A DNA stretch of 64,000 bases. Source: Oerskovia paurometabola. Lineage in GTDB: Bacteria > Actinomycetota > Actinomycetes > Actinomycetales > Cellulomonadaceae. Below are positions 1 to 64,000 of this stretch, in pieces. Within the stretch, counting starts at the first letter, position 1. Each line of letters opens with the position of its first letter. Location of the stretch: contig NZ_JAFBBV010000001.1 of the NCBI RefSeq assembly GCF_016907365.1, forward strand, positions 1,550,001 through 1,614,000, in the 5' to 3' direction. The translations under genes and the position numbers were made by a program. The notes beneath the pieces were generated by a model. It saw only the letters and a program-made list of their open reading frames with translations. It searched no databases and was not told the origin of the DNA.

Positions 1-1889
1 TTGTAGGTGACGAACGCAGGCTCGAGCAGGTCCGCGAGCGGCTTGGGCCACGTGATGGTCTCGAGCAGCGCCATGCGCTCCTCGTACTCGTACCCCTCGG
101 CCTTCATGGCTGCCACCGCCTCGCCGCGGGCCCGGTGCTGCTGCGCGACGAGCACCTGGCGCGGGTCGGACAGCGTGGCCTCCAGGACCGAGACGACGTC
201 GAGCGCGTGCGTGGGGGACTCGACGTCGAGCAGGTCGAGCGCCGCGAGCGCGAAGGGCGACAACGGCTGGTTGAGCGCGAACTCGCGCGGCAGGTCGACC
301 GTGAGGCGCACGCTGGGGCGCTGCCCGCTCGGGTACGTCGGGTCGGGCACGCGCACGCGCTCGACGATGCCCGCGACGCGCAGCGAGCGGTAGATGCGGA
401 ACACCTGGCGCACGTGGCGCTCGCGCTGGGCGTCGGTGTCGTGGTTGGCAGTGAGCAGGTGCTTCATCGCCTGGACTGGATCGACCCCGCGGTCACCGCG
501 CGCGAGCACGTTGAGCACCATGGCGTGGTTGACCGTGAAGTGGCTGGTCAGGGCCTCGGGGTCGGCGTCGCGCAGGCGATCGAACGTCGCGTCGGTCCAG
601 TTGACCGCACCCGCCGGCGCCTTCTTGCGCACGAGCTTCTTGAGCTTCTTGGGGTCGTCCCCGGCCTTGGCCAGCAGCTTGCGGTTCTCGATCACGTGCT
701 CGGGGGCCATGACGAGGACCTCGCCGAGCGTGTCGTAGCCCGCCCGGCCCGCGCGGCCCGCGATCTGGTGGAACTCGCGCGCCGTGAGGTGACGCATGCG
801 CTCGCCGTCGAACTTCACCAGGCTCGTCATGAGGACCGTGCGGATGGGGACGTTGATGCCCACGCCCAGGGTGTCGGTGCCGCACACGACCTTGAGCAGC
901 CCCGCCTGGGTCAGGCGCTCGACCACGCGCCGGTACTTGGGCAGCATGCCCGCGTGGTGCACGCCCACGCCGTGCCGCAGGAACTTGCTGAGCGTCCTGC
1001 CGAACCCCGACGTGAAGCGGAAGTCACCCAGCTCGGCCGCGATCGCGTCCTTCTCCGAACGGCTCGCGACGTTGATGCTCAGCAGGGACTGGGCGCGGTC
1101 GACCGCGTCCTTCTGCGTGAAGTGCACGACGTACACGGGCGCGCGGTGCGTCGTGACGAGCTCCTCGATCACCTCGCCCAGCGGTTCGACGACGTAGGCG
1201 AACGTGAGCGGCACGGGGCGCTCGGCGCTCGTGACCTCGGCGACGGGACGTCCCGTGCGGGACTCGAGGTCCTCGGTGAACGTCGAGGTGTCGCCCAGCG
1301 TCGCGGACATCAGCACGAACTGCGCCTGCGGCAGCTCGAGCAGCGGGACCTGCCACGCCCAGCCGCGCTGCGGGTCCGCGTAGTAGTGGAACTCGTCCAT
1401 GACGACCTGCGCGACGTCCGCGTCGGCGCCGTCGCGCAGCGCGATGTTCGCGAGGATCTCCGCGGTGCAGCAGATGATGGGCGCGGTCGGGTTGACCGAC
1501 GAGTCGCCCGTCATCATGCCCACGTTCGCGGAGCCGAACACCGCGACGAGCGCGAAGAACTTCTCGCTCACGAGCGCCTTGAGCGGCGCCGTGTAGTAGC
1601 TGCGGCCGGGGACTCCTGCGCGGTGCGCGGCGAGGGCCGCGTAGTGCGCGCCGACCGCCACGAGCGACTTCCCCGAGCCCGTGGGCGTGGCCAGGATGAC
1701 GTGCGCGCCCGAGAAGATCTCGATGACGGCCTCGTCCTGGTGCGCGTAGAGGTCGATCCCCGTCTCGGTGGCCCACTCGGTGAACCCTTCGTAGAGGGCG
1801 TCAGGGTCCGGGGTGCCCGAGCCGTCCGGTGCCGGCAGGTGACGAACCAGGCCGGGCTCGGGACGGGTGGTGGGGGTCGTGGTGCTCAT
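1..1889 (-). CDS. Ski2/Mtr4-like DEAD/DEAH helicase, DUF3516 type (3' part beyond the window)
   Basis: An ATP-dependent RNA or DNA helicase of the superfamily 2 Ski2/Mtr4-like type; about 629 residues are visible and the C-terminus runs off the left edge. Visible motifs in order are Walker A TPTGSGKS (about residue 65), motif II DEFH (about 163), motif III SAT (about 193) and motif VI QIAGRAGRAG (about 376). This order and the region after motif VI match the actinobacterial DUF3516 helicases. The start at 1889 (MSTTT) is preferred because GACAAT lies 7 nt before it and no ribosome binding site is visible, suggesting a leaderless message; an in-frame ATG at 1898 is the alternative. The substrate is not known from sequence. 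Family assignment is firm. Confidence 0.9.
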   Translation of the reverse strand, partial: MSTTTPTTRPEPGLVRHLPAPDGSGTPDPDALYEGFTEWATETGIDLYAHQDEAVIEIFSGAHVILATPTGSGKSLVAVGAHYAALAAHRAGVPGRSYYTAPLKALVSEKFFALVAVFGSANVGMMTGDSSVNPTAPIICCTAEILANIALRDGADADVAQVVMDEFHYYADPQRGWAWQVPLLELPQAQFVLMSATLGDTSTFTEDLESRTGRPVAEVTSAERPVPLTFAYVVEPLGEVIEELVTTHRAPVYVVHFTQKDAVDRAQSLLSINVASRSEKDAIAAELGDFRFTSGFGRTLSKFLRHGVGVHHAGMLPKYRRVVERLTQAGLLKVVCGTDTLGVGINVPIRTVLMTSLVKFDGERMRHLTAREFHQIAGRAGRAGYDTLGEVLVMAPEHVIENRKLLAKAGDDPKKLKKLVRKKAPAGAVNWTDATFDRLRDADPEALTSHFTVNHAMVLNVLARGDRGVDPVQAMKHLLTANHDTDAQRERHVRQVFRIYRSLRVAGIVERVRVPDPTYPSGQRPSVRLTVDLPREFALNQPLSPFALAALDLLDVESPTHALDVVSVLEATLSDPRQVLVAQQHRARGEAVAAMKAEGYEYEERMALLETITWPKPLADLLEPAFVTY

Positions 1890-1986
1890 CGTGGCCATTG
1901 TCGCAGAGGCGTTGTCCCCCGGGGGGTCCCGGGCCTCGGGAGCCCTCGCCGCGCGCGTCCGCGGCTGCCCGTGGAAGTCTGTGCGG

Positions 1987-2583
1987 ATGGTGACCGACCG
2001 GCGCGCGGACGCGCCCCGCTTCCACCCCGAGACCGCGGCGCAGTGGCGTGCGTGGCTCACCGAGCACCACGACGACGAGGTGCCCGGCGTCTGGGTCGTG
2101 CAGTGGCGGCGGGCGAGCGGCCGTTCCCCGATCGACTACGACGCGCTCATCGAGGAGGCGTTGAGCTTCGGGTGGATCGACGGGACCGTGCAGACGATCG
2201 ACGACGAGCGCTCCATGATGTGGCTCACACGGCGGCGGCCGGGGAGCCGCTGGACGCGCCTGAGCAAGGAACGGGTCGCGCGCGCCGAGGCGGACGGCAG
2301 GATGACCGACCCGGGTCGCGCGGTGATCGACGCTGCCCGCGCCGACGGCTCGTGGACGAGGTACGACGACGCCGAGGCGCTCGTCGTCCCCGACGACCTG
2401 GCCTCGGCGTTCGCCGCCGCGCCGCCCGCTCGAGAGCACTGGGACGCCTTCCCGCCGGGCGTGCGCCGGCTGATCCTGGGATGGATCGCGGACGCCAAGC
2501 GGGCCCCGACGCGCGCGGCCCGGATCGCCGAGACAGCCCAGAAGGCGCAGCGCGGGGAGCGCGCGCACTCCCAGCCCCGCTGA
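1987..2583 (+). CDS. YdeI/OmdA-family protein
   Basis: A soluble protein of 198 residues of the YdeI/OmpD-associated family. The N-terminal part (residues 10-75) has the family hallmarks: the 'W..WL..HH' start, a GVWVVQWRR segment and the SFGWIDGT segment around residues 53-60. The C-terminal half (about 125-185) carries the second family block, in which alanine-rich helices end in W.AFPPGVRR and a helix with repeated RAARIAETA. In other bacteria relatives are linked to antimicrobial-peptide tolerance, but no biochemical role can be read from the sequence. The start is the ATG at 1987, since upstream in-frame codons are not family-like. It stands alone between two unrelated genes. Confidence 0.8.
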   Translation: MVTDRRADAPRFHPETAAQWRAWLTEHHDDEVPGVWVVQWRRASGRSPIDYDALIEEALSFGWIDGTVQTIDDERSMMWLTRRRPGSRWTRLSKERVARAEADGRMTDPGRAVIDAARADGSWTRYDDAEALVVPDDLASAFAAAPPAREHWDAFPPGVRRLILGWIADAKRAPTRAARIAETAQKAQRGERAHSQPR

Positions 2584-2664
2584 GGGGCCGCCGCGACACG
2601 AGGTGCCGTGGGAGGTTAGCGTCCTGGCGACGGCTGCCCCGCCGTCGGGCTGGAGGAATGAAGC

Positions 2665-4116
2665 ATGGACGTCTTGCAAGAGGCGCTGATCGACCCGTTG
2701 AGCAACGCCCTGTACTCGTACGTCCTGATCTACGTCCTCATCGGCGCGGGCGTCTACTTCACGGTCCGCACGCGCGCCGTCCAGGTGCGCCTCTTCGGGC
2801 TCATGTTCCGGCTCGTGGGCGGCTCGACCGGCTCGGCCGAGGGCGGCATCTCGTCCTTCCAGGCGTTCTGCGTGGGGCTCGCGTCCCGCGTGGGGACGGG
2901 AAACATCGCGGGCGTCGCGATCGCGCTGACGCTCGGCGGCCCGGGGGCCATCTTCTGGATGTGGTGCGTCGCGCTCATCGGGATGGCGACCGCGTTCGTC
3001 GAGGCGACGCTCGGCCAGATCTTCAAGGTCCGCGCCGACGACGGCTCCTACCGCGGCGGCCCCGCGTACTACATCCAGCGCGGCCTGGGCTCGCGGCGGT
3101 GGGGGATCGTGTTCGCGATCCTGCTGATCTTCGCGTTCGGGTTCGCGTTCAACATGGTCCAGGCCAACACCATCAGCGAGGCGCTCGACAACGGCCACGC
3201 GGTCTCGCCCGGCTGGACCGCGGTGCTCCTCATGGTCCTCGCGGCCCCCGTGCTGTTCGGCGGCGTCAAGCGCGTCGCGAAGGTCGCGGGGATCGTGCTG
3301 CCGATCATGGCGGGTGTCTACGTCCTGCTCGCGACGACCATCATCCTCATGAACCTCGGCGCCGTGCCGGGCGTGGTCCGGCAGATCGTCGAGGGCGCGT
3401 TCGGGCTCGACCAGGCCGTCGCGGGCACGGCCGGGGGGATCCTCGCGGCGCTGCTCAACGGGGTCAAGCGCGGCCTGTTCTCGAACGAGGCGGGCATGGG
3501 CAGCGCCCCGAACGCCGCCGCGACCGCGACGGTCTCGCACCCCGCCAAGCAGGGGCTCATCCAGTCGCTCGGGGTGTTCGTCGACACGATCGTGGTGTGC
3601 TCGGCGACGGCCTTCATCATCCTCATGGCAGGGCCCGAGGTCTTCGACCCGGGAACCACGACCGACGCGGCCGGGGCCTCGCTCACGCAGCAGGCCGTCG
3701 CGGCCCAGCTCGGGACGTGGACCGTGTGGCCCATGACGGTCCTCGTGTTCGTCTTCGCGTTCTCCTCGGTGCTCGGCAACTACTCGTACGCCGAGGTCAA
3801 CCTGACGTTCCTCGGCATCCGCGCCAAGGCGCTCACGGCGCTGCGCACGCTCGTGCTCGCCGCGATCGGGATCGGGTCGCTCATCGAGCTCGAGGCGGTG
3901 TGGGCCGTCGCGGACGTTGCGATGGCGCTCATGGCGCTTGTGAACCTCGTCGCGATCGTGCTGCTGGGACGCTGGGCGTTCGGTGCGCTCAAGGACTTCG
4001 AGCGTGGTCGCAAGGACGGGACCGACGCCCGGTTCGTCGGGGCCGGGAACCCGGACCTGCCCGGGGACGTCCCGGGCGACGTGTGGGCACCGGTCCCGCA
4101 GGACTCGAAGGCGTAG
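2665..4116 (+). CDS. AGCS-family sodium/alanine (glycine) symporter
   Basis: A 483-residue inner-membrane secondary transporter of the alanine/glycine:cation symporter family, expected to import alanine or glycine with sodium. About ten to eleven hydrophobic segments are visible. The family signature GLASRVGTGNIAGVA lies at residues 72-86, and the conserved SNEAGMGSAPNAAA block lies near 273-286; both line the substrate and cation sites in characterised AGCS members. The length is normal for the family. A strong ribosome binding site, GGAGGAA, lies 6-7 nt before the ATG, so this is a leadered message. Alanine against glycine specificity cannot be decided by eye. Confidence 0.93.
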   Translation: MDVLQEALIDPLSNALYSYVLIYVLIGAGVYFTVRTRAVQVRLFGLMFRLVGGSTGSAEGGISSFQAFCVGLASRVGTGNIAGVAIALTLGGPGAIFWMWCVALIGMATAFVEATLGQIFKVRADDGSYRGGPAYYIQRGLGSRRWGIVFAILLIFAFGFAFNMVQANTISEALDNGHAVSPGWTAVLLMVLAAPVLFGGVKRVAKVAGIVLPIMAGVYVLLATTIILMNLGAVPGVVRQIVEGAFGLDQAVAGTAGGILAALLNGVKRGLFSNEAGMGSAPNAAATATVSHPAKQGLIQSLGVFVDTIVVCSATAFIILMAGPEVFDPGTTTDAAGASLTQQAVAAQLGTWTVWPMTVLVFVFAFSSVLGNYSYAEVNLTFLGIRAKALTALRTLVLAAIGIGSLIELEAVWAVADVAMALMALVNLVAIVLLGRWAFGALKDFERGRKDGTDARFVGAGNPDLPGDVPGDVWAPVPQDSKA

Positions 4117-4156
4117 CACCCGCTCGGCGCCGGCGCCGGTCATCGCAGGGGCGCGG

Positions 4157-4966
4157 TCAGCCCAGGTCCCAGAGCAGCCTGTAGTAGGCGATGCGTTCCT
4201 TGTCCGGCTCTGTCCCGTAGGCCTCGTACACGATCCCGTCGTAGCCGGGCCCGTAGTTCCACTCGGTGCTCCAGGCTGCCACGGCCAGGTCCGCCCAGCG
4301 GTCCGCGACGCCGAGCGACCCGAGGTCGACGTGCGCCGCGAACGAGCCGTCGGCGGCCAGCAGGGTGTTGGGCGCGCACGCGTCGCCGTGGCACACGACC
4401 AACCTGTCCACGGGGGGCGCGAGGTCGAGCAGGGGGCGCGCCTCGGCGACCGAGAGCTGCGCGTGCTCGGGGAACCACTCGGTCGGGCCCTCGCCGTCGG
4501 CGATCCGCTCGTCGGCGCGCGCGACGCGCTGCTCGACGCTCCACGTGAACGGGCAGTCCTCGACGGGCAGGGCGTCGTGCAGGACGCGCAGGCCGTGGCC
4601 GATCGCCGCCGCGGCGGTCGCCGGTTCGGCGATCCAGCGCGGGTCGACGGCCGAGGCCGCGTCGATCGCCTCGGTCACGAGCCAGGCGCCGACCTCGTCC
4701 TGCCCGGCGTCGAGCACCCGTGGCACGGTGGCGAAGCGGGAGGCCCACGCGAGCCGCTCGGCCTCGGCGAGCAGGTCGATCTCCGGCGTCCCGGCCGCGA
4801 CCCACTTGACGTAGCGGTCGGTACCCCACCGGAACGTGAGGCCGCCGAGGTCGTTCTTCCACACCGGCACGAGGTCCCCGCCCCCTGCGGTGTCGACGAG
4901 CGATCGGACGGCGGGCGGGACGGGCACGGGGCCCGTCGGGATCTCGGCGAGCGGCGGTCGGGTCAT
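4157..4966 (-). CDS. APH(3')-like aminoglycoside phosphotransferase family kinase
   Basis: A 269-residue small-molecule kinase of the APH superfamily. The catalytic loop reads VCHGDACAPNTLL (catalytic Asp plus the metal-binding Asn) near residues 191-203, and the metal-binding segment HVDLGSLGVADRWADLA follows. Both are closer to APH(3') enzymes than to distant choline or homoserine kinases. The N-terminal lobe has the ATP-binding lysine in DRYVKWVA. The start at 4966 was chosen because the protein begins where homology begins; upstream lies a nested inverted repeat. It is chromosomal with codon use like its neighbours, so intrinsic resistance or an unrelated kinase role are equally possible. 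Substrate is not proven. Confidence 0.83.
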   Translation of the reverse strand: MTRPPLAEIPTGPVPVPPAVRSLVDTAGGGDLVPVWKNDLGGLTFRWGTDRYVKWVAAGTPEIDLLAEAERLAWASRFATVPRVLDAGQDEVGAWLVTEAIDAASAVDPRWIAEPATAAAAIGHGLRVLHDALPVEDCPFTWSVEQRVARADERIADGEGPTEWFPEHAQLSVAEARPLLDLAPPVDRLVVCHGDACAPNTLLAADGSFAAHVDLGSLGVADRWADLAVAAWSTEWNYGPGYDGIVYEAYGTEPDKERIAYYRLLWDLG

Positions 4967-4998
4967 GCCCCGATCCTGCCAGGCCGCCCAGCACCGCC

Positions 4999-5079
4999 GA
5001 GACGGGTGGTCCCGCACGAGACGGGTGCCCGCGCCACGGCCCGGACCACCCGTCTCGCGCCGGACCACCCACCTCGTGC
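4999..5079. repeat. Nested double inverted repeat
   Basis: Two left arms (GAGACGGGTGGTCC at 4999-5012 and GAGACGGGTG at 5018-5027) are matched by two right arms (GGACCACCCGTCTC at 5043-5056 and GGACCACCCACCTCGTGC at 5062-5079). The arms can pair in more than one register. It lies between the stop of the 112-residue gene and the start of the APH-like gene, both on the minus strand, so it may end or attenuate transcription. The same design occurs at 32081-32147. Confidence 0.8.
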
Positions 5080-5097
5080 CCCGCGGCCACAGGTCCG

Positions 5098-5436
5098 TCA
5101 GGCCGGAACGATCTCGAGCTGCGCAGGTTCGGGAAGCTCCGTCGGTCGTTCCTCGGCGACGCTGACCCACTCGATGCCGCCGAGCTCGCCGTCGAGGAGG
5201 TAGAGGAACAGCCCGTCGGGGGAGCCGATCACCCTCGCGTCCACCACGACCTGCATCCCGGTGCCGGTCCGGAAGTCGATCGACGGGCAGCCACAACCGC
5301 ACGTGCCGGTCACCACGGCGCTCCGGGCCTGTCGGCGGAGCCCTGAGACCCCGTCCACGTCGATCGAGAGCAGGGCGTCGAGCACGCTGCGCTCGCGGTC
5401 CGTCAGCGGCCGGGGCATGCGGGTCGTGCGGGTCAT
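5098..5436 (-). CDS. Hypothetical protein with CGCGCP motif
   Basis: A small soluble protein of 112 residues. I do not recognise a named family. It has an N-terminal helical part (residues 8-35), then TCGCGCPSIDF near 45-55 with three closely spaced cysteines that could bind a metal, followed by a beta-rich stretch including an acidic GELGGIEWVSV segment. Two starts are possible, at 5436 (MTRTTRMPRP) and 5418 (MPRPLTDRE); no ribosome binding site favours either. It follows the glycosylase-type gene on the same strand with a 20-nt gap, so the two are probably co-transcribed. The nested inverted repeat downstream probably separates it from the kinase gene. Confidence 0.65.
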   Translation of the reverse strand: MTRTTRMPRPLTDRERSVLDALLSIDVDGVSGLRRQARSAVVTGTCGCGCPSIDFRTGTGMQVVVDARVIGSPDGLFLYLLDGELGGIEWVSVAEERPTELPEPAQLEIVPA

Positions 5437-5456
5437 GCGGGCAACTGTCGCACGCG

Positions 5457-6413
5457 TCAGGCCGGCAGGCGCTCGCAGACCTCGACGAGCCGTTCGCGCA
5501 GCGTCGCGGACCGCTCGGCGAAGCCCCGCTGGAGCCGCACGTACTCGGCCTTGCCTGCGGGGGTCTCGATCGCGACGGGCGCCTCGCCGTACGACGACAC
5601 GTCGTAGGGGCTGGCCCGCATGTCGACCCAGCGGATGTCGCGGGAGAGCTCGAACGCGTCGAGCACGAGCCCGCTCGGCACGGCGGGGGACAGCTTGGTC
5701 GCCCACTTGTAGAGGTCCATGTTGGCGTGCAGGCAGCCGGGCTGCTCGAGCGCGGGCTGCGTGTCGCGCGTGGGCTGGAGCCGGTTGAGGCCCACGGCCT
5801 CGGGGGTGAAGAAGCGGAACGCGTCGAAGTGCGTGCAGCGCACGGGGTGCGAGGTCACGACGTCGTCGGTGCCCTGGGCCCCGAGCCGCAGCGGCAGGGG
5901 GTGGCGGTGGTCGCGGCCCTGGGCGTGGTCGCGGTAGACCATGGCCCACTCGTGCAGCCCGAAGCACCCGAGGCTCGCCGGCCGGGAGGCCGTGGCCGCG
6001 AGCAGGTCGCGGGCATAGCGCACGGTGTCGCCGCGGTCTGCGAGGAACGCGTCGACGTCGAGCGTCACGCCGCCGGTGGTGTCGGTCCGGTACCACCGCC
6101 AGGTGGCGCGCTCGGCGAGGAGGGGCGCGGCGCCGTCGGGCGTGCTGCTGTCACCGGAGAGCGTGACGCCCGCGCCGGGGTGCCAGCGCCGGAGCTGGGC
6201 GGGGCGCGTGGGGTAGTAGGTGAAGAGGAAGTCCTCGACGGCGTGCTTCTCGCCGCGCGCCTTGCGCTCGCGCCAGCCCGCGGTCAGGGCGTCGGCGCGC
6301 TCGGCGTGCGCCGTCGCGAGGGGGAGCCACGCGTCACCGGCGAGGATGTCCGGCCCGACGGCGTCGCGCGGCTCGGGAGGGCGCGTGCGGTGGGGAGCGG
6401 GAAGCGTGGGCAT
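5457..6413 (-). CDS. 3-methyladenine DNA glycosylase-type protein
   Basis: A 318-residue protein that resembles an actinobacterial family usually annotated as 3-methyladenine DNA glycosylase. The sequence shows a conserved-looking layout: an aromatic HAVEDFLFTYYP segment near residues 57-68, ATWRWYRTD near 105, LGCFGLHEWAMVY near 149 and the HPVRCTHFDAFRFF block near 190. No helix-hairpin-helix glycosylase motif is visible, so the enzymatic name comes from family annotation and not from catalytic residues, and should be treated as provisional. A TACCCT hexamer lies 6 nt before the ATG, with no ribosome binding site, so the message is probably leaderless. It leads a small minus-strand unit with the next gene. 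Confidence 0.6.
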   Translation of the reverse strand: MPTLPAPHRTRPPEPRDAVGPDILAGDAWLPLATAHAERADALTAGWRERKARGEKHAVEDFLFTYYPTRPAQLRRWHPGAGVTLSGDSSTPDGAAPLLAERATWRWYRTDTTGGVTLDVDAFLADRGDTVRYARDLLAATASRPASLGCFGLHEWAMVYRDHAQGRDHRHPLPLRLGAQGTDDVVTSHPVRCTHFDAFRFFTPEAVGLNRLQPTRDTQPALEQPGCLHANMDLYKWATKLSPAVPSGLVLDAFELSRDIRWVDMRASPYDVSSYGEAPVAIETPAGKAEYVRLQRGFAERSATLRERLVEVCERLPA

Positions 6414-6419
6414 GGTTCC

Positions 6420-6425
6420 AGGGTA
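6420..6425 (-). promoter_or_regulatory. -10 box of leaderless promoter
   Basis: TACCCT on the minus strand, 6 nt before the ATG of the glycosylase-type gene. This fits the TANNNT pattern of actinobacterial leaderless promoters. Confidence 0.5.
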
Positions 6426-6614
6426 GATGTCGGTCGGTGGTGGCCCGTCGTGGCGGCAGGTGCGTGGTTCCGGTGGTTTTCACCCGAAAGTCCTCTCCAC
6501 GGCATCTCCACACATGGAACACTTGTGCCGGAGTGCGCGCCGAGCGCGCGCGCCTCCCTCCTCCGCACACTCCGGCGTCGCCGTGCCGTGCACGACAAGA
6601 AGACGAGCAGACGA

Positions 6615-7559
6615 ATGACGTACCCCCCTCCCGGACCCGCAGAGCCGACCCCGCCGTCGCTCGGCTATCCCGGAGCGCCGCAGCCCTCGCCGTACCAGCA
6701 GCCCGGCCAGCCCGCCCTGCCCGGCCAGCCCGGCGCGTGGGGGCCGGAGCAGGGCGGCTACCCGCCGCCCTACGGCGTCGTCCCGCTCAAGAAGTCCAAC
6801 GTGCTCGCGGTCACGGGCCTCGTGCTCGCGATCGTCGCTCTCGTGCTCTGCCTGATCCCGATCATCAACCTCTTCGCGGCGGTCCTGGCGCTCGCAGGCC
6901 TCGTCCTGGGCATCATCGGGCTCGTCAAGGCAGGGGCGCTCGGGAGCGGCAAGGGTATGTCGATCGCCGCGATCGTCATCTCGGTCGTCGCCGGGATCGG
7001 TGCGGTGATCTCCCAGGTCGTGTTCGTCGCAGCCCTCGACGAGCTTTCCACGAGCCTCGGGTCGACGAGCATCTCGAGCTCGGCCCCCGAGGAGCCCGCG
7101 GGAGCAGAGACGCCCGCGGACACGACGGGCGAGGACGTTCCCGCTGACGGCGCGGTCGGCGACTCCTCGCCGGCCCTCGTCTTCGGTGACGCCGCCGTCT
7201 ACGAGGACGGCCTCGAGGTCGGTGCGAGCGCCCCGGCCGCGTTCACGCCCAGCGACACTGCGGCGGGCGACGAGGGGTTCACGCAGTTCGTGCGGATCGA
7301 CCTCACCCTGACGAACGGGACCGCGGAGACGTTCGACCCCACGTTCACGTACGTCACGCTCTCGTCGGGCGGTGTCGAGGGCTCCCAGGTCTTCGACGCG
7401 GCGAACCAGATCAGCAGCACCCCGAGCACGCCCCTGCTCCCGGGCCAGTCGCTGACGTTCCCCGTGGTCTTCGGGGTCACGGACCCCGCCGACGTGACCA
7501 TGGAGGTCAACGTCGGGGCATGGGAGTACGACGCGGTCCTGTTCTCCACGACGAGCTGA
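6615..7559 (+). CDS. DUF4190 membrane protein with C-terminal DUF4352-like domain
   Basis: A 314-residue membrane-anchored protein. Residues 1-58 are rich in Pro, Gly and Gln, typical of the cytoplasmic tail of DUF4190 proteins. Two transmembrane helices follow (about 64-90 and 111-137, with a short GALGSGKGMS turn between). After an acidic, Ser/Thr-rich linker (about 145-190) comes an extracytoplasmic beta domain (about 195-314) with the pattern FVRIDLTLTNGTAETFD and a late LLPGQSLTFPVVF, as in DUF4352 telokin-like domains. The likely role is an envelope protein; no enzyme motif is visible. The ATG at 6615 begins exactly where the proline-rich tail begins. Confidence 0.75.
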   Translation: MTYPPPGPAEPTPPSLGYPGAPQPSPYQQPGQPALPGQPGAWGPEQGGYPPPYGVVPLKKSNVLAVTGLVLAIVALVLCLIPIINLFAAVLALAGLVLGIIGLVKAGALGSGKGMSIAAIVISVVAGIGAVISQVVFVAALDELSTSLGSTSISSSAPEEPAGAETPADTTGEDVPADGAVGDSSPALVFGDAAVYEDGLEVGASAPAAFTPSDTAAGDEGFTQFVRIDLTLTNGTAETFDPTFTYVTLSSGGVEGSQVFDAANQISSTPSTPLLPGQSLTFPVVFGVTDPADVTMEVNVGAWEYDAVLFSTTS

Positions 7560-7579
7560 CGCGCGCAGGTGGCGGGGGC

Positions 7580-7963
7580 CTACGTGCGCGTGGGCCCCGC
7601 CGCCGCGTCCTCGGTGGGCGTCGGGTCCGGCTCGGGGGCCTGCTGCCAGGGCCAGCGGCCCGTGATCTCGAGCTCGAGCGAGAAGCTGAGGAACGTCCGG
7701 ATGAGGACGATCGCGGCGAGCACACCGACGCTCTCGAGCGTCGGTGTGATCGCGACCGTACGGATGATGTCGGCGGCGACCAGGAGCTCGAGCCCGAGCA
7801 GGATCGAGCGACCGAGCCGCCGCCGGAAGAGGCGGTAGACGTTGCCCTCCCGGCGTCGGGTCAGGGACAGGAATGCCGCGTACAGGGCGCCGACCACGAT
7901 CGCGGCGACCCCCGCCGCGTCGACCACCTTGCCGACGACCTCGATCACCTCGGCGAACGTCAT
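7580..7963 (-). CDS. DUF1622 family membrane protein
   Basis: A 127-residue protein with three hydrophobic helices (about residues 12-33, 52-70 and 76-96) and an acidic, Pro/Ala-rich C-terminal tail. The central RLGRSILLGLELLVAADII segment and overall length match DUF1622 proteins, whose function is unknown. A TACGCT hexamer sits 6 nt upstream of the ATG with no ribosome binding site, suggesting a leaderless message. It is convergent with the preceding DUF4190 gene, 20 nt apart, and has no operon partner. Confidence 0.75.
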   Translation of the reverse strand: MTFAEVIEVVGKVVDAAGVAAIVVGALYAAFLSLTRRREGNVYRLFRRRLGRSILLGLELLVAADIIRTVAITPTLESVGVLAAIVLIRTFLSFSLELEITGRWPWQQAPEPDPTPTEDAAAGPTRT

Positions 7964-7969
7964 GAGCCG

Positions 7970-7975
7970 AGCGTA
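7970..7975 (-). promoter_or_regulatory. -10 box of leaderless promoter
   Basis: TACGCT on the minus strand, 6 nt before the DUF1622 gene ATG. It is identical in sequence and spacing to the box before the universal stress protein gene at 21890-21895. Confidence 0.5.
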
Positions 7976-8052
7976 GGACGGAACGGCCGTGCGGGCCGGG
8001 CGGGACGAGCGGCCGTCGAGTCAGGCGAGCAGACGCACGTGCCGTGCCGACC

Positions 8053-8829
8053 TCACGAGGGCCGCGGCAGCGTGAGGATCTCGGCCCCGTCGTGCGTGAT
8101 CGCGATCGTGTGCTCGCTGTGCGCGGTCCGGCAGCCCGTCGCACTGCGGAGAGTCCATCCGTCGGCATCGGTGACGAGCTCGGCGGTGTCCTGCATGACC
8201 CAGGGTTCCAGGGCGAGCAGCAGCCCGGGCTGCAGCCGGTATCCGCGTCCGGGGCGTCCCGTGTTCGAGACGTGGGGGTCCTGGTGCATGGTCGAGCCGA
8301 TCCCGTGGCCTCCGAACTCGGTGTTGATCAGGTATCCCGCGTCGCCGAGGACCGTGCCGATGGCGTGGGAGAGGTCGCCGACGCGGGCGCCGGGTCGTGC
8401 GGCCGCGATGCCCGCCGCGAGGGCGCGCTCGGTCGCGTCGATCATGGCGAGGCTCTCCGGGGGGCGTGCGTCCCCCACGACGAAGCTGAGAGCGGCGTCT
8501 GCCGCGACGCCCCCCAGGGAGACGGCGAGGTCGAGCGTCAGCAGGTCGCCGTCGGCAAGCGTGTAGTCGTGCGGACGCCCGTGCAGCACGGCGTCGTTGA
8601 CGGCCGTGCAGACGTAGTGGCCGAAGGGCCCACGCCCGAACGACGGGGCGTAGTCGACGTAGCAGGACAGCGCGCCGGCCTGGAGGATCAGCTCCTTCGC
8701 CCACCGGTCGATGTCCAGGAGGTTCGTCCCGACGGTGCTGCGGCCCTTGAGCGTGTGCAGGACGTGAGCGACCAGGGCTCCCGTCTCTCGTGCTCGGGAC
8801 AGCTCGGTGGGGTTCAGTATCTCGATCAT
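8053..8829 (-). CDS. map: Type I methionine aminopeptidase
   Basis: Removes the initiator methionine from nascent proteins in the cytoplasm. The 258-residue protein keeps the dinuclear metal site: two Asp in LDLAVSLGGVAADAALS, His in GGHGIGSTMHQDPHVSN, Glu in LALEPWV and Glu in HSEHTIAI; the substrate-contact His is in GPFGHYVCTAVND. No N-terminal zinc-finger extension is present. A second map near secY is usual in actinobacteria, so this is probably an accessory copy. The start is ATG 8829 with AGGAAG-like RBS upstream (GAGGAAG). It is divergent from an XRE-type regulator and shares a 66-nt control region with a TACCGG/CCGGTA palindrome, suggesting that the regulator controls it. Confidence 0.9.
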   Translation of the reverse strand: MIEILNPTELSRARETGALVAHVLHTLKGRSTVGTNLLDIDRWAKELILQAGALSCYVDYAPSFGRGPFGHYVCTAVNDAVLHGRPHDYTLADGDLLTLDLAVSLGGVAADAALSFVVGDARPPESLAMIDATERALAAGIAAARPGARVGDLSHAIGTVLGDAGYLINTEFGGHGIGSTMHQDPHVSNTGRPGRGYRLQPGLLLALEPWVMQDTAELVTDADGWTLRSATGCRTAHSEHTIAITHDGAEILTLPRPS

Positions 8830-8855
8830 GCGGTGTCTTCCTCGTGGTTCCAATA

Positions 8856-8888
8856 ACTATACCGGCCATGTTATCCCGGTACTAGAAT
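8856..8888. promoter_or_regulatory. Shared map/XRE control region with palindrome
   Basis: TACCGG (8860-8865) and CCGGTA (8876-8881) form a perfect 6-bp inverted repeat with a 10-nt spacer. The palindrome overlaps a minus-strand -10 box TATAGT (8856-8861) for map and abuts a plus-strand -10 box TAGAAT (8883-8888), which lies 7 nt before the XRE gene ATG. Binding there by the XRE protein could repress both genes. Confidence 0.6.
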
Positions 8889-8895
8889 CGGGTCC

Positions 8896-9198
8896 ATGGT
8901 CAGGTTGCCGCTCACCCCCGCCGAGGTCGAACGCGGGCAGCGCCTCGGTGCTCTGCTGCGTCGGGCCAGGGGGGACCGCTCGATGCTCGAGGTCGCGCTC
9001 GACGCGCGCGTCTCGCCCGAGACCCTCCGGAAGATCGAGACGGGCAGGGTCGCCACCCCTGCCTTCCCGACCGTCGCCGCGATCGCCGACGTCCTGGGCC
9101 TCTCCCTCGACGAGGTCTGGGCCGAGGTCACGCGGCCGGAGGGCGACCGTCCCGGGCAACGTGTCGGCCAGGGCGCGCGCGAGCGGCTGGCCTCCTAG
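8896..9198 (+). CDS. XRE-family helix-turn-helix regulator
   Basis: A 100-residue DNA-binding protein made almost wholly of one HTH_3/XRE domain. The recognition region is visible as MLEVALDARVSPETLRKIETGRVATPAFPTV split over residues 31-60, with the usual Gly-Leu-Ser-Leu-Asp end near 70-75. No effector domain is present; the C-terminal tail is short, basic and polar. It is divergent from map, and the intervening palindrome fits autoregulation plus control of map. The message is probably leaderless, since TAGAAT lies 7 nt before the ATG and no Shine-Dalgarno sequence is present. Confidence 0.88.
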   Translation: MVRLPLTPAEVERGQRLGALLRRARGDRSMLEVALDARVSPETLRKIETGRVATPAFPTVAAIADVLGLSLDEVWAEVTRPEGDRPGQRVGQGARERLAS

Positions 9199-9210
9199 GC
9201 GGCGAGGGCC

Positions 9211-9591
9211 CTACTCGGTCGCGTCGAGGAACGCCTGCGCGAGGCGCCGGGGCGCCCGCGCGAGCCATGCGTCCTCGAGGAGCTCCTCGAGCTCGGGGAC
9301 GGCGACGCGGTCGAGGCGTGCAAGAACGATCGGATAGCCCGCGAAGTGGGCCGTCGTGAAGAAGGTGCTCGGCTCGTCGCCCACGAGCGCGAGCTTCTCG
9401 CCCTCGTCGGCGACGTAGAACCCGAGCGGTGCGGTGTCCGGCGCGGAGACGCCCAGCTCGTCCAGGTCCCGACGGCGCAGCGGACGTTCCCAGGCGAAGT
9501 TCCGTCCGTGCACGGCCCACTCGCGCGGGCGGTGCTCGGCCGTGTCCGGCAGCACCGCCGCGATCCGCCCGACGTCCTCCCACGTGGCCAT
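9211..9591 (-). CDS. MmcQ/YjbR family protein
   Basis: A 126-residue single-domain protein of the MmcQ/YjbR family, a CyaY-like fold often described as DNA-binding without a settled function. Family features are the early WEDV..IAAVLPDTAEH, the NFAWERPL strand near residues 31-38, the KLALVGDEPSTFFTTAHFAGYPIVLARL core near 65-93, and the late DAWLARAPRRLAQAFL helix. A TAGCGT hexamer lies 6 nt before the ATG, so it is probably leaderless. It is convergent with the XRE gene and transcribed on its own. Confidence 0.83.
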   Translation of the reverse strand: MATWEDVGRIAAVLPDTAEHRPREWAVHGRNFAWERPLRRRDLDELGVSAPDTAPLGFYVADEGEKLALVGDEPSTFFTTAHFAGYPIVLARLDRVAVPELEELLEDAWLARAPRRLAQAFLDATE

Positions 9592-9597
9592 GCTTCG

Positions 9598-9603
9598 ACG
9601 CTA
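9598..9603 (-). promoter_or_regulatory. -10 box of leaderless promoter
   Basis: TAGCGT on the minus strand, 6 nt before the ATG of the MmcQ/YjbR gene. Confidence 0.45.
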
Positions 9604-9629
9604 CGCCTCGCGTGCCGTGACCGCTCGCG

Positions 9630-12600
9630 TCAGAGCGGTGCGCTCGCCGCTTCCTCGCCCTTGCCCGTCGCCCCTGGGGCGATGCTCTCGATGAGCACGA
9701 CGAGCGTCTGGTTGATGCGCTCGACCTGACGCAGGACGACGTCCTGCGGGCGCGTCGGAGGGCCGGTCGGGTCGTACTCGCTGCCGAAGTCGAGGTTCTC
9801 CTCGACCGTGCCGGGGAGGCGGTCCGCCAGCACGGCTCGCAGGGCCGAGATGTTCGCGCTCGTGGTCCTGCGCAGCCGGTCCCAGTCCTCGGACGACACG
9901 TCGGCCCCCGCCTCGATCATGCGCTCGACCGCCCGGGCGAGGTGCCGCGTGTAGTAGGTCAGCGACCACACCGCCGTGAGGCGTCCCTCGATGCCACCGA
10001 CCTCGAGCGCGCCCGCGGCACGCCGCAGGGGGGCGGCGGTGGCGTTGACCCGGCGGACGTCCTGGGTGATCACGAGGAGGTGCTTCTCGATCGCCTTCCG
10101 CGAGATCTTGGTGCCTCCCGCGAGGCGTTCGAGCCCCGCGGTGATCACGATCTCGACGTCCCGGAGGAGGGTCGCGACGTCCTTGTTGAGCTTGGTGCGG
10201 GTACGTGTGGGGAAGACGAACCATGCGACGGCCAGGGCGACCGCGGCCCCGAAGAGGGTCTCCAGGATCCTGACCTCGACCGCGAGCGTCGTCAGGCGTC
10301 CGAGGAACTCGTACAGGAGCGCGAAGAACATGGTCATCCAGAAGCTCGACACGGCGGGCGAGACCTGCTGGTAGTACCTCGAGGCGAAGATCGCCACGGC
10401 GATCAGCGGGAGGACGATCGCAGGGTCCGCGCCCGTCCAGATCGCGACACCGAAACCGACGGCCGCGCCGAGGACCGTGCCCGCGATGCGCTGGGCTCCC
10501 TTGACGAACGTCTCGCCGTCGGTGCCGCCCAGCACCTGGTAGGCCGAGATGGTCGCCCAGTACTGGTGCGTCGTGGAGACGGCCTCGCCGATGCCGAGCG
10601 CCGCGCCGGTCGCGACCGCCGCCTGCACGGCACGCTTCGTCACGGGCGACATCGGCACCTTGCCGTCCTGCGGCGGGGCCGAGGGGGCGACGAGCTCGTC
10701 GAGGGCCGCCTCGTCGTCCTGCGTGCCGTCGGGATCGACCGTGGCGAGCGGGGGCGCATCGGGGTCGAGGCTCGAGACCTCGGCGGTCCGCAGGACGTCG
10801 GCCGCCCGGTAGAGCTCGGTGCAGGCCTGGTAGAGCAGACGGGCGGCCTGCGGCCACTCCGCCGGGGGGCGGTCGCCCTGCCAGGGGGCGAGCTGCGTGG
10901 CCGGGGCCGCGGGAGGTGAGCCGTCGACGGGGCGAGCAGCGATCTCCGCGAGGTGCGCCTGCAGCAGCTCGATCCGTCCCGCGAGCCGTCCGCGCAGCTC
11001 CAGGGGGATCGCGGTGCCCGTGACGTTGCGCGCGGCGGTCATGAGGTTGACCGCGGCGAGCTCCGTGTCGAACAGGTGCAACCGGACCTCGGCGCTGCGG
11101 GCGGGCTCGATCCCGGTCGCGTTCTCCCCGCCCGTGAGCTGCCCCGCGAGGAACGCCGCCCCGCGGTGCAGCTCCCGCATGTCGAGCCGGACCCGCTTGA
11201 CGATGTCCGGGTCCCACCGAGCCCAGGAGACGGCGTCGACGAGCGCGTCCATCGACGTGACCAGGCGGCGTCCGAACCCGTCGATCCCACCGCGCAGCAC
11301 CTTGAGGGGCCGTTCCGGGAGGATCACGTAGTTCAGGACCCAGGCCCACACGACTCCGAGCGCGGCCGCGGTGATGTAGAGGAGCACTTCCGTGAGGTGC
11401 AGCCGCAGGATGAGCGCGAAGTAGTACGCGACGAACGTGACCTGGCCGAGCGCCGCCCAGCGAGGCCCGAACCGTCCGACCCATACGCCGAGTCCCGCGA
11501 CGGCCACGACGAGCACGGCGGTCCAGACGGGGGATCTCGAGACCAGCGCCCCGAGCACGACCACGAGGCTGACAGGGGCGATGAGCAGGATGCTCGTGAC
11601 CTTGCGACCCCGCTGCGTCTTGTCGACCGAGATGCCTGTGCTGAGCATGGCGACGAAGCCGCCGAACATCGCGGGCTGGAGCCCGTCACGTCCGGTCGCC
11701 TCGAAGAGGACGTACAACGAGACGACGGCGGCGCTCGCCGCGAGCACGGCGCGCCCGGCCCCGCGCAGGCGGGCGTAGCCCGGGTCGACGAGGGACACGT
11801 GCTGGTCGACGAAGGTCTCCCACCGCGAGATCCGGCTGCGCGCCGACCGCTCCGCCGGTTCGGACGGGTCGGCGACGGGGCCCGCCCCGGGTCCGACGAC
11901 GGGTCCGGGGACGTCCTCCTCGAGGAACCGGAGCACGAGCGCGTCGTCGGTGTGCAGGATCGAGACCGGCTTGTCGGTCACGATGATCGGCTGGTAGTCC
12001 AGGTCCCGGCTCACGGCGAACGTGATCTGCTGGGCGCGGTAGGCGAACGGCAGCCACTGGGTGTAGCGGCGGTAGGCGTCGTCGAGGTCGGTGAGCGGTT
12101 CGATCCCGGCGAGGTCGGCCATGTCGCGATCGAGCTCGACGAAGCGCGCGACCCACTCGTCCTGCCGCCCGCGGTGGTGCCCGCTCCGGGCGAGGCCGGC
12201 GAACTCGTCGGAGCTGACCACCTCGGGGACCGCGTGACTCGTCCAGCGCAGCCTCTTCTGCAGGTACTCGCCGAACTCGAGGAACTGGAAGGTCAGGGGG
12301 ACGAGACCCGGTGTGGCTGTCGCCGGGTGACCGGCCGGCAGCCCCCACCGGAGCGCGCCGAGGGTCCCGCCGAGCATCCGGATCGCGTAGGGGAGGGCGA
12401 ACTGGTCGCGCCCGCTCTGGAAGTAGTACGCCGCATGGTGCAGCCGCAGGCCGTCGGTGTACGACGAGAACGAGTCCGCGATGCCGTCGACGTGCCCGTC
12501 GAGCCCGCTCGGCTCGCCCTGCTGGAAGAACGGCGCCAGGCTCGCGACCGGGGAACCTGCACCGCGCTCCGCGCTGAAGAACTGCGCCGAGAGCGCGCGC

Positions 12601-13097
12601 AGGTCGCGGATCACGTCGTAGACGCCCAGGAGGAAGGTCAGGATCAACGACACGAGGACCACGCCCGTGAGCGTCTCGGCGATGCTGAGGAAGCGCAGCA
12701 CGTCCGTCTCGGCCGTGAGCGAGGACCCGCCGACGGTCGAGAGCTGGGCCGCGCTGAAGTACATCGCGTTGAAGAAGTCGAGGCTCGCGCCCGTGCCGGA
12801 CACCGAGAACGCGGTCTTGGTCATCTGGCCGTAGTAGATCAGCCCGAACCCGAGGATCACGCCGAACAGCCAGGCGACGACCGTGACCATGATCTGCAGG
12901 CCCGTGACCTGGCGCAGCGCGAGCGGGCGCCACCGCCTCGACATGCGTCGGGTGACACGGCGCAGCAGACGCCACTGGCCTGCGGCGAGCGGCCCCGCGA
13001 TGAAACCGGACTCGTCGTAGTTGAGCGCGGTGAGGAACACGTCGAGCAGGGTCAGGGCGAGAATGACGATTCCGAGGACGAGCCACACTGTTTCCAC
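9630..13097 (-). CDS. Channel-FUSC-FUSC fusion membrane protein (1155 residues)
   Basis: A very large membrane protein with three modules. Residues 1-165 form an ion-channel-like unit: TM near 4-25, basic linker, TM near 68-90, pore region with STVGGSS at 120-126 in the place of a potassium filter TVGYG, then a TM near 138-160. Residues about 165-440 are soluble and helical. Residues about 440-600 are a first FUSC-like membrane block, and about 810-990 a second FUSC block with the typical HQYWATISAYQVL and VAWFVFP ends; a cytoplasmic helical domain follows. FUSC proteins export aromatic acids or similar solutes. The filter lacks the Tyr, so potassium selectivity is doubtful. It stands alone, divergent from the urease operon. 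Confidence 0.8.
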   Translation of the reverse strand: METVWLVLGIVILALTLLDVFLTALNYDESGFIAGPLAAGQWRLLRRVTRRMSRRWRPLALRQVTGLQIMVTVVAWLFGVILGFGLIYYGQMTKTAFSVSGTGASLDFFNAMYFSAAQLSTVGGSSLTAETDVLRFLSIAETLTGVVLVSLILTFLLGVYDVIRDLRALSAQFFSAERGAGSPVASLAPFFQQGEPSGLDGHVDGIADSFSSYTDGLRLHHAAYYFQSGRDQFALPYAIRMLGGTLGALRWGLPAGHPATATPGLVPLTFQFLEFGEYLQKRLRWTSHAVPEVVSSDEFAGLARSGHHRGRQDEWVARFVELDRDMADLAGIEPLTDLDDAYRRYTQWLPFAYRAQQITFAVSRDLDYQPIIVTDKPVSILHTDDALVLRFLEEDVPGPVVGPGAGPVADPSEPAERSARSRISRWETFVDQHVSLVDPGYARLRGAGRAVLAASAAVVSLYVLFEATGRDGLQPAMFGGFVAMLSTGISVDKTQRGRKVTSILLIAPVSLVVVLGALVSRSPVWTAVLVVAVAGLGVWVGRFGPRWAALGQVTFVAYYFALILRLHLTEVLLYITAAALGVVWAWVLNYVILPERPLKVLRGGIDGFGRRLVTSMDALVDAVSWARWDPDIVKRVRLDMRELHRGAAFLAGQLTGGENATGIEPARSAEVRLHLFDTELAAVNLMTAARNVTGTAIPLELRGRLAGRIELLQAHLAEIAARPVDGSPPAAPATQLAPWQGDRPPAEWPQAARLLYQACTELYRAADVLRTAEVSSLDPDAPPLATVDPDGTQDDEAALDELVAPSAPPQDGKVPMSPVTKRAVQAAVATGAALGIGEAVSTTHQYWATISAYQVLGGTDGETFVKGAQRIAGTVLGAAVGFGVAIWTGADPAIVLPLIAVAIFASRYYQQVSPAVSSFWMTMFFALLYEFLGRLTTLAVEVRILETLFGAAVALAVAWFVFPTRTRTKLNKDVATLLRDVEIVITAGLERLAGGTKISRKAIEKHLLVITQDVRRVNATAAPLRRAAGALEVGGIEGRLTAVWSLTYYTRHLARAVERMIEAGADVSSEDWDRLRRTTSANISALRAVLADRLPGTVEENLDFGSEYDPTGPPTRPQDVVLRQVERINQTLVVLIESIAPGATGKGEEAASAPL

Positions 13098-13192
13098 GCG
13101 TTCAGGCTATCTTCGGCTCCTCGATCCGGCCTGGTGGAAATGTCGGGCGAACCGGGCGGTGGTTTATCTGCTGATTTGTCGGGGCTTCTTGT

Positions 13193-13207
13193 TGCGACAA
13201 TGTCGCA
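13193..13207. promoter_or_regulatory. 15-bp palindrome, possible Nur-like operator
   Basis: TGCGACA-A-TGTCGCA is a perfect inverted repeat of 7-bp arms. Read from 13192 to 13208 it has TTGC and GCAG ends 9 nt apart, the spacing of the Streptomyces Nur box (tTGCaa-N5-ttGCAA). It lies between the channel-FUSC gene and ureA, about 165 nt upstream of ureA. Nickel control of a nickel enzyme operon is plausible but is inference. Confidence 0.4.
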
Positions 13208-13276
13208 GCTTGCCGCCAGGAATGCGAGGCGGCGAGGCGCGTGAAAGCGCTGGCCGGAGGGTTGCCGGTGCTCCGG

Positions 13277-13304
13277 TTGCACTCCTGCGGCGCCCGCGTA
13301 GTGT
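13277..13304 (+). promoter_or_regulatory. Candidate promoter of the urease operon
   Basis: TTGCAC (13277-13282) and TAGTGT (13299-13304) are separated by 16 nt, fitting a housekeeping -35/-10 pair. The start of ureA is 67 nt downstream. The rest of the 13098-13371 gap shows no gene. Confidence 0.45.
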
Positions 13305-13371
13305 CGAGACATCAGACGCGAGACCGGTTCGTTCCGGCTGCCGGTCGCACTGGCGAAAGGTCGTGCAGGCA

Positions 13372-13677
13372 ATGAATCTCACCCCACGAGAAATGGACAA
13401 GCTGTATGTCTACCAGGTCGCCGACCTGGCACGCAGGCGTCGGGAAAGGGGCACCAAGCTCAATCTCAGCGAGGCCCAGGCGCTGATCTCGGAAGCAATT
13501 CTCGAAGGAGCCCGCGACGGGAAGTCGGTCGCCGAGTGCATGGAGCTCGGAAAGACGATCGTGTCGGAGAAGGACTGTCTCCCGGGAGTCCGTGAGCGGC
13601 TCGCGCTGCTCCAGGTCGAGGCGACGTTCGTCGACGGCAGCAAGCTCGTCTCCTGTCACGACCCCGTGGCGGCCTGA
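13372..13677 (+). CDS. ureA: Urease gamma subunit
   Basis: The smallest urease subunit, 101 residues, which packs in the (UreABC)3 assembly that hydrolyses urea to ammonia and carbamate in the cytoplasm. The typical start MNLTPREMDKL, the RRRRERGTKLNLSEAQALI segment and the DGSKLV strand near the C-terminus are all present and the length is normal. The ATG at 13372 is chosen because upstream in-frame codons are not family-like and a GAAAGG lies about 13 nt before it. It is the first gene of the urease operon, and its stop is only 3 nt from the next ATG, so translation is probably coupled to the CbiX-like gene. Confidence 0.95.
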   Translation: MNLTPREMDKLYVYQVADLARRRRERGTKLNLSEAQALISEAILEGARDGKSVAECMELGKTIVSEKDCLPGVRERLALLQVEATFVDGSKLVSCHDPVAA

Positions 13678-13680
13678 GGT

Positions 13681-14691
13681 ATGGGGTCGGGGGGGCCGGG
13701 GCAGACGCGGCTCGTCCTGGTCGGCGGGCACGAGAGCGCCGACGGGGCGGACGTGCGGTTCGTGGCGGACGGGCTCCCGGGCGTGACCGTCAGCCCGCCG
13801 GGCCGGACGCTCCACAACGCCGTGAGCGCGCTGCTCGCGACGGGCGACGGGCCCGTGGCGGTCCTGCCGATGACGTTCGGCCGGAACCCCACGATGGTCG
13901 CCGACACGGCCAAGACGCTCAAGTGGCTGAGCGTGGGGGCAGGGACGGGTCGGGTGGTCCTGTGCGACGACTTCGGCACGATCGACCACCTGGTCGCCTG
14001 GCTGCGCAGGGCCGCGACCGAGACCGCCGAGCGGCGGCCGGGGGCGGCCCTGGTGATCACGGCGACGTCGTCGAACCCGTTCGACGACGCGGAGCTTCAC
14101 CGGGTCGCGCACCTCGTACGGACGCACGGCGCCGGGCTCCCGGTCGAGGTCGCGTGCGTCGAGGAGGACGCGGAGGTCGCCGAGGCGGTCCGTCGTGCGC
14201 GGCTCCTGGGGTCCACCGAGGCCGTCGTCGTCCCCGCAGGCTTCGCACGGACGAGCGCCGCCCCCTGGGGGATCGGCGAGCTCGCCCGGGCGACGTTCTA
14301 CGGGCCGCTGATGTCGGAGCAGGCGATCCTCCAGGTCGTCCGGCAGCGGCTCGCCGCGGCCGAGCACAGCCTGAGCCACGGCCACGACGGGATCGAGACC
14401 GGTCTGCTCGCGGACCACGGTCACGGGTACGCCCACTCGCACGCCTTCGAGGAGAGCGGCGAGCACGGCGCGGCGGGTCACCAGCACCCGCACCCCCATC
14501 CTCATCCGCACCCCCGCCCGAGCGCCCCGCCGCATCCGTCACCTCACGGCGGCGGGGCGCACACCCACGACACCCACGACACCCACGACATCCACGACAC
14601 AGTCGACGCCGCGCGGCGGGACGCCGACCATCTCGAGCCGCCGGCAGCGCACGGCGTCTCCCACGACGAGGTCCTCGCCCGTCGTCACTGA
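13681..14691 (+). CDS. CbiX-like chelatase-fold protein with His-rich tail, inside the urease operon
   Basis: A 336-residue protein of two CbiX/sirohydrochlorin-chelatase-like halves. The first half begins LVLVGGHESADGAD, where GHES stands for the chelatase GHGS with its metal His kept. The second half (about residues 120-225) has the same fold signature: ALVITATSSNPFDDAELHRVAHLV, then VEVACVEEDAEVAEAV, then TEAVVVPAGFA; its His is replaced by Ala. The tail from about residue 225 is extremely His-rich, about 25 His in 112 residues, including alternating HP pairs and an HDT repeat. It lies between ureA and ureB, and ureE is absent from the operon. I infer a nickel-storage or nickel-delivery role in place of UreE. 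A tetrapyrrole chelatase role is the main alternative. Confidence 0.75.
   Translation: MGSGGPGQTRLVLVGGHESADGADVRFVADGLPGVTVSPPGRTLHNAVSALLATGDGPVAVLPMTFGRNPTMVADTAKTLKWLSVGAGTGRVVLCDDFGTIDHLVAWLRRAATETAERRPGAALVITATSSNPFDDAELHRVAHLVRTHGAGLPVEVACVEEDAEVAEAVRRARLLGSTEAVVVPAGFARTSAAPWGIGELARATFYGPLMSEQAILQVVRQRLAAAEHSLSHGHDGIETGLLADHGHGYAHSHAFEESGEHGAAGHQHPHPHPHPHPRPSAPPHPSPHGGGAHTHDTHDTHDIHDTVDAARRDADHLEPPAAHGVSHDEVLARRH
14562..14597 (+). repeat. Four 9-bp tandem units encoding HD-T/I repeats
   Basis: Four tandem units of CACCCACGA (the last CATCCACGA) encode the THDTHDTHDIHD part of the His-rich tail. Slippage here could change the number of metal-binding His residues. Confidence 0.85.
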
Positions 14692-14760
14692 GCGGTCGCC
14701 AGACCGTCACCGATCCATCGAGAAGCACCACGACGCGAAGCAGCAGCGGAGGGAAGAACG

Positions 14761-15177
14761 ATGCTAGGTAGCCCCAAGTACCACCACACCGATGAGGACA
14801 TCGAGATCAACGCGGGCCGAGAGAAGGTGACGCTCAGGGTGAGCAACACCGGCGACCGCGCCGTGCAGATCGGGTCGCACTTCCACTTCTTCGAGGTGAA
14901 CCGCGCGCTGCTCTTCGAGCGGGAGAAGGCGTACGGCATGCACCTGGACATCCCTGCCGGGACAGGGGTCCGCATCGAGCCTGGAGACTCCCGCGACGTC
15001 ACGCTGACCGCCTTCTCCGGTTCGCGTCACCTCGTCGGCTTCAACAACCTGGTCGACGGCGGGCTCGACTCGCGTCAGACCCGGATCGACTCGCTCGCGC
15101 GCATGACCGAGGGACAGTTCAAGGACGGCAAGCCGACGGCGCGGACCACCGGAGCTGCGAAGAAGGGGAAGAAGTAA
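14761..15177 (+). CDS. ureB: Urease beta subunit
   Basis: A 138-residue structural subunit of urease. The family core is plain: [19 protein letters not shown] (residues 26-45), the [25 protein letters not shown] segment and the FNNLVDG segment. The C-terminal tail (about 112-138) is a lysine-rich extension. A good ribosome binding site, GGAGGGAAG, lies about 8 nt before the ATG. The stop codon overlaps the ureC start by one nucleotide (TAATG), so translation is coupled. Unusually, ureB is separated from ureA by the CbiX-like gene, whereas gamma and beta genes are normally adjacent or fused. Confidence 0.95.
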
Positions 15178-16901
15178 TGGCCATCATCTCCCGCAAGCAG
15201 TACACGGACCTGTTCGGTCCGACCACCGGCGACAAGGTGCACCTCGCGGACTCGAACCTCGTGATCGAGATCGAGAAGGACTACAACGAGGGCCACTACG
15301 GCGACGAGGTCGTCTACGGCGGTGGGAAGACCGCCCGCGACGGCATGGCGGCCGACCCCGAGGCCACCAGCGCGCAGGGCGCACTCGACCTCGTGATCAC
15401 CAACGCCATCATCCTGGACCCGATCCTCGGCGTCGTGAAGGGGGACATCGGCGTCAAGGACGGCAAGATCGCCGGCATCGGCAAGTCGGGCAACCCTCAT
15501 CTGCAGAGCGGGGTCGACCCGCGTCTCGTGGTGGGTGCGACCACCGAGATCCTGGCGGGCGAGCACTGCATCGCCACCGCTGGGGCGTTCGACAGCCACG
15601 TGCACTACATCTCCCCGCAGCAGGCGCAGGCTGCCCTGTCGAACGGCATCACGACGCTCTTCGGTGGTGGGACCGGCCCGACCGACGCGACGAACGGTGT
15701 CACGACGACGCCGGGCGCGTGGCACCTGCACCGCATGATCCAGGCCGCGGAGGACATGCCCGTCAACATGGGCTTCCACGGCAAGGGCAACGGGTCGCTG
15801 CCCGCGCCGCTCGTGGAGCAGATCGAGGCCGGAGCCTCGTCGCTCAAGGTCCATGAGGACTTCGGGGCGACGCCCGCGGTGATCCGCAACGCACTGAGCG
15901 TGGCCGACGAGTTCGACGTCCAGGTCTCGATCCACACCGACAGCCTCAACGAGGCGGGGTTCGTCGAGGACACGCTCTCGGCGATCGACGGCCGCACGAT
16001 CCACACGTACCACACGGAGGGGGCTGGAGGAGGGCACGCACCGGACATCATGAAGGCCGCCGGGTTCCCGAACATCCTGCCCTCCTCGACCAACCCGACC
16101 CTGCCGTACACGGTCAACTCCGTCGACGAGCTGCTCGACATGGTCATGGTGTGCCACCACCTCTCGCACGACATCCCCGAGGACGTCGCCTTCGCGGACT
16201 CCCGTGTCCGCGCCGAGACGATCTCCGCGGAGACCGTGCTCCACGACGAGGGCGTGCTGTCCATGTTCTCGTCCGACTCCCAGGCCATGGGCCGTATCGG
16301 CGAGTCGGTGACGCGGGCCTTCCAGACCGCGCACCACAACAAGGCCGTGCGCGGCCCGTTGCCCGAGGAGACCGGGGACAACGACAACTTCCGCGTGCTG
16401 CGCTACCTGGCGAAGGTGACGATCAACCCGGCGATCACGCAGGGCGTCTCCGACTACGTAGGCTCGCTCGAGCCCGGCAAGATGGCCGACATCGTGCTGT
16501 GGCCCGTCGACTCGTTCGCTGCGAAGCCCAAGGTCGTCGTCAAGGGCGGTCTCATCAACTGGGCCCTCATGGGTGACCCGAACGCGTCGCTGCCCACGCC
16601 CCAGCCCGTGTACTACCGGCCCATGTTCGGCGCCTTCGGACAGGCGCAGCAGGCGACCCGCATCACGTTCATGTCGCAGGCCGCGATCGACAAGGGCGTC
16701 CCGGAACAGCTCGGCCTCAAGAGCCAGGTCCTGCCGGTGCGCCGCTGTCGGGGCATCGGGAAGGAGCACATGGTCCGCAACGACCGCACGCCCGTCATCG
16801 ACGTCGATCCCGAGACGTACAAGGTGACGTTCGACGGCAAGCCCGCGCACATCGAGCCGGCCGAGTCCCTGCCCATGACCCAGCTCTTCTTCCTCGCCTG
16901 A
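15177..16901 (+). CDS. ureC: Urease alpha (catalytic) subunit
   Basis: The 574-residue catalytic subunit with the bi-nickel centre. All key residues are visible: His pair in SHVH (H141, H143), the carbamylated Lys in SSLKVHED (K224), His in SIHTDS, His in HTYHTEG, the flap Cys and catalytic His in VCHHL, the Arg in ADSRVR, and Asp in [10 protein letters not shown]. The length is normal (about 570). It overlaps ureB by 1 nt and is followed after 2 nt by ureF, so the three are one translational unit. Full motif set argues for an active enzyme. Confidence 0.97.
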
Positions 16902-16903
16902 GG

Positions 16904-17620
16904 GTGGTCATGCGGGACACGACCAGCGGGAGGACCGACGTCGGGGCGCTCCTGGTGAGCCTCCAGCTCTCCGACTCCGCCTTCCCGAGCGGCTTCTACA
17001 CGATGTCGCACGGGTTGGAGGGGTTCAGCCAGGCGCGCCTGGTCGACCGGGGCGACGTCGAGGGGCTGCTGACGGGTCTGCTGCGGCACTCGGTGGGTCC
17101 GGGCGACGCGACGGCGCTCGCCCGGGCCCACGACGCGGCGGTGGCCGCCGACTGGGACCAGGTCCAGGAGGTGGACCAGGTGCTGTTCGCCTCGAAGCTC
17201 AACGCCGAGATGCGCAAGGCCTCGGTGCGCAGCGGCCACCAGGTCACGGACCTCGCGCGCGAGGCGATCGGTGGCCCGGGGCTCGAGGAGTGGGGCAGGC
17301 GGATCACGGCCAAGGAGACCCCGGGGTGCCAGCCCGTCGCCACGGCCGTCGCGTACGCCACGACCGGCGTGGGTGTCGAGCAGGCGGTGGCGTCGGACCT
17401 GTTCGCGTTCGCGGTGAGCTTCGTGGGGGCGGCCCTGCGGCTGCGGCTCACGGACCACCGGCACGCGCAGGTGGTGCTCCACGCCGTCGGGCCCGTGATC
17501 GCCGACGTGACCGCCGACGCGGTGGCGCGGGACCTGTCCGACCTGGGCGGGTGCGTGCCGCTCGCCGACGTGATGTCGGCGCAGCACGAGCGGGCCGAGG
17601 CGCGACTGTTCGCGAGCTGA
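16904..17620 (+). CDS. ureF: Urease accessory protein UreF
   Basis: UreF (238 residues from GTG 16904, or 236 from ATG 16910) is an all-helical accessory protein that binds UreD and recruits the UreG GTPase for nickel loading of apo-urease. The family start SLQLSDSAFPSGFYTMSHGLEG is visible near residues 20-40 in two blocks, with TPGCQPVATAVAYA near 140 and the terminal helix that ends in ARLFAS. There is no strong ribosome binding site; the start lies 2 nt after the ureC stop, so coupling is likely. The order ureC-F-G-D is common in actinobacteria. No ureE follows or precedes it. Confidence 0.93.
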   Translation: MVMRDTTSGRTDVGALLVSLQLSDSAFPSGFYTMSHGLEGFSQARLVDRGDVEGLLTGLLRHSVGPGDATALARAHDAAVAADWDQVQEVDQVLFASKLNAEMRKASVRSGHQVTDLAREAIGGPGLEEWGRRITAKETPGCQPVATAVAYATTGVGVEQAVASDLFAFAVSFVGAALRLRLTDHRHAQVVLHAVGPVIADVTADAVARDLSDLGGCVPLADVMSAQHERAEARLFAS

Positions 17621-17686
17621 GGACAGCCGAGGACCCTGCACGAGACGTAGCCAGAAGAAGCACGACGAGAGAGACGAGGCAGTCGA

Positions 17687-18322
17687 ATGAGCGAGAACGT
17701 CCTGAGGATCGGCATCGGCGGACCGGTGGGTTCGGGCAAGACCGCGCTCACGGAGGCGCTGGTGCCCAAGTTGTTCGCGGCCGGGCGCCAGCCGGCCGTC
17801 ATCACGAACGACATCTACACGCAGGAGGACGCGCAGCACGTGCGACGCGAGCTCGCGGGCATCCTCGACCCCGAGCGGGTCGTGGGCGTCGAGACGGGCG
17901 CCTGCCCGCACACGGCGGTGCGCGACGACCCGACCATGAACCTCGCGGCGGGCGCGGAGATGCTCGAGAAGTTCCCCGAGGTCGACACGCTGATCTACGA
18001 GTCGGGCGGCGACAACCTGACGCTCACCTTCTCGCCGTCGCTCGCGGACGTGTTCATCTTCGTGCTCGACACCTCGGAGGGCGAGAAGATGCCGCGCAAA
18101 CGAGGTCCGGGCATCACCGAGTCGGACATCCTGGTGATCAACAAGATCGACATCGCGCAGTACGTGCGGACGAACCTGGTGACCATGGAGGCGGACGCGC
18201 GCCGCGTGCGCGACGGCAAGCCCGTCGTGCTCACCAACTCGTTGACGGGCGAGGGGCTCGACGAGCTGTACGAGCAGATCTTCGTGCTCTGGAACGGCCG
18301 TCGAGACGCTCTCGTCGGATGA
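17687..18322 (+). CDS. ureG: Urease accessory GTPase UreG
   Basis: A 211-residue SIMIBI-class GTPase that couples GTP hydrolysis to nickel delivery into urease. The P-loop is GGPVGSGKTALTEAL (residues 8-22); the switch regions show NDIYTQEDA and ESGGDNLT; the invariant nickel motif CPH is in VETGACPHTAVRDD near residue 68; and the guanine-base motif NKID is in VINKIDIA. No His-rich N-terminal extension is present, unlike many UreGs, which fits with the His store lying on the CbiX-like protein instead. Its stop overlaps the ureD start by 4 nt (ATGA). Confidence 0.96.
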   Translation: MSENVLRIGIGGPVGSGKTALTEALVPKLFAAGRQPAVITNDIYTQEDAQHVRRELAGILDPERVVGVETGACPHTAVRDDPTMNLAAGAEMLEKFPEVDTLIYESGGDNLTLTFSPSLADVFIFVLDTSEGEKMPRKRGPGITESDILVINKIDIAQYVRTNLVTMEADARRVRDGKPVVLTNSLTGEGLDELYEQIFVLWNGRRDALVG

Positions 18323-19422
18323 GCGCGGAGCTCGTGACCGACGTGCCCGACGCCGCGCCGCTGCGCGCGGTGCCGGGTGAGCCCGGGGGTGCGACCAGCG
18401 ACGGCAGAGCGTCGAGCGCCGCTTCCACGACCGGGGCGGGTCGTCCGGGAGGCATCTCGTGGCGTGGCAGTGGGTCGGGCTACGGCGGCTACCGCCTGGA
18501 GCCCGCGCACTACGAGCCGGAGCGCGTCCCCCAGGAGGTGCTGCGCCACAGCAGCACGCCCGACACGCTGGCAGCGGGCAGCCCGGGCAAGGTCGGCCTC
18601 CTGGAGCTCGAGTTCGCCAGGAACGATCGCGGCACCGAGCTGGTCCACCACTACCAGAAGTCGCCGCTGCAGATCATGCGTCCGCTGTACTACGACCCGC
18701 TGCGGCCCGACATGCCCTACACGTACCTGATGTCGACGGGGGGCGGCATCCTGCAGGCGGACCGGCTCCGGACCGACCTGCTGTTCGGGCCCGGCAGCTC
18801 GGCCCACGTCACGACGTCGGCGCACAGCAAGGTCTACCGGATGGAGCACGACTACGCGGTGGCCCAGACGAACGTCGTCGTCGCTGAGGACGCCTACGTC
18901 GAGTACCTGCCCGAGCCCGTGATCCCGTTCGCCGACTCGCGGTTCTACCAGCGCACGTGCGTCACGCTGCACGAGTCGGGCACCCTCGTCGCAGGGGAGA
19001 CGGTCTTCGCGGGTCGCCTGGCCCGCGACGAGAGGCACCGGTACGCGGTCTTCGCCTCGGACTTCGAGGTGCGCCGCCCGGACGGGCGGATCGTCGCGCT
19101 CGACCGCGTCCGCCTCGTCCCCGAGGACGGGCGGACCGGGGGGCTCGCGGTGCTGGGCGACCGGGACGTCCTGGCGATGCTCTACGTCCTCACCCCGCTC
19201 GTGCCCCCCACGCAGCTTGCCGACCTGCTGCACTCGGTGCTCGCCGAACGGTTCGAGGAGGACCTCTTCATCGGTGTCAGCGCCCTGCCGGGGGACGCCG
19301 GTGTCTGGGTGCGCATCGTGGGCGACGACACGGGCGCCGTCGCGTGCGCCAACACGGTGGCCTGGCGTGCGGTGCACCAGGTCCTCACGGGGATCGAAGC
19401 ACCGCTGATCCGGAAGAGCTGA
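18319..19422 (+). CDS. ureD: Urease accessory protein UreD (UreH)
   Basis: A 367-residue scaffold protein that binds apo-urease and, with UreF and UreG, forms the nickel-loading complex. The core begins near residue 90 with KVGLLELEFARND and includes PLQIMRPLYYD, MSTGGGILQADRL, TTSAHSKVYRME, EYLPEPVIPFADSRFYQ and VRIVGDD, all family hallmarks. The N-terminal 80-90 residues are low complexity and rich in Gly, Ser and Ala, with GSGSGYGGYR, and are not part of the usual UreD domain. The start at 18319 overlaps the ureG stop (ATGA); a shorter start cannot be excluded. Confidence 0.92.
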   Translation: MSAELVTDVPDAAPLRAVPGEPGGATSDGRASSAASTTGAGRPGGISWRGSGSGYGGYRLEPAHYEPERVPQEVLRHSSTPDTLAAGSPGKVGLLELEFARNDRGTELVHHYQKSPLQIMRPLYYDPLRPDMPYTYLMSTGGGILQADRLRTDLLFGPGSSAHVTTSAHSKVYRMEHDYAVAQTNVVVAEDAYVEYLPEPVIPFADSRFYQRTCVTLHESGTLVAGETVFAGRLARDERHRYAVFASDFEVRRPDGRIVALDRVRLVPEDGRTGGLAVLGDRDVLAMLYVLTPLVPPTQLADLLHSVLAERFEEDLFIGVSALPGDAGVWVRIVGDDTGAVACANTVAWRAVHQVLTGIEAPLIRKS

Positions 19423-19471
19423 GGCTCGACCCCACCCGTCGGACCGATCCAGGAACAGCAAGGGAGATGAC

Positions 19472-20407
19472 ATGACAGCGACGAACGCCTCGGCGGCCGC
19501 GCCCTCGAGTGCCACGGCGGTGACAGGTGCCTCGCTCGCTCACGGCCTGTCCCAGATCTTCTTCCAGAAGAACGTCTGGACCGGTCTGCTGATCCTGGCC
19601 GCCTTCGTGGTCGCGGACTGGCGCATGGCCCTGCTCGTGGTCGTGGGCACCGTCGCGTCGACCGCCGCGGGCTACCTCATGAGGGTCGGTGCGGACAACG
19701 TCGAGATGGGCATGCAGGGATTCTGCGGCGCCCTGGTCGGTGCCGCGGTCTACGCGGCGATGGGCGGCGACCAGGCCTGGTCGTACGTGGTCGCGCTGGT
19801 CGGTGGCCTCCTGTGCGCACCGGTGACGTGGTTCTTCGTGTGGTTGTTCGGCACCGAGCCGCTCAAGCGTTTCGCGCTGCCCGCGACGACGGCCCCGTTC
19901 TGCACGGTCGCCGGGATCATGTACGTCACGACCACGAGCCTGCACGTGTCCTCGGCAGGCACGCACGTGGCCGACGACACCACGACGGCCTTCTTCCGCT
20001 CCCTGCTGACCAACGTGTCGGAGGTCGTCCTGGTCAACAGCGTGTGGGCCGGCGCGCTGATCCTGCTGGGCCTGTTCGTCGCGTCGTGGAAGGTAGGCCT
20101 GGCGGCCGTCATGGGCAGCGTGGTCGGGAGCCTGTGCGCGCTCGCGTTCGGCGAGAACCTCCAGAACACGGCCAACGGCCTCAACGGCTACTCCGGGGTC
20201 CTGACGGCGATCGCGCTCGCGGTCGTGTTCCTGCGCAGCACGACCGCGTCGTGGGTGTACGCGCTCGTCGGCACGATCGCGACCGCCGCCGTGACGATCC
20301 TCATGCACGACCTCACGAGCGGCCCCGTCTACACCTGGCCGTACATCCTCACGACGTGGGTCTTCCTGATCATCGCGACCTTCGTCCCGGCGCTCAAGCG
20401 TCCCTGA
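19472..20407 (+). CDS. Urea transporter (UT family)
   Basis: A 311-residue inner-membrane channel-like urea transporter of the UT/SLC14 type. About ten transmembrane segments are visible in two homologous halves: the first contains MGMQGFCGALVGAAVY (about residues 78-93) and the second NGLNGYSGVLTAIAL (about 235-249), the repeated loops that line the pore in characterised UT proteins. An RBS-like AAGGGAGATG precedes the ATG. It ends the urease operon and supplies the substrate. A perfect 18-bp hairpin follows its stop after 27 nt. A UreI or ABC-type importer is ruled out by the topology. Confidence 0.9.
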   Translation: MTATNASAAAPSSATAVTGASLAHGLSQIFFQKNVWTGLLILAAFVVADWRMALLVVVGTVASTAAGYLMRVGADNVEMGMQGFCGALVGAAVYAAMGGDQAWSYVVALVGGLLCAPVTWFFVWLFGTEPLKRFALPATTAPFCTVAGIMYVTTTSLHVSSAGTHVADDTTTAFFRSLLTNVSEVVLVNSVWAGALILLGLFVASWKVGLAAVMGSVVGSLCALAFGENLQNTANGLNGYSGVLTAIALAVVFLRSTTASWVYALVGTIATAAVTILMHDLTSGPVYTWPYILTTWVFLIIATFVPALKRP

Positions 20408-20434
20408 GCGTCGTTCCTGCCACGGCCCGCACAG

Positions 20435-20476
20435 CCCGACGGCGGCGCTCCCGAGGAGGGGAGCGCCGCCGTCGGG
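20435..20476. terminator. Bidirectional terminator hairpin after the urease operon
   Basis: CCCGACGGCGGCGCTCCC (20435-20452) pairs perfectly with 20459-20476 across a 6-nt GAGGAG loop. It lies between the urea transporter and the convergent crcB gene. It belongs to the shared-stem hairpin family seen elsewhere in the window. Confidence 0.9.
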
Positions 20477-20541
20477 CGTGGTCCGGGGCAGGGCCGACGG
20501 CGGCGCCCGCCCGGGGGAGCCCGGCCCACCCGGGGCCGGGG

Positions 20542-20919
20542 TCAGAGCGAGGCGCCCCAGCGGTAGCCCACGTAGGCCAGCGCGACGCACACCACGAGGA
20601 TGCCGATCGAGTAGGCGAACGCCGTCCCGTAGCGCTTCTGCCGGACGAGCTGGACGGCCTCGTAGCTCGCGGTGCTGAACGTCGTGTAGCCCCCGAGGAA
20701 GCCCGTCCCGATCACGGCGCTGACGTCGGTCGAGGCGATCTTGCTGACGACCAGGCCGGTCAGGACGCCCAGGACGAGCGAGCCCGACATGTTGATGATC
20801 GCGGTGGGCCAGGGGAAGGCCGTCTTGACCTTCGAGCGGATCAGTCCGTCGACCACGAAGCGCGTGCCCGCGCCCAGGCCGCCTGCGATCGCGAGGAGGA
20901 GGAAGATACCGAGGGCCAT
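20542..20919 (-). CDS. crcB: CrcB/Fluc fluoride channel, subunit 2
   Basis: A 125-residue fluoride exporter of the Fluc type with four transmembrane helices. Signature residues are visible: LGAGTRFVVDGLI in helix 1, NMSGSLVLGVLTG in helix 2 (the polar Asn), and TGFLGGYTTFSTASYE, the phenylalanine-box and central sodium-site motif in helix 3. It is translated from ATG 20919, which lies inside the end of the preceding crcB gene (79-nt overlap). Paired crcB genes usually encode a heterodimeric channel, with the two proteins inserted in opposite orientation. Confidence 0.93.
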   Translation of the reverse strand: MALGIFLLLAIAGGLGAGTRFVVDGLIRSKVKTAFPWPTAIINMSGSLVLGVLTGLVVSKIASTDVSAVIGTGFLGGYTTFSTASYEAVQLVRQKRYGTAFAYSIGILVVCVALAYVGYRWGASL

Positions 20920-21365
20920 CGCGGTGCCCCCTCGCTCGTCGGCTGCTTCTGCGCGTTCACCTTGGTCGCCACCACGATGCCCGCGAACGTCGCGACCGCA
21001 CCGACGAGCACGGTCGCCAGGACGTAGACGAGGGCGAGGTCGGCGCGGTCCTTGACGAGCAGGACGGCCGTGTCGGTGGCCAGCGAGCTGTAGGTCGTGA
21101 AGCCGCCGCAGAAGCCGGTACCGAGGAGCAGCTTGAGCCGGGGGCCACGCGGGTCGCCCGGCAGGCGGCGGGCCACGGCCTCGTAGAGGTAGCCCAGCAG
21201 GAACGCCCCGACGATGTTGACGATCGGGATCGCGATCGGCATCTGGTCGATGTCAGGGACCGCGAGCGAGACGCCCTCGCGCCCCGCGGCGCCGAACGCT
21301 CCGCCGATCATGACGAGACCGATGGAGGCCCAGCGCAGGTAGCTGGGCCTGGCCGCGGCGGCCAT
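20841..21365 (-). CDS. crcB: CrcB/Fluc fluoride channel, subunit 1
   Basis: A 174-residue fluoride channel subunit, partner of the next gene. Motifs are IGGAFGAAGREGV in helix 1, IVNIVGAFLLGYLYE in helix 2 and TGFCGGFTTYSSLATD in helix 3. It is about 45 residues longer than usual: its C-terminal Ser- and Arg-rich tail is read through the first 79 nt of the following crcB gene in another frame, so the tail may be functionally neutral. The ATG at 21365 overlaps the stop of the universal stress protein gene by one nucleotide (TGATG), so the three form an operon. No fluoride riboswitch was seen ahead of the operon. Confidence 0.9.
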   Translation of the reverse strand: MAAAARPSYLRWASIGLVMIGGAFGAAGREGVSLAVPDIDQMPIAIPIVNIVGAFLLGYLYEAVARRLPGDPRGPRLKLLLGTGFCGGFTTYSSLATDTAVLLVKDRADLALVYVLATVLVGAVATFAGIVVATKVNAQKQPTSEGAPRWPSVSSSSSRSQAAWARARASWSTD

Positions 21366-21883
21366 CAGCGCGTCACCCAGGGCAGCGGCGACTCGACGCC
21401 GGGGGCCCGTGCAGGGACGACGACCACGGGGCGGTTCTGCCGGTGCGCGAGGTGGACCGCGATCGAGCGGTTGAAGAACTCCTGGACACCGCCGCCGAAC
21501 CCGCGCTCGTGCGTCCCGACCACGATCATCGCGGCGTCGACCGTCTCGGCGAGGTGGCCCAGGGCGTCGGCCGTGTCCCCGACCAGGAGCCGCGTGCTCC
21601 ACCGCACCCCGCTCGGGTCGAGCACCGCCGCGAGCCGGGCCGCGAGCGCGGGGTCGAACTCGTCCTCGCGCTCGTCGTGGTAGTCCGGGTCGATCGGGGC
21701 CGACGTCACCGCCCCGGCAGAGTCCTCCGCGACCGCGAAGCGGCCCGCGTTCACGTGCGCGCAGATCAGCTCGGCGCCGAACTGTGCTGCGAAGCGGGCC
21801 GCGTCGTGGACGACGTGGTCGGGCTGCCCGGGGGACACGCCCAGGACGACGGGTTGCGGGTCGAGCCCTCTGTTCTCTCCCAT
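21365..21883 (-). CDS. Universal stress protein, UspA family
   Basis: A 172-residue single-domain UspA protein. It has the fold order beta-alpha, with VVLGVSPGQPDHVVHDAARFAAQ at the start, and the ATP-binding loop GTHERGFGGGVQEFFNRSIAVHL near residues 122-145 (G-2x-G-9x-G/S pattern, with S at the end), so it should bind ATP. An acidic insertion (about 50-80) is present. It leads the crcB pair, with its stop touching the first crcB start. A TACGCT hexamer lies 6 nt before the ATG, indicating a leaderless message. The link between a stress protein and fluoride channels is contextual only. Confidence 0.88.
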   Translation of the reverse strand: MGENRGLDPQPVVLGVSPGQPDHVVHDAARFAAQFGAELICAHVNAGRFAVAEDSAGAVTSAPIDPDYHDEREDEFDPALAARLAAVLDPSGVRWSTRLLVGDTADALGHLAETVDAAMIVVGTHERGFGGGVQEFFNRSIAVHLAHRQNRPVVVVPARAPGVESPLPWVTR

Positions 21884-21889
21884 ACGTCG

Positions 21890-21895
21890 AGCGTA
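21890..21895 (-). promoter_or_regulatory. -10 box of leaderless promoter
   Basis: TACGCT on the minus strand, 6 nt before the ATG of the universal stress protein gene, which leads the usp-crcB-crcB operon. Confidence 0.5.
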
Positions 21896-21954
21896 GGACG
21901 CAACCAGAGGCTGCGCCCGGCGGTCCGGGTCAGGCCAGGTCCAGGGCAGTCAGG

Positions 21955-22962
21955 TCAGAACGGGGCGACCTTGCGTGCCGGCGGGAAGATCTCGTCCAGG
22001 GCCGCGAGGTCCTCGGTGGTCGGCACCCAGGCCCCGGCCGCGGCGTTCTGGCGGATCTGCTCGGGCCTCGTGGCGCCCGCGATGACGCTCGACACCTGCG
22101 GCTGGGCGAGCAGCCACCCGAACGCGACCTCGACCTCGGTCACCCCGCGCTCGCGCGCGAACGTGTGGAGCGCCGTCAGCGCGTGCCAGGGCGCGGACTC
22201 GAGGAGGTGCGGCTTGGAGTGGACCAGGCGACCGTCGTCGGGGCCCTTCCCGTCCGCGTACTTGCCCGTGAGCAGGCCGTTCGCGAGCGGGAAGAAGGGC
22301 AGCACGCCCAGCCCGTAGGCCTTCGCCGCGGGCAGGACCTCGAGCTCGGCCTCGCGGTCGATCAGGTTGTACTGGTTCTGCGCCGACACGAAGCGGACGG
22401 TGCCGCTCAGACGCGCCTGGTACTCGGCGTCGGCGATCTGCCAGCCCGCACGGTTCGAGTGACCCACGTAGCGGACCTTGCCCGCGCGGACCAGGTCGTC
22501 GAGCGCGGACAGCGTCTCCTCGACCGGGGTGCGCCTGTCCGGGGTGTGGAACTGGTAGAGGTCGATCCAGTCGGTCCCGAGGCGACGCAGCGACGCCTCG
22601 ACCGCCTTGACGACGTAGCGGCGCGAGCCGCGGGCACGGAAGTCCTCGCCGTTCGCGCCGTGCAGGGGCATGCCGAACTTCGTGGCGACCACGACGTCGT
22701 CGCGGCGCGAGCCCAGCGCCTTGCCGAGCAGCTCCTCGCTCAGGCCGGGCCGGGCGCCGTACACGTCCGCGACGTCGAAGAACGTGATGCCGGCGTCGAG
22801 CGCGGCGTCGATCAGCGCGCGGGTCCCGTCGAGGGACTCGGTCGCGGTGCGCGGGCGCCCCAGGTTGTTGCAGCCCAGGCCGATCGCGGACACCGCGAGG
22901 CCGGACGAACCCAGGCGACGGACCTCGGGGCGGACGGGGGCGGAGGGTGAAGAAGTCGTCAT
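21955..22962 (-). CDS. Aldo/keto reductase
   Basis: A 335-residue NADPH-dependent oxidoreductase of the AKR superfamily. The catalytic tetrad is visible: Asp and Tyr in FFDVADVYGARPGLSE (about residues 62-77), Lys in VVVATKFGMP (about 95) and His in DLYQFHTPD (about 145). The NADPH-binding C-terminal block VSSVIAGATRPEQIRQNAAA is intact. The substrate is unknown; close families reduce aldehydes, ketones or sugars. The ATG overlaps the stop of the upstream membrane gene by 4 nt, so the two are translationally coupled, which is the only hint to a shared role. Confidence 0.9.
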   Translation of the reverse strand: MTTSSPSAPVRPEVRRLGSSGLAVSAIGLGCNNLGRPRTATESLDGTRALIDAALDAGITFFDVADVYGARPGLSEELLGKALGSRRDDVVVATKFGMPLHGANGEDFRARGSRRYVVKAVEASLRRLGTDWIDLYQFHTPDRRTPVEETLSALDDLVRAGKVRYVGHSNRAGWQIADAEYQARLSGTVRFVSAQNQYNLIDREAELEVLPAAKAYGLGVLPFFPLANGLLTGKYADGKGPDDGRLVHSKPHLLESAPWHALTALHTFARERGVTEVEVAFGWLLAQPQVSSVIAGATRPEQIRQNAAAGAWVPTTEDLAALDEIFPPARKVAPF

Positions 22963-24284
22963 GCGCCCGACTGTACGTCCCCGCCCGGGGTGGGCTGCGC
23001 CGTCGGGGCGGCGTCTCGCCTGGTGGGCGACGGGTCGTCCGGAGGTGCGGCGGACGGCGTGATCGACGCCGCACGACCCGCGACCCAGCCCACGAACCGT
23101 TCGAGCGGACCGCGTCCGAACGACCACCGCCACACCGTCGCGAACACCAGGCTCGCCACGACGAGCAGCAGCACCTCCCCGTTGCCCGTGCCCGTCATGA
23201 GCGGGTCCTCCCAGGCCCAGATCGCGACGATCTGCAGGCAGTAGACCGTCAGCGCCATGGACCCCACGGCCGCGAGCGGGGCCAGCACCCGCAGGACGGG
23301 GCGCCGAGCGCCCAGCAGCAGGCACAGCCCCAGGACCGCGAGCGCGAACCCGCCCGAGCCCAGCACCTCGAGCGTCGTGTCGGTGTGCGGCCCGGCGAGC
23401 CACAGGTAGTCCGACGTCGGCAGCGGAGCCGTCCACGGCAACGGCTCGAGCTGGTAGAGGCCCGACGCGTCCATGGCCCGCTCCTGGATCAGCGCGGCCC
23501 GACCGGACCCGGCGAGGACCTGGGTCAGCGTCGTGCCCGTGAACAGCGCGGAGAGCAGGTACGCGCCCAGGGCCAGCCCCGCGCCGAGCCCGAGGAGACG
23601 GCGCTGGAGACGCTGCGACGTCAGGTCGAGCCGCCCCACCCCGAGCCCCACGAGCACGTACGCCATCCACACGAGCGCCGGGTAGTGCCCCGTGAGCAGG
23701 AAGTCCGTGAGCGCCCCCGAACCGTCGAAGGGGATCGAGAGCTCGGCCCGCAGCAGGACCTCGGGCAACCAGTGCACCAGGACCGGCCCCACGACCGCGA
23801 TCACGAGCGCCAGCCCGAACAGCCGCCGCGGCGCCCACCGCAGGAACGGCAGCGCGAGCACGAAGTACGCCGCGTAGAAGCCGAGGATCAGGGCCACGGG
23901 CGTGCCGAGCAGGTCCAGCAGACCCGCGAGCGCGAGCAGCAGCACGGCCCGCACCAGGATGCGCGTGCGCGCCTGGAGAGCCGGGACGCCCGTCAGGGGA
24001 GTGCGGCGCCCCGAGACGAGCGCGAGCGAGACCCCCGCGATCGCCGCGAACAGGATCGAGGACCGCCCATGCACGAGGGAGAGCCAGCCGTCCCCCGTCG
24101 AGAAGTCGTCCGACGTCACGCCGACGTGCGCGGCGAACATGCCCAGGATCGCGAGCCCCCGGGCCAGGTCGACGCCGGGCACACGGCCGCCCGCGGGCAG
24201 CAGCAGCGCGGCGTGCCGTCGCCAGAACCCACCCGACGACGTCGCAGGGGCAGGGCGGGCAGGGGCGGCCGGGGCGGTGGTCAC
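22959..24284 (-). CDS. HGSNAT/DUF418-type membrane acyltransferase-like protein
   Basis: A 441-residue polytopic membrane protein with about ten transmembrane helices. It starts with an Ala/Pro-rich cytoplasmic tail, then GGRVPGVDLARGLAILGMFAAHVG (about residues 32-55), the hallmark of the heparan-glucosaminide N-acetyltransferase and DUF418 group, with the Arg-Gly and the active-site His. The tail is Pro/Asp/Thr-rich. The GTG at 24284 is preferred because GACAAT lies 6 nt before it, suggesting a leaderless message. It forms a two-gene operon with the aldo/keto reductase. Likely function is transfer of an acyl group to an envelope sugar or metabolite, but this is inference. Confidence 0.7.
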   Translation of the reverse strand: MTTAPAAPARPAPATSSGGFWRRHAALLLPAGGRVPGVDLARGLAILGMFAAHVGVTSDDFSTGDGWLSLVHGRSSILFAAIAGVSLALVSGRRTPLTGVPALQARTRILVRAVLLLALAGLLDLLGTPVALILGFYAAYFVLALPFLRWAPRRLFGLALVIAVVGPVLVHWLPEVLLRAELSIPFDGSGALTDFLLTGHYPALVWMAYVLVGLGVGRLDLTSQRLQRRLLGLGAGLALGAYLLSALFTGTTLTQVLAGSGRAALIQERAMDASGLYQLEPLPWTAPLPTSDYLWLAGPHTDTTLEVLGSGGFALAVLGLCLLLGARRPVLRVLAPLAAVGSMALTVYCLQIVAIWAWEDPLMTGTGNGEVLLLVVASLVFATVWRWSFGRGPLERFVGWVAGRAASITPSAAPPDDPSPTRRDAAPTAQPTPGGDVQSGA

Positions 24285-24419
24285 GCAGCGATTGTCCCGG
24301 GTGCACGCGCACCCCGGCCGCACGGCGCGCGCGCCGAGACGAACCGCACCCCGACCCTTCCCCGCCCATGATGTGAGAACGGGGCTGTGGGAAGGGTGGA
24401 AGCGTTCTACCGTGCAAGC

Positions 24420-25331
24420 ATGACCCACACCCCCACGCCGGACCAGGACGTCACCGCCGACGCCACGCCCGACGCCCATGCGCCCGACGCCCCCACCGGG
24501 GCCCTGGGCAGCACGCCCAGCATGGAGTCCGAGTCGTACACCCACGGCCACCACGAGTCCGTCCTCCGCTCGCACCGGTGGCGCACCGCGGAGAACTCCG
24601 CAGGCTTCCTCCTGCCGCACCTCCGCAGCGACCACCAGGTCCTCGACGTCGGCTGCGGGCCCGCGACCCTCACGGTCGACCTGGCCCGCCACGTGCCCGG
24701 GGGCACAGTGATCGGGGTCGACGCCTCGGCCGCCGTGCTCGAGAGCGCGCGCGAGCTCGCCGCAGGCTCGGGCCTGAGCAACGTCTCGTTCCAGCAGGCC
24801 AACGCCTACGAGCTGCCCTTCGCCGACGACACGTTCGACGTCGTGTTCGCGCACCAGCTCCTCCAGCACCTGTCCGACCCCCTCGCCGCGCTGCGCGAGA
24901 TGAAGCGCGTCGCCAAGCCCGGCGGCATCGTCGCCGTGCGCGACGCCGACTACGCCGCCATGACCTGGTACCCCGAGTCCGCTGGCCTCGCCGAGTGGAA
25001 CGAGCTCTACCACGAGGTCACGCACGCCTACGGCTACCAGGCCGACGCCGGCCGACGCCTCCTCGCCTGGGTCCAGGAAGCAGGCTTCGACCCCGCCCAG
25101 ATCGTGCCCTCGGCCGGGGTCTGGTGCTACTCGACCCCCGCCGACCGCGCCTGGTGGGGCGGGCTCTGGGCCGAGCGCTGCATCGCGTCCAACTTCGCCG
25201 TCCAGGCCAAGGAGTCGGCGCTCGCGGACGACGTCGCGCTCGAACAGCTCGCGCAGGAGTGGCTGCGCTGGGCCGAGGAGCCCGCCGGATGGTTCGCCGT
25301 CCTCAACGGCGAGGTGCTCGCCCGGGCCTAG
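24420..25331 (+). CDS. SAM-dependent class I methyltransferase
   Basis: A 303-residue methyltransferase. The AdoMet site is clear: motif I VLDVGCGPATLTVDLA (about residues 74-89), the acidic end VIGVDASAAVLE (about 98-109), motif II with ANAYELPFADDTFDVVFAHQLLQHL, and VAKPGGIVAVRD. The N-terminal 35 residues are low complexity, rich in Pro, Thr and Asp. The C-terminal Trp-rich segment (WWGGLWAERC, then WLRWAEEPAGWF) is an accessory region of unknown role. The substrate is not evident; ubiquinone/menaquinone-type or small-molecule methylases are closest in style. It is divergent from the acyltransferase-like gene and ends before a strong terminator. Confidence 0.85.
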   Translation: MTHTPTPDQDVTADATPDAHAPDAPTGALGSTPSMESESYTHGHHESVLRSHRWRTAENSAGFLLPHLRSDHQVLDVGCGPATLTVDLARHVPGGTVIGVDASAAVLESARELAAGSGLSNVSFQQANAYELPFADDTFDVVFAHQLLQHLSDPLAALREMKRVAKPGGIVAVRDADYAAMTWYPESAGLAEWNELYHEVTHAYGYQADAGRRLLAWVQEAGFDPAQIVPSAGVWCYSTPADRAWWGGLWAERCIASNFAVQAKESALADDVALEQLAQEWLRWAEEPAGWFAVLNGEVLARA

Positions 25332-25372
25332 CGCCGCCGTCGGGCTGAAGGTGAGCCCGGCGCTGCTCGAGA

Positions 25373-25410
25373 CGAGGCCGCGGCCCCCTGCCCAGGGGGC
25401 CGCGGCCTCG
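25373..25410 (+). terminator. Terminator hairpin after the methyltransferase gene
   Basis: CGAGGCCGCGGCCCCCTG (25373-25390) pairs perfectly with 25393-25410, with only CC between them. It lies between the methyltransferase and the FAH-family gene. A partial member of the shared-stem family (CGCCGCCGTCGGGCT) lies just upstream. Confidence 0.85.
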
Positions 25411-25418
25411 CGCGTCGG

Positions 25419-25424
25419 TAGGCT
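25419..25424 (+). promoter_or_regulatory. -10 box of leaderless promoter
   Basis: TAGGCT, 6 nt before the GTG of the FAH-family gene. The same hexamer precedes gltX and lpd at nearly the same spacing. Confidence 0.6.
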
Positions 25425-25430
25425 GGTCCC

Positions 25431-26213
25431 GTGCGCATCGCCAGATTCACCACCGGAGAAGACCCCCGCTACGCCCTCGTGCAGGAGGAGGCGGGCAAGA
25501 CCTATCTCGCCGTCCTCAACGGCGACCCCCTCTACATGCCCGTCCTGCCGACGGGCGAGCGGATCGAGCTCGGGGACGGCGTCCGCCTCCTCGCACCCGT
25601 GATCCCGCGTTCCAAGGTCGTCGCGGTCGGCCGCAACTACGCGGCCCACGCCGCGGAGATGGGCAACGACGTCCCGACGACGCCGCTCATCTTCTTCAAG
25701 CCCAACACCTCGGTCGTGGGCCCGGACGACCCCATCGTGCTGCCCGACTTCACCGAGGAGGTCAGCTACGAGGCCGAGCTCGCGGTCGTGATCGGGCGCA
25801 TCGCCAAGGACGTGCGTCCCGAGGACGCGGCGTCCTACATCCTCGGGTACACCGTGGCCAACGACGTGACCGCCCGTGACGCCCAGCGCACCGACGGCCA
25901 GTGGGCCCGCGCCAAGGGCTTCGACTCCGCGTGCCCGCTGGGCCCGTGGATCGACACCGACCTCGACGTCGACGACCTCGCCGTGACCTCGCGCGTCAAC
26001 GGCGAGACCCGCCAGGACGGGCGCACGCGCGACATGATCTTCGACGTCCCGTACCTGGTGTCGTACATCTCCGAGGCGTTCACGCTGCTGCCCGGCGACG
26101 TCATCCTCACGGGCACGCCCGCGGGCGTGGGGCGCATCGACGCGGGCGACCGCGTCGAGTGCGAGGTCGAGGGTCTGGGCGTCTTGGCGAACCCGGTCGT
26201 CCGCCGGGGCTGA
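25431..26213 (+). CDS. Fumarylacetoacetate hydrolase (FAH) family protein
   Basis: A 260-residue hydrolase or isomerase/decarboxylase of the FAH family. Its core has the metal-binding segment GRNYAAHAAEMG (about residues 66-77), FFKPNTSVVGPDDPIVLP, EVSYEAELAVVIG with two metal-binding Glu, the DVTARDAQ lid and the TGTPAGVG loop near 224-231. Substrates in the family include fumarylacetoacetate, 2-hydroxyhepta-dienedioate and acylpyruvates; none can be chosen here. The start is GTG 25431, supported by TAGGCT 6 nt upstream and no ribosome binding site. In many actinobacteria this gene precedes gltX; here four genes lie between. Confidence 0.9.
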   Translation: MRIARFTTGEDPRYALVQEEAGKTYLAVLNGDPLYMPVLPTGERIELGDGVRLLAPVIPRSKVVAVGRNYAAHAAEMGNDVPTTPLIFFKPNTSVVGPDDPIVLPDFTEEVSYEAELAVVIGRIAKDVRPEDAASYILGYTVANDVTARDAQRTDGQWARAKGFDSACPLGPWIDTDLDVDDLAVTSRVNGETRQDGRTRDMIFDVPYLVSYISEAFTLLPGDVILTGTPAGVGRIDAGDRVECEVEGLGVLANPVVRRG

Positions 26214-26224
26214 CGCCGCCCGGG

Positions 26225-27673
26225 TCAGCCGCGTTGGGCCGCCTCCAGCAGGCGGTCCTCGCACCAGCGCTGCGCGTTCTCGAACGTCGTGAACTCGTGG
26301 TCGACGCCCGCGATCAGTCGACGCTCGAACGGGTCGACCACGACCACGTGCACCCCCTGACCCCGCAGGCGTGACACCAGGCCGCGCAGGAGCTGGGCCC
26401 CGAGCGTCACCACGCGCGACGTGCGGTGCAGGTCGAGGATCAGCCACCGCTCACCGCTCGGCAGCGGCGTGGGAAGGTCGTCGACCGAGCGCAGGATCGT
26501 CTCCGCGGCCGCGAACTCGACCGTGCCCTGCACCGCGCGCACCGAGATCGCCGCGCCCAGCTCCCGCAGCCGCAGGAGCTGGGCGGGCGTCCGGTGCGCG
26601 AGGTGGCGCAGGCGGTCGGCGCGCGTCGAGCGGTAGAGCGTGGGCACATCGCGGTCGGGGCGGTGCATGAGGTGCAGGTCGAACTGTCGCGAGATCTCCT
26701 GCGCGGCCGCGACCGAGCGCACGCTGTTGCCGCGCGCGTCGAGCGGCGGGCTGAACAGGCCCAGGCCGAACTGGCCCACGCCCACCGAGACCAGGCCGCC
26801 CGAGACGCCGCTCTTCGCGGGCAGCCCCGCACGCAGGAGCCATTCGCCCGCGTAGTCGTACATGCCGCTCGTCGCCATGACCGCGAGCACCCACTCGGTC
26901 ACGACCTCGTCGACCACGCGCTCGCCCGTGACGGGGTTGACGCCGCCGTTCGCGAGCGTCGCCGACATGCGCGCGAGGTCACGGGCCGTGACGAGGACCG
27001 AGCACTGGCGGAAGTACGTGTCGAGCGTGCCCTCGACGTCGGCGGTCAGGGCCCCCGTGCTGTGCATGAGGTGGGCGATCGCACGGTTGCGGTCCCCGGT
27101 CTCCGACTCGCTCACGTAGACCCGGCCGTCGACCTCGAGCGGGCGCCCCGCGAACGCGCCGAGCAGGTGCAGGATGCGCGCGAACCGTTCCTCCTCGGAG
27201 TCCCCGCGCACGAGCGACGTCGTGACGATCGCGCCCGCGTTGACCATGGGGTTCGGTGGCCGCCCCGTGACGGGGTCGAGGCGGATCGAGCTGAAGCCCT
27301 CGCCGCTGGGCTCGGCGCCGACGCTCGCCAGCACCTCGGCGAGCCCCCGGTCCATGAGCGCCAGAGCGAACACGAACGGCTTCGACAAGGACTGGATGGT
27401 GAACGGGACGTCGGCGTCGCCCGCGGTGTAGATGCTGCCCGTGACGCCCGCGAGCGCGACGCCGAACAACGAGCGGTCGGCCGTCGCGAGCTCGGGGATG
27501 TAGGTCGCGACCGTGCCCTCGTCGAGGTCGCGGAACGCCGCGTGCACCGCGGCGAGGGCGTCCGCGATGAGCTCGCTCGCACCGGTGCGGCCGGTGCTGG
27601 CCGTACCGACAGGGGGGCCCGGGAGGTTCGGGTCACCGGGGGCCGTGGTCGGGGGCTGCGAGAAACCTGCCAT
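26225..27673 (-). CDS. glsA: Glutaminase with C-terminal STAS domain
   Basis: A 482-residue serine-dependent-type glutaminase that converts glutamine to glutamate and ammonia. The glutaminase domain (about residues 35-335) shows YIPELA, the catalytic SLSK (serine and lysine) in FTIQSLSKPF, NPMVNAGAI, the ESE segment and PAKSGVSGG. A STAS domain (about 365-475), with the VEFAAAETILRSV and WLILDLHRTSRV strands, follows a short linker; this fusion is common in actinobacteria. CACAAT lies 7 nt before the ATG. It is convergent with the FAH gene with an 11-nt gap and no visible terminator between. Confidence 0.92.
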   Translation of the reverse strand: MAGFSQPPTTAPGDPNLPGPPVGTASTGRTGASELIADALAAVHAAFRDLDEGTVATYIPELATADRSLFGVALAGVTGSIYTAGDADVPFTIQSLSKPFVFALALMDRGLAEVLASVGAEPSGEGFSSIRLDPVTGRPPNPMVNAGAIVTTSLVRGDSEEERFARILHLLGAFAGRPLEVDGRVYVSESETGDRNRAIAHLMHSTGALTADVEGTLDTYFRQCSVLVTARDLARMSATLANGGVNPVTGERVVDEVVTEWVLAVMATSGMYDYAGEWLLRAGLPAKSGVSGGLVSVGVGQFGLGLFSPPLDARGNSVRSVAAAQEISRQFDLHLMHRPDRDVPTLYRSTRADRLRHLAHRTPAQLLRLRELGAAISVRAVQGTVEFAAAETILRSVDDLPTPLPSGERWLILDLHRTSRVVTLGAQLLRGLVSRLRGQGVHVVVVDPFERRLIAGVDHEFTTFENAQRWCEDRLLEAAQRG

Positions 27674-27739
27674 GTACGTGATTGTGCCCGCGCGGTGCGC
27701 CCGGTGCCCGGCGAGCCTCGGCTCCGGCAGGCGGGCCGG

Positions 27740-28243
27740 TCAGTCCAGCGGCCAGGGGTGGGCGGTGGCCCCGACCACGTTCCACGCGTTGATCGCCGCG
27801 ACGACCCAGAGGAGCTCGGCGAGCTCGGTCGGGGAGAAGTGCGCGGCGGCCTCCTCGACGACCTCGGCGGGCACCGGGCCCAGCGCGCAGCGCGTGGCAG
27901 CCTCGGCCAGCGCGAGCGCTGCGCGCTCGCGGGGCGTGAAGAACGGGGTCTCCCGCCACACGGACAGGCTCAGGACGCGCCGGGTGTCCTCGCCTTCGGC
28001 GAGGGCGTCGGCGCTGTGCGTGTCGACGCAGTAGGCGCAGCCGTTGACCTGCGAGACGCGTGCGCTGACCAGGTCGAGCAGGGAGGCCTCGATCGAGGAC
28101 CGCCGGGTCGCGGCGGCGAAGGAGGCCATCGCGCGGCTCATGGCGGGAGCGAGGTCGTCGACCGCGACCCGGACGGCGACGGTCTGGGCGGGGGGCTCGG
28201 TGGTGGGGGCGGTCGTGGTGGGTGCGGCGGCTGGAGTCGTCAT
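27740..28243 (-). CDS. Carboxymuconolactone decarboxylase (AhpD-like) family protein
   Basis: A 167-residue alkylhydroperoxidase-type protein. The redox motif is CAYC in QVNGCAYCVDTH (about residues 68-79), preceded by the Glu in SIEASLLDLVSARVS, as in peroxidase-active CMD proteins. The N-terminal 25 residues are Thr/Pro/Ala-rich and non-conserved. The ATG at 28243 is supported by TAGCGT 7 nt upstream. It is divergent from a MocR-type regulator with three ACTGG-type sites in the shared region, so regulation by that protein is likely. Confidence 0.88.
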   Translation of the reverse strand: MTTPAAAPTTTAPTTEPPAQTVAVRVAVDDLAPAMSRAMASFAAATRRSSIEASLLDLVSARVSQVNGCAYCVDTHSADALAEGEDTRRVLSLSVWRETPFFTPRERAALALAEAATRCALGPVPAEVVEEAAAHFSPTELAELLWVVAAINAWNVVGATAHPWPLD

Positions 28244-28259
28244 GCGATCGACGCTACGG

Positions 28260-28308
28260 ACTGGTCGGACCACCGGTAAGGTCCAGTCGCATGACCCCTG
28301 ACTGGTCC
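28260..28308. promoter_or_regulatory. MocR-type operator sites and leaderless promoter
   Basis: Three related boxes occur in 49 nt: ACTGGTC (28260-28266), GGTCCAGT (28280-28287, inverted) and ACTGGTCC (28301-28308, inside the regulator's first codons). A -10 box TAAGGT (28277-28282) lies 8 nt before the regulator ATG. MocR/GabR-type proteins use repeated short boxes of this kind. Confidence 0.5.
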
Positions 28309-29751
28309 ACTTCTGGGGTGGACCTGCATCTGGAGACCGGTGCCGGTGCCGGCCGCCGCGCCAGGCTCGAGGGTGCCCTCCGGGAAGCCATCCGTGCGGG
28401 ACGCCTCGTGGCGGGCACGCGGCTGCCGTCGACGCGCGCCCTGGCGACGGACCTCGGGCTGGCTCGCGGCACGGTCACCGCGACGTACGACCAGCTCGTC
28501 GCGGAGGGGTACCTGGAGGCGCGTCCCGGCTCGGGCACCCTGGTCGCGGCCACCGGCGCCGCAGTCGCGGTCCCCGGCCGGGAGCCGGCGTCCCGTCCTG
28601 GCCCCACGCTGCGGCTCGTGCCGGGCAGCCCCGACGTCACGACCTTCCCCGTCGCGGCCTGGTCCCGGGCGTCGCGCGCGGCGCTCGCGGCGGCACCGGT
28701 CGCGGCGTTCGGCTACGGCGACCCGCGCGGGCTCCTGGAGCTGCGCACCGCCCTCGCCGAGCACCTCGCCCGCACCCGAGGCGTCCTCGCCGACCCGGCA
28801 CGCATCGTCGTCACGAGCGGGTACGCCCAGGCGCTCGCGCTCGTCGCGCAGGTCCTGCACGCCGCGGGGGCGCGCCGGGTCGCGATGGAGGACCCGGGCC
28901 TCGGGTTCCACCGCGAGATCGTCCGCCGGACGGGGCTCGACGTCGTCCCCCTCCCGGTCGACCGGGACGGGGCTCGCACCGACCTGCTGGGAGGCGCGGG
29001 GCTCGCTGACGTGAGCGCCGTCGTCGTGACCCCGGCGCACCAGTACCCGACCGGAGCGACGCTCGCGCCCGGCCGCCGGCGCGCCCTGCTCGACTGGGCG
29101 CGCGCGAACGGCGCGCTCGTGGTCGAGGACGACTACGACGGCGAGTTCCGCTACGACCGGCAGCCGGTCGGCGCCGTGCAGGGGATCGGGCCCGACGAGG
29201 TGGTGTACGTGGGCAGCGTGTCCAAGACGATCGGTCCGGGCGTGCGCCTGGGGTGGATGGTCCTGCCCGAGCGCTGGCTGGACCCCGTCGTGGCGGCCAA
29301 GACGTACGCGGACCACCGGACCGGGACCGTCGACCAGCTCGCGCTGGCGCACCTGGTCGCGTCCCACGGATACGACCGGCACGTCCGGGCGGTGCGGGCC
29401 AGGTACCGCCGTCGCCGGGACCTGCTGGTCGACCGGCTCTCCGCTGCCGTGGCGCGCGGCGCCGTCGAGGTCACGGGCATCTCCGCCGGGCTGCACGCGC
29501 TGGTCGGGTTGCGCGGAGCGGAGGCGGACGAGGCCGCGGTGATCCGGCGCGCGGCCGCCCTCGGCCTGGAGGTCACGGGGCTCGGCGAGCACCGGCACGT
29601 ACCGGCGGAGGGGGAGCCCGGGATCGTCGTCGGGTTCGGTACGCCCAGCGAGGCCGAGTACCCCCGGGCTCTCGCCGCACTGAGCCGTGCCCTGTCCGAC
29701 ACGGGTGCCGCCGGGAAACCGCGCACGGCCCGCCCGACCGAGCGGCGATAG
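28291..29751 (+). CDS. MocR-type regulator (GntR HTH + aminotransferase fold)
   Basis: A 486-residue transcription factor with an N-terminal GntR winged helix (about residues 10-85: [23 protein letters not shown] split, and [19 protein letters not shown]) joined to a fold-type I aminotransferase domain. The PLP lysine lies in [28 protein letters not shown] and HQYPTGATL are also present, so it should bind PLP and an amino substrate. No catalytic transfer is expected; members sense PLP or GABA. It is divergent from the CMD-family gene. The ATG at 28291 is supported by TAAGGT 8 nt upstream. Confidence 0.9.
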
Positions 29752-29754
29752 GCT
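29749..29754 (+). promoter_or_regulatory. -10 box of leaderless promoter
   Basis: TAGGCT, 7 nt before the GTG of gltX. It overlaps the stop codon of the MocR-type gene. Confidence 0.6.
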
Positions 29755-29761
29755 GTGGGAC

Positions 29762-31261
29762 GTGATCCCTGCACCTGGTTCCTCGCCCGTCCGCGTCCGC
29801 TTCTGCCCCTCGCCCACGGGGACGCCGCACGTCGGCCTCATCCGCACGGCCCTGTTCAACTGGGCCTACGCCCGGCACGTGGGCGGGACGTTCGTCTTCC
29901 GCATCGAGGACACGGACGCCGCGCGCGACTCCGAGGAGAGCTACCAGCAGCTCCTCGAGGCGCTGCGCTGGCTCGGCATGGACTGGGACGAGGGCGTCGA
30001 GGTCGGTGGCCCGCACGAGCCCTACCGTCAGTCGCAGCGCGGTGACATCTACCAGGACGTCATCCGCCGGCTCGTCGAGGGCGGGTACGCGTACGAGTCG
30101 TTCTCGACGCCCGAGGAGATCGAGGCACGCAACGTCGCGGCCGGTCGTCCCAAGGCCATGGGCTACGACGGGTTCGACCGCACCCTGACGGACGAGCAGA
30201 AGGCCGCGTTCCGCGCCGAGGGCCGCGAGCCCGTGCTGCGCATGCGCATGCCCGACACCGACGTGTCGTTCACGGACCTGGTGCGCGGCGAGATCTCGTT
30301 CGGCGCGGGCTCGGTCCCGGACTACGTGATCGTGCGCGGCAACGGCCAGCCCCTGTACACGCTCGTCAACCCGGTCGACGACGCGCTCATGGGCATCACG
30401 CACGTGCTGCGCGGCGAGGACCTGCTGTCCTCGACGCCGCGCCAGGTCGTGCTGTACCGCGCGCTGCTCGAGCTGGGCGTCGCGCAGGTCATGCCCGAGT
30501 TCGGTCACCTGCCGTACGTCATGGGCGAGGGCAACAAGAAGCTCTCCAAGCGCGACCCCGAGTCCAACCTGTTCCTGCACAAGGAGCGGGGCTTCACGCC
30601 CGAGGGCCTGCTGAACTACCTCGCGCTGCTGGGCTGGAGCATCTCCGCGGACAACGACATCTTCACGGTCGAGGAGATGGTCGCGGCGTTCGACGTCGCC
30701 GACGTCAACCCGAACCCGGCCCGCTTCGACCTGAAGAAGGCCGAGGCGATCAACGCGACGCACCTGCGCATGCTGGCTCCGGAGGACTTCCGCGACCGCC
30801 TGGTCCCGTACCTGCACCAGGGCGGGTTCGTCCCGGCGGACTCGTTCGCGGACCTGTCGGCCGAGCACCAGGCGCTCGTCACGGCGGGTGCCCCGCTCGT
30901 GCAGGAGCGCATGGTCCTGCTCGGCGAGGCCAAGGGCATGCTGGGCTTCCTGTTCGTGGCCGACGACGCCGTGCCCGTCGAGGACGAGGCGCGCGCCGCG
31001 CTGCGCGAGGAGGCCCCGGCCGTGCTCGACGCCGCGATCCGCGTGCTCGACGCCCTGGACGACTTCTCGACCGACCCGGTCCAGGAGGCCCTCAAGGCCG
31101 TCCTGGTCGAGGAGATGGGTATCAAGCCGCGCTTCGCGTTCACGCCGCTTCGCGTGGCCGTGACGGGCCGTCGCGTGTCGCCGCCGCTGTTCGAGTCGAT
31201 GGAGATCCTCGGCAAGGAGTCGACCCTCGCGCGCCTGCGTGCGCTGCGCGCGTCGCTGTGA
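29762..31261 (+). CDS. gltX: Glutamyl-tRNA synthetase
   Basis: A 499-residue class I aminoacyl-tRNA synthetase that charges tRNA-Glu, and probably tRNA-Gln, with glutamate. The HIGH-type motif is [19 protein letters not shown] split near residues 17-35 (HVGL), and the KMSKS-type motif is [11 protein letters not shown] near residue 260. [13 protein letters not shown] and [13 protein letters not shown] are also diagnostic. The GTG start gives an N-terminus of [20 protein letters not shown] 7 nt upstream supports a leaderless message. Its last codon overlaps the HAD gene start (GTGA). Two tRNA-Glu genes and a tRNA-Gln gene lie 5 kb downstream. Confidence 0.96.
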
Positions 31262-32064
31262 GCACCCCTGAGCCCTTCCTGCCCGACGGCGCGGCTCACC
31301 CCGGCGGGGGAGCGGCGCCCGGCGGTGCCGTCGACGGGGTGCTGTTCGACGTCGACGACACGCTCGTCGACACGCGCGGCGCGTTCTCGCTCGCGATCGA
31401 CGCGGTGTGCGCGGTGTACCTGCCGCACCTGCCGGTCGAGCGGTACGGCGAGGTCCTGGCGCTGTGGCGCAGCGACCCGCACGGCTGGTACCGGGCGTAC
31501 ACGCGCGGCGAGCTGACGTTCGACGGGCAGCGCATGCTGCGCGCGAACGAGCTCCAGGAGACGTTCGGCGGTGCGGTCCTCGCCGAGGACGGCTACGCGG
31601 GCTGGAGGTCGGTCTTCTGGGGCACGTTCGAGGAGGGCTGGCGCGCGCACGACGACGCCGCTCCGGTCCTCAAGCGGCTCGCTGCCGCGGGGGTACGGGT
31701 GGGCGCCCTGTCGAACGCGGCCGTCGCGCTCCAGACGGACAAGCTGTCCCGTTCGGGGCTGTCCGAGGTGCCCATGCTCGTGGGCGTCGACACCCTGGGC
31801 TTCGGCAAGCCGGACCCGCGGGTCTTCGTCGAGGCGTGCGCGCGCCTGGGCACCGACCCGGCCCGTACGGTCTACGTGGGCGACGAGCTCGACGTCGACG
31901 CCCGGGCCGCGGCCGCGGCAGGGTTGACGGGCGTGTGGATCGACCGGCCGGGGACCCGGCGCGGCGGTCCGGCGGAGGAGGACCCCGAGGCGGCGCGCGC
32001 GGCCGGGGTGCACGTCGTGGCGAGCCTCGACGAGGTCGGGGACCTGGTGCTCGACGGTCGCTGA
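31258..32064 (+). CDS. HAD-family hydrolase
   Basis: A 268-residue haloacid-dehalogenase-type phosphatase. Motif I is [14 protein letters not shown] (about residues 28-41, nucleophile Asp and general acid Asp), motif II is the Ser/Asn in GALSNAA, motif III is the Lys in [11 protein letters not shown], and motif IV is the Asp pair in [17 protein letters not shown]. The cap is helical, as in subfamily I. The GTG start at 31258 overlaps the gltX stop by 4 nt, so the pair is coupled. The substrate, probably a sugar or nucleotide phosphate, cannot be named. Confidence 0.9.
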
Positions 32065-32080
32065 CCGCTCGGTGGTCGGT

Positions 32081-32147
32081 GAGGTAGAACGTGCCGCATC
32101 GAGGTAGTGCGCGGCGCGTCCTACCTCGCGCAGTCCGTTCTACCTCG
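32081..32147. repeat. Nested double inverted repeat
   Basis: Left arms GAGGTAGAACG (32081-32091) and GAGGTAG (32101-32107) match right arms CTACCTC (32121-32127) and CGTTCTACCTC (32137-32147). The right outer arm runs into the last codons of the LysR-type gene. It lies between two convergent genes and probably ends both messages. The arrangement copies the one at 4999-5079. Confidence 0.8.
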
Positions 32148-33147
32148 CGGTCGCGACGGCCGCGATGCGCCGTGCCGCGGCGGGCAGGTCCGTGCCGTCC
32201 TTCCACACCATGCGCAGTCGCCGGGACAGGTCCAGGCCGGGGACGTCGACCTGCACGAGCGACCCTCGTGCGAGGTCGTCCGCCACGGTGAGCCGGGACA
32301 GCACCGCGACGGCCCCGCCGTACTGCACGGCGGTCTTGAGCGACGCGGTCGACCCCAGGTAGGGCAGGTGCTCGGGCAACCGGGCGCCTGCCGCCACCAG
32401 CGACTTCTCGAGCGTCTCGCGCGTGCCCGACCCGCGTTCGCGGACCACGAGGCCGCCGCCCAGGAGCTCGTCGACGGTCGCGGTGCGCCGCCTGCGGGAC
32501 GCCCACAGGTGCGCGGGGGCGACGACGACGAGCAGCTCGTCGCGGGCGAGGGTGCGGCTGCGCAGCCCCCGCCGCATGGTCGAGCTCTCGATGAACCCCA
32601 GGTCCGCCTCGTCCGCGAGCACGAGGTCCATGACGGTGCGCGAGTTGCGCACGAGCAGCTCGACGTCGGGGGGCGGCGTCCTGGTACCGACCCCGCCGGG
32701 GTTGCCTGGCGCGCCCGGTCGCCCCAGCGGGGCCGACGGGGCCGACGCCGCGAGCGTCGCGAGCCACCGGGGCGCGAGGTACTCGGCGATCGTGAGGCTG
32801 GCCGCGATCCGGATGCGGGCCGAGGGGGCCTCGCGCAGCGCCGCGGCCGAGGTCTCGAACCGGTCCGAGGCCTCGATGACCTCCCGGGCCCAGGTCGCGG
32901 TCGCGCGCCCCGTCTCGGTCAGGCGGGCCCCGCGGGTCGAGCGGGTCACGAGCTCGAGGTCCAGGTGCGTCTCGAGCCGCCGCATCCCCGCCGAGGCGCT
33001 GGGCTGCGACACCCCCAGCGCTCGTGCGGCCGCGCTGATGGACCCGTGCCGGTCGGTCGCGACGAGCAGCTCGAGCAGGGCCAGCGAGGTGCGTTCACGG
33101 CGCGGGGTCGGGGTGCTCGTGGAAGCGAGCCGGTCGGCCTCAGTCAT
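32140..33147 (-). CDS. LysR-family transcriptional regulator
   Basis: A 335-residue LysR-type regulator. The HTH at about residues 20-80 reads SLALLELLVATDRHGSISAA, then AARALGVSQPSASAGMRRLE. The effector domain (about 110-335) has the two-lobed periplasmic-binding fold, with LVVRERGSGTRETLE as the ligand-loop segment. A Pro/Gly-rich insertion lies at about 140-165. It is divergent from the YeiH-type gene, as in many bacteria where CysB-like LysRs control yeiH. TAGGAT lies 6 nt before the ATG, so the message is probably leaderless and the LysR box overlaps its start codon. Confidence 0.92.
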   Translation of the reverse strand: MTEADRLASTSTPTPRRERTSLALLELLVATDRHGSISAAARALGVSQPSASAGMRRLETHLDLELVTRSTRGARLTETGRATATWAREVIEASDRFETSAAALREAPSARIRIAASLTIAEYLAPRWLATLAASAPSAPLGRPGAPGNPGGVGTRTPPPDVELLVRNSRTVMDLVLADEADLGFIESSTMRRGLRSRTLARDELLVVVAPAHLWASRRRRTATVDELLGGGLVVRERGSGTRETLEKSLVAAGARLPEHLPYLGSTASLKTAVQYGGAVAVLSRLTVADDLARGSLVQVDVPGLDLSRRLRMVWKDGTDLPAAARRIAAVATAR

Positions 33148-33161
33148 AGCCTCATCCTATG
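33145..33161. promoter_or_regulatory. LysR-type operator (T-N11-A)
   Basis: CATAG-N7-CTATG is a perfect 5-bp inverted repeat with the T-N11-A pattern (T at 33147, A at 33159). It overlaps the regulator's start codon and -10 box (TAGGAT, minus strand, 33154-33159), so it would support both autorepression and control of the divergent yeiH-type gene. Confidence 0.6.
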
Positions 33162-33216
33162 GCTAGGTCGGGAAGTGGGCCTTCTGGCGCGGGGACGGCC
33201 GCGGCATGGTGGAAAC

Positions 33217-34419
33217 ATGACCCCCACCAACGACCTCGCAGCCCCCACCCCGGGCGCGACGCGCGCCCCCGACCGACCCGGACCGGGCGCCCCTCCCACG
33301 CCGTGGATCCGGCGCGCCGCCCCCGGGCTCGCCTTCTGTGCCGTCGCGACCGTCGTCGCCTACCTGCTCGCGCAGGTGATCCCGCTCTCGCCGCTCGTGC
33401 TCTCCCTCCTGGTGGGTGCCGTCGTCGGCTCGCTGCTCGGGAGCCTGCGGCGCGCGGGCGGGGCGAGCGACGCCGTCGGGCAGGGGACGAGTGCCGCACG
33501 GTGGGCCACGGCGCTCACCTCCCGCACCCAGGAGGGCGCGCGGTGGACCGCGACGCGCGTCCTGCGCGCCGGAGTCGTGCTGCTGGGGCTCCAGCTCTCG
33601 CTTCCGGAGGTCCTCGCGCTCGGGTGGCGTGGGCTCGCGGTCGTCGGGATCACGGTCGCCGTGACGTTCAGCGCGACGCTCGCGCTCGGACGGGCCCTGC
33701 GCGTGCCGCGCGTGACCTCGCTGCTCGTCGCGACCGGGTTCTCGATCTGCGGTGCCGCCGCCATCTCCGCGATGCAGGGAGTCGTCGGGAGCGGCGACGA
33801 CGAGGAGTCGCGCCGCGAGGCCGACGACGCCGTGGCGACCGCGCTCGCCCTCGTGACGATCTTCGGGTCGCTCGCGATCTTCGTGCTGCCGTGGCTCGCC
33901 GGGCTGCTGGGGCTCGCCGACGACCGCGCCGGGCTGTGGGTCGGCGCGAGCGTCCAGGAGGTCGCGCAGGTCGTGACCGCGGGTGGCGCCGTCTCGGCCG
34001 CCGCGCTCGCGACCGCGACCGTGAGCAAGCTGGCCCGCGTCGTGCTCCTCGCCCCGCTCGTGGCCGGGGCCGGGGTGCTGAAGGCTCGACGCGAGCGCGT
34101 GGCGCGGCCCGCGGACGTCGAGGTCGCCGCCGGGGCCTCGGTGGCCCCGGGGACCCGTCGGACCCCGCCCGTGCCGCTGTTCGTCGTGGGCTTCCTCGTG
34201 GCCGTGCTGGTGCGCAGCACCGGGCTGCTGCCCGCATCCGTCGTCGAGGTGACGACCATGGTCACCACGCTGCTGTTCACCGCCGCGATGTTCGCGATGG
34301 GCCTCGGCGTCGACGCCGCGCACCTGGTCCGTACGGGGCGGCGCGCGCTCGTGCTCGGCACCGCGTCGGCCGCGGTCGTGACCGGGACCTCGCTCGTCGC
34401 GGTGCTGCTCCTGACGTGA
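33217..34419 (+). CDS. YeiH-family putative sulfate exporter
   Basis: A 400-residue membrane protein of the YeiH/UPF0324 family, with about ten transmembrane helices. Family landmarks are RAGVVLLGLQLSL (about residues 128-140), the GFSICGAAAISAMQGV core near 188, WVGASVQEVAQVVTAGGAVS near 255, and the final AMFAMGLGVDAAHL. Members are proposed sulfate or sulfonate exporters, in part from links with sulfoacetate metabolism; transport direction here is unproven. The N-terminus is Pro-rich. It is divergent from a LysR-type gene that shares its promoter region, so the LysR protein likely activates it. Confidence 0.85.
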   Translation: MTPTNDLAAPTPGATRAPDRPGPGAPPTPWIRRAAPGLAFCAVATVVAYLLAQVIPLSPLVLSLLVGAVVGSLLGSLRRAGGASDAVGQGTSAARWATALTSRTQEGARWTATRVLRAGVVLLGLQLSLPEVLALGWRGLAVVGITVAVTFSATLALGRALRVPRVTSLLVATGFSICGAAAISAMQGVVGSGDDEESRREADDAVATALALVTIFGSLAIFVLPWLAGLLGLADDRAGLWVGASVQEVAQVVTAGGAVSAAALATATVSKLARVVLLAPLVAGAGVLKARRERVARPADVEVAAGASVAPGTRRTPPVPLFVVGFLVAVLVRSTGLLPASVVEVTTMVTTLLFTAAMFAMGLGVDAAHLVRTGRRALVLGTASAAVVTGTSLVAVLLLT

Positions 34420-34464
34420 CCGTGCTCGTGGGCCCGCCGACGAGCGGGCTCACGAGCCGTGCGG

Positions 34465-35121
34465 CTACCGGACGCTCGCGTCCCAGCGCCACCGGGTCCG
34501 TCGCGGCAGCCCGGGCAGGTCGCTGCGGCCCGTCGCCCACACGAGGGCGTCGTCCGGGGGAAGGTCGAGCGCGACCGACGGCAGGTCGGGGAAGAGCCGG
34601 GCGAGCACCCGGGCGCTCAGGCCCTGGGGCAGCGTCGGAGACGTGCCCGTGAGCCCCTGGAAGACGTCCCGGCCGTGGACGAGGATCTCCACGACGCCCA
34701 TGGCCGCGAACCCCTCGGGGTCCGAGAGCCCGTACGGGTGATAGGCGCGGGCCGTGGGCGGGCGGACCGAGACCTGGGCGGCGAGCAGCTCGCCCCCCGC
34801 GACGATCACCTCGGCCAGGCCCGCCGGGCCTGCCTCGCGCTTGACGTGCGCGATCTCGTCCTCGCCCTTGGGGCCCGCCAGCGGCAGGTAGTCGAGCAGC
34901 GGGAGACCCGCGACCTGGAGCGCGTAGGCCAGCAGGTCGTCGACGACGTGCTCGGCGGTCGCCCAGCACGACCACCGCACCGGGCCCGCCTGCGCGTCGA
35001 AGGCCGCGTCGGGGTGCCCGGCGACGCCGTCGGCGAGCCAACGGGAGGCCGTCCGGACGTCGTCGGGCGTGACGGGGCCCGGTGCCAGCGTGGTCGCGAC
35101 GTCCTCCGGCTGGGCGCTCAT
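34465..35121 (-). CDS. DinB/maleylpyruvate-isomerase-type protein (MDMPI_N)
   Basis: A 218-residue all-helical protein of the DinB-like superfamily. The metal-site pattern of the mycothiol-dependent maleylpyruvate isomerase N domain is visible: W.ATAEHVVDDLLAYALQVA (about residues 53-72, one His) and VVEILVHGRDVFQG (about 145-158, second His). Such proteins use mycothiol as a cofactor. The substrate is not evident from context. The ATG at 35121 overlaps the stop of the upstream methyltransferase by 4 nt, so the two genes are coupled. The last codons lie 45 nt from the convergent yeiH-type gene, with no clear hairpin between. Confidence 0.72.
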   Translation of the reverse strand: MSAQPEDVATTLAPGPVTPDDVRTASRWLADGVAGHPDAAFDAQAGPVRWSCWATAEHVVDDLLAYALQVAGLPLLDYLPLAGPKGEDEIAHVKREAGPAGLAEVIVAGGELLAAQVSVRPPTARAYHPYGLSDPEGFAAMGVVEILVHGRDVFQGLTGTSPTLPQGLSARVLARLFPDLPSVALDLPPDDALVWATGRSDLPGLPRRTRWRWDASVR

Positions 35122-35927
35122 GCGTCGACCGCGTCGAGGTCGGTGCCGCGGACGCGGTCCGCGCGCCAGCACTCGGCGCGGTACGGGAGGTCGATCTCGG
35201 AGCGGCCGGCGAGGGCCGGGTGCGTGGCCACGAGCCGGTCGACGGCGTCGAGAAGCTCGTCACGCACGGCCGGGGGCAGGGTCAGGAGGTGGCTACGCGT
35301 GGACGCGAGCGTACGGAGCGACGTGGCCGGCAGGCGGTCCTCCCACGAGAACGTCGCGTGCTCGAGCGGCGTGAAGGCCCCGTCGGCCCCGTCGACGACA
35401 GGGGTCCTGTGGACCGGCTCGAGCGAGTCGCCCTGATGGATGATCTCGGTGAAGCTCTCGACCCAGTCGACCCTGTGGTCCCGGACGTTCCACACGACAC
35501 CCAGGCGTCCTCCGGGGCGCAGGACGCGTGCGATCTCCGGGACTGCCGTCTCGACGTCGAACCAGTGCCACGCCTGCCCGACGAGGACCGCGTCGACGCT
35601 CCCGTCCTCGAGCGGGATGCGCTCGGCGGTGCCGGGCAGGACGTGGGCCCCCGGCACGGCGTCCTGGAGCTCTGCACGCATGCCCGCGGAGGGCTCGACG
35701 GCGGTCACGTGGAGCCCGCGCGCCACGAGCCGCTCGGTGAGCTTGCCGGTGCCCGCTGCGAGGTCGAGCACGTGTCGTGCACCCGCGGGGAGCATCCAGT
35801 CGATCGCCGCGTCCGGGTAGGACGGCCGGACGGCGCGGTACTCGCCCGCTCCGGCGCCGAACGAGGAGGCGCGTTCGGCGTGCGAGGCGCGCAGGGTGTC
35901 GGGGGGCGAGGCGTCGTCGGTGCTCAT
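35118..35927 (-). CDS. SAM-dependent methyltransferase
   Basis: A 269-residue class I methyltransferase. Motif I is VLDLAAGTGKLTERL (about residues 46-60), the acidic strand end is VTAVEPSAGMRAEL, and the DAVLVGQAWHWFDVETAVPEIARVLRPGGRLGVVWN stretch covers motifs II-III in consecutive blocks. The early FGAGAGEYRAVRPSYP is typical of the UbiE/BioC-like branch. The start at 35927 is supported by GGAGAG just upstream. It forms a two-gene unit with the DinB-like gene; whether both act on one small molecule is unknown. Confidence 0.85.
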   Translation of the reverse strand: MSTDDASPPDTLRASHAERASSFGAGAGEYRAVRPSYPDAAIDWMLPAGARHVLDLAAGTGKLTERLVARGLHVTAVEPSAGMRAELQDAVPGAHVLPGTAERIPLEDGSVDAVLVGQAWHWFDVETAVPEIARVLRPGGRLGVVWNVRDHRVDWVESFTEIIHQGDSLEPVHRTPVVDGADGAFTPLEHATFSWEDRLPATSLRTLASTRSHLLTLPPAVRDELLDAVDRLVATHPALAGRSEIDLPYRAECWRADRVRGTDLDAVDA

Positions 35928-36118
35928 CTCTCCGACGGTGCCACGTGCGGGCAGCGAGGTCCACACCTGGTGCGCGCCGTGTTCCTGGTCGGCGTGCGGT
36001 CACACCGTCGGGACGTCGGGACGTCGGGTGGGGCTCTGGCGGGGCCGGGTGGGGTCGGGCGGGCGCGGACCGGTCGAGGGGGCGTCGAGGGCGGTGTGAG
36101 GCGGGCGTCGGAGGCGAT

Positions 36119-36147
36119 TTGGCCGGGCCGGAACTGTCCGGTAATGT
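36119..36147 (+). promoter_or_regulatory. Candidate promoter of the tRNA cluster
   Basis: TTGGCC (36119-36124) and TAATGT (36142-36147) are 17 nt apart, about 65 nt upstream of tRNA-Gln. The rest of 35928-36213 holds no recognisable gene. Confidence 0.5.
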
Positions 36148-36213
36148 TTTCTCTCGGTGAGGCGCTCACCCGCGGCCCGGGAACGGGACGAGGGCGCGGC
36201 GCTGATACCTCCT

Positions 36214-36285
36214 TGGGGTATGGTGTAATTGGCAACACAACGGTTTCTGGTACCGTCATTCTAGGTTCGAGTCCTGGTACCCCAG
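36214..36285 (+). tRNA. tRNA-Gln (CTG)
   Basis: A 72-nt cloverleaf. The acceptor arms are TGGGGTA (36214-36220) and TACCCCA (36278-36284), with discriminator G. The anticodon stem is ACGGT/ACCGT with loop TTCTGGT, so the anticodon is CTG, and the T-loop is GGTTCGAGTCC. It is the first gene of the tRNA cluster. Confidence 0.95.
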
Positions 36286-36379
36286 CGCAGAGCATGCAGC
36301 GCATCGAGTCGGTCAAACCGATACGAAACGTGCAGTAGAGTTCTCAACGGCACGGCGCCCCTCGGGGTGACGAGCTTAG

Positions 36380-36452
36380 GCCCCCATCGTCTAGCGGCCT
36401 AGGACGCCGCCCTCTCACGGCGGTAACACGGGTTCAAATCCCGTTGGGGGTA
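36380..36452 (+). tRNA. tRNA-Glu (CTC), first copy
   Basis: A 73-nt cloverleaf. Acceptor arms are GCCCCCA and TGGGGGT with discriminator A; the anticodon loop CTCTCAC gives anticodon CTC; the T-loop is GGTTCAAATCC. It is followed by a hairpin. Confidence 0.95.
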
Positions 36453-36456
36453 CGTA

Positions 36457-36490
36457 CGAGGCCTGGCCATCGTCAGATGACCGGGCCTCG
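36457..36490 (+). terminator. Hairpin between the two tRNA-Glu genes
   Basis: CGAGGCCTGG (36457-36466) pairs with CCGGGCCTCG (36481-36490), with one G-T pair. It may be a terminator or an RNA-processing hairpin. Confidence 0.5.
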
Positions 36491-36530
36491 ATGACGCTCT
36501 CTCGCTCTTCGGGGTGGGTGAGCGGTCCTG

Positions 36531-36603
36531 GCCCCCATCGTCTAGCGGCCTAGGACGCCGCCCTCTCACGGCGGTAACACGGGTTCAAATCCCGTTGGGG
36601 GTA
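36531..36603 (+). tRNA. tRNA-Glu (CTC), second copy
   Basis: The 73 nt are identical to the first copy, 151 nt downstream of it. Flanks differ, so only the tRNA itself is duplicated. The anticodon is CTC. Confidence 0.95.
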
Positions 36604-36610
36604 CCAACGC

Positions 36611-36642
36611 AGAGCTCGATCATCGGAAGATGATCGAGCTCT
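36611..36642 (+). terminator. Terminator of the tRNA cluster
   Basis: AGAGCTCGATCATC (36611-36624) pairs perfectly with 36629-36642 across a GGAA tetraloop, 8 nt after the second tRNA-Glu. Confidence 0.85.
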
Positions 36643-36702
36643 CGTCGTCTCCGGGGGAGTATCCGGTCAGCGACCCGTCCGACGAGCGGCGGACGAAGAT
36701 GC

Positions 36703-36708
36703 TAGTTT
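36703..36708 (+). promoter_or_regulatory. -10 box of leaderless promoter
   Basis: TAGTTT, 6 nt before the ATG of the 91-residue Cys-rich gene. Confidence 0.5.
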
Positions 36709-36714
36709 CCTGCG

Positions 36715-36990
36715 ATGCTCATCGACGAGACGTGCAGGGTCTGCGGCTGGTCCGACCCGGCCGACCCCGAGGATTACTGGCACGGGGGAGTCCCTCTCTA
36801 CGCCATCTGCGACTGCTGCGGATCCGAGAGCGGCGTGGAGGACGTCTCCTGGCGCACCGCCCTGCGCGCCCGCAAGGCCTGGGTCGACGCGGGCGCACGC
36901 TGGTTCGCCCCCGAAGCACGCCCGGCGGACTGGGACCTCGTGGCGCAGCTCCAGCGCGTCAGGTCCCGCCGTCACCCGGACGTGGGCTGA
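36715..36990 (+). CDS. Small Cys-rich, CPCC-like zinc-ribbon protein
   Basis: A 91-residue protein. The N-terminal half has two cysteine pairs, CRVCGW (residues 7-12) and ICDCCGSESG (about 31-40), with a Tyr-Trp-His segment between, a layout that recalls small CPCC zinc-binding proteins of the type 'C.VCG ... ICPCCG.E.G'. The C-terminal half is helical and charged. Such proteins are widespread and mostly of unknown role; some lie beside polymorphic toxins, but no toxin is near here. A TAGTTT hexamer 6 nt before the ATG supports this start. It is convergent with the nitronate monooxygenase gene, 5 nt apart. Confidence 0.7.
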   Translation: MLIDETCRVCGWSDPADPEDYWHGGVPLYAICDCCGSESGVEDVSWRTALRARKAWVDAGARWFAPEARPADWDLVAQLQRVRSRRHPDVG

Positions 36991-36995
36991 GCCCC

Positions 36996-38468
36996 TCAGG
37001 CTTTCTCCGTGGCGGTCGTCGTCCCCTCGTCGAGGAGCCAGTCGAGCACGTCGCCGGCCGACCACGCGCCGTCGTGCCTCGCCGCGAGCCGTGCGGCCCC
37101 GGCGACATCCGCCCCGAGCGTGACGAGCGGCAGCTCGACGTACCCGTCCGCGCGCGTCTGACCGAGCCCGACGTCGGCCGCGAGCGAGTTGCACAGGCAG
37201 AGTCGACCCTGCGTGTCGGCCTCCTGCCCGCCCTTGCGCTCGAACATGTGGGCGGGTTCCGCCGGGCAGCGATAGGTGACCTTGCCGTCGTCCTTCTCGA
37301 CCGGCGTGCGGAGATAGCCCAGGTCGCACAGCCGAGGCCGCGCCGCCGCGACGCCCACGTCCGCGAGGGTGCCCGGAAGCTGGGCGACCTTGAACGGGAA
37401 GCCCGTCGGTGAGGTGAGCGCCTCGGTATGGACGTCGAGGGTCCCGGCGCGCAGCCGCGCCAGGACGTCCTCGCGCAGGGTGGGATCGAGCCCCGAGTCG
37501 GTCGAGAGCGCGAAGAGCGTGCCCACCTGCACGCCGGTCGCCCCGGCCTCGCGCGCGGCAGCCAGGGACTCGGGGGTGCCCTGCGCCCCCGCGAGCCAGA
37601 ACGGCAGGCCGATCGCGGCGACCTTCGACAGGTCGGCCTCGTCGCGCGGGCCGAACACCGGCTGCCCGGCGTCGTCGAGCGTCAGGCGCCCGCGGGGAGG
37701 GGCGTTGTGGCCGCCCGCGGGCGGTCCTTCGACCACGAAGCCGTCGGGCCGCGTGCGGTCCTCGCGCACCAGGTGCTCGGCCAGGGCGTGCGCGGAGACG
37801 ACGGCAAGGAACGTCGGCCGCGCGACGGGTGGCAGCGACTCGCCGAGGAGCGTGTCGGGGTCGAGATCGACCGTGTGGTGGCTGCCGCCCACCACCGTGA
37901 CGGGGAACTGGACCGCCTCGTGCACCGCGAGCCGGTCCAGCAGGTGCGGGATGTCGCGCGGGATACCCGCCCCGGTCACGACGTAGTCGGCCCCGGCGAG
38001 CATCGACCCGTACGCGGCCGCGGGCGCAGCCATCTGGATCTTCTCGAGGAAGTTGATGCCCACCCGCCCCTCGTGGCCCTCCTTGGCGAGCCACACCTCG
38101 ACGAAGCTGCCCAGGATCATGAGCTCCTGCGCGAGACGGGTCTGGCGCAGGGCGAGCCGCGGGACGGGAGCGTAGGGCTGGCCCTCGCCGCGCCCCTCGG
38201 GGCAGAAGTAGCGCGAGAGCACCCGGTGGGCGAAGCGGGGCACCGGGAAGGCGTCGAGCGCCCTGCGGACCGCGCCGTCGCGGTCGCCGTTCTGCAGCCT
38301 GCGCGCCAGCACCAGGTCCAGCGCGGTGCCGGAGACCAGGCCGAGCTGCCCGGTGCGGGCGACGGCCGAGGCGAGACGCCAGGACGAGACCGCCATCCCC
38401 ATCCCGCCCTGGATGACACGAGGGAGAGGCGGGAACGACGAGGAGACGGGCAGGGACAGCGTGGTCAC
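36996..38468 (-). CDS. Nitronate monooxygenase (2-nitropropane dioxygenase) family protein
   Basis: A 490-residue FMN-dependent TIM-barrel protein. The FMN-binding signatures are visible: VIQGGMGMAVSS at residues 18-29, VGINFLEKIQ near 136, ADYVVTGAGIPRDIP near 160, VVEGPPAGGHNAPPRG near 250 with the family GGH, and GATGVQVGTLFALSTDSGL near 315. It is longer than typical nitronate monooxygenases (about 330-380) because of a C-terminal Cys-containing region (RLCDLGYLRTP, CPAEPAHMFERK, LCLCNSLAADVG) that may bind metal. It probably oxidises nitronates or acts as another FMN enzyme; substrate is unknown. Confidence 0.85.
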   Translation of the reverse strand: MTTLSLPVSSSFPPLPRVIQGGMGMAVSSWRLASAVARTGQLGLVSGTALDLVLARRLQNGDRDGAVRRALDAFPVPRFAHRVLSRYFCPEGRGEGQPYAPVPRLALRQTRLAQELMILGSFVEVWLAKEGHEGRVGINFLEKIQMAAPAAAYGSMLAGADYVVTGAGIPRDIPHLLDRLAVHEAVQFPVTVVGGSHHTVDLDPDTLLGESLPPVARPTFLAVVSAHALAEHLVREDRTRPDGFVVEGPPAGGHNAPPRGRLTLDDAGQPVFGPRDEADLSKVAAIGLPFWLAGAQGTPESLAAAREAGATGVQVGTLFALSTDSGLDPTLREDVLARLRAGTLDVHTEALTSPTGFPFKVAQLPGTLADVGVAAARPRLCDLGYLRTPVEKDDGKVTYRCPAEPAHMFERKGGQEADTQGRLCLCNSLAADVGLGQTRADGYVELPLVTLGADVAGAARLAARHDGAWSAGDVLDWLLDEGTTTATEKA

Positions 38469-38597
38469 AGGTGGACCCTTCTCAGGCCTGGTGCGGGTGG
38501 TTACTGCACCGTAGGTTGGCGAGCGCGTCCGCGACAGGGTCGAAGGGCCCGAAGATCACGGGGGCGTGGGACGGTTCCCGCGGCGTGGGGCCCACCC

Positions 38598-38650
38598 GGG
38601 TGCGGCTGGGCCGAGCAGGGTGCGCCAGGGCCGAGCAGGGTGCGGCCGGG
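38598..38650. repeat. 20-bp tandem repeat, 2.6 copies
   Basis: Units at 38598-38617 and 38618-38637, plus a partial one at 38638-38650, start GGGTGCGGC or GGGTGCGCC and end GGGCCGAGCA. The tract lies in the 211-nt gap between the nitronate monooxygenase and PH-domain genes; no gene is seen there. Confidence 0.8.
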
Positions 38651-38679
38651 CGCGGCCCGCAGGTCGGCCGGGCGGCGTG

Positions 38680-39792
38680 TCAGCCCGGCGGCGGCGGGAC
38701 GGGCGGACCTGCCGTCGACGAGCCCGCGGGGTCCTCGGGGCGCGACCACGGGTCCGTGGACTGCCACCCGGTCTGCGGGTCCCACGGCGTGACGGGCACG
38801 AACCGGCCACGGTCGTCGTGGGAGACCTCCCAGGCCGGACCGTCGGACTCGCCCTCGGTCCCGTCGTCGAGACCGTTGTCGGTCCCACCCGGCCGCTCGC
38901 TGGCCTGCTCCTGGGGCCCGCCCGGCCCCGGAGGCCGGTCCGTGGACGTGGACGTGGAGGACGCGGGCGGCGGAGCCATGACCGGCCGGTCCGCCCCCGC
39001 CAGCCGGGGCGAGCTGCCGCGAGGCGCGACGAACAGGTGTCCCTGCCCGCCCGCCTGCACCGAGCGCACGGCGATGGGCTGCGTCGCGGCGGCCGACAGG
39101 TCGCCCTCCGGCCCGTCGGCCGTCGGTGCCCAGGCCAACCGGCCGGGGACGGGCGTGGGTACCTGTGGTGCCACGAACTGGGCCTGGGCGGCGGGTGGGG
39201 GAGCCGCGCCACCCAGGGGTGCGCCGCCCTGCGGCTGCTGACCCCACGGCCCGCCGCGCCCGCCTGGGATGAAGATCGTGTCGCACAGCCTGCGGTACGT
39301 GACGTCCGGGTTGGCGACCCAGTTGATCCGGCTCATGGCCTGGTCCTGCCCGGCCGACTCGAGGATGAACTGGCCGTAGCCGAGGATCCGCCCGAGGATC
39401 GAGCGGCTGTAGCTCATGTCGGTGACCTTGCCGAGGGGCATCATCGCGACCTTGTGGGTCACGAGCCCGAACATCAGGAGCATGCGCTTGTCGGTCGCGA
39501 CGAACCACTCGTTGCGCCAGTCGAGCACCTTCCACAGCAGGCGGAGCGCGACCAGCACCCACGCCCACCAGAGCAGCAGCGAGCCCTCGCCCACGGCCGG
39601 AGCCAGGACGCTGACGAGCCAGGCCGCGAGCAGGAAGGCGGCGAACGTCGTGGCGACGGGCTCGGCGAGCTTGCCCCAGTGGGCACGCGTGGCCAGGACC
39701 ACGCGCTCGCCGGGCAGGATGTAGCGCCGCAGGTGGCGCGCGCTCAGGCGCGGCGCGGTCTCGTACGCCTGCGAGGGGAGGTCCTGCGCCAC
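38680..39792 (-). CDS. PH-domain (YdbT/YdbS-type) membrane protein with Pro/Ala-rich tail
   Basis: A 370-residue protein. Two transmembrane helices (about residues 46-88) are followed by a bacterial pleckstrin-homology domain (about 93-168) that starts EWFVATDKRMLLMFGLVTHKVAMMPLGKVTDM in consecutive strands, as in YdbS/YdbT membrane-flanked proteins. The C-terminal 180 residues are Pro, Gly, Ala and Ser rich and look disordered, with several WD/W motifs near the end. The molecular role of the family is unknown; envelope integrity is suggested for some. It is followed on the same strand after the start region by a small single-TM gene at 39800, which precedes it in transcription. Confidence 0.75.
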   Translation of the reverse strand: MAQDLPSQAYETAPRLSARHLRRYILPGERVVLATRAHWGKLAEPVATTFAAFLLAAWLVSVLAPAVGEGSLLLWWAWVLVALRLLWKVLDWRNEWFVATDKRMLLMFGLVTHKVAMMPLGKVTDMSYSRSILGRILGYGQFILESAGQDQAMSRINWVANPDVTYRRLCDTIFIPGGRGGPWGQQPQGGAPLGGAAPPPAAQAQFVAPQVPTPVPGRLAWAPTADGPEGDLSAAATQPIAVRSVQAGGQGHLFVAPRGSSPRLAGADRPVMAPPPASSTSTSTDRPPGPGGPQEQASERPGGTDNGLDDGTEGESDGPAWEVSHDDRGRFVPVTPWDPQTGWQSTDPWSRPEDPAGSSTAGPPVPPPPG

Positions 39793-39799
39793 CGTGCGC

Positions 39800-39967
39800 C
39801 TACTTCATGAGTGACTGGACGAACTGCCCGAAGCTCTTGAAGGCGCCCAGGATGACGTCCCAGATCGCCTGGACGATGTCCGCTGCGCGGTCGGGGCTCT
39901 GGACGACCGCGTACAGCAGGAAGACGATGACGACCCACATCAGGATGGTCTTGGCCTTGCCGGGCAT
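39800..39967 (-). CDS. Small single-helix membrane protein
   Basis: A 55-residue protein with one transmembrane helix (about residues 6-24, ILMWVVIVFLLYAVVQ) and an amphipathic C-terminal half. A ribosome binding site, GAGGA, lies about 10 nt before the ATG at 39967. The gene ends 7 nt before the PH-domain gene on the same strand, so the two are co-transcribed and may interact at the membrane. I do not recognise a named family. Confidence 0.7.
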   Translation of the reverse strand: MPGKAKTILMWVVIVFLLYAVVQSPDRAADIVQAIWDVILGAFKSFGQFVQSLMK

Positions 39968-40166
39968 CGTGTGGTCCTCACGTCGTCGATCGGGGCGGTT
40001 CTCGGCTCTGCCCGCCATGGTGGAGCGAACAGGCGGAGCGCCGTCGGAGGCGCGCCGCGGCCGAGTCTAGCGTTTCGCCCGAATCGGTCGTGGGTCCCGT
40101 GTCCGGACATGGCGGGTCGGGCGCGGCGTCCCGCGAGTGCGCCGGGGAGTGGTTGGACGCCGGACG

Positions 40167-40202
40167 CCGTGAGGGGCGGGCGCCGGATGGCGCCCGCCCC
40201 TC
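40167..40202 (-). terminator. Terminator of the IclR-type gene
   Basis: GTGAGGGGCGGGCGCC (40167-40182) pairs perfectly with 40187-40202 across GGAT. It lies 22 nt past the stop of the IclR-family gene. Confidence 0.9.
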
Positions 40203-40224
40203 ACGTCCTGGTGTCGATGGACGG

Positions 40225-40944
40225 CTACTCTCCCGCGCGGCGCAGGACCTCGGTCAGGCGGTTGGCTGCGGCGACGACCGAGCCCGAGTGCAGGCGGCCG
40301 GGTTGGCGCGTGAGGCGTTCGACCGGCCCGGAGATCGAGACGGCGGCGACGATGCGCCCCGACGGCCCGCGGACGGGTGCTGACACCGAGGCGACGCCGA
40401 GCTCGCGCTCCGAGACGGACTGGGCCCAGCCGCGCCGTCGGACACCCGAGAGGATCGTGGCCGTGAAGACGGCCTCGCGCAGGCCGCGGTGCAGGCGGTC
40501 CGGCTCCTCCCACGCGAGCAGCACCTGAGCGGCGGAGCCCGCACCCATGGTGAGCGTCGCGCCCACGGGGATCGAGTCTCGCAGGCCGACGGGACGCTCG
40601 GCCGCGGCGACGCAGATGCGATGATCCCCCTGGCGGCGGTAGAGCTGGGCGCTCTCGCCGGTGTGGTCGCGCAGCGCCGTCAGAACGGGGTTCGCCGCGG
40701 CGAGCAGGCGGTCCTCGCCGGCGGCCGTCGCGAGCTCGTTCAGGCGCGGCCCGAGGACGAAACGGCCCTGCATGTCGCGGGCCACCATGCGGTGGTGCTC
40801 GAGTGCGACCGCGAGGCGATGGGCCGTCGGACGGGCGAGTCCGGTGGCGGTGACGAGCTGGGCCAAAGTGGCTGGTCCGGACTCCAGAGCGCCCAGAACG
40901 GACGCCGCCTTGTCCAGCACGCCGACTCCGCTAGAATTGTCCAT
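40225..40944 (-). CDS. ndgR: IclR-family regulator, NdgR/LtbR-like
   Basis: A 239-residue IclR-type transcription factor divergent from leuCD. The winged HTH (about residues 5-70) reads VLDKAASVLGALESGPATLAQL, then GLARPTAHRLAVALEHHRMV in consecutive blocks. The effector domain (about 80-235) has the IclR GAF-like fold with LGVASVSAPVRG and AVSISGPVERL. The same neighbour arrangement is known for Streptomyces NdgR and Corynebacterium LtbR, which control leucine biosynthesis, so this is the likely role. CAATAT lies 6 nt before the ATG, so it is probably leaderless and autoregulated through the palindrome just upstream. Confidence 0.88.
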   Translation of the reverse strand: MDNSSGVGVLDKAASVLGALESGPATLAQLVTATGLARPTAHRLAVALEHHRMVARDMQGRFVLGPRLNELATAAGEDRLLAAANPVLTALRDHTGESAQLYRRQGDHRICVAAAERPVGLRDSIPVGATLTMGAGSAAQVLLAWEEPDRLHRGLREAVFTATILSGVRRRGWAQSVSERELGVASVSAPVRGPSGRIVAAVSISGPVERLTRQPGRLHSGSVVAAANRLTEVLRRAGE

Positions 40945-40950
40945 AGGTCG

Positions 40951-40979
40951 ATATTGACGTCTCGCACAGTGAGATGCAA
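40951..40979. promoter_or_regulatory. ndgR/leuC control region
   Basis: On the minus strand, TTGCAT (40974-40979) and CAATAT (40951-40956) are 17 nt apart and the latter is 6 nt before the ndgR ATG. Between them lies TCTCGCACAGTGAGA (40960-40974), a mostly palindromic 15-mer likely to bind the regulator. The leuC start is 135 nt away on the other side. Confidence 0.5.
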
Positions 40980-41109
40980 GTCAGCGGGTGTCGTGTCGAC
41001 GAAGGACCAGGAGTTTCCGCCCGGTCCACGACCGAGATGTACCCCCCGATCGTCGCCCACGGCCCCCGCGTGAGCGACCACCGCAGGACACAGGTAGGAG
41101 AGAACCAAC

Positions 41110-42591
41110 ATGGCCGGCACGCTGGCGGAGAAGGTCTGGGACGCGCACCTGGTGCGACGTGGCACCGACGGGTCGCCCGACCTCCTCTACATCGATCTGC
41201 ACCTCATCCACGAGGTCACCAGTCCGCAGGCCTTCGAGGGCCTGCGGCTCGCCGGCCGGCAGGTGCGCCGTACCGACCTGACGATCGCGACCGAGGACCA
41301 CAACACCCCCACGCTCGACATCGACCTGCCGATCGCGGACCTCACGAGCCGCACGCAGATCGACACGCTGCGCAACAACGCCAAGGAGTTCGGCGTGCGC
41401 ATCCACTCGCTCGGCGACGCCGACCAGGGCATCGTCCACCAGGTCGGGCCCCAGCTCGGCCTGACCATGCCCGGCCTCACGGTCGTGTGCGGCGACTCGC
41501 ACACCTCCACGCACGGTGCGTTCGGGGCCCTCGCATTCGGCATCGGCACGTCCGAGGTCGAGCACGTGCTCGCGACCCAGACCCTCCCGCTCGCCCCCTT
41601 CAAGACCATGGCCATCACGGTCAACGGCGAGCTGCCCCCGGGCGCGACGTCCAAGGACATCATCCTCGCCATCATCGCGAAGATCGGCACCGGCGGCGGC
41701 CAGGGCTACGTCCTGGAGTACCGCGGCGAGGCCATCCGCAAGCTGACCATGGAAGCCCGCATGACGGTCTGCAACATGTCGATCGAGGCGGGCGCGCGCG
41801 CCGGCATGATCGCTCCCGACGAGACCACGTTCGAGTACCTCAAGGGCCGTCCGCACGCGCCCGAGGGTGCCGACTGGGACGCCGCGGTCGAGTACTGGAA
41901 GACGCTCAAGACCGACGACGACGCCACGTTCGACGAGGAGGTCGTCCTCGAGGCGGCGGACCTCGAGCCGTTCATCACGTGGGGCACCAACCCCGGCCAG
42001 GGCCTGCCCCTGTCGGCGAACGTCCCGATCCCCGCCGAGATCGCCGACGAGAACGAGCGCGTCGCCGCCGAGCGCGCGATCGAGTACATGGGCCTGACCC
42101 CAGGCGCGCCGCTGCGCGACATCGCGATCGACACGGTCTTCATCGGCTCGTGCACCAACGGCCGCATCGAGGACCTGCGTTCGGTCGCCAAGGTCGTCCA
42201 GGGCAAGAAGAAGGCCGACTCGCTGCGCGTGCTCGTCGTGCCCGCCTCGGCGCGCGTCCGTCTCCAGGCCGAGGCCGAGGGGCTCGACCAGATCTTCCTC
42301 GACTTCGGAGCCGAGTGGCGCAACGCCGGCTGCTCCATGTGCCTGGGCATGAACCCGGACCAGCTCGCTCCGGGGGAGCGCAGCGCCTCGACGTCCAACC
42401 GCAACTTCGAGGGTCGCCAGGGCAAGGGTGGACGCACCCACCTCGTGTCTCCGCTCGTCGCGGCCGCGACCGCCATCCGCGGGACCCTGTCCTCGCTGGC
42501 GGACCTGGACCTGCCCGCCGACGTCGACATCACGTCGTTCGACGGCACCCCGCTCGCGCCGCTCGACCCGCGCGTCCCGCTGCAGGTCTGA
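41110..42591 (+). CDS. leuC: 3-isopropylmalate dehydratase large subunit
   Basis: The 493-residue catalytic subunit of isopropylmalate isomerase, which converts 2- to 3-isopropylmalate in leucine biosynthesis. The aconitase-type 4Fe-4S cluster ligands are visible: one Cys in [14 protein letters not shown] (about residue 349) and two in [20 protein letters not shown] (about 409-412). [22 protein letters not shown] near 126 is diagnostic. A good ribosome binding site (AGGAGAG) lies about 9 nt before the ATG. It forms an operon with leuD, 42 nt downstream, and faces ndgR. Confidence 0.97.
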
Positions 42592-42633
42592 CACCGGCCC
42601 CCTGACGACACTCATCGAGGAAGCAGAAGCATC

Positions 42634-43272
42634 ATGGAGAAGTTCACGACCCACACCGGTGTCGGTGTCCCGCTGCGCCGCAGCAACGTCGACACGGACC
42701 AGATCATCCCCGCCGTCTACCTCAAGCGAGTGACGCGCACGGGCTTCGAGGACGCGCTGTTCGCGGCGTGGCGCGGGGACCCCGCGTTCGTCCTGAACCA
42801 GCCCGCGTACTCGTCCGGCTCCGTCCTGGTCGCGGGCCCCGACTTCGGCACCGGCTCATCGCGCGAGCACGCCGTGTGGGCGCTCAAGGACTACGGCTTC
42901 AAGGTCGTCCTGGCCTCGCGCTTCGCGGACATCTTCCGCGGGAACTCGGGCAAGCAGGGCCTCGTCGCGGGCATCGTCGCGCAGGAGGACATCGAGCTGC
43001 TGTGGAAGGTCCTCGAGACCAAGCCCGGCACCGAGGTCACGGTCGACCTGGTCGAGCGCACCGCCACGGCCGACGACGTCGTGGTCCGCTTCCAGATCGA
43101 CGACTACACGCGCTGGCGCCTCATGGAGGGCCTCGACGACATCGGCCTAACCCTTCAGCACGAGGCCGACATCACGGCGTTCGAGCAGACGCGTGCGTCG
43201 TGGCGGCCCAAGACGCTGCCGGCGAAGCACCTGCCGACGGTCGACATCGAGGCGGCTCGGCCGTCCGCGTGA
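42634..43272 (+). CDS. leuD: 3-isopropylmalate dehydratase small subunit
   Basis: The 212-residue swivel-domain subunit that completes the LeuCD isomerase. Landmarks are [23 protein letters not shown] (residues 8-30 in consecutive blocks), [17 protein letters not shown] (about 69-85) and [12 protein letters not shown], all characteristic. Length is normal. A GGAAG lies about 9 nt upstream of the ATG. A strong hairpin follows the stop after 18 nt, ending the operon. Confidence 0.97.
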
Positions 43273-43290
43273 CGCCCGTCTGAGCCCGGC

Positions 43291-43331
43291 CCGACGGCGC
43301 CGCTCCCCTGGGTGGGGAGCGGCGCCGTCGG
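43291..43331. terminator. Terminator hairpin after leuD
   Basis: CCGACGGCGCCGCTCCCC (43291-43308) pairs perfectly with 43314-43331 across TGGGT. It is between convergent leuD and the LLM gene, and belongs to the shared-stem hairpin family. Confidence 0.9.
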
Positions 43332-43375
43332 CGTGTGGTCGCGGGGGGCCGGGTGGTCGCCGCACCCGCCGAAGG

Positions 43376-44215
43376 TCAGGGGCGCGGCGGGCCCTGGCGG
43401 ATCCTCGCGAGCTGCGACTCCGCCGTGACCTTCGTCGGGTCCCAGCCGGCCTCGATCCACCAGGTCGCGCCTGCCGCCTCGAGCGCCCGCGCGTCCTCGG
43501 CGGCAGCGTCGAGGTCCGTCGCGAAGTCGCGCTGCACGACGAGCTCGAACGGCCCGGCGCCCGGGTCACGGTGCTCGGCGACCCAGCCGGCGACCTCGCG
43601 CACCTCGTCGGGCGTCAGCGGGTCCATGCCGCGGTCGCCCCGGAGCTGGACCGTCACGCCGTCCCAGCGCACCGCGCGGCTCATCGACTTCTCGCTCGGG
43701 AACACCCCCACGGGCCACACGGGGATGCGCCCGTTGACGGGCCGCGGTGAGATCGTCATCTCGCCGGTCGAGATGTGCTTCCCGTCGAACGAGAACGCCT
43801 CGCCGGACCAGGAGCGCTCGAGGAACGCGAGGACGTCGTCGAGCAGCTCGGCCCGCTCGCGCAGCGACGTGAGCTGGCCGGGGACGGCGCTGAAGCCGGC
43901 GTCGTCGAGCACCCCGACCCCTGCGGGCAGGACCAGCCGACCACCCGACAGGTGGTCGACCGTCAGCGCCTGGCGCGCGAGCTCCCACGGGCGCCTGCGC
44001 GGCATGGCGAACACGAGCGCACCGAGCGTCACCCGCTGCGTCTGGACTGCCGCCGCGGCGAGGATGCCCCACGGGTCGTACCCCTCCATGCCGGGCAGGC
44101 TGATGCCGTCCCACGTGAAGTAGCCGTCCCAGCCGTGCTCCTCGGCCTCGCGGGCCATCGTGACCAGCTCTGACGCGGAACCGAAGCTCCCGACGAACCC
44201 GAACTGCAAGCCCAT
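43376..44215 (-). CDS. LLM-class (F420-dependent-type) oxidoreductase
   Basis: A 279-residue TIM-barrel oxidoreductase of the luciferase-like monooxygenase family, of the type that usually binds F420 in actinobacteria. The early segment LQFGFVGSFGSASELVTMAREAEEHGWDGYF (in blocks over residues 3-33), VTLGALVFAMPRRRPWELARQALTVDHLSGGRLVLPAGVG (about 75-115) and PVNGRIPVWPVGVF are typical. The ATG at 44215 has GGAGG 5-6 nt upstream. The substrate is unknown. It stands alone between two terminators. Confidence 0.85.
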   Translation of the reverse strand: MGLQFGFVGSFGSASELVTMAREAEEHGWDGYFTWDGISLPGMEGYDPWGILAAAAVQTQRVTLGALVFAMPRRRPWELARQALTVDHLSGGRLVLPAGVGVLDDAGFSAVPGQLTSLRERAELLDDVLAFLERSWSGEAFSFDGKHISTGEMTISPRPVNGRIPVWPVGVFPSEKSMSRAVRWDGVTVQLRGDRGMDPLTPDEVREVAGWVAEHRDPGAGPFELVVQRDFATDLDAAAEDARALEAAGATWWIEAGWDPTKVTAESQLARIRQGPPRP

Positions 44216-44290
44216 GACATCCTCCTGCGACTCGTTGGCGGTCCTCCCACGGTAGGGGCGGCCACCCACACGCGCCGCAAGAACGAGGAC

Positions 44291-44322
44291 GGGCGGGCTC
44301 CCGGAAGACCGGGAACCCGCCC
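44291..44322 (-). terminator. Terminator of the DUF808 gene
   Basis: GGGCGGG plus CCCGG pair with CCGGG plus CCCGCCC (44291-44304 with 44309-44322) across AAGA, interrupted by one CT/AA internal mismatch. It lies 24 nt past the DUF808 stop. Confidence 0.8.
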
Positions 44323-44345
44323 GCAGCGCCCTGCGAGGGCGTCGA

Positions 44346-45281
44346 TCAGTGGTGCTTGTTCTTGCGAGGGATGAAGTGCACGACCGTCACGACGACCGCA
44401 CCCACCACGACACCCACGATCGCCGACCCCAGGGTGTCGACGAGCCACACCAGGAACCCGCCGAGGGCCGGCACGCCGTGCACGGCGTCCTCGAGGACGT
44501 GCAGGAGGTCGTAGGGCGCGTGCCAGCCCAGGTCGTACGTGCCCTGCAGCAGGATGTGGCCACCGACCCACAGCATCGCGACCGTGCCCACGATCGAGAT
44601 GACGGCCATGACGCGCGGCATCGCCTTGACCAGGCCGTGGCCGAACGACTTGACCCAGCCGGTCTCGCGCCCCGCCAGGTGCAGGCCGATGTCGTCCATC
44701 TTCACGATGAGCCCGACGATCCCGTAGACGACCGCCGTGATGAGCAGCGCGACGACGACCAGGATGATCGCGCGGGCCCAGAAGCCCTCCGTCGCGACCT
44801 CGTTGAGCGCGATGACCATGATCTCGGCGCTGAGGATGAAGTCGGTGCGTACCGCGCTCGACACGACGCTGTCCTCGTCGACGGCCTTCTTCGCCGCAGC
44901 GTCGTCGACGGCCTTGCCGTGCTTGCCCGAGACCATCTCCCAGAGCTTCTCGGCGCCCTCGAACGCGAGATACGTCCCGCCCACCATGAGCAGCGGGGTG
45001 AGCAGCACGGGGAGGAACTCGCTCAGCAGCAGTGCCGCGGGGAGGATGAACAGGAGCTTGTTGCGCAGCGAGCCCATCGCGATGCGCTTGATCACGGGCA
45101 GCTCGCGCTTCGCGGCCAGCCCGGCGACGTACTGGGGAGTGACCGCGGTGTCGTCGATCACGACACCGGTCGCCTTGACGCTCGCCCGCCCCGCAGCGGC
45201 GCCGATGTCGTCGACGGACGCGGCCGCCAGCTTGGCGAACGCTGCGATGTCGTCCAGGAGGGCTACGAGTCCAACGGCCAT
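44346..45281 (-). CDS. DUF808 (YedI) family membrane protein
   Basis: A 311-residue membrane protein of the DUF808/YedI family, function unknown. The start GLVALLDDIAAFAKLAAASVDDIGAAA and the VIDDTAVTPQYV segment (about residues 40-51) are family hallmarks, and ELPVIKRIAMGSLRNKLLFILPAALLLSEF follows in consecutive blocks. About five to six hydrophobic segments are seen at 72-100, 140-185, 205-235 and 270-300. The C-terminus is basic with a terminal His pair. The ATG at 45281 has GGAGAC about 6 nt upstream. It is a single gene between terminators. Confidence 0.85.
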   Translation of the reverse strand: MAVGLVALLDDIAAFAKLAAASVDDIGAAAGRASVKATGVVIDDTAVTPQYVAGLAAKRELPVIKRIAMGSLRNKLLFILPAALLLSEFLPVLLTPLLMVGGTYLAFEGAEKLWEMVSGKHGKAVDDAAAKKAVDEDSVVSSAVRTDFILSAEIMVIALNEVATEGFWARAIILVVVALLITAVVYGIVGLIVKMDDIGLHLAGRETGWVKSFGHGLVKAMPRVMAVISIVGTVAMLWVGGHILLQGTYDLGWHAPYDLLHVLEDAVHGVPALGGFLVWLVDTLGSAIVGVVVGAVVVTVVHFIPRKNKHH

Positions 45282-45411
45282 GAGGTCTCCACGAGGCCCG
45301 TGTCGCCGCCCACGAGCCCTGAGGTCGGGAATCGACGCGGCTGTAGCGCATCGTAACGACTCGGGCGCCCCGCCGTCGCGGCCCGTCCGCCGGCCGAGGG
45401 CGACGTACCCG

Positions 45412-45504
45412 CTGCCCGACGGCGTCGCCCGGGCGGTACTGGGCGTCACCCTCGGCGCTTCCTGGGCGACGTGTGACGCGATCGGTCGCACCGCCGTCGG
45501 GCAG
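45412..45504. repeat. Long-loop inverted repeat of the shared-stem family
   Basis: CTGCCCGACGGCG (45412-45424) pairs with CGCCGTCGGGCAG (45492-45504). The loop is 67 nt, too long for a terminator, but the arms carry the same core as the hairpins at 20435 and 43291. It ends 7 nt before the lpd -10 box. Confidence 0.7.
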
Positions 45505-45510
45505 ACGTCC

Positions 45511-45516
45511 TAGGCT
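45511..45516 (+). promoter_or_regulatory. -10 box of leaderless promoter
   Basis: TAGGCT, 7 nt before the ATG of lpd. Confidence 0.6.
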
Positions 45517-45523
45517 GGTCCCC

Positions 45524-46933
<1,410 letters not shown>

Positions 46934-46971
46934 GAACAGGTACAGAACGGACAGGTGCGTCCGTCCTGCTG

Positions 46972-47012
46972 AGAGGCCTTGATCTGCAGTATCGCCGCAG
47001 GTCAAGGCCTCT
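46972..47012 (+). terminator. Terminator of lpd
   Basis: AGAGGCCTTGA (46972-46982) pairs perfectly with TCAAGGCCTCT (47002-47012), extended by an inner CTGC/GCAG pair, and is followed by TTCT. It lies 39 nt past the lpd stop. Confidence 0.9.
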
Positions 47013-47152
47013 TTCTATGCCTTGATCATGGTGAACAACCGGGGTCGGTCGGGAACAGGAATGTTCATTCTTGGGGACCCGCAGGGGGCACGAGCGCCGC
47101 CCGCGCCATCCTCACCTGGATCACCCGCCGCGCGCCCATTCCGAAACAGGCC

Positions 47153-47374
47153 CTAGAGGTGGGTCCTCAACCAGTCGGGCATGTTCGGGTCGTCGAGGGA
47201 CCAGCGTTCTTCTTCGGTATCGCTCTCCTCCCAGTTGCTCTCCTCGCCGTCAAAGAACTTGTGCCGGTTGCACTTGTACTTGACGACCACGTCGCCCTCG
47301 AGCCTGTACTCGTTCCAGTAGTAGTCCTGCTTGCCGTAACCACTCCACTCGTTGGTCACGTAGATCGTCGACAT
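47153..47374 (-). CDS. Hypothetical protein, Trp/Tyr- and acid-rich
   Basis: A 73-residue soluble protein of no recognised family. It is rich in Trp, Tyr, Asp and Glu: an N-terminal [18 protein letters not shown] segment (about residues 10-27), a YKCNRHKFF segment, then a very acidic stretch and the final DWLRTHL. Its codons are less GC-biased than those of neighbours, which suggests that it was acquired. AGGAAG lies 5 nt before the ATG at 47374, and TAGAGT at 47415-47420 could be the -10 box. It marks the left edge of the accessory patch. Confidence 0.6.
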
Positions 47375-47592
47375 CGTCTTCCTGCTCTCTCGCCGTCTGG
47401 GTCAGCCAGGACGGACTCTAGGACCTGGCCGACGCTGCCGCTAGGGTGGTTTTTTGCAACGGTCGAAGTCCCAGACGGCCGTCACCAAAGTGACGCACCT
47501 CTTGCGCCCGTGTAGATCAGGCACCCTGACCGATATCGCCCGACGGTTGGCCAGTAGGGCGCGCGACGCGGGGCACTCGTGAGGTCGAATCG

Positions 47593-47694
47593 TTAGGCCT
47601 TCTCGTCCTCGTCGACGACGGTGGTGGGCAGTCCGGCGAGGTGTTCGATAATTTCACGGGCGGTCTGCTCGTCGAGACCGCACCATCGTGGCGC
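47593..47694 (-). pseudogene. Remnant: C-terminal end of an unknown gene
   Basis: The last 25 or so codons on the minus strand read as a normal protein end (EQTAREIIEHLAGLPTTVV, then an acidic DEDEKA before TAA), but upstream of about 47690 the frame turns into low-quality Arg/Ser-rich sequence. This looks like the surviving 3' end of a truncated gene. The gap 47375-47592 before it holds no gene. Confidence 0.4.
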
Positions 47695-47702
47695 TGCGAT
47701 AA

Positions 47703-48075
47703 CCCCGGAGCTCAAGCTCCGACTCGCGACGCTCGACCCGACTTTCGTCGACCGACCGCCTGTGCCGACAGGTCCAAGAGATCGCGTCCAGGCTGCTGTT
47801 GCAGACCAACATCCCGCAGATCGCAACCCAGGCCGTGTTGCTTGAGAGCCTTTCCGGCGATGGGTGGTGGATCGACGTCACGATCTCCCGGTGGAACTCG
47901 CTCGGCAGGGTGCGCGACATGCTCGACTCGCGCAGCTTTGTGCTCCGCAACGCCCACCGGACCACCACGGCGCTCGGCCTGGTCCGTCTCCACCTGAACG
48001 GCGAAGACAACGCGCGAGGCTATGCCAACCTGCTGCGCGCGTGGCTCGACGAGCGCGGCGGGGTGGCACCCGGCC
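47703..48075 (+). pseudogene. Remnant coding segment, no clear start or stop
   Basis: An open frame with protein-like composition: QVQEIASRLLLQTNIPQIA, then VLLESLSGDGWWIDVTIS, then NLLRAWLDERGG. There is no plausible ATG or GTG at its start, and after about 48075 the frame continues only as antisense of the gene at 48173. It is probably a decayed gene. The end of the segment resembles that of the remnant at 49462 (RAWL with acidic and Gly residues). The product is not recognised. Confidence 0.4.
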
Positions 48076-48172
48076 AACGCGAGGGCGATGACCGCGGCAC
48101 CAGCCTCGACTACCAGCCGGGCAGCGCGCTCTCGAGTCCCTGCGCTGCTGACCCGTCCGTCCCGCCGCTCGG

Positions 48173-48706
48173 CTACACCGAGAGCCAGCAGTACAGCGCC
48201 TGGTCTCGTTCGACTGCCAGCCGGGCGAGGCCAGCCAGGTCCAGGAGCGCACCAGCAAGCACGACAGGGTCGCCGTCACCCCAGAACTCCTCGGTCTTCG
48301 ACCACGGGTCTGCCACCCGCACGAGGTCGTCGTTCGAGGCGCCAGCGAGCGCGGCCGTCAGCCCGTCGCTGAGCTTCACGACCACTCGCTCGCCCCCGTT
48401 GCGCACCGCCACTGGGTTCCCGGGCTGAGCCTCCACGACGTCGTCGTACGTGCGGCCGGTCAGCAAGGCCTCGAGCATGCCCATCTGGACGACGGGGTCG
48501 ATGCCCTTTGCATCGACGGTCGGGTAAGCCTCGACGGGACCGGCCTCCTTGACCGGCTCGACCCGTTGGCGAAGCAGGCCGCCCCGGCGCTGCGGGCGTG
48601 GCGTCGCCACCGTGCTCCCCGGTCCACCGTCGCGGTCGATGGTCGCGGCGGCGGCGTCGTCCGACGGAGCAACGAAGTAGTCGCACAGAAGTCCCATGGC
48701 GCACAT
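48173..48706 (-). CDS. Hypothetical actinobacterial protein (MGLLCDYFVA type)
   Basis: A 177-residue soluble protein from ATG 48706, or 174 residues from ATG 48697 (MGLLCDYFVAPSDD). The start resembles small actinobacterial proteins that begin with a CDYF segment, but no function is known. The middle part has YPTVDAKGIDPVVQMGMLEALLTG; the C-terminal part has VVVKLSDGLTAALAG and DGDPVVLAGALLDLAGLARLA with a helical character and ends in LYCWLSV. A 39-bp segment of its coding region (48529-48567) is repeated upstream of its start at 48765-48803. Confidence 0.6.
   Translation of the reverse strand: MCAMGLLCDYFVAPSDDAAAATIDRDGGPGSTVATPRPQRRGGLLRQRVEPVKEAGPVEAYPTVDAKGIDPVVQMGMLEALLTGRTYDDVVEAQPGNPVAVRNGGERVVVKLSDGLTAALAGASNDDLVRVADPWSKTEEFWGDGDPVVLAGALLDLAGLARLAVERDQALYCWLSV
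48529..48567. repeat. 39-bp direct repeat, copy 1
   Basis: Begins CCTCGACGGGACCGGC and ends GGCTCGACCCGTT. Copy 2 at 48765-48803 differs at one position. This copy is inside the coding region of the gene at 48173-48706. Confidence 0.9.
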
Positions 48707-48764
48707 CGTGCCGGAGTCGACGCCGTCGCCAGCGGACTCTTGACAACAGCGTGTCGCGCCGCGC

Positions 48765-48803
48765 CCTCGACGGGACCGGCCTCCTCGACCGGCTCGACCC
48801 GTT
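48765..48803. repeat. 39-bp direct repeat, copy 2
   Basis: 38 of 39 bases match copy 1, 236 bp away. It lies in the non-coding gap between the 48173-48706 gene and the acetyltransferase gene, as a partial duplication of coding sequence. Confidence 0.9.
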
Positions 48804-48836
48804 ATCACACCGAGATCGAATAGGGGGGACTTGGGG

Positions 48837-49361
48837 CTAGACAGTCCCGGAGGGGGACTTCGCGGTCGCCGCCCGAACCAACCGCACCTCGCGCACTCCG
48901 TCGTCCACCTTCGTCACGCCGTCGGGCTCGAAGCCCTGCTTGGCGTAGAACGCCTGGGCTCGTGGGTTGGGATCTGCGACCCAGAGCCCTGCCGAGATGC
49001 CGGCCGGGAGAACGGCCTCCATGAGTCCACGTCCGGCGCCGCTGCCATGGAACGCGTCCAGCAGGTAGAGGACGTACAACTGGGTGTCCCACGCGACATC
49101 GGCCTCGGTGGCCGGTCCAGCGAGCGCGATGCCGACGACCGCGTCGTCAGACTCGGCGACAGCAGCCCGGAACGGCTCGTAGCGCTCCTCGGTGAGCACG
49201 GCCTGCCAGAACCGCCCGCGTGCAGGCAGCAGGCCCGGGTCGTCGAGCACCTCGTCACGCATCAGGCCTCGGTAGGTCTGCCGCCAGGACTCGACGTGGA
49301 CGCCCGCCATGGCGTCCGCGTCATCGGGGCGGGCCGGGCGGACGTGGAGGAGTGACCGCAT
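48837..49361 (-). CDS. GNAT-family N-acetyltransferase
   Basis: A 174-residue acetyltransferase with the full GNAT fold. Acetyl-CoA-binding motif A is LYLLDAFHGSGAGRGLMEAV (about residues 99-118, with the R/Q-x-x-G-x-G/A pattern), preceded by the beta4 strand VVGIALAG, and followed by LWVADPNPRAQAFYAKQGFEPDG. The early RPARPDDADAMAGVHVESWRQTYRGLM is typical of small-molecule or protein Nalpha-acetyltransferases of this class. Substrate is unknown. TACCCT lies 6 nt before the ATG with no ribosome binding site, so it is likely leaderless. Confidence 0.87.
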   Translation of the reverse strand: MRSLLHVRPARPDDADAMAGVHVESWRQTYRGLMRDEVLDDPGLLPARGRFWQAVLTEERYEPFRAAVAESDDAVVGIALAGPATEADVAWDTQLYVLYLLDAFHGSGAGRGLMEAVLPAGISAGLWVADPNPRAQAFYAKQGFEPDGVTKVDDGVREVRLVRAATAKSPSGTV

Positions 49362-49367
49362 CGGCCC

Positions 49368-49373
49368 AGGGTA
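49368..49373 (-). promoter_or_regulatory. -10 box of leaderless promoter
   Basis: TACCCT on the minus strand, 6 nt before the acetyltransferase ATG. Confidence 0.45.
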
Positions 49374-49461
49374 GTAGCACGCGCCCGGCGTGGCCGACGC
49401 TGTGGCACCGCCTGTTTGATCGATCTGACGTCGCACGTCACCTACGGGGTGCGAGCTCCTC

Positions 49462-49632
49462 GTGGAGCTTCGCACAGGGGAGCGCGTGACGAGCCTGCTG
49501 GACGTCCTCCCCGTCGATTTCACTCCGCTGCCGAGAGTCACCTCGCGTGACGAGGGCCTGGAGGTCGCACGGCTCGTGGATGCGGCGCCGACCGTCCGGG
49601 CGTGGCTTGAGGGGCGGGGCGCAAAGGGCTGA
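49462..49632 (+). pseudogene. Remnant: C-terminal fragment of an unknown gene
   Basis: A 56-codon open frame from GTG 49462 to TGA 49632 with normal protein composition (TSLLDVLPVDFTPLPRVTS, then EVARLVDAAPTVRAWLEGRG). It has no ribosome binding site or -10 box at the GTG and looks like the 3' part of a larger gene. It could also be a real small protein. The rest of 49633-49759 shows no gene. Confidence 0.4.
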
Positions 49633-49754
49633 GCGTGCGGTGTGTCGCCACCGCGGGAGGGCCCGACGCCGCAGCCCACCTTCCGCGCGTCGGCGCGCTC
49701 CGCCGTCGGGCACTTGGGCGAGCCCGCCCGCGTCCTCGACGCGACCTGTCAGCC

Positions 49755-49880
49755 CAGCGTCACCCGATTCCGAACTCCCGCCGCAGCATCTCCCCGACCA
49801 TCCCCGGCACGTCAACGGCCCCGGGATGCAGCGCGTCGAAGACCTGCAGCCCTTCCCAGGTGGAGATGAAGAGCGCGGTG
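49755..49880. repeat. tetR 3'-end direct repeat, copy 1
   Basis: Matches 50715-50840 at a constant offset of 960 nt with no gaps, roughly 88 percent identical by eye. With the second copy it brackets the Doc/antitoxin pair. Confidence 0.85.
49760..49880 (-). pseudogene. Truncated tetR: last 39 codons only
   Basis: The minus strand encodes the C-terminal end of a TetR-type protein, WEGLQVFDALHPG, then VPGMVGEMLRREFGIG and a stop, nearly the same as the end of the complete tetR at 50720. The N-terminal DNA-binding part is missing; the similarity stops abruptly at about 49880. It cannot encode a regulator. The sequence from 49881 to 50056 holds no gene that I can support. Confidence 0.8.
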
Positions 49881-50056
49881 CCCGGCCGACCCGGGCGGAA
49901 CGAGGTCCGTCTTCGTGGGTCGGCATCCATACTCCCCGGTGTTCGACTGCCCGCCTACGGGAGCCGCTCACGTTCCGCGTGGTGGCGCGCTCCACCGTCG
50001 GGAAGAGATGTCGCGGAGCTGCAATCGCCGCGGCCGAGACGAGCGAAGGTCTGCTG

Positions 50057-50431
50057 CTACGCGCGCCGCTCTCGGGTGTGTGCCCCGAGCCATTCGCTCA
50101 TCTCTTCGAGCGGCAGGTGGGTGTCGGCGACCTCGATCACGAAGTCCGCCATCTCGATCTGGTCGCCCACGAGCCGGCGCCCGTTCATGGCGTAGAAGAC
50201 GTGCACAAGGATCAGCAAGAGTCGCTTGTTCCCGTCATGCAGCGGATGGAGCCGGTTGGCCGAGTCCATGATCGTGGCGGCCTTGAGGTCGAGCTCTTCG
50301 TACAGCTCGACGTCGTACATGCGCGCCCGGGGCCGCTGGCAGACGGAGTCCAGCAGTCCGAGGTCTCGCACGTGCCAGCTGTTGCGGTCGACCACGGCCA
50401 TGGCTTCGGTCAGGGTGACGTACCTGGTCAC
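50057..50431 (-). CDS. doc: Doc-type (Fic domain) toxin
   Basis: A 124-residue Fic/Doc-family toxin. The active-site motif is HPLHDGNKRLLLILV (about residues 70-84), the Doc form of HxFx(D/G)xNKR; members phosphorylate elongation factor EF-Tu or AMPylate targets. The size is typical of Doc (about 125), much shorter than autonomous Fic proteins. The GTG at 50431 overlaps the antitoxin stop by 4 nt (GTGA), which fixes the start and gives strong coupling. It is the second gene of a toxin-antitoxin pair. Confidence 0.88.
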   Translation of the reverse strand: MTRYVTLTEAMAVVDRNSWHVRDLGLLDSVCQRPRARMYDVELYEELDLKAATIMDSANRLHPLHDGNKRLLLILVHVFYAMNGRRLVGDQIEMADFVIEVADTHLPLEEMSEWLGAHTRERRA

Positions 50432-50625
50432 GCGAGCCGTTCCAAGGCCTCGCTCCAGGACTTCATGGCGTCGGTGATGTACGCCTGGATGTTCTCGTCG
50501 GCGGTCTCGTCGAGGAGTCTTTCGAGGGCTTCGCCCTGGGTGACGTGTAACGCCTCCGCGCGCGCCCTGAGCCGGTCCCGCACGGTGACCGGAACTTTGA
50601 TCGTGGTCATCTCCACCTGCGTCAT
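50428..50625 (-). CDS. Antitoxin partner of Doc
   Basis: A 65-residue antitoxin with a ribbon-helix-helix-like N-terminus (MTTIKVPVTVRDRLRARAEALHVTQGEALERLLDE in consecutive blocks from residue 6) and a C-terminal helix (SWSEALERLA) likely to block Doc. ATG 50625 is preferred because TATACT lies 6 nt upstream and the operator palindrome overlaps that box; an inner ATG at 50610 is possible. It overlaps doc by 4 nt. Confidence 0.8.
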   Translation of the reverse strand: MTQVEMTTIKVPVTVRDRLRARAEALHVTQGEALERLLDETADENIQAYITDAMKSWSEALERLA

Positions 50626-50627
50626 AC

Positions 50628-50643
50628 CGCGAGTATACCCGCG
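50628..50643. promoter_or_regulatory. Toxin-antitoxin operator over the -10 box
   Basis: CGCGAGTATACCCGCG is a near-perfect 16-bp palindrome with one mismatched pair. It covers the minus-strand -10 box TATACT (50632-50637), which is 6 nt before the antitoxin ATG. It is a typical site for autorepression by the antitoxin. Confidence 0.65.
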
Positions 50644-50714
50644 CGGTGGGTGCAGGGGGGAGGGGGCGAGCGCCGCCGTCGGGCACCTGTGGCGGCCGCA
50701 CCCGGCGGGCGCCC

Positions 50715-50840
50715 CGGCGTCACCCGATCCCGAACTCCCGCCGCAGCATCTCCCCGACCATCGCCGGGACGTCGACGTCCCCCGGGTGGAGCGCGTCGTA
50801 GACCTGGAGCCCTTCCCACGTGGAGATGACGAGCGCGGCG
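50715..50840. repeat. tetR 3'-end direct repeat, copy 2
   Basis: The intact copy, forming the 3' end of the complete tetR gene; see 49755-49880. Confidence 0.85.
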
Positions 50841-51337
50841 CGGGCTTCGGGCGAGGCCCCGGCGTCGTCCAGCACGCCACGTGAACGCTGCGTCCGGATC
50901 ATCCCGCCGATGACCCCGACGAGGACGCGATGCCGCTCCTGCAGCACCGGCCGGGCGGGATGGCCGGGCGTCCCGGCCTCGGCCGAGAGGGTCGAGAGGA
51001 GCTGCACCAGCCCGGGAGCCTCCCGGTTGCGCTCGGCGGTGCTGACGAACCCGTCGACGAGGTCCTCGGCGGTGAACTTCGAGGGCATCGAGGGCGGTGC
51101 GTGCTGCGCGTCGTGCCACTCGATGACGGCCAGGAGCAGGTCGGTCTTGTTGCCGAAGTGGTGCAGGAGGGTCGAGTGGTCGACCCCGGCCTCGCGCGCG
51201 ATGCCGCGCAGGGACGCCCCGTAGAACCCCTTCTGGGCGAACGCCTCGGCTGCGCGGGCGACGATCGACTGCTTGGTCGCCCGGCCGGTGGCGTACCCGT
51301 CGGGTCGCCCGGTCGTGGCTGCTTGCTGCGTGGTCAC
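50720..51337 (-). CDS. TetR-family regulator, divergent from GH3 genes
   Basis: A 205-residue TetR-type repressor. The HTH (about residues 20-70) reads SIVARAAEAFAQKGFYGASLRGIA then REAGVDHSTLLHHFGNKTDLL, as in consecutive helices 1-3. The C-terminal ligand domain (about 75-205) is helical and ends in MLRREFGIG. A good ribosome binding site, GGAGGGG, lies 8 nt before the ATG. It faces two GH3 glycosidase genes across a 78-nt gap with a perfect palindrome, so a sugar-derived inducer is likely. Confidence 0.92.
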   Translation of the reverse strand: MTTQQAATTGRPDGYATGRATKQSIVARAAEAFAQKGFYGASLRGIAREAGVDHSTLLHHFGNKTDLLLAVIEWHDAQHAPPSMPSKFTAEDLVDGFVSTAERNREAPGLVQLLSTLSAEAGTPGHPARPVLQERHRVLVGVIGGMIRTQRSRGVLDDAGASPEARAALVISTWEGLQVYDALHPGDVDVPAMVGEMLRREFGIG

Positions 51338-51379
51338 GGTGCATCCCCTCCGAGGTCAGAGGCTACCCCCTCCCGTAAT

Positions 51380-51395
51380 TCCACCAACTGGTGGA
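51380..51395. promoter_or_regulatory. Predicted TetR operator
   Basis: TCCACCA-AC-TGGTGGA is a perfect 7-bp inverted repeat with a 2-nt centre, midway between tetR and the GH3 genes. It covers the -35 position of the GH3 promoter. Confidence 0.65.
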
Positions 51396-51403
51396 GGTTG
51401 GGC

Positions 51404-51409
51404 TAGCAT
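51404..51409 (+). promoter_or_regulatory. -10 box of the GH3 operon
   Basis: TAGCAT, 6 nt before the preferred GTG start at 51416. Repression by TetR bound at 51380-51395 would block this promoter. Confidence 0.55.
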
Positions 51410-51415
51410 GTGGCC

Positions 51416-53908
51416 GTGCTCACTCCTGACGCCCGACGACGTGCCCGTAGCGAGATGACCCTCACCGAGAAGGCCTCGCTCACCTCAGGCGCGAACTTCT
51501 GGAACACCACGCCGGTCGACCGGCTCGGCGTTCCCTCGATCATGCTCACCGACGGACCGCACGGGCTGCGCAAGCAGGGCGGGGCGGCGGACCACCTCGG
51601 TCTCAACGCCAGCCTGCCCGCCACGTGCTTCCCGACGGCCGCCACCCTCGCCAACAGCTGGGACCCGGGCCTCGTGGAGCGGGTGGGCGAGGCGCTCGGC
51701 GCCGAGGCCGCCGCCGAGGGCGTCAGCGTCCTGCTCGGACCCGGCCTCAACATCAAGCGCAACCCGCTCGCGGGCCGCAACTTCGAGTACTTCTCCGAGG
51801 ACCCGCTGCTCGCGGGCCGGCTCGCCGCGGCGCAGATCCGCGGCATCCAGTCCCGCGGCGTGGCCGCGAGCGCCAAGCACTTCGCGGTGAACAGCCAGGA
51901 GACGCACCGCATGACGATGGACGAGGTCGTCGACGAGCGCGCGCTCCACGAGACCTACCTCGAGGCGTTCCGCATCGCGGTCACCGAGGGCCGGCCCTGG
52001 ACCGTCATGAGCTCGTACAACAAGGTCAACGGGACCTACGCGAACGAGCACCGCGAGCTCCTCGACGAGATCCTGCGCAAGCAGTGGGGCTTCGACGGCC
52101 TGGTCGTGACCGACTGGGGCGGCAACAACGACCGCGTCGCGGGCCTCGTCGCGGGCAACGCGCTCGAGATGCCGTCGACCGACGGAGTGACCGACGCCGA
52201 GGTCGTGCGCGCGGTCGAGGAGGGTCGCCTCGACGAGGCGGTCCTCGACGCTCGCGTCGACGAGCTGCTGACGCTGATCGAGCGCACGGAGCGCACGGAG
52301 CGCACGGAGCGCACCCGCACGGCCGCGACCACGCCCGACGGCGCCGCACCCGTCGACCTCGACGCGCACCACGAGCTCGCGGTCGAGGCCGCACGGCGCT
52401 CGGTGGTCCTGCTGCGCAACGCGCGCGGGACGCTGCCGCTCGGGCGCCACTCGGGCCGCGTCGCCGTGATCGGCGACTTCGCGGCCGACCCCCGGTACCA
52501 GGGGGCGGGCAGCTCGCTCGTCAACCCGACCCGGGTGGACGTGCCGCTCGACGCGCTGCGGGCCAGCGGCCTGGACGTCGTGGGCTACGAGCAGGGCTTC
52601 GCCCGCCGCGACGGAGGCCGGGGCGCGTGGGACTCGGCCCCGTCGGTCCGCCGCCGCCGTCGCGCGGTCCGGCTCGCGGAGCGCGCCGACGTCGTGCTGC
52701 TGTTCCTCGGCCTGGACGAGTCCGCCGAGGCCGAGGGCGTCGACCGGACGCACCTGCGCCTCGCGCGCAACCAGCTCACCCTCACGAGGGAGCTCACGAC
52801 GCTCGGCGTGCCGGTCGTGGTCGTGCTGGCCGGTGGCGCGCCCGTCGAGCTGCCGTTCGCCGAGCACGTCGACGCGATCGTGCACGGCTACCTCGGCGGC
52901 CAGGGCGGTGGCCAGGCGATCGCCGACGTGCTGACCGGCCGCGTGAACCCCGCAGGACGCCTCGCCGAGACGTACCCGCTGCGCTACACGGACGTGCCGT
53001 CGTCGGCGACGTTCGGGCGGACCGAGGCGACGTCCGAGCACCGCGAGAGCATCTACGTCGGCTACCGCCACGCCGACAAGGTCGGCCTGCCGGTCCGCTA
53101 CCCGTTCGGGCACGGCCTGAGCTACACGACGTTCGAGCACGGCGACCTCGTCGCGGACCGCACGAGCGTCCAGGTCACGGTCGCCAACACCGGCGACCGG
53201 TCCGGGACCGAGACCGTGCAGGTCTACGTCGAGGCGCCGGACGCCGCCGAGGTAGAGTTCCGCGCGCGGCGCGAGCTCGCCGGGTTCGCGCAGGTCACCC
53301 TGGCGCCGGGCGAGAGCGCACGCGTGAGCGTCGACCTCGCCGAGCACGCGTTCGCCGCCTACGACACGGGCAGCCACGAGTGGCGCACCGTGCCCGGCAC
53401 CTACACCGTGCAGGTCGGCGCGTCGTCGCGCGACCTGCGGCTGTCCGCGCCCGTCGTGGTCGACGGCGAGATCTGGGCGCCCGCCACCACGGGCCTCCCG
53501 CACTACGTCAGCGGCCACGTGGACCGCGTCCCCGACGACGAGTTCGCCGCGCTCCTGGGACGCACGCCCCCGGCGCAGGACTGGCCCGCGGGTCGGCCGC
53601 TCACGCGCGCCGACATCATCGCGCAGGCGCGGGGTCGGGGCGGGTTCGGGGGCCTGCTGGTCAGGCTCATCGACGCGAGCGGCCGCCTGCTCATGGCGTT
53701 GGGGCGCCCCCACGCGGCGAACAACACCCGTTTCGTCCTCGACCTGCCGTTCCGGTCGGTGTCGCGGATGAGCGCGGGCACGGTCGACGAGGCGATGCTC
53801 GACGGCCTGCTGCTGATGGTCAACGGCCGGTTCTGGCGCGGCGTACGCCGCCTGGTCCCGGCATGGCGTGCCCACGCGATGGCCGCGCGGGCTCGGACGA
53901 AGGACTGA
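51416..53908 (+). CDS. GH3 beta-glucosidase-type glycosidase, canonical domain order
   Basis: An 830-residue cytoplasmic glycoside hydrolase. Order: GH3 N domain (about residues 10-285) with LTDGPHGLR near 42, KRNPLAGRNFEYFSEDP near 116 and the nucleophile Asp in LVVTDWGG near 235; GH3 C domain (about 320-570); Fn3-like domain (about 615-690) with VRYPFGHGLSYTTFEHG just before it. About 130 extra residues at the C-terminus are less typical. No signal peptide is present. GTG 51416 is favoured over 51410 by TAGCAT 6 nt upstream. It is followed after 6 nt by the second GH3 gene. Substrate is probably a beta-linked oligosaccharide. Confidence 0.92.
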   Translation: MLTPDARRRARSEMTLTEKASLTSGANFWNTTPVDRLGVPSIMLTDGPHGLRKQGGAADHLGLNASLPATCFPTAATLANSWDPGLVERVGEALGAEAAAEGVSVLLGPGLNIKRNPLAGRNFEYFSEDPLLAGRLAAAQIRGIQSRGVAASAKHFAVNSQETHRMTMDEVVDERALHETYLEAFRIAVTEGRPWTVMSSYNKVNGTYANEHRELLDEILRKQWGFDGLVVTDWGGNNDRVAGLVAGNALEMPSTDGVTDAEVVRAVEEGRLDEAVLDARVDELLTLIERTERTERTERTRTAATTPDGAAPVDLDAHHELAVEAARRSVVLLRNARGTLPLGRHSGRVAVIGDFAADPRYQGAGSSLVNPTRVDVPLDALRASGLDVVGYEQGFARRDGGRGAWDSAPSVRRRRRAVRLAERADVVLLFLGLDESAEAEGVDRTHLRLARNQLTLTRELTTLGVPVVVVLAGGAPVELPFAEHVDAIVHGYLGGQGGGQAIADVLTGRVNPAGRLAETYPLRYTDVPSSATFGRTEATSEHRESIYVGYRHADKVGLPVRYPFGHGLSYTTFEHGDLVADRTSVQVTVANTGDRSGTETVQVYVEAPDAAEVEFRARRELAGFAQVTLAPGESARVSVDLAEHAFAAYDTGSHEWRTVPGTYTVQVGASSRDLRLSAPVVVDGEIWAPATTGLPHYVSGHVDRVPDDEFAALLGRTPPAQDWPAGRPLTRADIIAQARGRGGFGGLLVRLIDASGRLLMALGRPHAANNTRFVLDLPFRSVSRMSAGTVDEAMLDGLLLMVNGRFWRGVRRLVPAWRAHAMAARARTKD
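52280..52315 (+). repeat. Four 9-bp tandem units encoding ERT repeats
   Basis: Four units of GAGCGCACG (the last ending ACC) encode ERTERTERTERT in the linker between the GH3 N and C domains. Confidence 0.9.
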
Positions 53909-53914
53909 GAAGGA

Positions 53915-56656
53915 ATGGCGACACGCACAGAGATCAAGCGGGACGCCGTCGCGCGCGCACAGGAGCTGCGCGCGACCAGGCGGGCCCGACGCGCCGAGCT
54001 GAAGGCGATGGCGCCGCAGGAGCGCAGGGCGGCCAAGGCTGCCGACAAGCGTGCGGCCCGTCAGGCGCGCAAGGCCGCCACGGCGGAGCGCAAGGAGGCC
54101 CGCGCCGGGATGACCCGGGCCGAGCGCCGCGAGGACAAGCGCCGGGCACGCATCAACCGCAAGGTCGAGCACCGCCCGCGCCGCGCGGTCGGCTGGGGGA
54201 TCACGGCCGTGGCCGTGATCGCGATCGGGGGACTGGTCGCACCGTTCGCGAGCGCGTTCGGTCGCCTCATGACGATCGAGTACGACTCGTCGACGGAGGC
54301 GGGCGTGGCCGCCCGCGAGAACGCCGCCCAGGTCTCGGAGGACATCTCCGACGAGGGGATCGTCCTGCTGAAGAACCAGGACGACCTCCTGCCGCTGGCG
54401 GACGCCAACCTCAACGTGTTCAGCTTCGCGTCCTTCAACCTCATCCTCGGGGGCGGTGGGTCGGGCGGCAGCAACCAGTCGCAGTCCGTGACGTTCTACG
54501 ACGCCCTCGCCGAGCAGGGGATCACGGTCAACCCCGAGCTCAAGGCGACCCTGGAGGAGGCCGGCGCCAAGACCAGCACGGGCAACAGCAACGGGCTCCT
54601 GCAGATCGCGAGCTCGATGCTCAAGCCGGCCGAGGGCGAGCCTGCCCCGGACTACCTCACCGACGACGTCATGGCCCAGGCCGCACAGTTCTCCGGCACC
54701 GCGCTGGTGGTCATCGGGAACGACGGCGTCGAGGGGTCGGACATGAGCCCCGAGCAGCTGCGCCTGACCGACGAGCAGCGCGAGCTGTTCGACGTCGTGA
54801 CGGCGTCGTTCGACGACGTCGTGGTGGTCGTGAACTCGGGCAACCAGATGGAGCTCGGCTTCCTCGACGAGTACCCGCAGATCAGGTCCGCGGTGTGGAT
54901 CGGCACGCCGGGTCCGCGCGGCGCCGTCTCGCTCGCCAAGGTCCTGACGGGGGACGTGAACCCGTCCGGCCGCCTGACCGACACCTACGCCTACGACGTG
55001 ACGAGCGCCCCGGCGGTCGCCAACGTCGGAGACTTCGACTACGCGAACGCCAAGCGCTCGTACATGGACTACGAAGAGAGCATCTACGTCGGCTACCGCT
55101 ACTACGAGACGCGCTACGCGGGGGACGAGGCGGGCTACGCGCAGGCCGTCCAGTTCCCGTTCGGCCACGGCCTGAGCTACACCACGTTCGCGCACGAGGC
55201 CACGGCGCCGCGCGTCGAGGGTGACACGATCAGCGTCGACGTCACGGTGACCAACACGGGCGGCACGGCGGGCAAGGACGTCGTGCAGGTGTACTTCTCG
55301 GCCCCCTGGACGCCGGGCGGCATCGAGAAGTCCGCGATCGAGCTCGCGGGCTACGACAAGACGGCGATGCTCCAGCCGGGGGAGTCCGAGACCGTGACCG
55401 TCACGTTCGACGTGCGCGACATGGCCTCCTGGGACACCGAGGGTCACGGCGCGTACCTGCTCGAGGCCGGGACCTACCAGGTCTCGGTGCGCACCGACGT
55501 CCACACCCCGGTCGCGCAGTTCGACCACACGGTGGCCGAGGACGTCGTCCATGCCACGGACGCCGACACGGGGGCCGAGCTCACCAACCGCTTCGACTAC
55601 GTCGAGGGCGACCTGACGTACCTCTCGCGCGCCGACTGGGAGGGCACGTACCCGCAGGCGCCCGAGGCCGGGGCCACGGCCTCCGACGAGCTGCTCGCAC
55701 GCATGGACCCGGAGATCGAGCCCGCCGAGGGCCAGACGCCGACGTACGGCGCCGACAACGGTCTCGTCCTGGCCGACCTCGCGGGCCTCGACCACGACGA
55801 CCCGCAGTGGGAGGAGTTCCTCGACCAGCTCACGCTCGACGAGCAGGTCGACCTCTTCGCCAAGGGCGCGTACCGCACGCATGCCGTCGACCGCCTGGGC
55901 ATCCCCGCCATGGACCTGCTCGACGGGCCCGCCGGGCTGAACTCCCTGTTCAGCTCGCTCGAGGCGGCCGCCTACCCGACCCAGATCGTCGTGGCCTCGA
56001 CCTGGAACGACGACCTCGCCCGCGCGCTGGGCGAGTCCGTGGGGACCGAGGCGAACGCCTACGGCATCGAGGGCTGGTACGCCCCCGGCATGAACCTGCA
56101 CCGCACGGCCCTGGGCGGGCGTGACTTCGAGTACTTCTCGGAGGACCCGCACCTGTCGGGCAAGATGTCGGCCGCGATGGTCTCGGGCGCCGAGAGCAAG
56201 GGCGTGCTGACCTTCATGAAGCACTTCGCGCTCAACGAGCAGGAGGTCAACGCCCGCAGCGGCGTGAACGTCTTCGTCGACGAGCAGGCGCTGCGCGAGC
56301 TGTACCTCAAGCCCTTCGAGATCACGGTCAAGGAGGCCGACCCGACCGGCGCCATGAGCTCGTTCATCAACATGGGCGGCGTGTGGGCCGGTGCCAACGA
56401 GCAGCTCCTGCAGGACGTGCTCCGCGGCGAGTGGGGCTTCGAGGGCGTCGTCTCGACCGACGCGGTGCTCGGGGCCTGGATGGATCCCGGCCTCGCGGCC
56501 CGCTACGGCAACGACCTCATGCTCGCGATGCTCCCGGGCTCCGACAAGGCGACGAAGGCCGCGGTCGACGAGGACCCGGTGGGGGTCGGGAACGCGTTGC
56601 GTGACCGCGTCCACACGGTCCTGTACACCACCTTGCAGACGAACCTGTTCGACTGA
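53915..56656 (+). CDS. Circularly permuted, membrane-anchored GH3 glycosidase
   Basis: A 913-residue GH3 enzyme whose domains are swapped. Residues 1-85 are highly charged, Arg/Lys/Ala/Glu-rich and helical. A single membrane helix follows (about 90-113). Next come the GH3 C domain (about 115-365), the Fn3-like domain (about 435-530, after FPFGHGLSYTTFAHE), then the GH3 N barrel (about 620-905), with MDLLDGPAGLN, GGRDFEYFSEDPHL, MKHFALNEQE and the nucleophile Asp in GVVSTDAVLGAW. This permuted order is known in Ruminococcus and Butyrivibrio enzymes. The catalytic part should lie outside the cell membrane. It shares the operon and TetR control with the canonical GH3. Confidence 0.9.
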   Translation: MATRTEIKRDAVARAQELRATRRARRAELKAMAPQERRAAKAADKRAARQARKAATAERKEARAGMTRAERREDKRRARINRKVEHRPRRAVGWGITAVAVIAIGGLVAPFASAFGRLMTIEYDSSTEAGVAARENAAQVSEDISDEGIVLLKNQDDLLPLADANLNVFSFASFNLILGGGGSGGSNQSQSVTFYDALAEQGITVNPELKATLEEAGAKTSTGNSNGLLQIASSMLKPAEGEPAPDYLTDDVMAQAAQFSGTALVVIGNDGVEGSDMSPEQLRLTDEQRELFDVVTASFDDVVVVVNSGNQMELGFLDEYPQIRSAVWIGTPGPRGAVSLAKVLTGDVNPSGRLTDTYAYDVTSAPAVANVGDFDYANAKRSYMDYEESIYVGYRYYETRYAGDEAGYAQAVQFPFGHGLSYTTFAHEATAPRVEGDTISVDVTVTNTGGTAGKDVVQVYFSAPWTPGGIEKSAIELAGYDKTAMLQPGESETVTVTFDVRDMASWDTEGHGAYLLEAGTYQVSVRTDVHTPVAQFDHTVAEDVVHATDADTGAELTNRFDYVEGDLTYLSRADWEGTYPQAPEAGATASDELLARMDPEIEPAEGQTPTYGADNGLVLADLAGLDHDDPQWEEFLDQLTLDEQVDLFAKGAYRTHAVDRLGIPAMDLLDGPAGLNSLFSSLEAAAYPTQIVVASTWNDDLARALGESVGTEANAYGIEGWYAPGMNLHRTALGGRDFEYFSEDPHLSGKMSAAMVSGAESKGVLTFMKHFALNEQEVNARSGVNVFVDEQALRELYLKPFEITVKEADPTGAMSSFINMGGVWAGANEQLLQDVLRGEWGFEGVVSTDAVLGAWMDPGLAARYGNDLMLAMLPGSDKATKAAVDEDPVGVGNALRDRVHTVLYTTLQTNLFD

Positions 56657-56675
56657 TCCCGGCAGCCCCCTTCAG

Positions 56676-56728
56676 CGCCCGACGCCGGAGCGCACCTTCC
56701 CCGTGAAGGCGCGCTCCGGCGTCGGGCG
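56676..56728 (+). terminator. Terminator hairpin after the GH3 operon
   Basis: CGCCCGACGCCGGAGCGC (56676-56693) pairs perfectly with 56711-56728, with a partly paired inner loop (CCTTC/GAAGG). It belongs to the shared-stem family. Confidence 0.85.
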
Positions 56729-56787
56729 TCCGTGGTGCGCCACCCGGGACACGGACAATTCCCTCGCCCTGGCCGGGGCGCGGCCGC

Positions 56788-56793
56788 TAGCCT
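56788..56793 (+). promoter_or_regulatory. -10 box of leaderless promoter
   Basis: TAGCCT, 7 nt before the ATG of the DUF5519 gene. Confidence 0.5.
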
Positions 56794-56800
56794 CCGGGCC

Positions 56801-57268
56801 ATGACGCTCACCCCTCGCCGAGGCCCTCGCCCCACCACGTCGGACGAGGGGCCGCACCGGCAGGTCGACCAGCTCTCTCCCGCCGCGCTCTGGGGCGAGC
56901 TCGTGCTCGCGGCGACCACGATCGACGGGGTCCGGGAGGGCCACAGCTCGGTGTCCCCGGCGTCGTCCCGGGCGCTGTTCCTCGACGGCCTCGACCGCAC
57001 GCCGCACCCCGAGACGTCGCTCGCGACGCCCGACCAGCGTCTCGAACCGGTCCACCTGCACGGCGTGAGGGACACGAGCCTGCACCTGTGCCTGCCGCGC
57101 GCGCGGGCCGAGGAGGTCTGCGCGGCCGGCTGGGGCGAGCCGCACCAGTACGCGGACCACGCGACCGAGATCATGGTCTACGGACCACGCGACGCCGACG
57201 AGCTCGCGGTCGTCCTGGGCCTGGTGCGCGAGAGCCTGGACGTCGCACGGGCCCTCGCGTCGAGGTAG
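56801..57268 (+). CDS. DUF5519 (luciferase-domain) family protein
   Basis: A 155-residue protein. The C-terminal core matches the DUF5519 or luciferase-domain family: VHLHGVRDTSLHLCLPR (about residues 87-103), CAAGWGEPHQYADH (about 109-122) and IMVYGPRDADELAVVLGLV. The N-terminus is low complexity. The family name comes from fusion to luciferase-like proteins in some fungi and bacteria; no enzymatic activity is established. TAGCCT 7 nt upstream supports the ATG at 56801. It stands alone, convergent with the phosphatase gene, 28 nt apart. Confidence 0.75.
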   Translation: MTLTPRRGPRPTTSDEGPHRQVDQLSPAALWGELVLAATTIDGVREGHSSVSPASSRALFLDGLDRTPHPETSLATPDQRLEPVHLHGVRDTSLHLCLPRARAEEVCAAGWGEPHQYADHATEIMVYGPRDADELAVVLGLVRESLDVARALASR

Positions 57269-57296
57269 AGGGGAACCCCACCGCCTCGCGGCACGG

Positions 57297-58592
57297 TCAG
57301 GCGCCGGAGAGCACCGTGACGGACACGAGGGCCACGTCGTCCTCGCGGTGGTGCGGCACGAGCCTGGCGAGCAGGGCGTCGAGGAGGTCGTCGGGGGAGG
57401 ACCGGACGACGTCGTCGACCACGCCCGGCAGCCGCTCGAGCCCCTCCCGGAGCGGGACGTCGCGCCTCTCGACCAGACCGTCGGTGAAGAGGAGCAGGGT
57501 GTCTCCCGGGTGGACGGTGACCGTGTGGTCGGTGCGTCCCGTCCCTGAGCCGACCCCGAGGAGGCGGTCGTTCCTCCGCCGGAGCAGGTCGGTCGAGCCG
57601 CCGGCGGTGATCAGTGCGGGAGGCGGATGCCCGGCGGAGGCCCACGTGAGCGTGCGGACGCCGCTGGGCTCTGGGAGCGAGATCCGTGCGGCGGCGACCG
57701 TCGCGACGGCCGAGACACCCAGTCCCGCGACCGTGCGCTCGGTCCGGTCGAGGATCTCGGCGGGGGACTCGCCCGTGTCGTAGGCGATGCCGCGCATGAC
57801 CCCGCGGAGCTGCCCCATGGTCGCGGCCGCCGAGATGTCGTGTCCCACGACGTCCCCGACCACGACGAACGCGCACCCGCACGACTGCTCGAACGCGTCG
57901 TACCAGTCGCCGCCGACGTGCATCTCGCGGGACGCGGGCCGGTACCGGACGTCGACGCGCAGGCCGTCGGGCTGCGCGGGCGCGGTGAGGATCGAGTCCT
58001 GGAGCTCGAGCGCGGCGCGGCGTTCGCGGTCGAAGCTCTCCTGGAAGCGCCCGACCGAGGACCCCAGGTGCATCGCGTGGTCGACCACGGCGGTGTCGAG
58101 CCCGACCTGCCGGTCCGTCGCCGCCCGCCGGGAGGTCTGCACGATGTCGGTGACGTCCTCCGCGCGGTGCACGAGGGCGGCCACGCGTCCGCTGACGTCG
58201 AAGACCGGGATGTTGGTCATGAGCCAGTGACGCTCGACCCACTCGCCGGGCCGTGCCCCCGTGACGTCGATCCGGAGCGGTTCGAGCAGCTCGATCCGTC
58301 CGGTGCGCAGGACACGCCGCAACGACGCGACGACGCGGTCGACGCGGTCCTGGTCGGCGGGGGAGAACTCGAAGCCGTCGTTGAGCGGGCGTCCGACGAG
58401 GGCCGACGCGGGCAGCCCCAGCATGTCGAGGTAGGCGTCGTTGACGTCGAGCACGGTCAGGTCCGGTGCCAGCAGGATCTTCGGGGCCGAGAGCGCCGCG
58501 AAGACCGCCCGGTAGTCGGGCGAGGTGCCTGGTGGGCCGCCCGGGTGCCCGTCCGGCGACGCGCTCGCCACCCGTCGTGCGTCGTCCGCCAT
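57297..58592 (-). CDS. PAS-PP2C (SpoIIE/RsbU-type) serine phosphatase
   Basis: A 431-residue cytoplasmic phosphatase of the SpoIIE/RsbU type, which usually dephosphorylates anti-anti-sigma factors. Residues about 25-145 form a PAS domain (PKILLAPDLTVLDVNDAYLDMLGLPASALVGRPLND in consecutive blocks). A helical linker (about 150-200) holds RERRAALELQDSIL, the typical entry to a PP2C domain. The phosphatase domain (about 205-430) shows VGGDWYDAF and VVVGDVVGHDISAAATMGQLRG with metal-binding Asp residues, and LLLFTDGLVERRD and REDDVALVSV near the end. No partner STAS or anti-sigma gene lies nearby. The start at 58592 was taken from where the PAS segment begins. Confidence 0.9.
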   Translation of the reverse strand: MADDARRVASASPDGHPGGPPGTSPDYRAVFAALSAPKILLAPDLTVLDVNDAYLDMLGLPASALVGRPLNDGFEFSPADQDRVDRVVASLRRVLRTGRIELLEPLRIDVTGARPGEWVERHWLMTNIPVFDVSGRVAALVHRAEDVTDIVQTSRRAATDRQVGLDTAVVDHAMHLGSSVGRFQESFDRERRAALELQDSILTAPAQPDGLRVDVRYRPASREMHVGGDWYDAFEQSCGCAFVVVGDVVGHDISAAATMGQLRGVMRGIAYDTGESPAEILDRTERTVAGLGVSAVATVAAARISLPEPSGVRTLTWASAGHPPPALITAGGSTDLLRRRNDRLLGVGSGTGRTDHTVTVHPGDTLLLFTDGLVERRDVPLREGLERLPGVVDDVVRSSPDDLLDALLARLVPHHREDDVALVSVTVLSGA

Positions 58593-58665
58593 CGGAAGCC
58601 TCTTCCCCTGCGTGTCTCCTCAGCATGGCCGAGTCGTCGAGGTTCCGCAGGAGGGCGCCGCGGCG

Positions 58666-60081
58666 TCAGCTCACGTTGTCGGTGTACTCCACGTCCTTGG
58701 TCTCCTTGCTCACGAGCAGCGCCACGAGCGTCAGGACCGACATGGCCGACAGGTAGACCCCGACCAGCACGGGCGAGCCGTCCGCCTGCTCCCACAGCGC
58801 GACCGCGATGAACGGCGCGACGGCCGCCCCCAGGATCGACGACAGGTTGTAGGCGATCGCCGAGCCGGTGTACCGGACGTTGGCGGGGAAGAGCTCGGGC
58901 AGGATCGCGGCCATGGGGCCGAACGTCAGGCCCATGAGCGTGAAGCCCACGACCAGGAGCGTCATGACGCCCACGGTCCCGCCCGTGAACAGCGGCACGA
59001 ACAGGGCGCCGAACGCGATGATCGCGACGGTCGTCCAGATCAGGTGCTTGCGGCGCCCGAACCTCTCGGCCATCGGCCCGGAGACGAGCGTGAAGATCCC
59101 GAAGAACACGACCCCGACGATGAGCATCACGAGGAAGTCGGTGCGCTCGTAGCCGAGCCCCGGTGCGCCGCCGCTCCCCGCGGGGACCTCGGCGGGCGCG
59201 GTGCCGAACGTCAGCGTGAACGTCGTCATGAGGTAGAACAGCACGTAGGTCGCGAGCATGATGAACGTGCCGAGCACGATCTGGCGCCACGAGGAGCGGA
59301 ACACCTGCGCCACGGGCAGCTTGGCGACCGCGCCGGTCTCGACGACCTTCTGGAACGAGGGGCTCTCGACCAGGCGCAGCCGGACCCACAGGCCCACGAT
59401 CACGAGGAGCGCGCTGGCCAGGAACGGCACGCGCCAGCCCCATGCGGAGAACTGCTCGTCGGTCAGCGTCTCGGCCAGGACCAGGAACGTGGTGTTGGCG
59501 AGGATGAACCCGATCGGGGCGCCGAGCTGGGGGAACGTGCCCCAGATCGCGCGCTTGCCCGCGGGGGCGTTCTCGGTCGCGAGCAGCGCCGCGCCGCTCC
59601 ACTCGCCGCCCAGCCCCAGTCCCTGGCAGAAGCGCATCAGGACGAGCAGCGCGGGCGCGAGCACGGACCAGCCGGGGGTCGACGACGGCGGCAGCAGGCC
59701 GATGAGGAACGTCGCGACGCCCATGGTCAGGAGCGAGGCGACGAGCGTGCCCTTGCGGCCGATCCGGTCGCCGTAGTGGCCGAACACGATCGACCCGAGG
59801 GGGCGCGCGACGAACGCGACGCCGAACACCGCGAACGACGCGAGGAGCTGGGACGTGCTGCCGTCCAGGGCCGAGAAGAACACGGCCGGGAAGACGAGGA
59901 CCGCGGCGGTCGCGTACGCGTAGAAGTCGTAGAACTCGATCGACGTGCCGATGAGGCTCGCGAAGATCACGCGCCCCTTGCTGTTGGCGGGGGCGTCCGG
60001 GGTGCCGGGCGCCCCGGCAGAGCCGGCCTGACCGGCGGCGCCGGAGGGGTCGGCGGTCGGGTGTGCTGCCGTCGTGGTCAC
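58666..60081 (-). CDS. MFS transporter, metabolite:H+ symporter (MHS) type
   Basis: A 471-residue twelve-helix major facilitator of the MHS group (ShiA/ProP/KgtP-like). The loop 2-3 signature is GHYGDRIGRKGTLVASLL (about residues 95-112), the RFCQGLGLGGEWSGAALLATENAP segment follows helix 4, and the second-half signature is GPMAERFGRRKHLIW. A low-complexity Ala/Gly/Pro tail leads it (first 38 residues). The start is GTG 60081. It is divergent from the deaminase-like gene. Transported substrate is probably an organic acid or zwitterion, not decided by sequence. Confidence 0.9.
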   Translation of the reverse strand: MTTTAAHPTADPSGAAGQAGSAGAPGTPDAPANSKGRVIFASLIGTSIEFYDFYAYATAAVLVFPAVFFSALDGSTSQLLASFAVFGVAFVARPLGSIVFGHYGDRIGRKGTLVASLLTMGVATFLIGLLPPSSTPGWSVLAPALLVLMRFCQGLGLGGEWSGAALLATENAPAGKRAIWGTFPQLGAPIGFILANTTFLVLAETLTDEQFSAWGWRVPFLASALLVIVGLWVRLRLVESPSFQKVVETGAVAKLPVAQVFRSSWRQIVLGTFIMLATYVLFYLMTTFTLTFGTAPAEVPAGSGGAPGLGYERTDFLVMLIVGVVFFGIFTLVSGPMAERFGRRKHLIWTTVAIIAFGALFVPLFTGGTVGVMTLLVVGFTLMGLTFGPMAAILPELFPANVRYTGSAIAYNLSSILGAAVAPFIAVALWEQADGSPVLVGVYLSAMSVLTLVALLVSKETKDVEYTDNVS

Positions 60082-60305
60082 GGGAGTGCTCCTGCGGGGT
60101 TCGGGGAAGCGTCGAGGAGGTCCCTGGGCATCGAGGGGGACCGTACTACCCGGTAACTTCGCGCCCCACGGTAAGGACCGGGGCCACAGGGCGAGCAGGC
60201 CGTCTCGCGATGTGGTCACCCGTCCCGAGGGCGGCCCGGGGTCGCCCAGGACCACCACGACCCGCAAGGCATGATGGGAGGACGACCCCCACACGAAGGA
60301 GAACC

Positions 60306-61343
60306 ATGCCTCTGCCCCTCCAGCCCACCCTGGACTTCGTCACCGGGCTGCCCAAGGCCGAGCTCCACCTGCACCTCGAGGGCACCCTCGAGCCGGACCT
60401 CAAGCTCCGCCTCGCCGAGCGCAACGGCATCGACATCGGCCAGACCACGGTCGAGGAGGTGCAGGCGACGTACAAGTTCACCGACCTCACCAGCTTCCTC
60501 GCGGTCTACTACCCGGCCATGGACGTGCTGCAGACCGAGGACGACTTCTTCGAGCTCGCCCACGCGTACCTCCTGCGCGCGGCCGCGAACGGCGTCAAGC
60601 ACGCCGAGATGTTCTTCGACCCCCAGGCGCACACCGCGCGCGGCGTCCCGTTCGAGGCCGTCGTCAAGGGTTACCACCGGGCCGCAGCCGCCGCGGCCGA
60701 CTTCGGCGTCGACGCCGACCTCATCCTGTGCTTCCTGCGCGACCTCTCGGCCGAGAGCGCAGCCGAGACGCTCGAGGCCTCGGTGCCGTTCAAGGACCTG
60801 ATCCTGGGCGTGGGTCTCGACTCCGACGAGCGTGGCAACCCGCCCGAGAAGTTCACCGCGGTCTTCGCCCGGGCCCGCGAGCTCGGCTACCGCCTGACGA
60901 TGCACTGCGACATCGACCAGGTCGGCAGCATCGACAACATCCGCACCGTGCTGGAGACCATCGAGGTCGACCGCATCGACCACGGCACCAACATCGTCGA
61001 GGACCCCGCCCTGGTGGCCGAGGTCAAGGCCCGCGGCATCGGCCTGACGAGCTGCCCCGTGTCGAACAGCTTCGTGACCGACGACATGAAGGCCGTCGAG
61101 GTCGCCCAGCTGCTGCGCGACGGCGTCAAGATCACCATCAACTCCGACGACCCGGCCTACTTCGGCGGCTACGTGGCCGACAACTACGCGGCCGTCGCGG
61201 CCAAGGCCGGCCTCACGTCCGAGGAGGTCGTGACGCTCGCGAAGAACTCGTTCGAGGCCTCGTGGATCGACCCGGAGCGCCGCGCGGCGTACCTCGACGA
61301 GATCGACCGCTACGTCGAGCACTACGAGCCCGCCCAGGCGTAG
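60306..61343 (+). CDS. Adenine/adenosine deaminase-like protein lacking the HAGE motif
   Basis: A 345-residue amidohydrolase-fold protein closest in style to bacterial adenine deaminases. It has PKAELHLHLEGTLEPDL (metal His 21 and 23), FFDPQAHTARGVPFEAVV, LGVGLDSDERGNPPEKF, the DHGTNIVEDP His, and NSDDPAYFGGYVADNY with the metal Asp. The motif that normally reads HAGEE, holding the zinc His and the catalytic Glu, is HCDID at residues 200-204, so the proton-donor Glu is missing. That suggests a changed reaction or substrate. A strong GAAGGAG precedes the ATG. It ends before a hairpin and is followed by murA. Confidence 0.85.
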   Translation: MPLPLQPTLDFVTGLPKAELHLHLEGTLEPDLKLRLAERNGIDIGQTTVEEVQATYKFTDLTSFLAVYYPAMDVLQTEDDFFELAHAYLLRAAANGVKHAEMFFDPQAHTARGVPFEAVVKGYHRAAAAAADFGVDADLILCFLRDLSAESAAETLEASVPFKDLILGVGLDSDERGNPPEKFTAVFARARELGYRLTMHCDIDQVGSIDNIRTVLETIEVDRIDHGTNIVEDPALVAEVKARGIGLTSCPVSNSFVTDDMKAVEVAQLLRDGVKITINSDDPAYFGGYVADNYAAVAAKAGLTSEEVVTLAKNSFEASWIDPERRAAYLDEIDRYVEHYEPAQA

Positions 61344-61350
61344 CCGACGA

Positions 61351-61409
61351 CATGTGCCCGACGGCGGAGCGCGCCTCGCGCGGGAGGCGCGCCTCCGCTG
61401 CCGGGCATG
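61351..61409 (+). terminator. Terminator hairpin after the deaminase-like gene
   Basis: GTGCCCGACGGCGGAGCGC on the left pairs, with three mismatches near the top of the outer stem, to a right arm ending CCTCCGCTGCCGGGCAT; the inner GCGCCTC/GAGGCGC pairs fully. It shares the GCCCGACGGCG core. The rest of 61410-61671 has no gene; TAATCT at 61533-61538 may be a -10 box for murA. Confidence 0.75.
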
Positions 61410-61671
61410 TCAGGCCTGCCGGGCATGTCCGGCAGTGCGACCGCCGTGCGACCCGCCCAGGGCGACCACGTTCCCGCTGGTCAGCGACCGCTCGTGGCGG
61501 GCGGCGTCGTCGGGCACGCGCTCGTGGGTGAATAATCTCCTGATGCCCTGCGTTGGGGAACGGGGGAGTGCGGCACCGCGAGCGGCGCCGCACGACGGCA
61601 CGGGCGCGCAGCCCGCGCCGGACGCACGACCATCCGGACGATCCTCGAGAGAGCTAGGCGACCACGACCAC

Positions 61672-62988
61672 ATGAACGATCTGCTCTACGTCAACGGCGG
61701 CACTCCGCTCAACGGGACCATCACCGTGCGGGGGGCGAAGAACTTCGTCTCCAAGGCGATGGTGGCCTCCCTGCTCGGCGAGGGGCCGAGCGTGCTGCGC
61801 AACGTGCCGCAGATCCGCGACGTCGGCGTCGTGACGGGACTGCTCGAGCTGCACGGCGTCAAGGTCGTCGCGGACGAGGCCGGGGGCGTCCTGCACCTCG
61901 ACCCGACCGACGTCGAGTCGGCGCACGTCGCGGACATCGACGCGCACGCCGGGTCGAGCCGCATCCCGATCCTCTTCTGCGGCCCGCTCCTGCACCGCCT
62001 GGGCGAGGCGTTCATCCCGGACCTCGGGGGCTGCCGCATCGGCGACCGCCCCATCAACTACCACCTGGACATCCTGCGCCAGTTCGGCGCCGTGGTGGAC
62101 AAGCGTGAGCAGGGCATCCACATCCGCGCCCCGCGCCGCCTCCAGGGCACCAAGATCTCCCTGCCCTACCCGAGCGTGGGCGCGACCGAGCAGCTCCTGC
62201 TCACGGCCGTGCGCGCCGAGGGCATCACCGAGCTGTCGGGCGCCGCGATCGAGCCCGAGATCATGGACCTCATCGCCGTCCTGCAGAAGATGGGCGCGAT
62301 CATCTCGGTCGACACCGACCGCGTGATCCGCATTGAGGGCGTCGACAAGCTCATGGGCTACCAGCACACCGCCCTGGGCGACCGCATCGAGGCGGCGTCC
62401 TGGGGGTCCGCGGCCCTCGCGACCGGTGGCGACATCACCGTCAAGGGCGCGACGCAGCCCGAGATGATGACGTTCCTCAACACGTTCCGGAAGGTCGGCG
62501 GCGAGTTCGAGGTCCAGGAGGACGGCATCCGGTTCTACCACCCGGGCGGCGACCTCAACGCGATCGTGCTCGAGACCGCGGTGCACCCGGGGTTCATGAC
62601 GGACTGGCAGCAGCCCCTCGTCGTCGCGCTCACGCAGGCCAAGGGCCTGTCGATCGTCCACGAGACGGTCTACGAGAACAGGTTCGGCTTCACCGACGCG
62701 CTGCGCGGCATGGGCGCGACCATCCAGGTCTACAAGGAGTGCCTGGGCGGCCTGCCGTGCAGGTTCGGGCAGCGCAACTTCCACCACTCGGCCGTCATCT
62801 CCGGCCCGACGCCGCTTTCCGCGGCCGACATCGAGGTCCCGGACCTGCGCGGCGGGTTCAGCCACCTCATCGCGGCCCTCGCTGCCAAGGGCACCTCGAC
62901 CGTGCGCGGGATCGGCCTGATCGACCGCGGCTACGAGTACTTCCAGGCCAAGCTCGAGGCGCTGGGCGCGGACGTCAGCCGGGGCTGA
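61672..62988 (+). CDS. murA: UDP-N-acetylglucosamine 1-carboxyvinyltransferase
   Basis: The 438-residue enzyme of the first committed step of peptidoglycan synthesis. Lys-Asn of the active site is in TVRGAKNFVSKAM (about residues 16-28). The catalytic Cys, target of fosfomycin, is in LGGCRIGDRPINYH near residue 120, unlike the Asp of mycobacterial MurA. Later landmarks are PYPSVGATEQLLLTA, AAIEPEIMDLIAVL and AADIEVPDLRGGFSHLIAALAA. Length is normal. The start at ATG 61672 begins at the first family-like residue. An internal 5' leader of over 100 nt is likely. A hairpin follows at 63041. Confidence 0.95.
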   Translation: MNDLLYVNGGTPLNGTITVRGAKNFVSKAMVASLLGEGPSVLRNVPQIRDVGVVTGLLELHGVKVVADEAGGVLHLDPTDVESAHVADIDAHAGSSRIPILFCGPLLHRLGEAFIPDLGGCRIGDRPINYHLDILRQFGAVVDKREQGIHIRAPRRLQGTKISLPYPSVGATEQLLLTAVRAEGITELSGAAIEPEIMDLIAVLQKMGAIISVDTDRVIRIEGVDKLMGYQHTALGDRIEAASWGSAALATGGDITVKGATQPEMMTFLNTFRKVGGEFEVQEDGIRFYHPGGDLNAIVLETAVHPGFMTDWQQPLVVALTQAKGLSIVHETVYENRFGFTDALRGMGATIQVYKECLGGLPCRFGQRNFHHSAVISGPTPLSAADIEVPDLRGGFSHLIAALAAKGTSTVRGIGLIDRGYEYFQAKLEALGADVSRG

Positions 62989-63040
62989 CCCGGCTCCTCC
63001 ACCGGCTCACGGGGCTGATCGGAGGCTCCCGGCACCGACT

Positions 63041-63074
63041 GGGCGCGGCGCGTGCGACGGCACGCACCGCGCCC
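63041..63074 (+). terminator. Terminator hairpin after murA
   Basis: GGGCGCGGCGCGTGC (63041-63055) pairs with 63060-63074 across GACG with one mismatch, 53 nt past the murA stop. Confidence 0.8.
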
Positions 63075-63180
63075 GTCGTCGTCCTCACAGGCTTCCCACA
63101 TGCTCACGTCATCTTCCGTGCAGGTCCGTGGACCACAGTGGGGGCACGGGCGAACGGCTCGCCCGGACTGGAGGAGCGAC

Positions 63181-63489
63181 ATGTCGAGCGAGCGGCCGTC
63201 CGAGACGTCCCCCGAGAACTCTCCTGCGTCGGACGACGACGCGCTGCACCGGCCGCGCCCAGAGCCGCGCGCCCCTCGGCGGCGGGCCCTGACGTGGGGA
63301 GCGGGAGCCCTCACCTTCAGCGTCCTGACCCTGGGCGGGTTGGCACTGAGCGCGCCGTCGGGGACGGGCGGGAGCGCCCCCTCGACGGACTCCGGACCGG
63401 GAGCGACCGGAGCAGCGGCCACGGTCGTCGGCGACAGCGGTGAGGTCACCGTCGCGGACGGCATGACAAACGTCATCGAGCAACGCTGA
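63181..63489 (+). CDS. Small single-helix membrane protein with acidic tail
   Basis: A 102-residue protein. The N-terminal 35 residues are Ser, Glu and Pro rich and then Arg-rich (RPEPRAPRRRALTW); one membrane helix covers about residues 38-58 (GAGALTFSVLTLGGLALSA); the remaining 45 residues are Gly, Ser and Thr rich and would face outside. A GGAGGAG-like ribosome binding site lies 5 nt before the ATG at 63181. I do not recognise the family. It precedes an ABC ATPase gene by 66 nt on the same strand. Confidence 0.6.
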   Translation: MSSERPSETSPENSPASDDDALHRPRPEPRAPRRRALTWGAGALTFSVLTLGGLALSAPSGTGGSAPSTDSGPGATGAAATVVGDSGEVTVADGMTNVIEQR

Positions 63490-63555
63490 CGAACCCGACG
63501 GAACGGGTGACGGGGCGCACTGCCCGACCCCTCCCGCCGGCACCAGGCTGGAGGC

Positions 63556-64000
63556 ATGGACAACGACACCTTCGGCAGCGGCCCGGGCCGCCCGCTCTCC
63601 CCGGACGACCTCGTCATCGACGTGCACGGCCTGCGCCGCCGGTACGCCAGCGGCTCGCGCGGCGCGCAGGGCTTCGAAGCGGTCGCGGGAGTCGATCTCC
63701 AGGTCCGGCGCGGCGAGCTCTTCGCGCTGCTCGGGACGAACGGTGCCGGCAAGACCTCGTTCCTCGAGGTCGTCGAGGGGCTCACGCGCCCCACGGGCGG
63801 CACGGTCCGGGTCTTCGGCAAGGACCCCTACCGCCAGCGCGCCCAGGTCCGACCCCGCATCGGGATCATGCTGCAGGAGGCGGGCTTCCCGTCCGACCTG
63901 ACGGCGATCGAGACCGCGCGCATGTGGGCCGGGACTCTCACCGCACCGCGCCCCGTCGAGGAGGCCCTCGACCTGGTCGCGCTGCGCGGCCGCGCCGACG
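63556..64000 (+). CDS. ABC transporter ATP-binding protein (3' part beyond the window)
   Basis: The first 148 residues of an ABC ATPase of the ABC-2/drug-export (DrrA-like) type. Walker A is LLGTNGAGKTSFLEVVEGL (about residues 59-77), and the Q-loop region is IGIMLQEAGFPSDLTAIET (about 105-123). The signature motif lies beyond the edge. The first 15 residues are a Gly/Pro-rich extension. GGAGG lies a few bases before the ATG. The likely partner permease would follow outside the window. Export of lipids or drugs is common for the family but not proven here. Confidence 0.88.
   Translation, partial: MDNDTFGSGPGRPLSPDDLVIDVHGLRRRYASGSRGAQGFEAVAGVDLQVRRGELFALLGTNGAGKTSFLEVVEGLTRPTGGTVRVFGKDPYRQRAQVRPRIGIMLQEAGFPSDLTAIETARMWAGTLTAPRPVEEALDLVALRGRAD

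Follow-up and report, generated by a model that had tools for sequence, protein, structure and literature searches.

An accessory gene in the Oerskovia urease operon

The analyzed window, a 64,000-nt stretch of Oerskovia paurometabola DNA, contains a urease operon with the gene order ureA-X-ureB-ureC-ureF-ureG-ureD-UT, all on the + strand. The gamma, beta and alpha subunits of urease are encoded by ureA (13372..13677; Pfam Urease_gamma, 1.7e-39), ureB (14761..15177; Pfam Urease_beta, 1.2e-40) and ureC (15177..16901; TIGR01792 urease_alph, 3.5e-273). These genes are accompanied by ureF (16904..17620; Pfam UreF, 6.9e-34), ureG (17687..18322; TIGR00101, 5.1e-73), ureD, or ureH (18319..19422; Pfam UreD, 4.2e-48), which shares an ATGA overlap (18319-18322) with ureG, and a gene for a UT-family urea transporter (19472..20407; Pfam UT, 1.1e-63). 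The transporter gene was present in all 15 complete X operons that we surveyed, as opposed to three of 116 other complete operons. A scan for promoters and terminators found none.

The gene between ureA and ureB, here termed X (13681..14691), encodes a 336-aa protein annotated from an hhalign alignment to ordinary CbiX and from tail His counts as CbiX-L derived with a His-rich tail. It starts 3 nt past the end of ureA (13677 versus 13681), and 25 His fall within its last 112 residues (225-336), as already recorded in a preliminary description of the locus. The 60-residue stretch at 14416 contains 18 His, more than any other among 215 stop-to-stop frames of at least 150 residues in the window (runner-up, 12). 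The lack of ureE and of a His extension on UreG, reported in the same description, was also confirmed. The N-terminus of UreG reads MSENVLRIGIG ahead of the P-loop, with no His, and a ureE elsewhere was sought without success, as the UreE_N profile gave no match in the whole 4.33-Mb genome; the same search was positive in two of 14 control genomes. HypA likewise had no matches in the Oerskovia genome.

Relationship of X to CbiX-L

The preliminary description had assigned X two chelatase-like halves of a ‘CbiX/CfbA-type’ protein. Homology to the chelatases stood, while the type is better narrowed to CbiX-L, the long sirohydrochlorin cobaltochelatase known from Bacillus megaterium (PF01903), which inserts cobalt on the way to vitamin B12. 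Using hhalign, X aligned with ordinary CbiX-L over 225 columns (99.0%, E 7.3e-18), and its AF2 model (mean pLDDT 86) comprised two lobes, in agreement with the proposed halves. The first spans residues 10-118 (13708..14034; delimited by the AF2 model, hhalign alignment and residue conservation) and the second residues 121-232 (14041..14376; AF2 model and a Pfam CbiX stretch at 130-186). In Foldseek searches with the model, the best solved fold was the cobalt chelatase 1QGO (E 3.6e-5, TM 0.58); 2XVZ (E 2.1e-4) and 6JV6 (E 3.0e-4) were further chelatase folds, and most of the best matches belonged to chelatases. Second in rank was 9B86 (E 1.4e-4, TM 0.43-0.44), FetB of Porphyromonas gingivalis, in which we take the chelatase-like fold to serve ligand binding, not catalysis. 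FetB differs from X in its ligand, heme rather than the presumed nickel, as well as in phylum and context, and is not known to carry a His tail. At the sequence level, X scored 21.7 bits with Pfam CbiX over its full length and 22.6 bits for residues 1-259, around the cut-off of 22, and was not picked up in a whole-genome Pfam CbiX search of Oerskovia. Querying solved structures by sequence returned nothing convincing: a designed TIM barrel reached E 0.0079, and no chelatase did better than E 0.82. By these profile and model comparisons, X is a distant relative of CbiX-L.

Weaker Foldseek matches included periplasmic-binding proteins and PrpR. Together with the tight coupling to ureA and the location between ureA and ureB, they would fit a regulator linked to nickel or urea, or else a protein that partners UreA/UreB structurally, with the tail being incidental. 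We consider such roles quite improbable, as the top fold and profile matches are chelatases, the tail recurs in 16 of 16 homologs and a Pfam scan of X, which also found no UreE domain, detected no DNA-binding domain.

X shares the class II chelatase fold with SirB and CfbA. The metal site of SirB is described as His10, Glu43 and His76 (PMC11301274), of which X keeps the His10 equivalent alone. Taking paired catalytic His residues in one lobe as the criterion for a chelatase site (His14/His79 in B. megaterium CbiX-L), we found that 17 of 18 X members have the first His (His17 in Oerskovia, 13729-13731) and none the second, with Thr71 (13891-13893) at its place in Oerskovia X. No conserved acidic residue was present across X members in the stretch of the third ligand (Glu43 of SirB), although this ligand is reported not to be strict even in CfbA (PMC11301274). 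By contrast, both His residues and an acidic third ligand (ten Glu and two Asp) occur in all 12 ordinary CbiX proteins of alignment A2, in which L022 was trimmed ahead of its C-terminal extra part. Invariant in 18 of 18 X members were Glu18, Arg68, His103 (13987-13989), Arg223, His252 and His254. As judged from these alignments, the canonical chelatase metal site of X is partly lost.

If X were still a chelatase inserting nickel or cobalt into a tetrapyrrole, its place in the urease operon would reflect a shared nickel supply. The CbiX fold is in line with this reading, the retained first His leaves room for chelatase activity, and nickel insertion is reported to be within the abilities of SirB and CfbA (PMC11301274). 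Loss of the second His in 18 of 18 members and the missing conserved acidic ligand nevertheless render it improbable, as does the linkage of X to urease genes. Urease itself is not known to require a tetrapyrrole. In addition, the genome contains a separate CbiX (Pfam) that adjoins frames read by us as nirB/nirD and uroporphyrinogen methyltransferase; X is therefore not needed as a siroheme chelatase, and we rejected this function. We infer that X no longer acts as a chelatase.

The region at residues 241-336 (14401..14688; 22 His in 96 residues), delimited by His counts and conservation, combines a conserved ADHGHGYAHSH motif with the His-rich tail. Across 16 homologs counted, tails consisted of 17-38% His in every case, and none of these proteins contained the CxxC of MxCxxC, the Fe-S motif preceding the tail in CbiX-L. 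His-rich tails are also a feature of ordinary CbiX-L: among the 12 ordinary CbiX proteins of A2, nine have a His-containing tail and ten carry CDxC ahead of the tail. X thus resembles CbiX-L in its two fused CbiX halves, the first catalytic His of the N-half and the His-rich C-terminal tail; it departs from CbiX-L in lacking the second catalytic His, the acidic ligand and CxxC, in its Pfam score at the cut-off and in its occurrence in urease operons. For CbiX-L, the C-terminal region is reported as dispensable for cobalt insertion, with a proposed role in metal storage and delivery (PMC7689651). Compared with its L003 counterpart, X gave dN/dS values of 0.18 (folded part) and 0.21 (tail); across three pairs, the folded part ranged from 0.15 to 0.24. 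These ratios indicate that X is under purifying selection.

Distribution and phylogeny of X operons

Loci with X span six named families, and all 17 distinct loci having both ureA and ureB place X between them. Urease accompanied X in five of five carriers from a draw within the order and in both strong matches from a draw within the phylum, and UreE_N was detected in none of 17 X-carrier genomes. The preliminary description had proposed that a chelatase fold was recruited into the urease operon and that the family be scored for co-occurrence with urease and ureE. Its proposal is supported in part: recruitment fits the linkage to urease genes in every locus with neighbors, the lack of UreE in the carrier genomes, the partial loss of the metal site and the kinship, described below, to operons with a His-rich UreG or UreE.

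Among complete operons, UreE or a His-rich UreG was present in none of 15 with X and in 56 of 116 others (Fisher p 1.4e-4), an exclusivity that, because X forms one clade, counts as approximately one event. UreG was classified as His-rich when at least three His occurred in an extension with an estimated start; the two start rules used, any start codon or ATG/GTG preferred, disagree for loci such as L067 and L119. In L159, no P-loop could be read, and this locus was scored as having neither feature. L129 was first scored without UreE by our own profile and then placed in the UreE class on the basis of the UreE_N survey, with which a second profile agreed. L123, located on the same contig as L003, was excluded from operon counts and trees.

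Of 177 loci, 128 entered the large trees, one of which was based on UreG. Loci that lacked ureG or ureC were excluded, as were those on a preset list (L079, L099, L105, L108, L123 and L157) and three with short rows (L106, L175 and L192). A UreC-only tree was computed for 53 loci chosen from the 128, and a 52-locus tree, built without ureB and ureD, additionally omitted L129 with its long branch. In the 52-locus tree, X operons formed one clade (100/100) with L125, an operon with His-rich UreG, as sister (100/100), followed by the UreE operons L179 and L189 (100/99). The UreG tree added L129 to the nearby UreE operons (98). UreE neighbors of X were weakly placed in the UreC-only tree (62/46), and support was also weak in the 52-locus tree for the branch setting UreE and X operons apart from all others (80/26). 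The nearest kin of X operons are thus operons with His-rich UreG or UreE.

X is distributed patchily across distant families and also occurs on two Streptomycetaceae plasmid records. This pattern, along with the single clade, might suggest a CbiX-L copy that hitchhikes without function on a horizontally spreading urease operon. Purifying selection, the unvarying position in all 17 loci and the X-specific invariant residues make this scenario highly improbable.

Nickel handling in urease operons with X

From the absence of ureE, the preliminary description had concluded that the role of UreE shifted to X. This argument did not hold up. UreE_N exceeded the cut-off in only 18 of 297 genomes, compared to 87 of the same 297 for Urease_alpha, and 60 of the 116 complete operons lacking X had no UreE and no His-rich UreG either; ureases can thus manage without them, and UreE absence alone implies no substitute. 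We therefore dropped it as evidence for replacement. The location of X also differs from that of ureE, which lies between ureC and ureF in all 17 ureE operons examined for gene order.

The type of UreG was considered as another predictor. Within the order, a GIGG/GVGG P-loop in UreG seemed to be invariably accompanied by UreE, a His-rich UreG or X, an association that depends on the start codon, with L119 having four His when any start is allowed and fewer than three when ATG/GTG is preferred. Of 43 complete operons outside the order, 17 broke the rule by combining GIGG/GVGG-type UreG with neither UreE nor three His, and the UreE operons L154 and L155 have the other UreG type; the predictor was dropped. 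We also scanned 12 operons for hidden His-rich genes: L125, six operons without UreE and five with UreE, three of the latter placed near X in the UreG tree. One stretch was located in the ureE frame of L154, and the remaining matches fell in frames not taken as genes.

We propose that X is probably a CbiX-L paralog turned nickel-binding urease accessory protein, a reservoir or chaperone, and that in the few actinobacterial urease operons carrying it, X most likely handles nickel in the absence of UreE. The His-rich tail would gather or buffer Ni(II), and the remodeled N-lobe site (His17, Glu18 and His103) and the HGYAHSH motif may hold the metal or pass it on. Nickel would then move, directly or via the cell pool, to UreG in the UreD-UreF-UreG complex as the presumed recipient, a step served by UreE in other operons. 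The assignment of nickel as the metal of X is likewise presumptive, as His-rich tails also bind other metals.

Like UreE (PF02814), X is an accessory gene within a urease operon with ureF, ureG and ureD; it differs in showing no sequence match, in lying between ureA and ureB instead of ureC and ureF and in having a predicted rather than established nickel-chaperone role. Many UreE proteins are described as having a His-rich C-terminal tail that increases their capacity for nickel (PMC13044922). UreG with a His-rich N-terminal extension, as in the sister operon L125, similarly equips a maturation protein of urease with a His-rich segment in operons that lack UreE, whereas X operons encode this segment on a protein of its own and have a UreG devoid of it.

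Alternatively, X might store or detoxify nickel (or zinc or cobalt) in the manner of Hpn, buffering metal during heavy urease production without specific transfer to UreG. Unlike X, Hpn and Hpn-2 of Helicobacter are small, have no chelatase fold and are encoded outside the urease operon. In common with the X tail, they are reported to be His-rich, nickel binding and tied to urease (PMC4671568). Conservation of the tail in all homologs counted, the many surveyed ureases without such a gene (60 of 116) and the ubiquitous urea transporter of complete X operons, consistent with high flux, would suit a store. We nonetheless regard it as unlikely, since the constraint on the folded part and the invariant residues of the 18 members seem to exceed what a mere store needs, and X stayed with urease genes in the survey draws.

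In a bolder form of the accessory-protein reading, X would be a retired cobaltochelatase turned into a second, unrelated kind of metallochaperone for urease: having taken the place of UreE, it would bind nickel through its His tail and a reconstructed site in the former active-site lobe and pass the metal on to UreG. We offer this version tentatively and lean slightly against it. A literature search at the title and abstract level found no prior description of a CbiX-like gene in a urease operon. If correct, a textbook metallochaperone would have been replaced non-orthologously by an enzyme with a partly lost catalytic site and a retained metal-handling tail. A role would also be suggested for the tail of CbiX-L, which can be deleted without affecting cobalt insertion. 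X further bears on the nickel supply of UreE-less ureases, since side-by-side comparison is possible among related operons that have UreE, a His-rich UreG, X or no such factor.

The urease operon of Oerskovia paurometabola

Family searches confirmed the following gene order: ureA (13372–13677), the CbiX-L-derived gene X (13681–14691, 336 residues), ureB (14761–15177), ureC (15177–16901), ureF (16904–17620), ureG (17687–18322), ureD (18319–19422) and a UT-family urea transporter gene, UT (19472–20407). As had been noted in the preliminary description, X begins 3 nt past the ureA stop codon, with identical spacing in the surveyed urease loci L003–L006, and its tail carries 25 His among the final 112 residues. 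At its densest, X has 18 His within 60 residues, and none of the 215 stop-to-stop frames of at least 150 residues in the window has more. Compared with its L003 counterpart, X is under purifying selection (dN/dS 0.18 in the folded part, 0.21 in the tail); values in two Microbacterium pairs were 0.15–0.25. Across the whole host genome, a single contig of 4,326,429 bases, UreE_N had no match, consistent with the expectation that no ureE lies elsewhere, and HypA likewise had none.

Two further features were observed on the minus strand. Antisense to ureC, positions 15338–15633 matched the Rfam 5' ureB sRNA (RF02514, 71.4 bits); because this family was itself built on the antisense strand of a urease gene in Helicobacter, the match may merely reflect conserved coding sequence. 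Beside the operon (20542–21602), two adjacent frames resemble, judging by their translations, a putative CrcB/FluC fluoride channel pair.

Relation of X to CbiX and its proposed role

X scored at the Pfam CbiX cut-off (21.7 bits for the full protein, 22.6 for residues 1–259), and a CbiX search of its own genome listed solely the other CbiX protein, not X. No NCBIfam match was found for X, and sequence searches against solved structures gave no convincing match. A profile of 12 ordinary CbiX proteins from actinobacteria matched X in profile–profile comparison at 99.0% (E 7.3e-18, 225 columns), and an AF2 model built on 12 alignment rows predicted a chelatase fold (mean pLDDT 86, pTM 0.83). Foldseek matches of this model at E ≤0.001 were headed by CbiK 1QGO (E 3.6e-5, TM 0.58), with FetB of P. 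gingivalis ranked second, and included CbiK 2XVZ, ferrochelatases, SirB and also an NMDA receptor chain. The kinship of X to chelatases is distant.

In all 12 ordinary CbiX proteins the two catalytic His are present and the third ligand is acidic (Glu in 10, Asp in 2); ten carry CDxC (six as MNCDxC) and nine have a His-containing tail. For reference, published work gives His14 and His79 as the catalytic His of Bacillus megaterium CbiX-L (PMC7689651) and His10, Glu43 and His76 as the SirB metal ligands (PMC11301274). Among X proteins, the first catalytic His (His17) is kept in 17 of 18 and the second in none of 18, its position being taken by Thr, Val, Glu, Ser, Arg, Lys or Ala. The aligned X sequences show no conserved acidic residue at the third-ligand position, and all 16 assessed for each feature lack CxxC and have tails of 17–38% His. 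Residues invariant in 18 of 18 include Glu18, Arg68, His103, Arg223, His252 and His254.

X would represent a CbiX-L that retained the C-terminal part and partly lost the enzyme's metal site. In PMC7689651, the CbiX-L C-terminal region is described as dispensable for cobalt insertion and proposed to store and deliver metal. On the most probable reading, X is a nickel-binding protein that feeds urease maturation; the metal is taken to be nickel because of the urease context, and X might pass it to UreG. The chief alternative is that X stores metal but does not transfer it specifically. Among open papers, we found no description of a CbiX-like protein acting as an accessory to urease, nor do passages from related papers describe such an arrangement. 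One of these (PMC12113805) reports an actinobacterial cluster of ureABC, ureFGD and nixA, with 'ureE' nowhere in its text.

Distribution of X and its loci

A genome-contig scan, sensitive to close relatives only, recovered 12 relatives at 41–82% identity, and the closest homologue fetched, from Oerskovia enterophila, is 82% identical. In a draw of 297 genomes from the order, X was found at E ≤1e-12 in five, all within the 89 genomes with Urease_alpha. In the phylum draw (396 genomes), 22 genomes matched at E 1e-5. Only the window's genome and genome G246 exceeded 200 bits, both with urease; the remaining 20 scored 27–40 bits, and the 11 of these that were aligned were all ordinary CbiX. A class draw of 236 genomes returned the same two carriers. 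X also occurs on two plasmid records, from Embleya and Streptomyces, and its named families are Cellulomonadaceae, Nocardioidaceae, Microbacteriaceae, Nocardiaceae, Catenulisporaceae and Streptomycetaceae.

X lies between ureA and ureB on the same strand in 17 of 17 distinct loci with both genes (16 plus L215), and at L011 the contig ends past ureA–X. On the Embleya plasmid NZ_CP108777.1 (L214), X and ureB are open frames (6659–8135); besides these, the 14.7 kb contain only a UT fragment, with ureA and ureC not detected, and the locus reads as a decayed or rearranged operon.

Genome G246 has three ureases (L149, L173, L211): an X operon, a His-rich-UreG operon (at least three His in the estimated N-terminal extension) and one without ureF/ureG in the fetched stretch. 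Urease structural sets with ureF/ureG undetected in the fetched stretch were also seen at L128, L130–L148, L150–L152 and L204–L213, some cut by contig ends and several ordered ureB–ureA–ureC.

UreE, His-rich UreG and operon phylogeny

UreE_N exceeded the cut-off in 18 of the 297 genomes drawn from the order and, beyond it, in four of 46 genomes with urease. It had no match at all in 17 X genomes, a set without the Embleya and Streptomyces plasmid carriers. From 177 loci examined, we counted 131 non-duplicates with ureA, B, C, F and G. None of the 15 X operons among them had UreE, nor a His-rich UreG start. The 116 other operons comprised 22 with UreE (one also with His-rich UreG), 34 with His-rich UreG alone and 60 with neither. 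This exclusivity gave a Fisher p of 1.4e-4, which amounts to about one evolutionary event because X forms one clade, and the argument from UreE absence is weakened because both features are missing from half of the operons that lack X.

X operons formed a single clade in trees of UreC (support 100; 100/100), UreG (99) and UreA+C+F+G (100/100). Its sister was L125 (98 for UreC, 97 for UreG, 100/99 in a second UreC tree, 100/100 for UreA+C+F+G). This operon carries neither X nor UreE (genome G439, to which it belongs, is absent from the X and UreE_N matches of the order draw), has six His in its UreG extension and adjoins a UT gene on the opposite strand. The next neighbours were UreE operons L179 and L189 (100/99, UreA+C+F+G), joined by L129 in the UreG tree (98); their UreC-only placement was weak (62/46), as was the branch splitting UreE and X operons from the rest (80/26, UreA+C+F+G). 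By parsimony on this unrooted tree of few lineages, UreE would have disappeared from the lineage shared by L125 and the X operons, with a His-rich UreG on one of the resulting branches and X on the other. This putative loss, with the same limits of few lineages and no root, is the best single support for replacement.

A clade of six operons from family f19 without UreE, His-rich UreG or X (L168, L169, L171, L184, L201, L203) fell on the UreE side of the UreG tree. A candidate rule, that a UreG P-loop starting GIGG or GVGG is accompanied by UreE, His-rich UreG or X, apparently always held in the order and broke outside it, in 17 of 43 complete operons.
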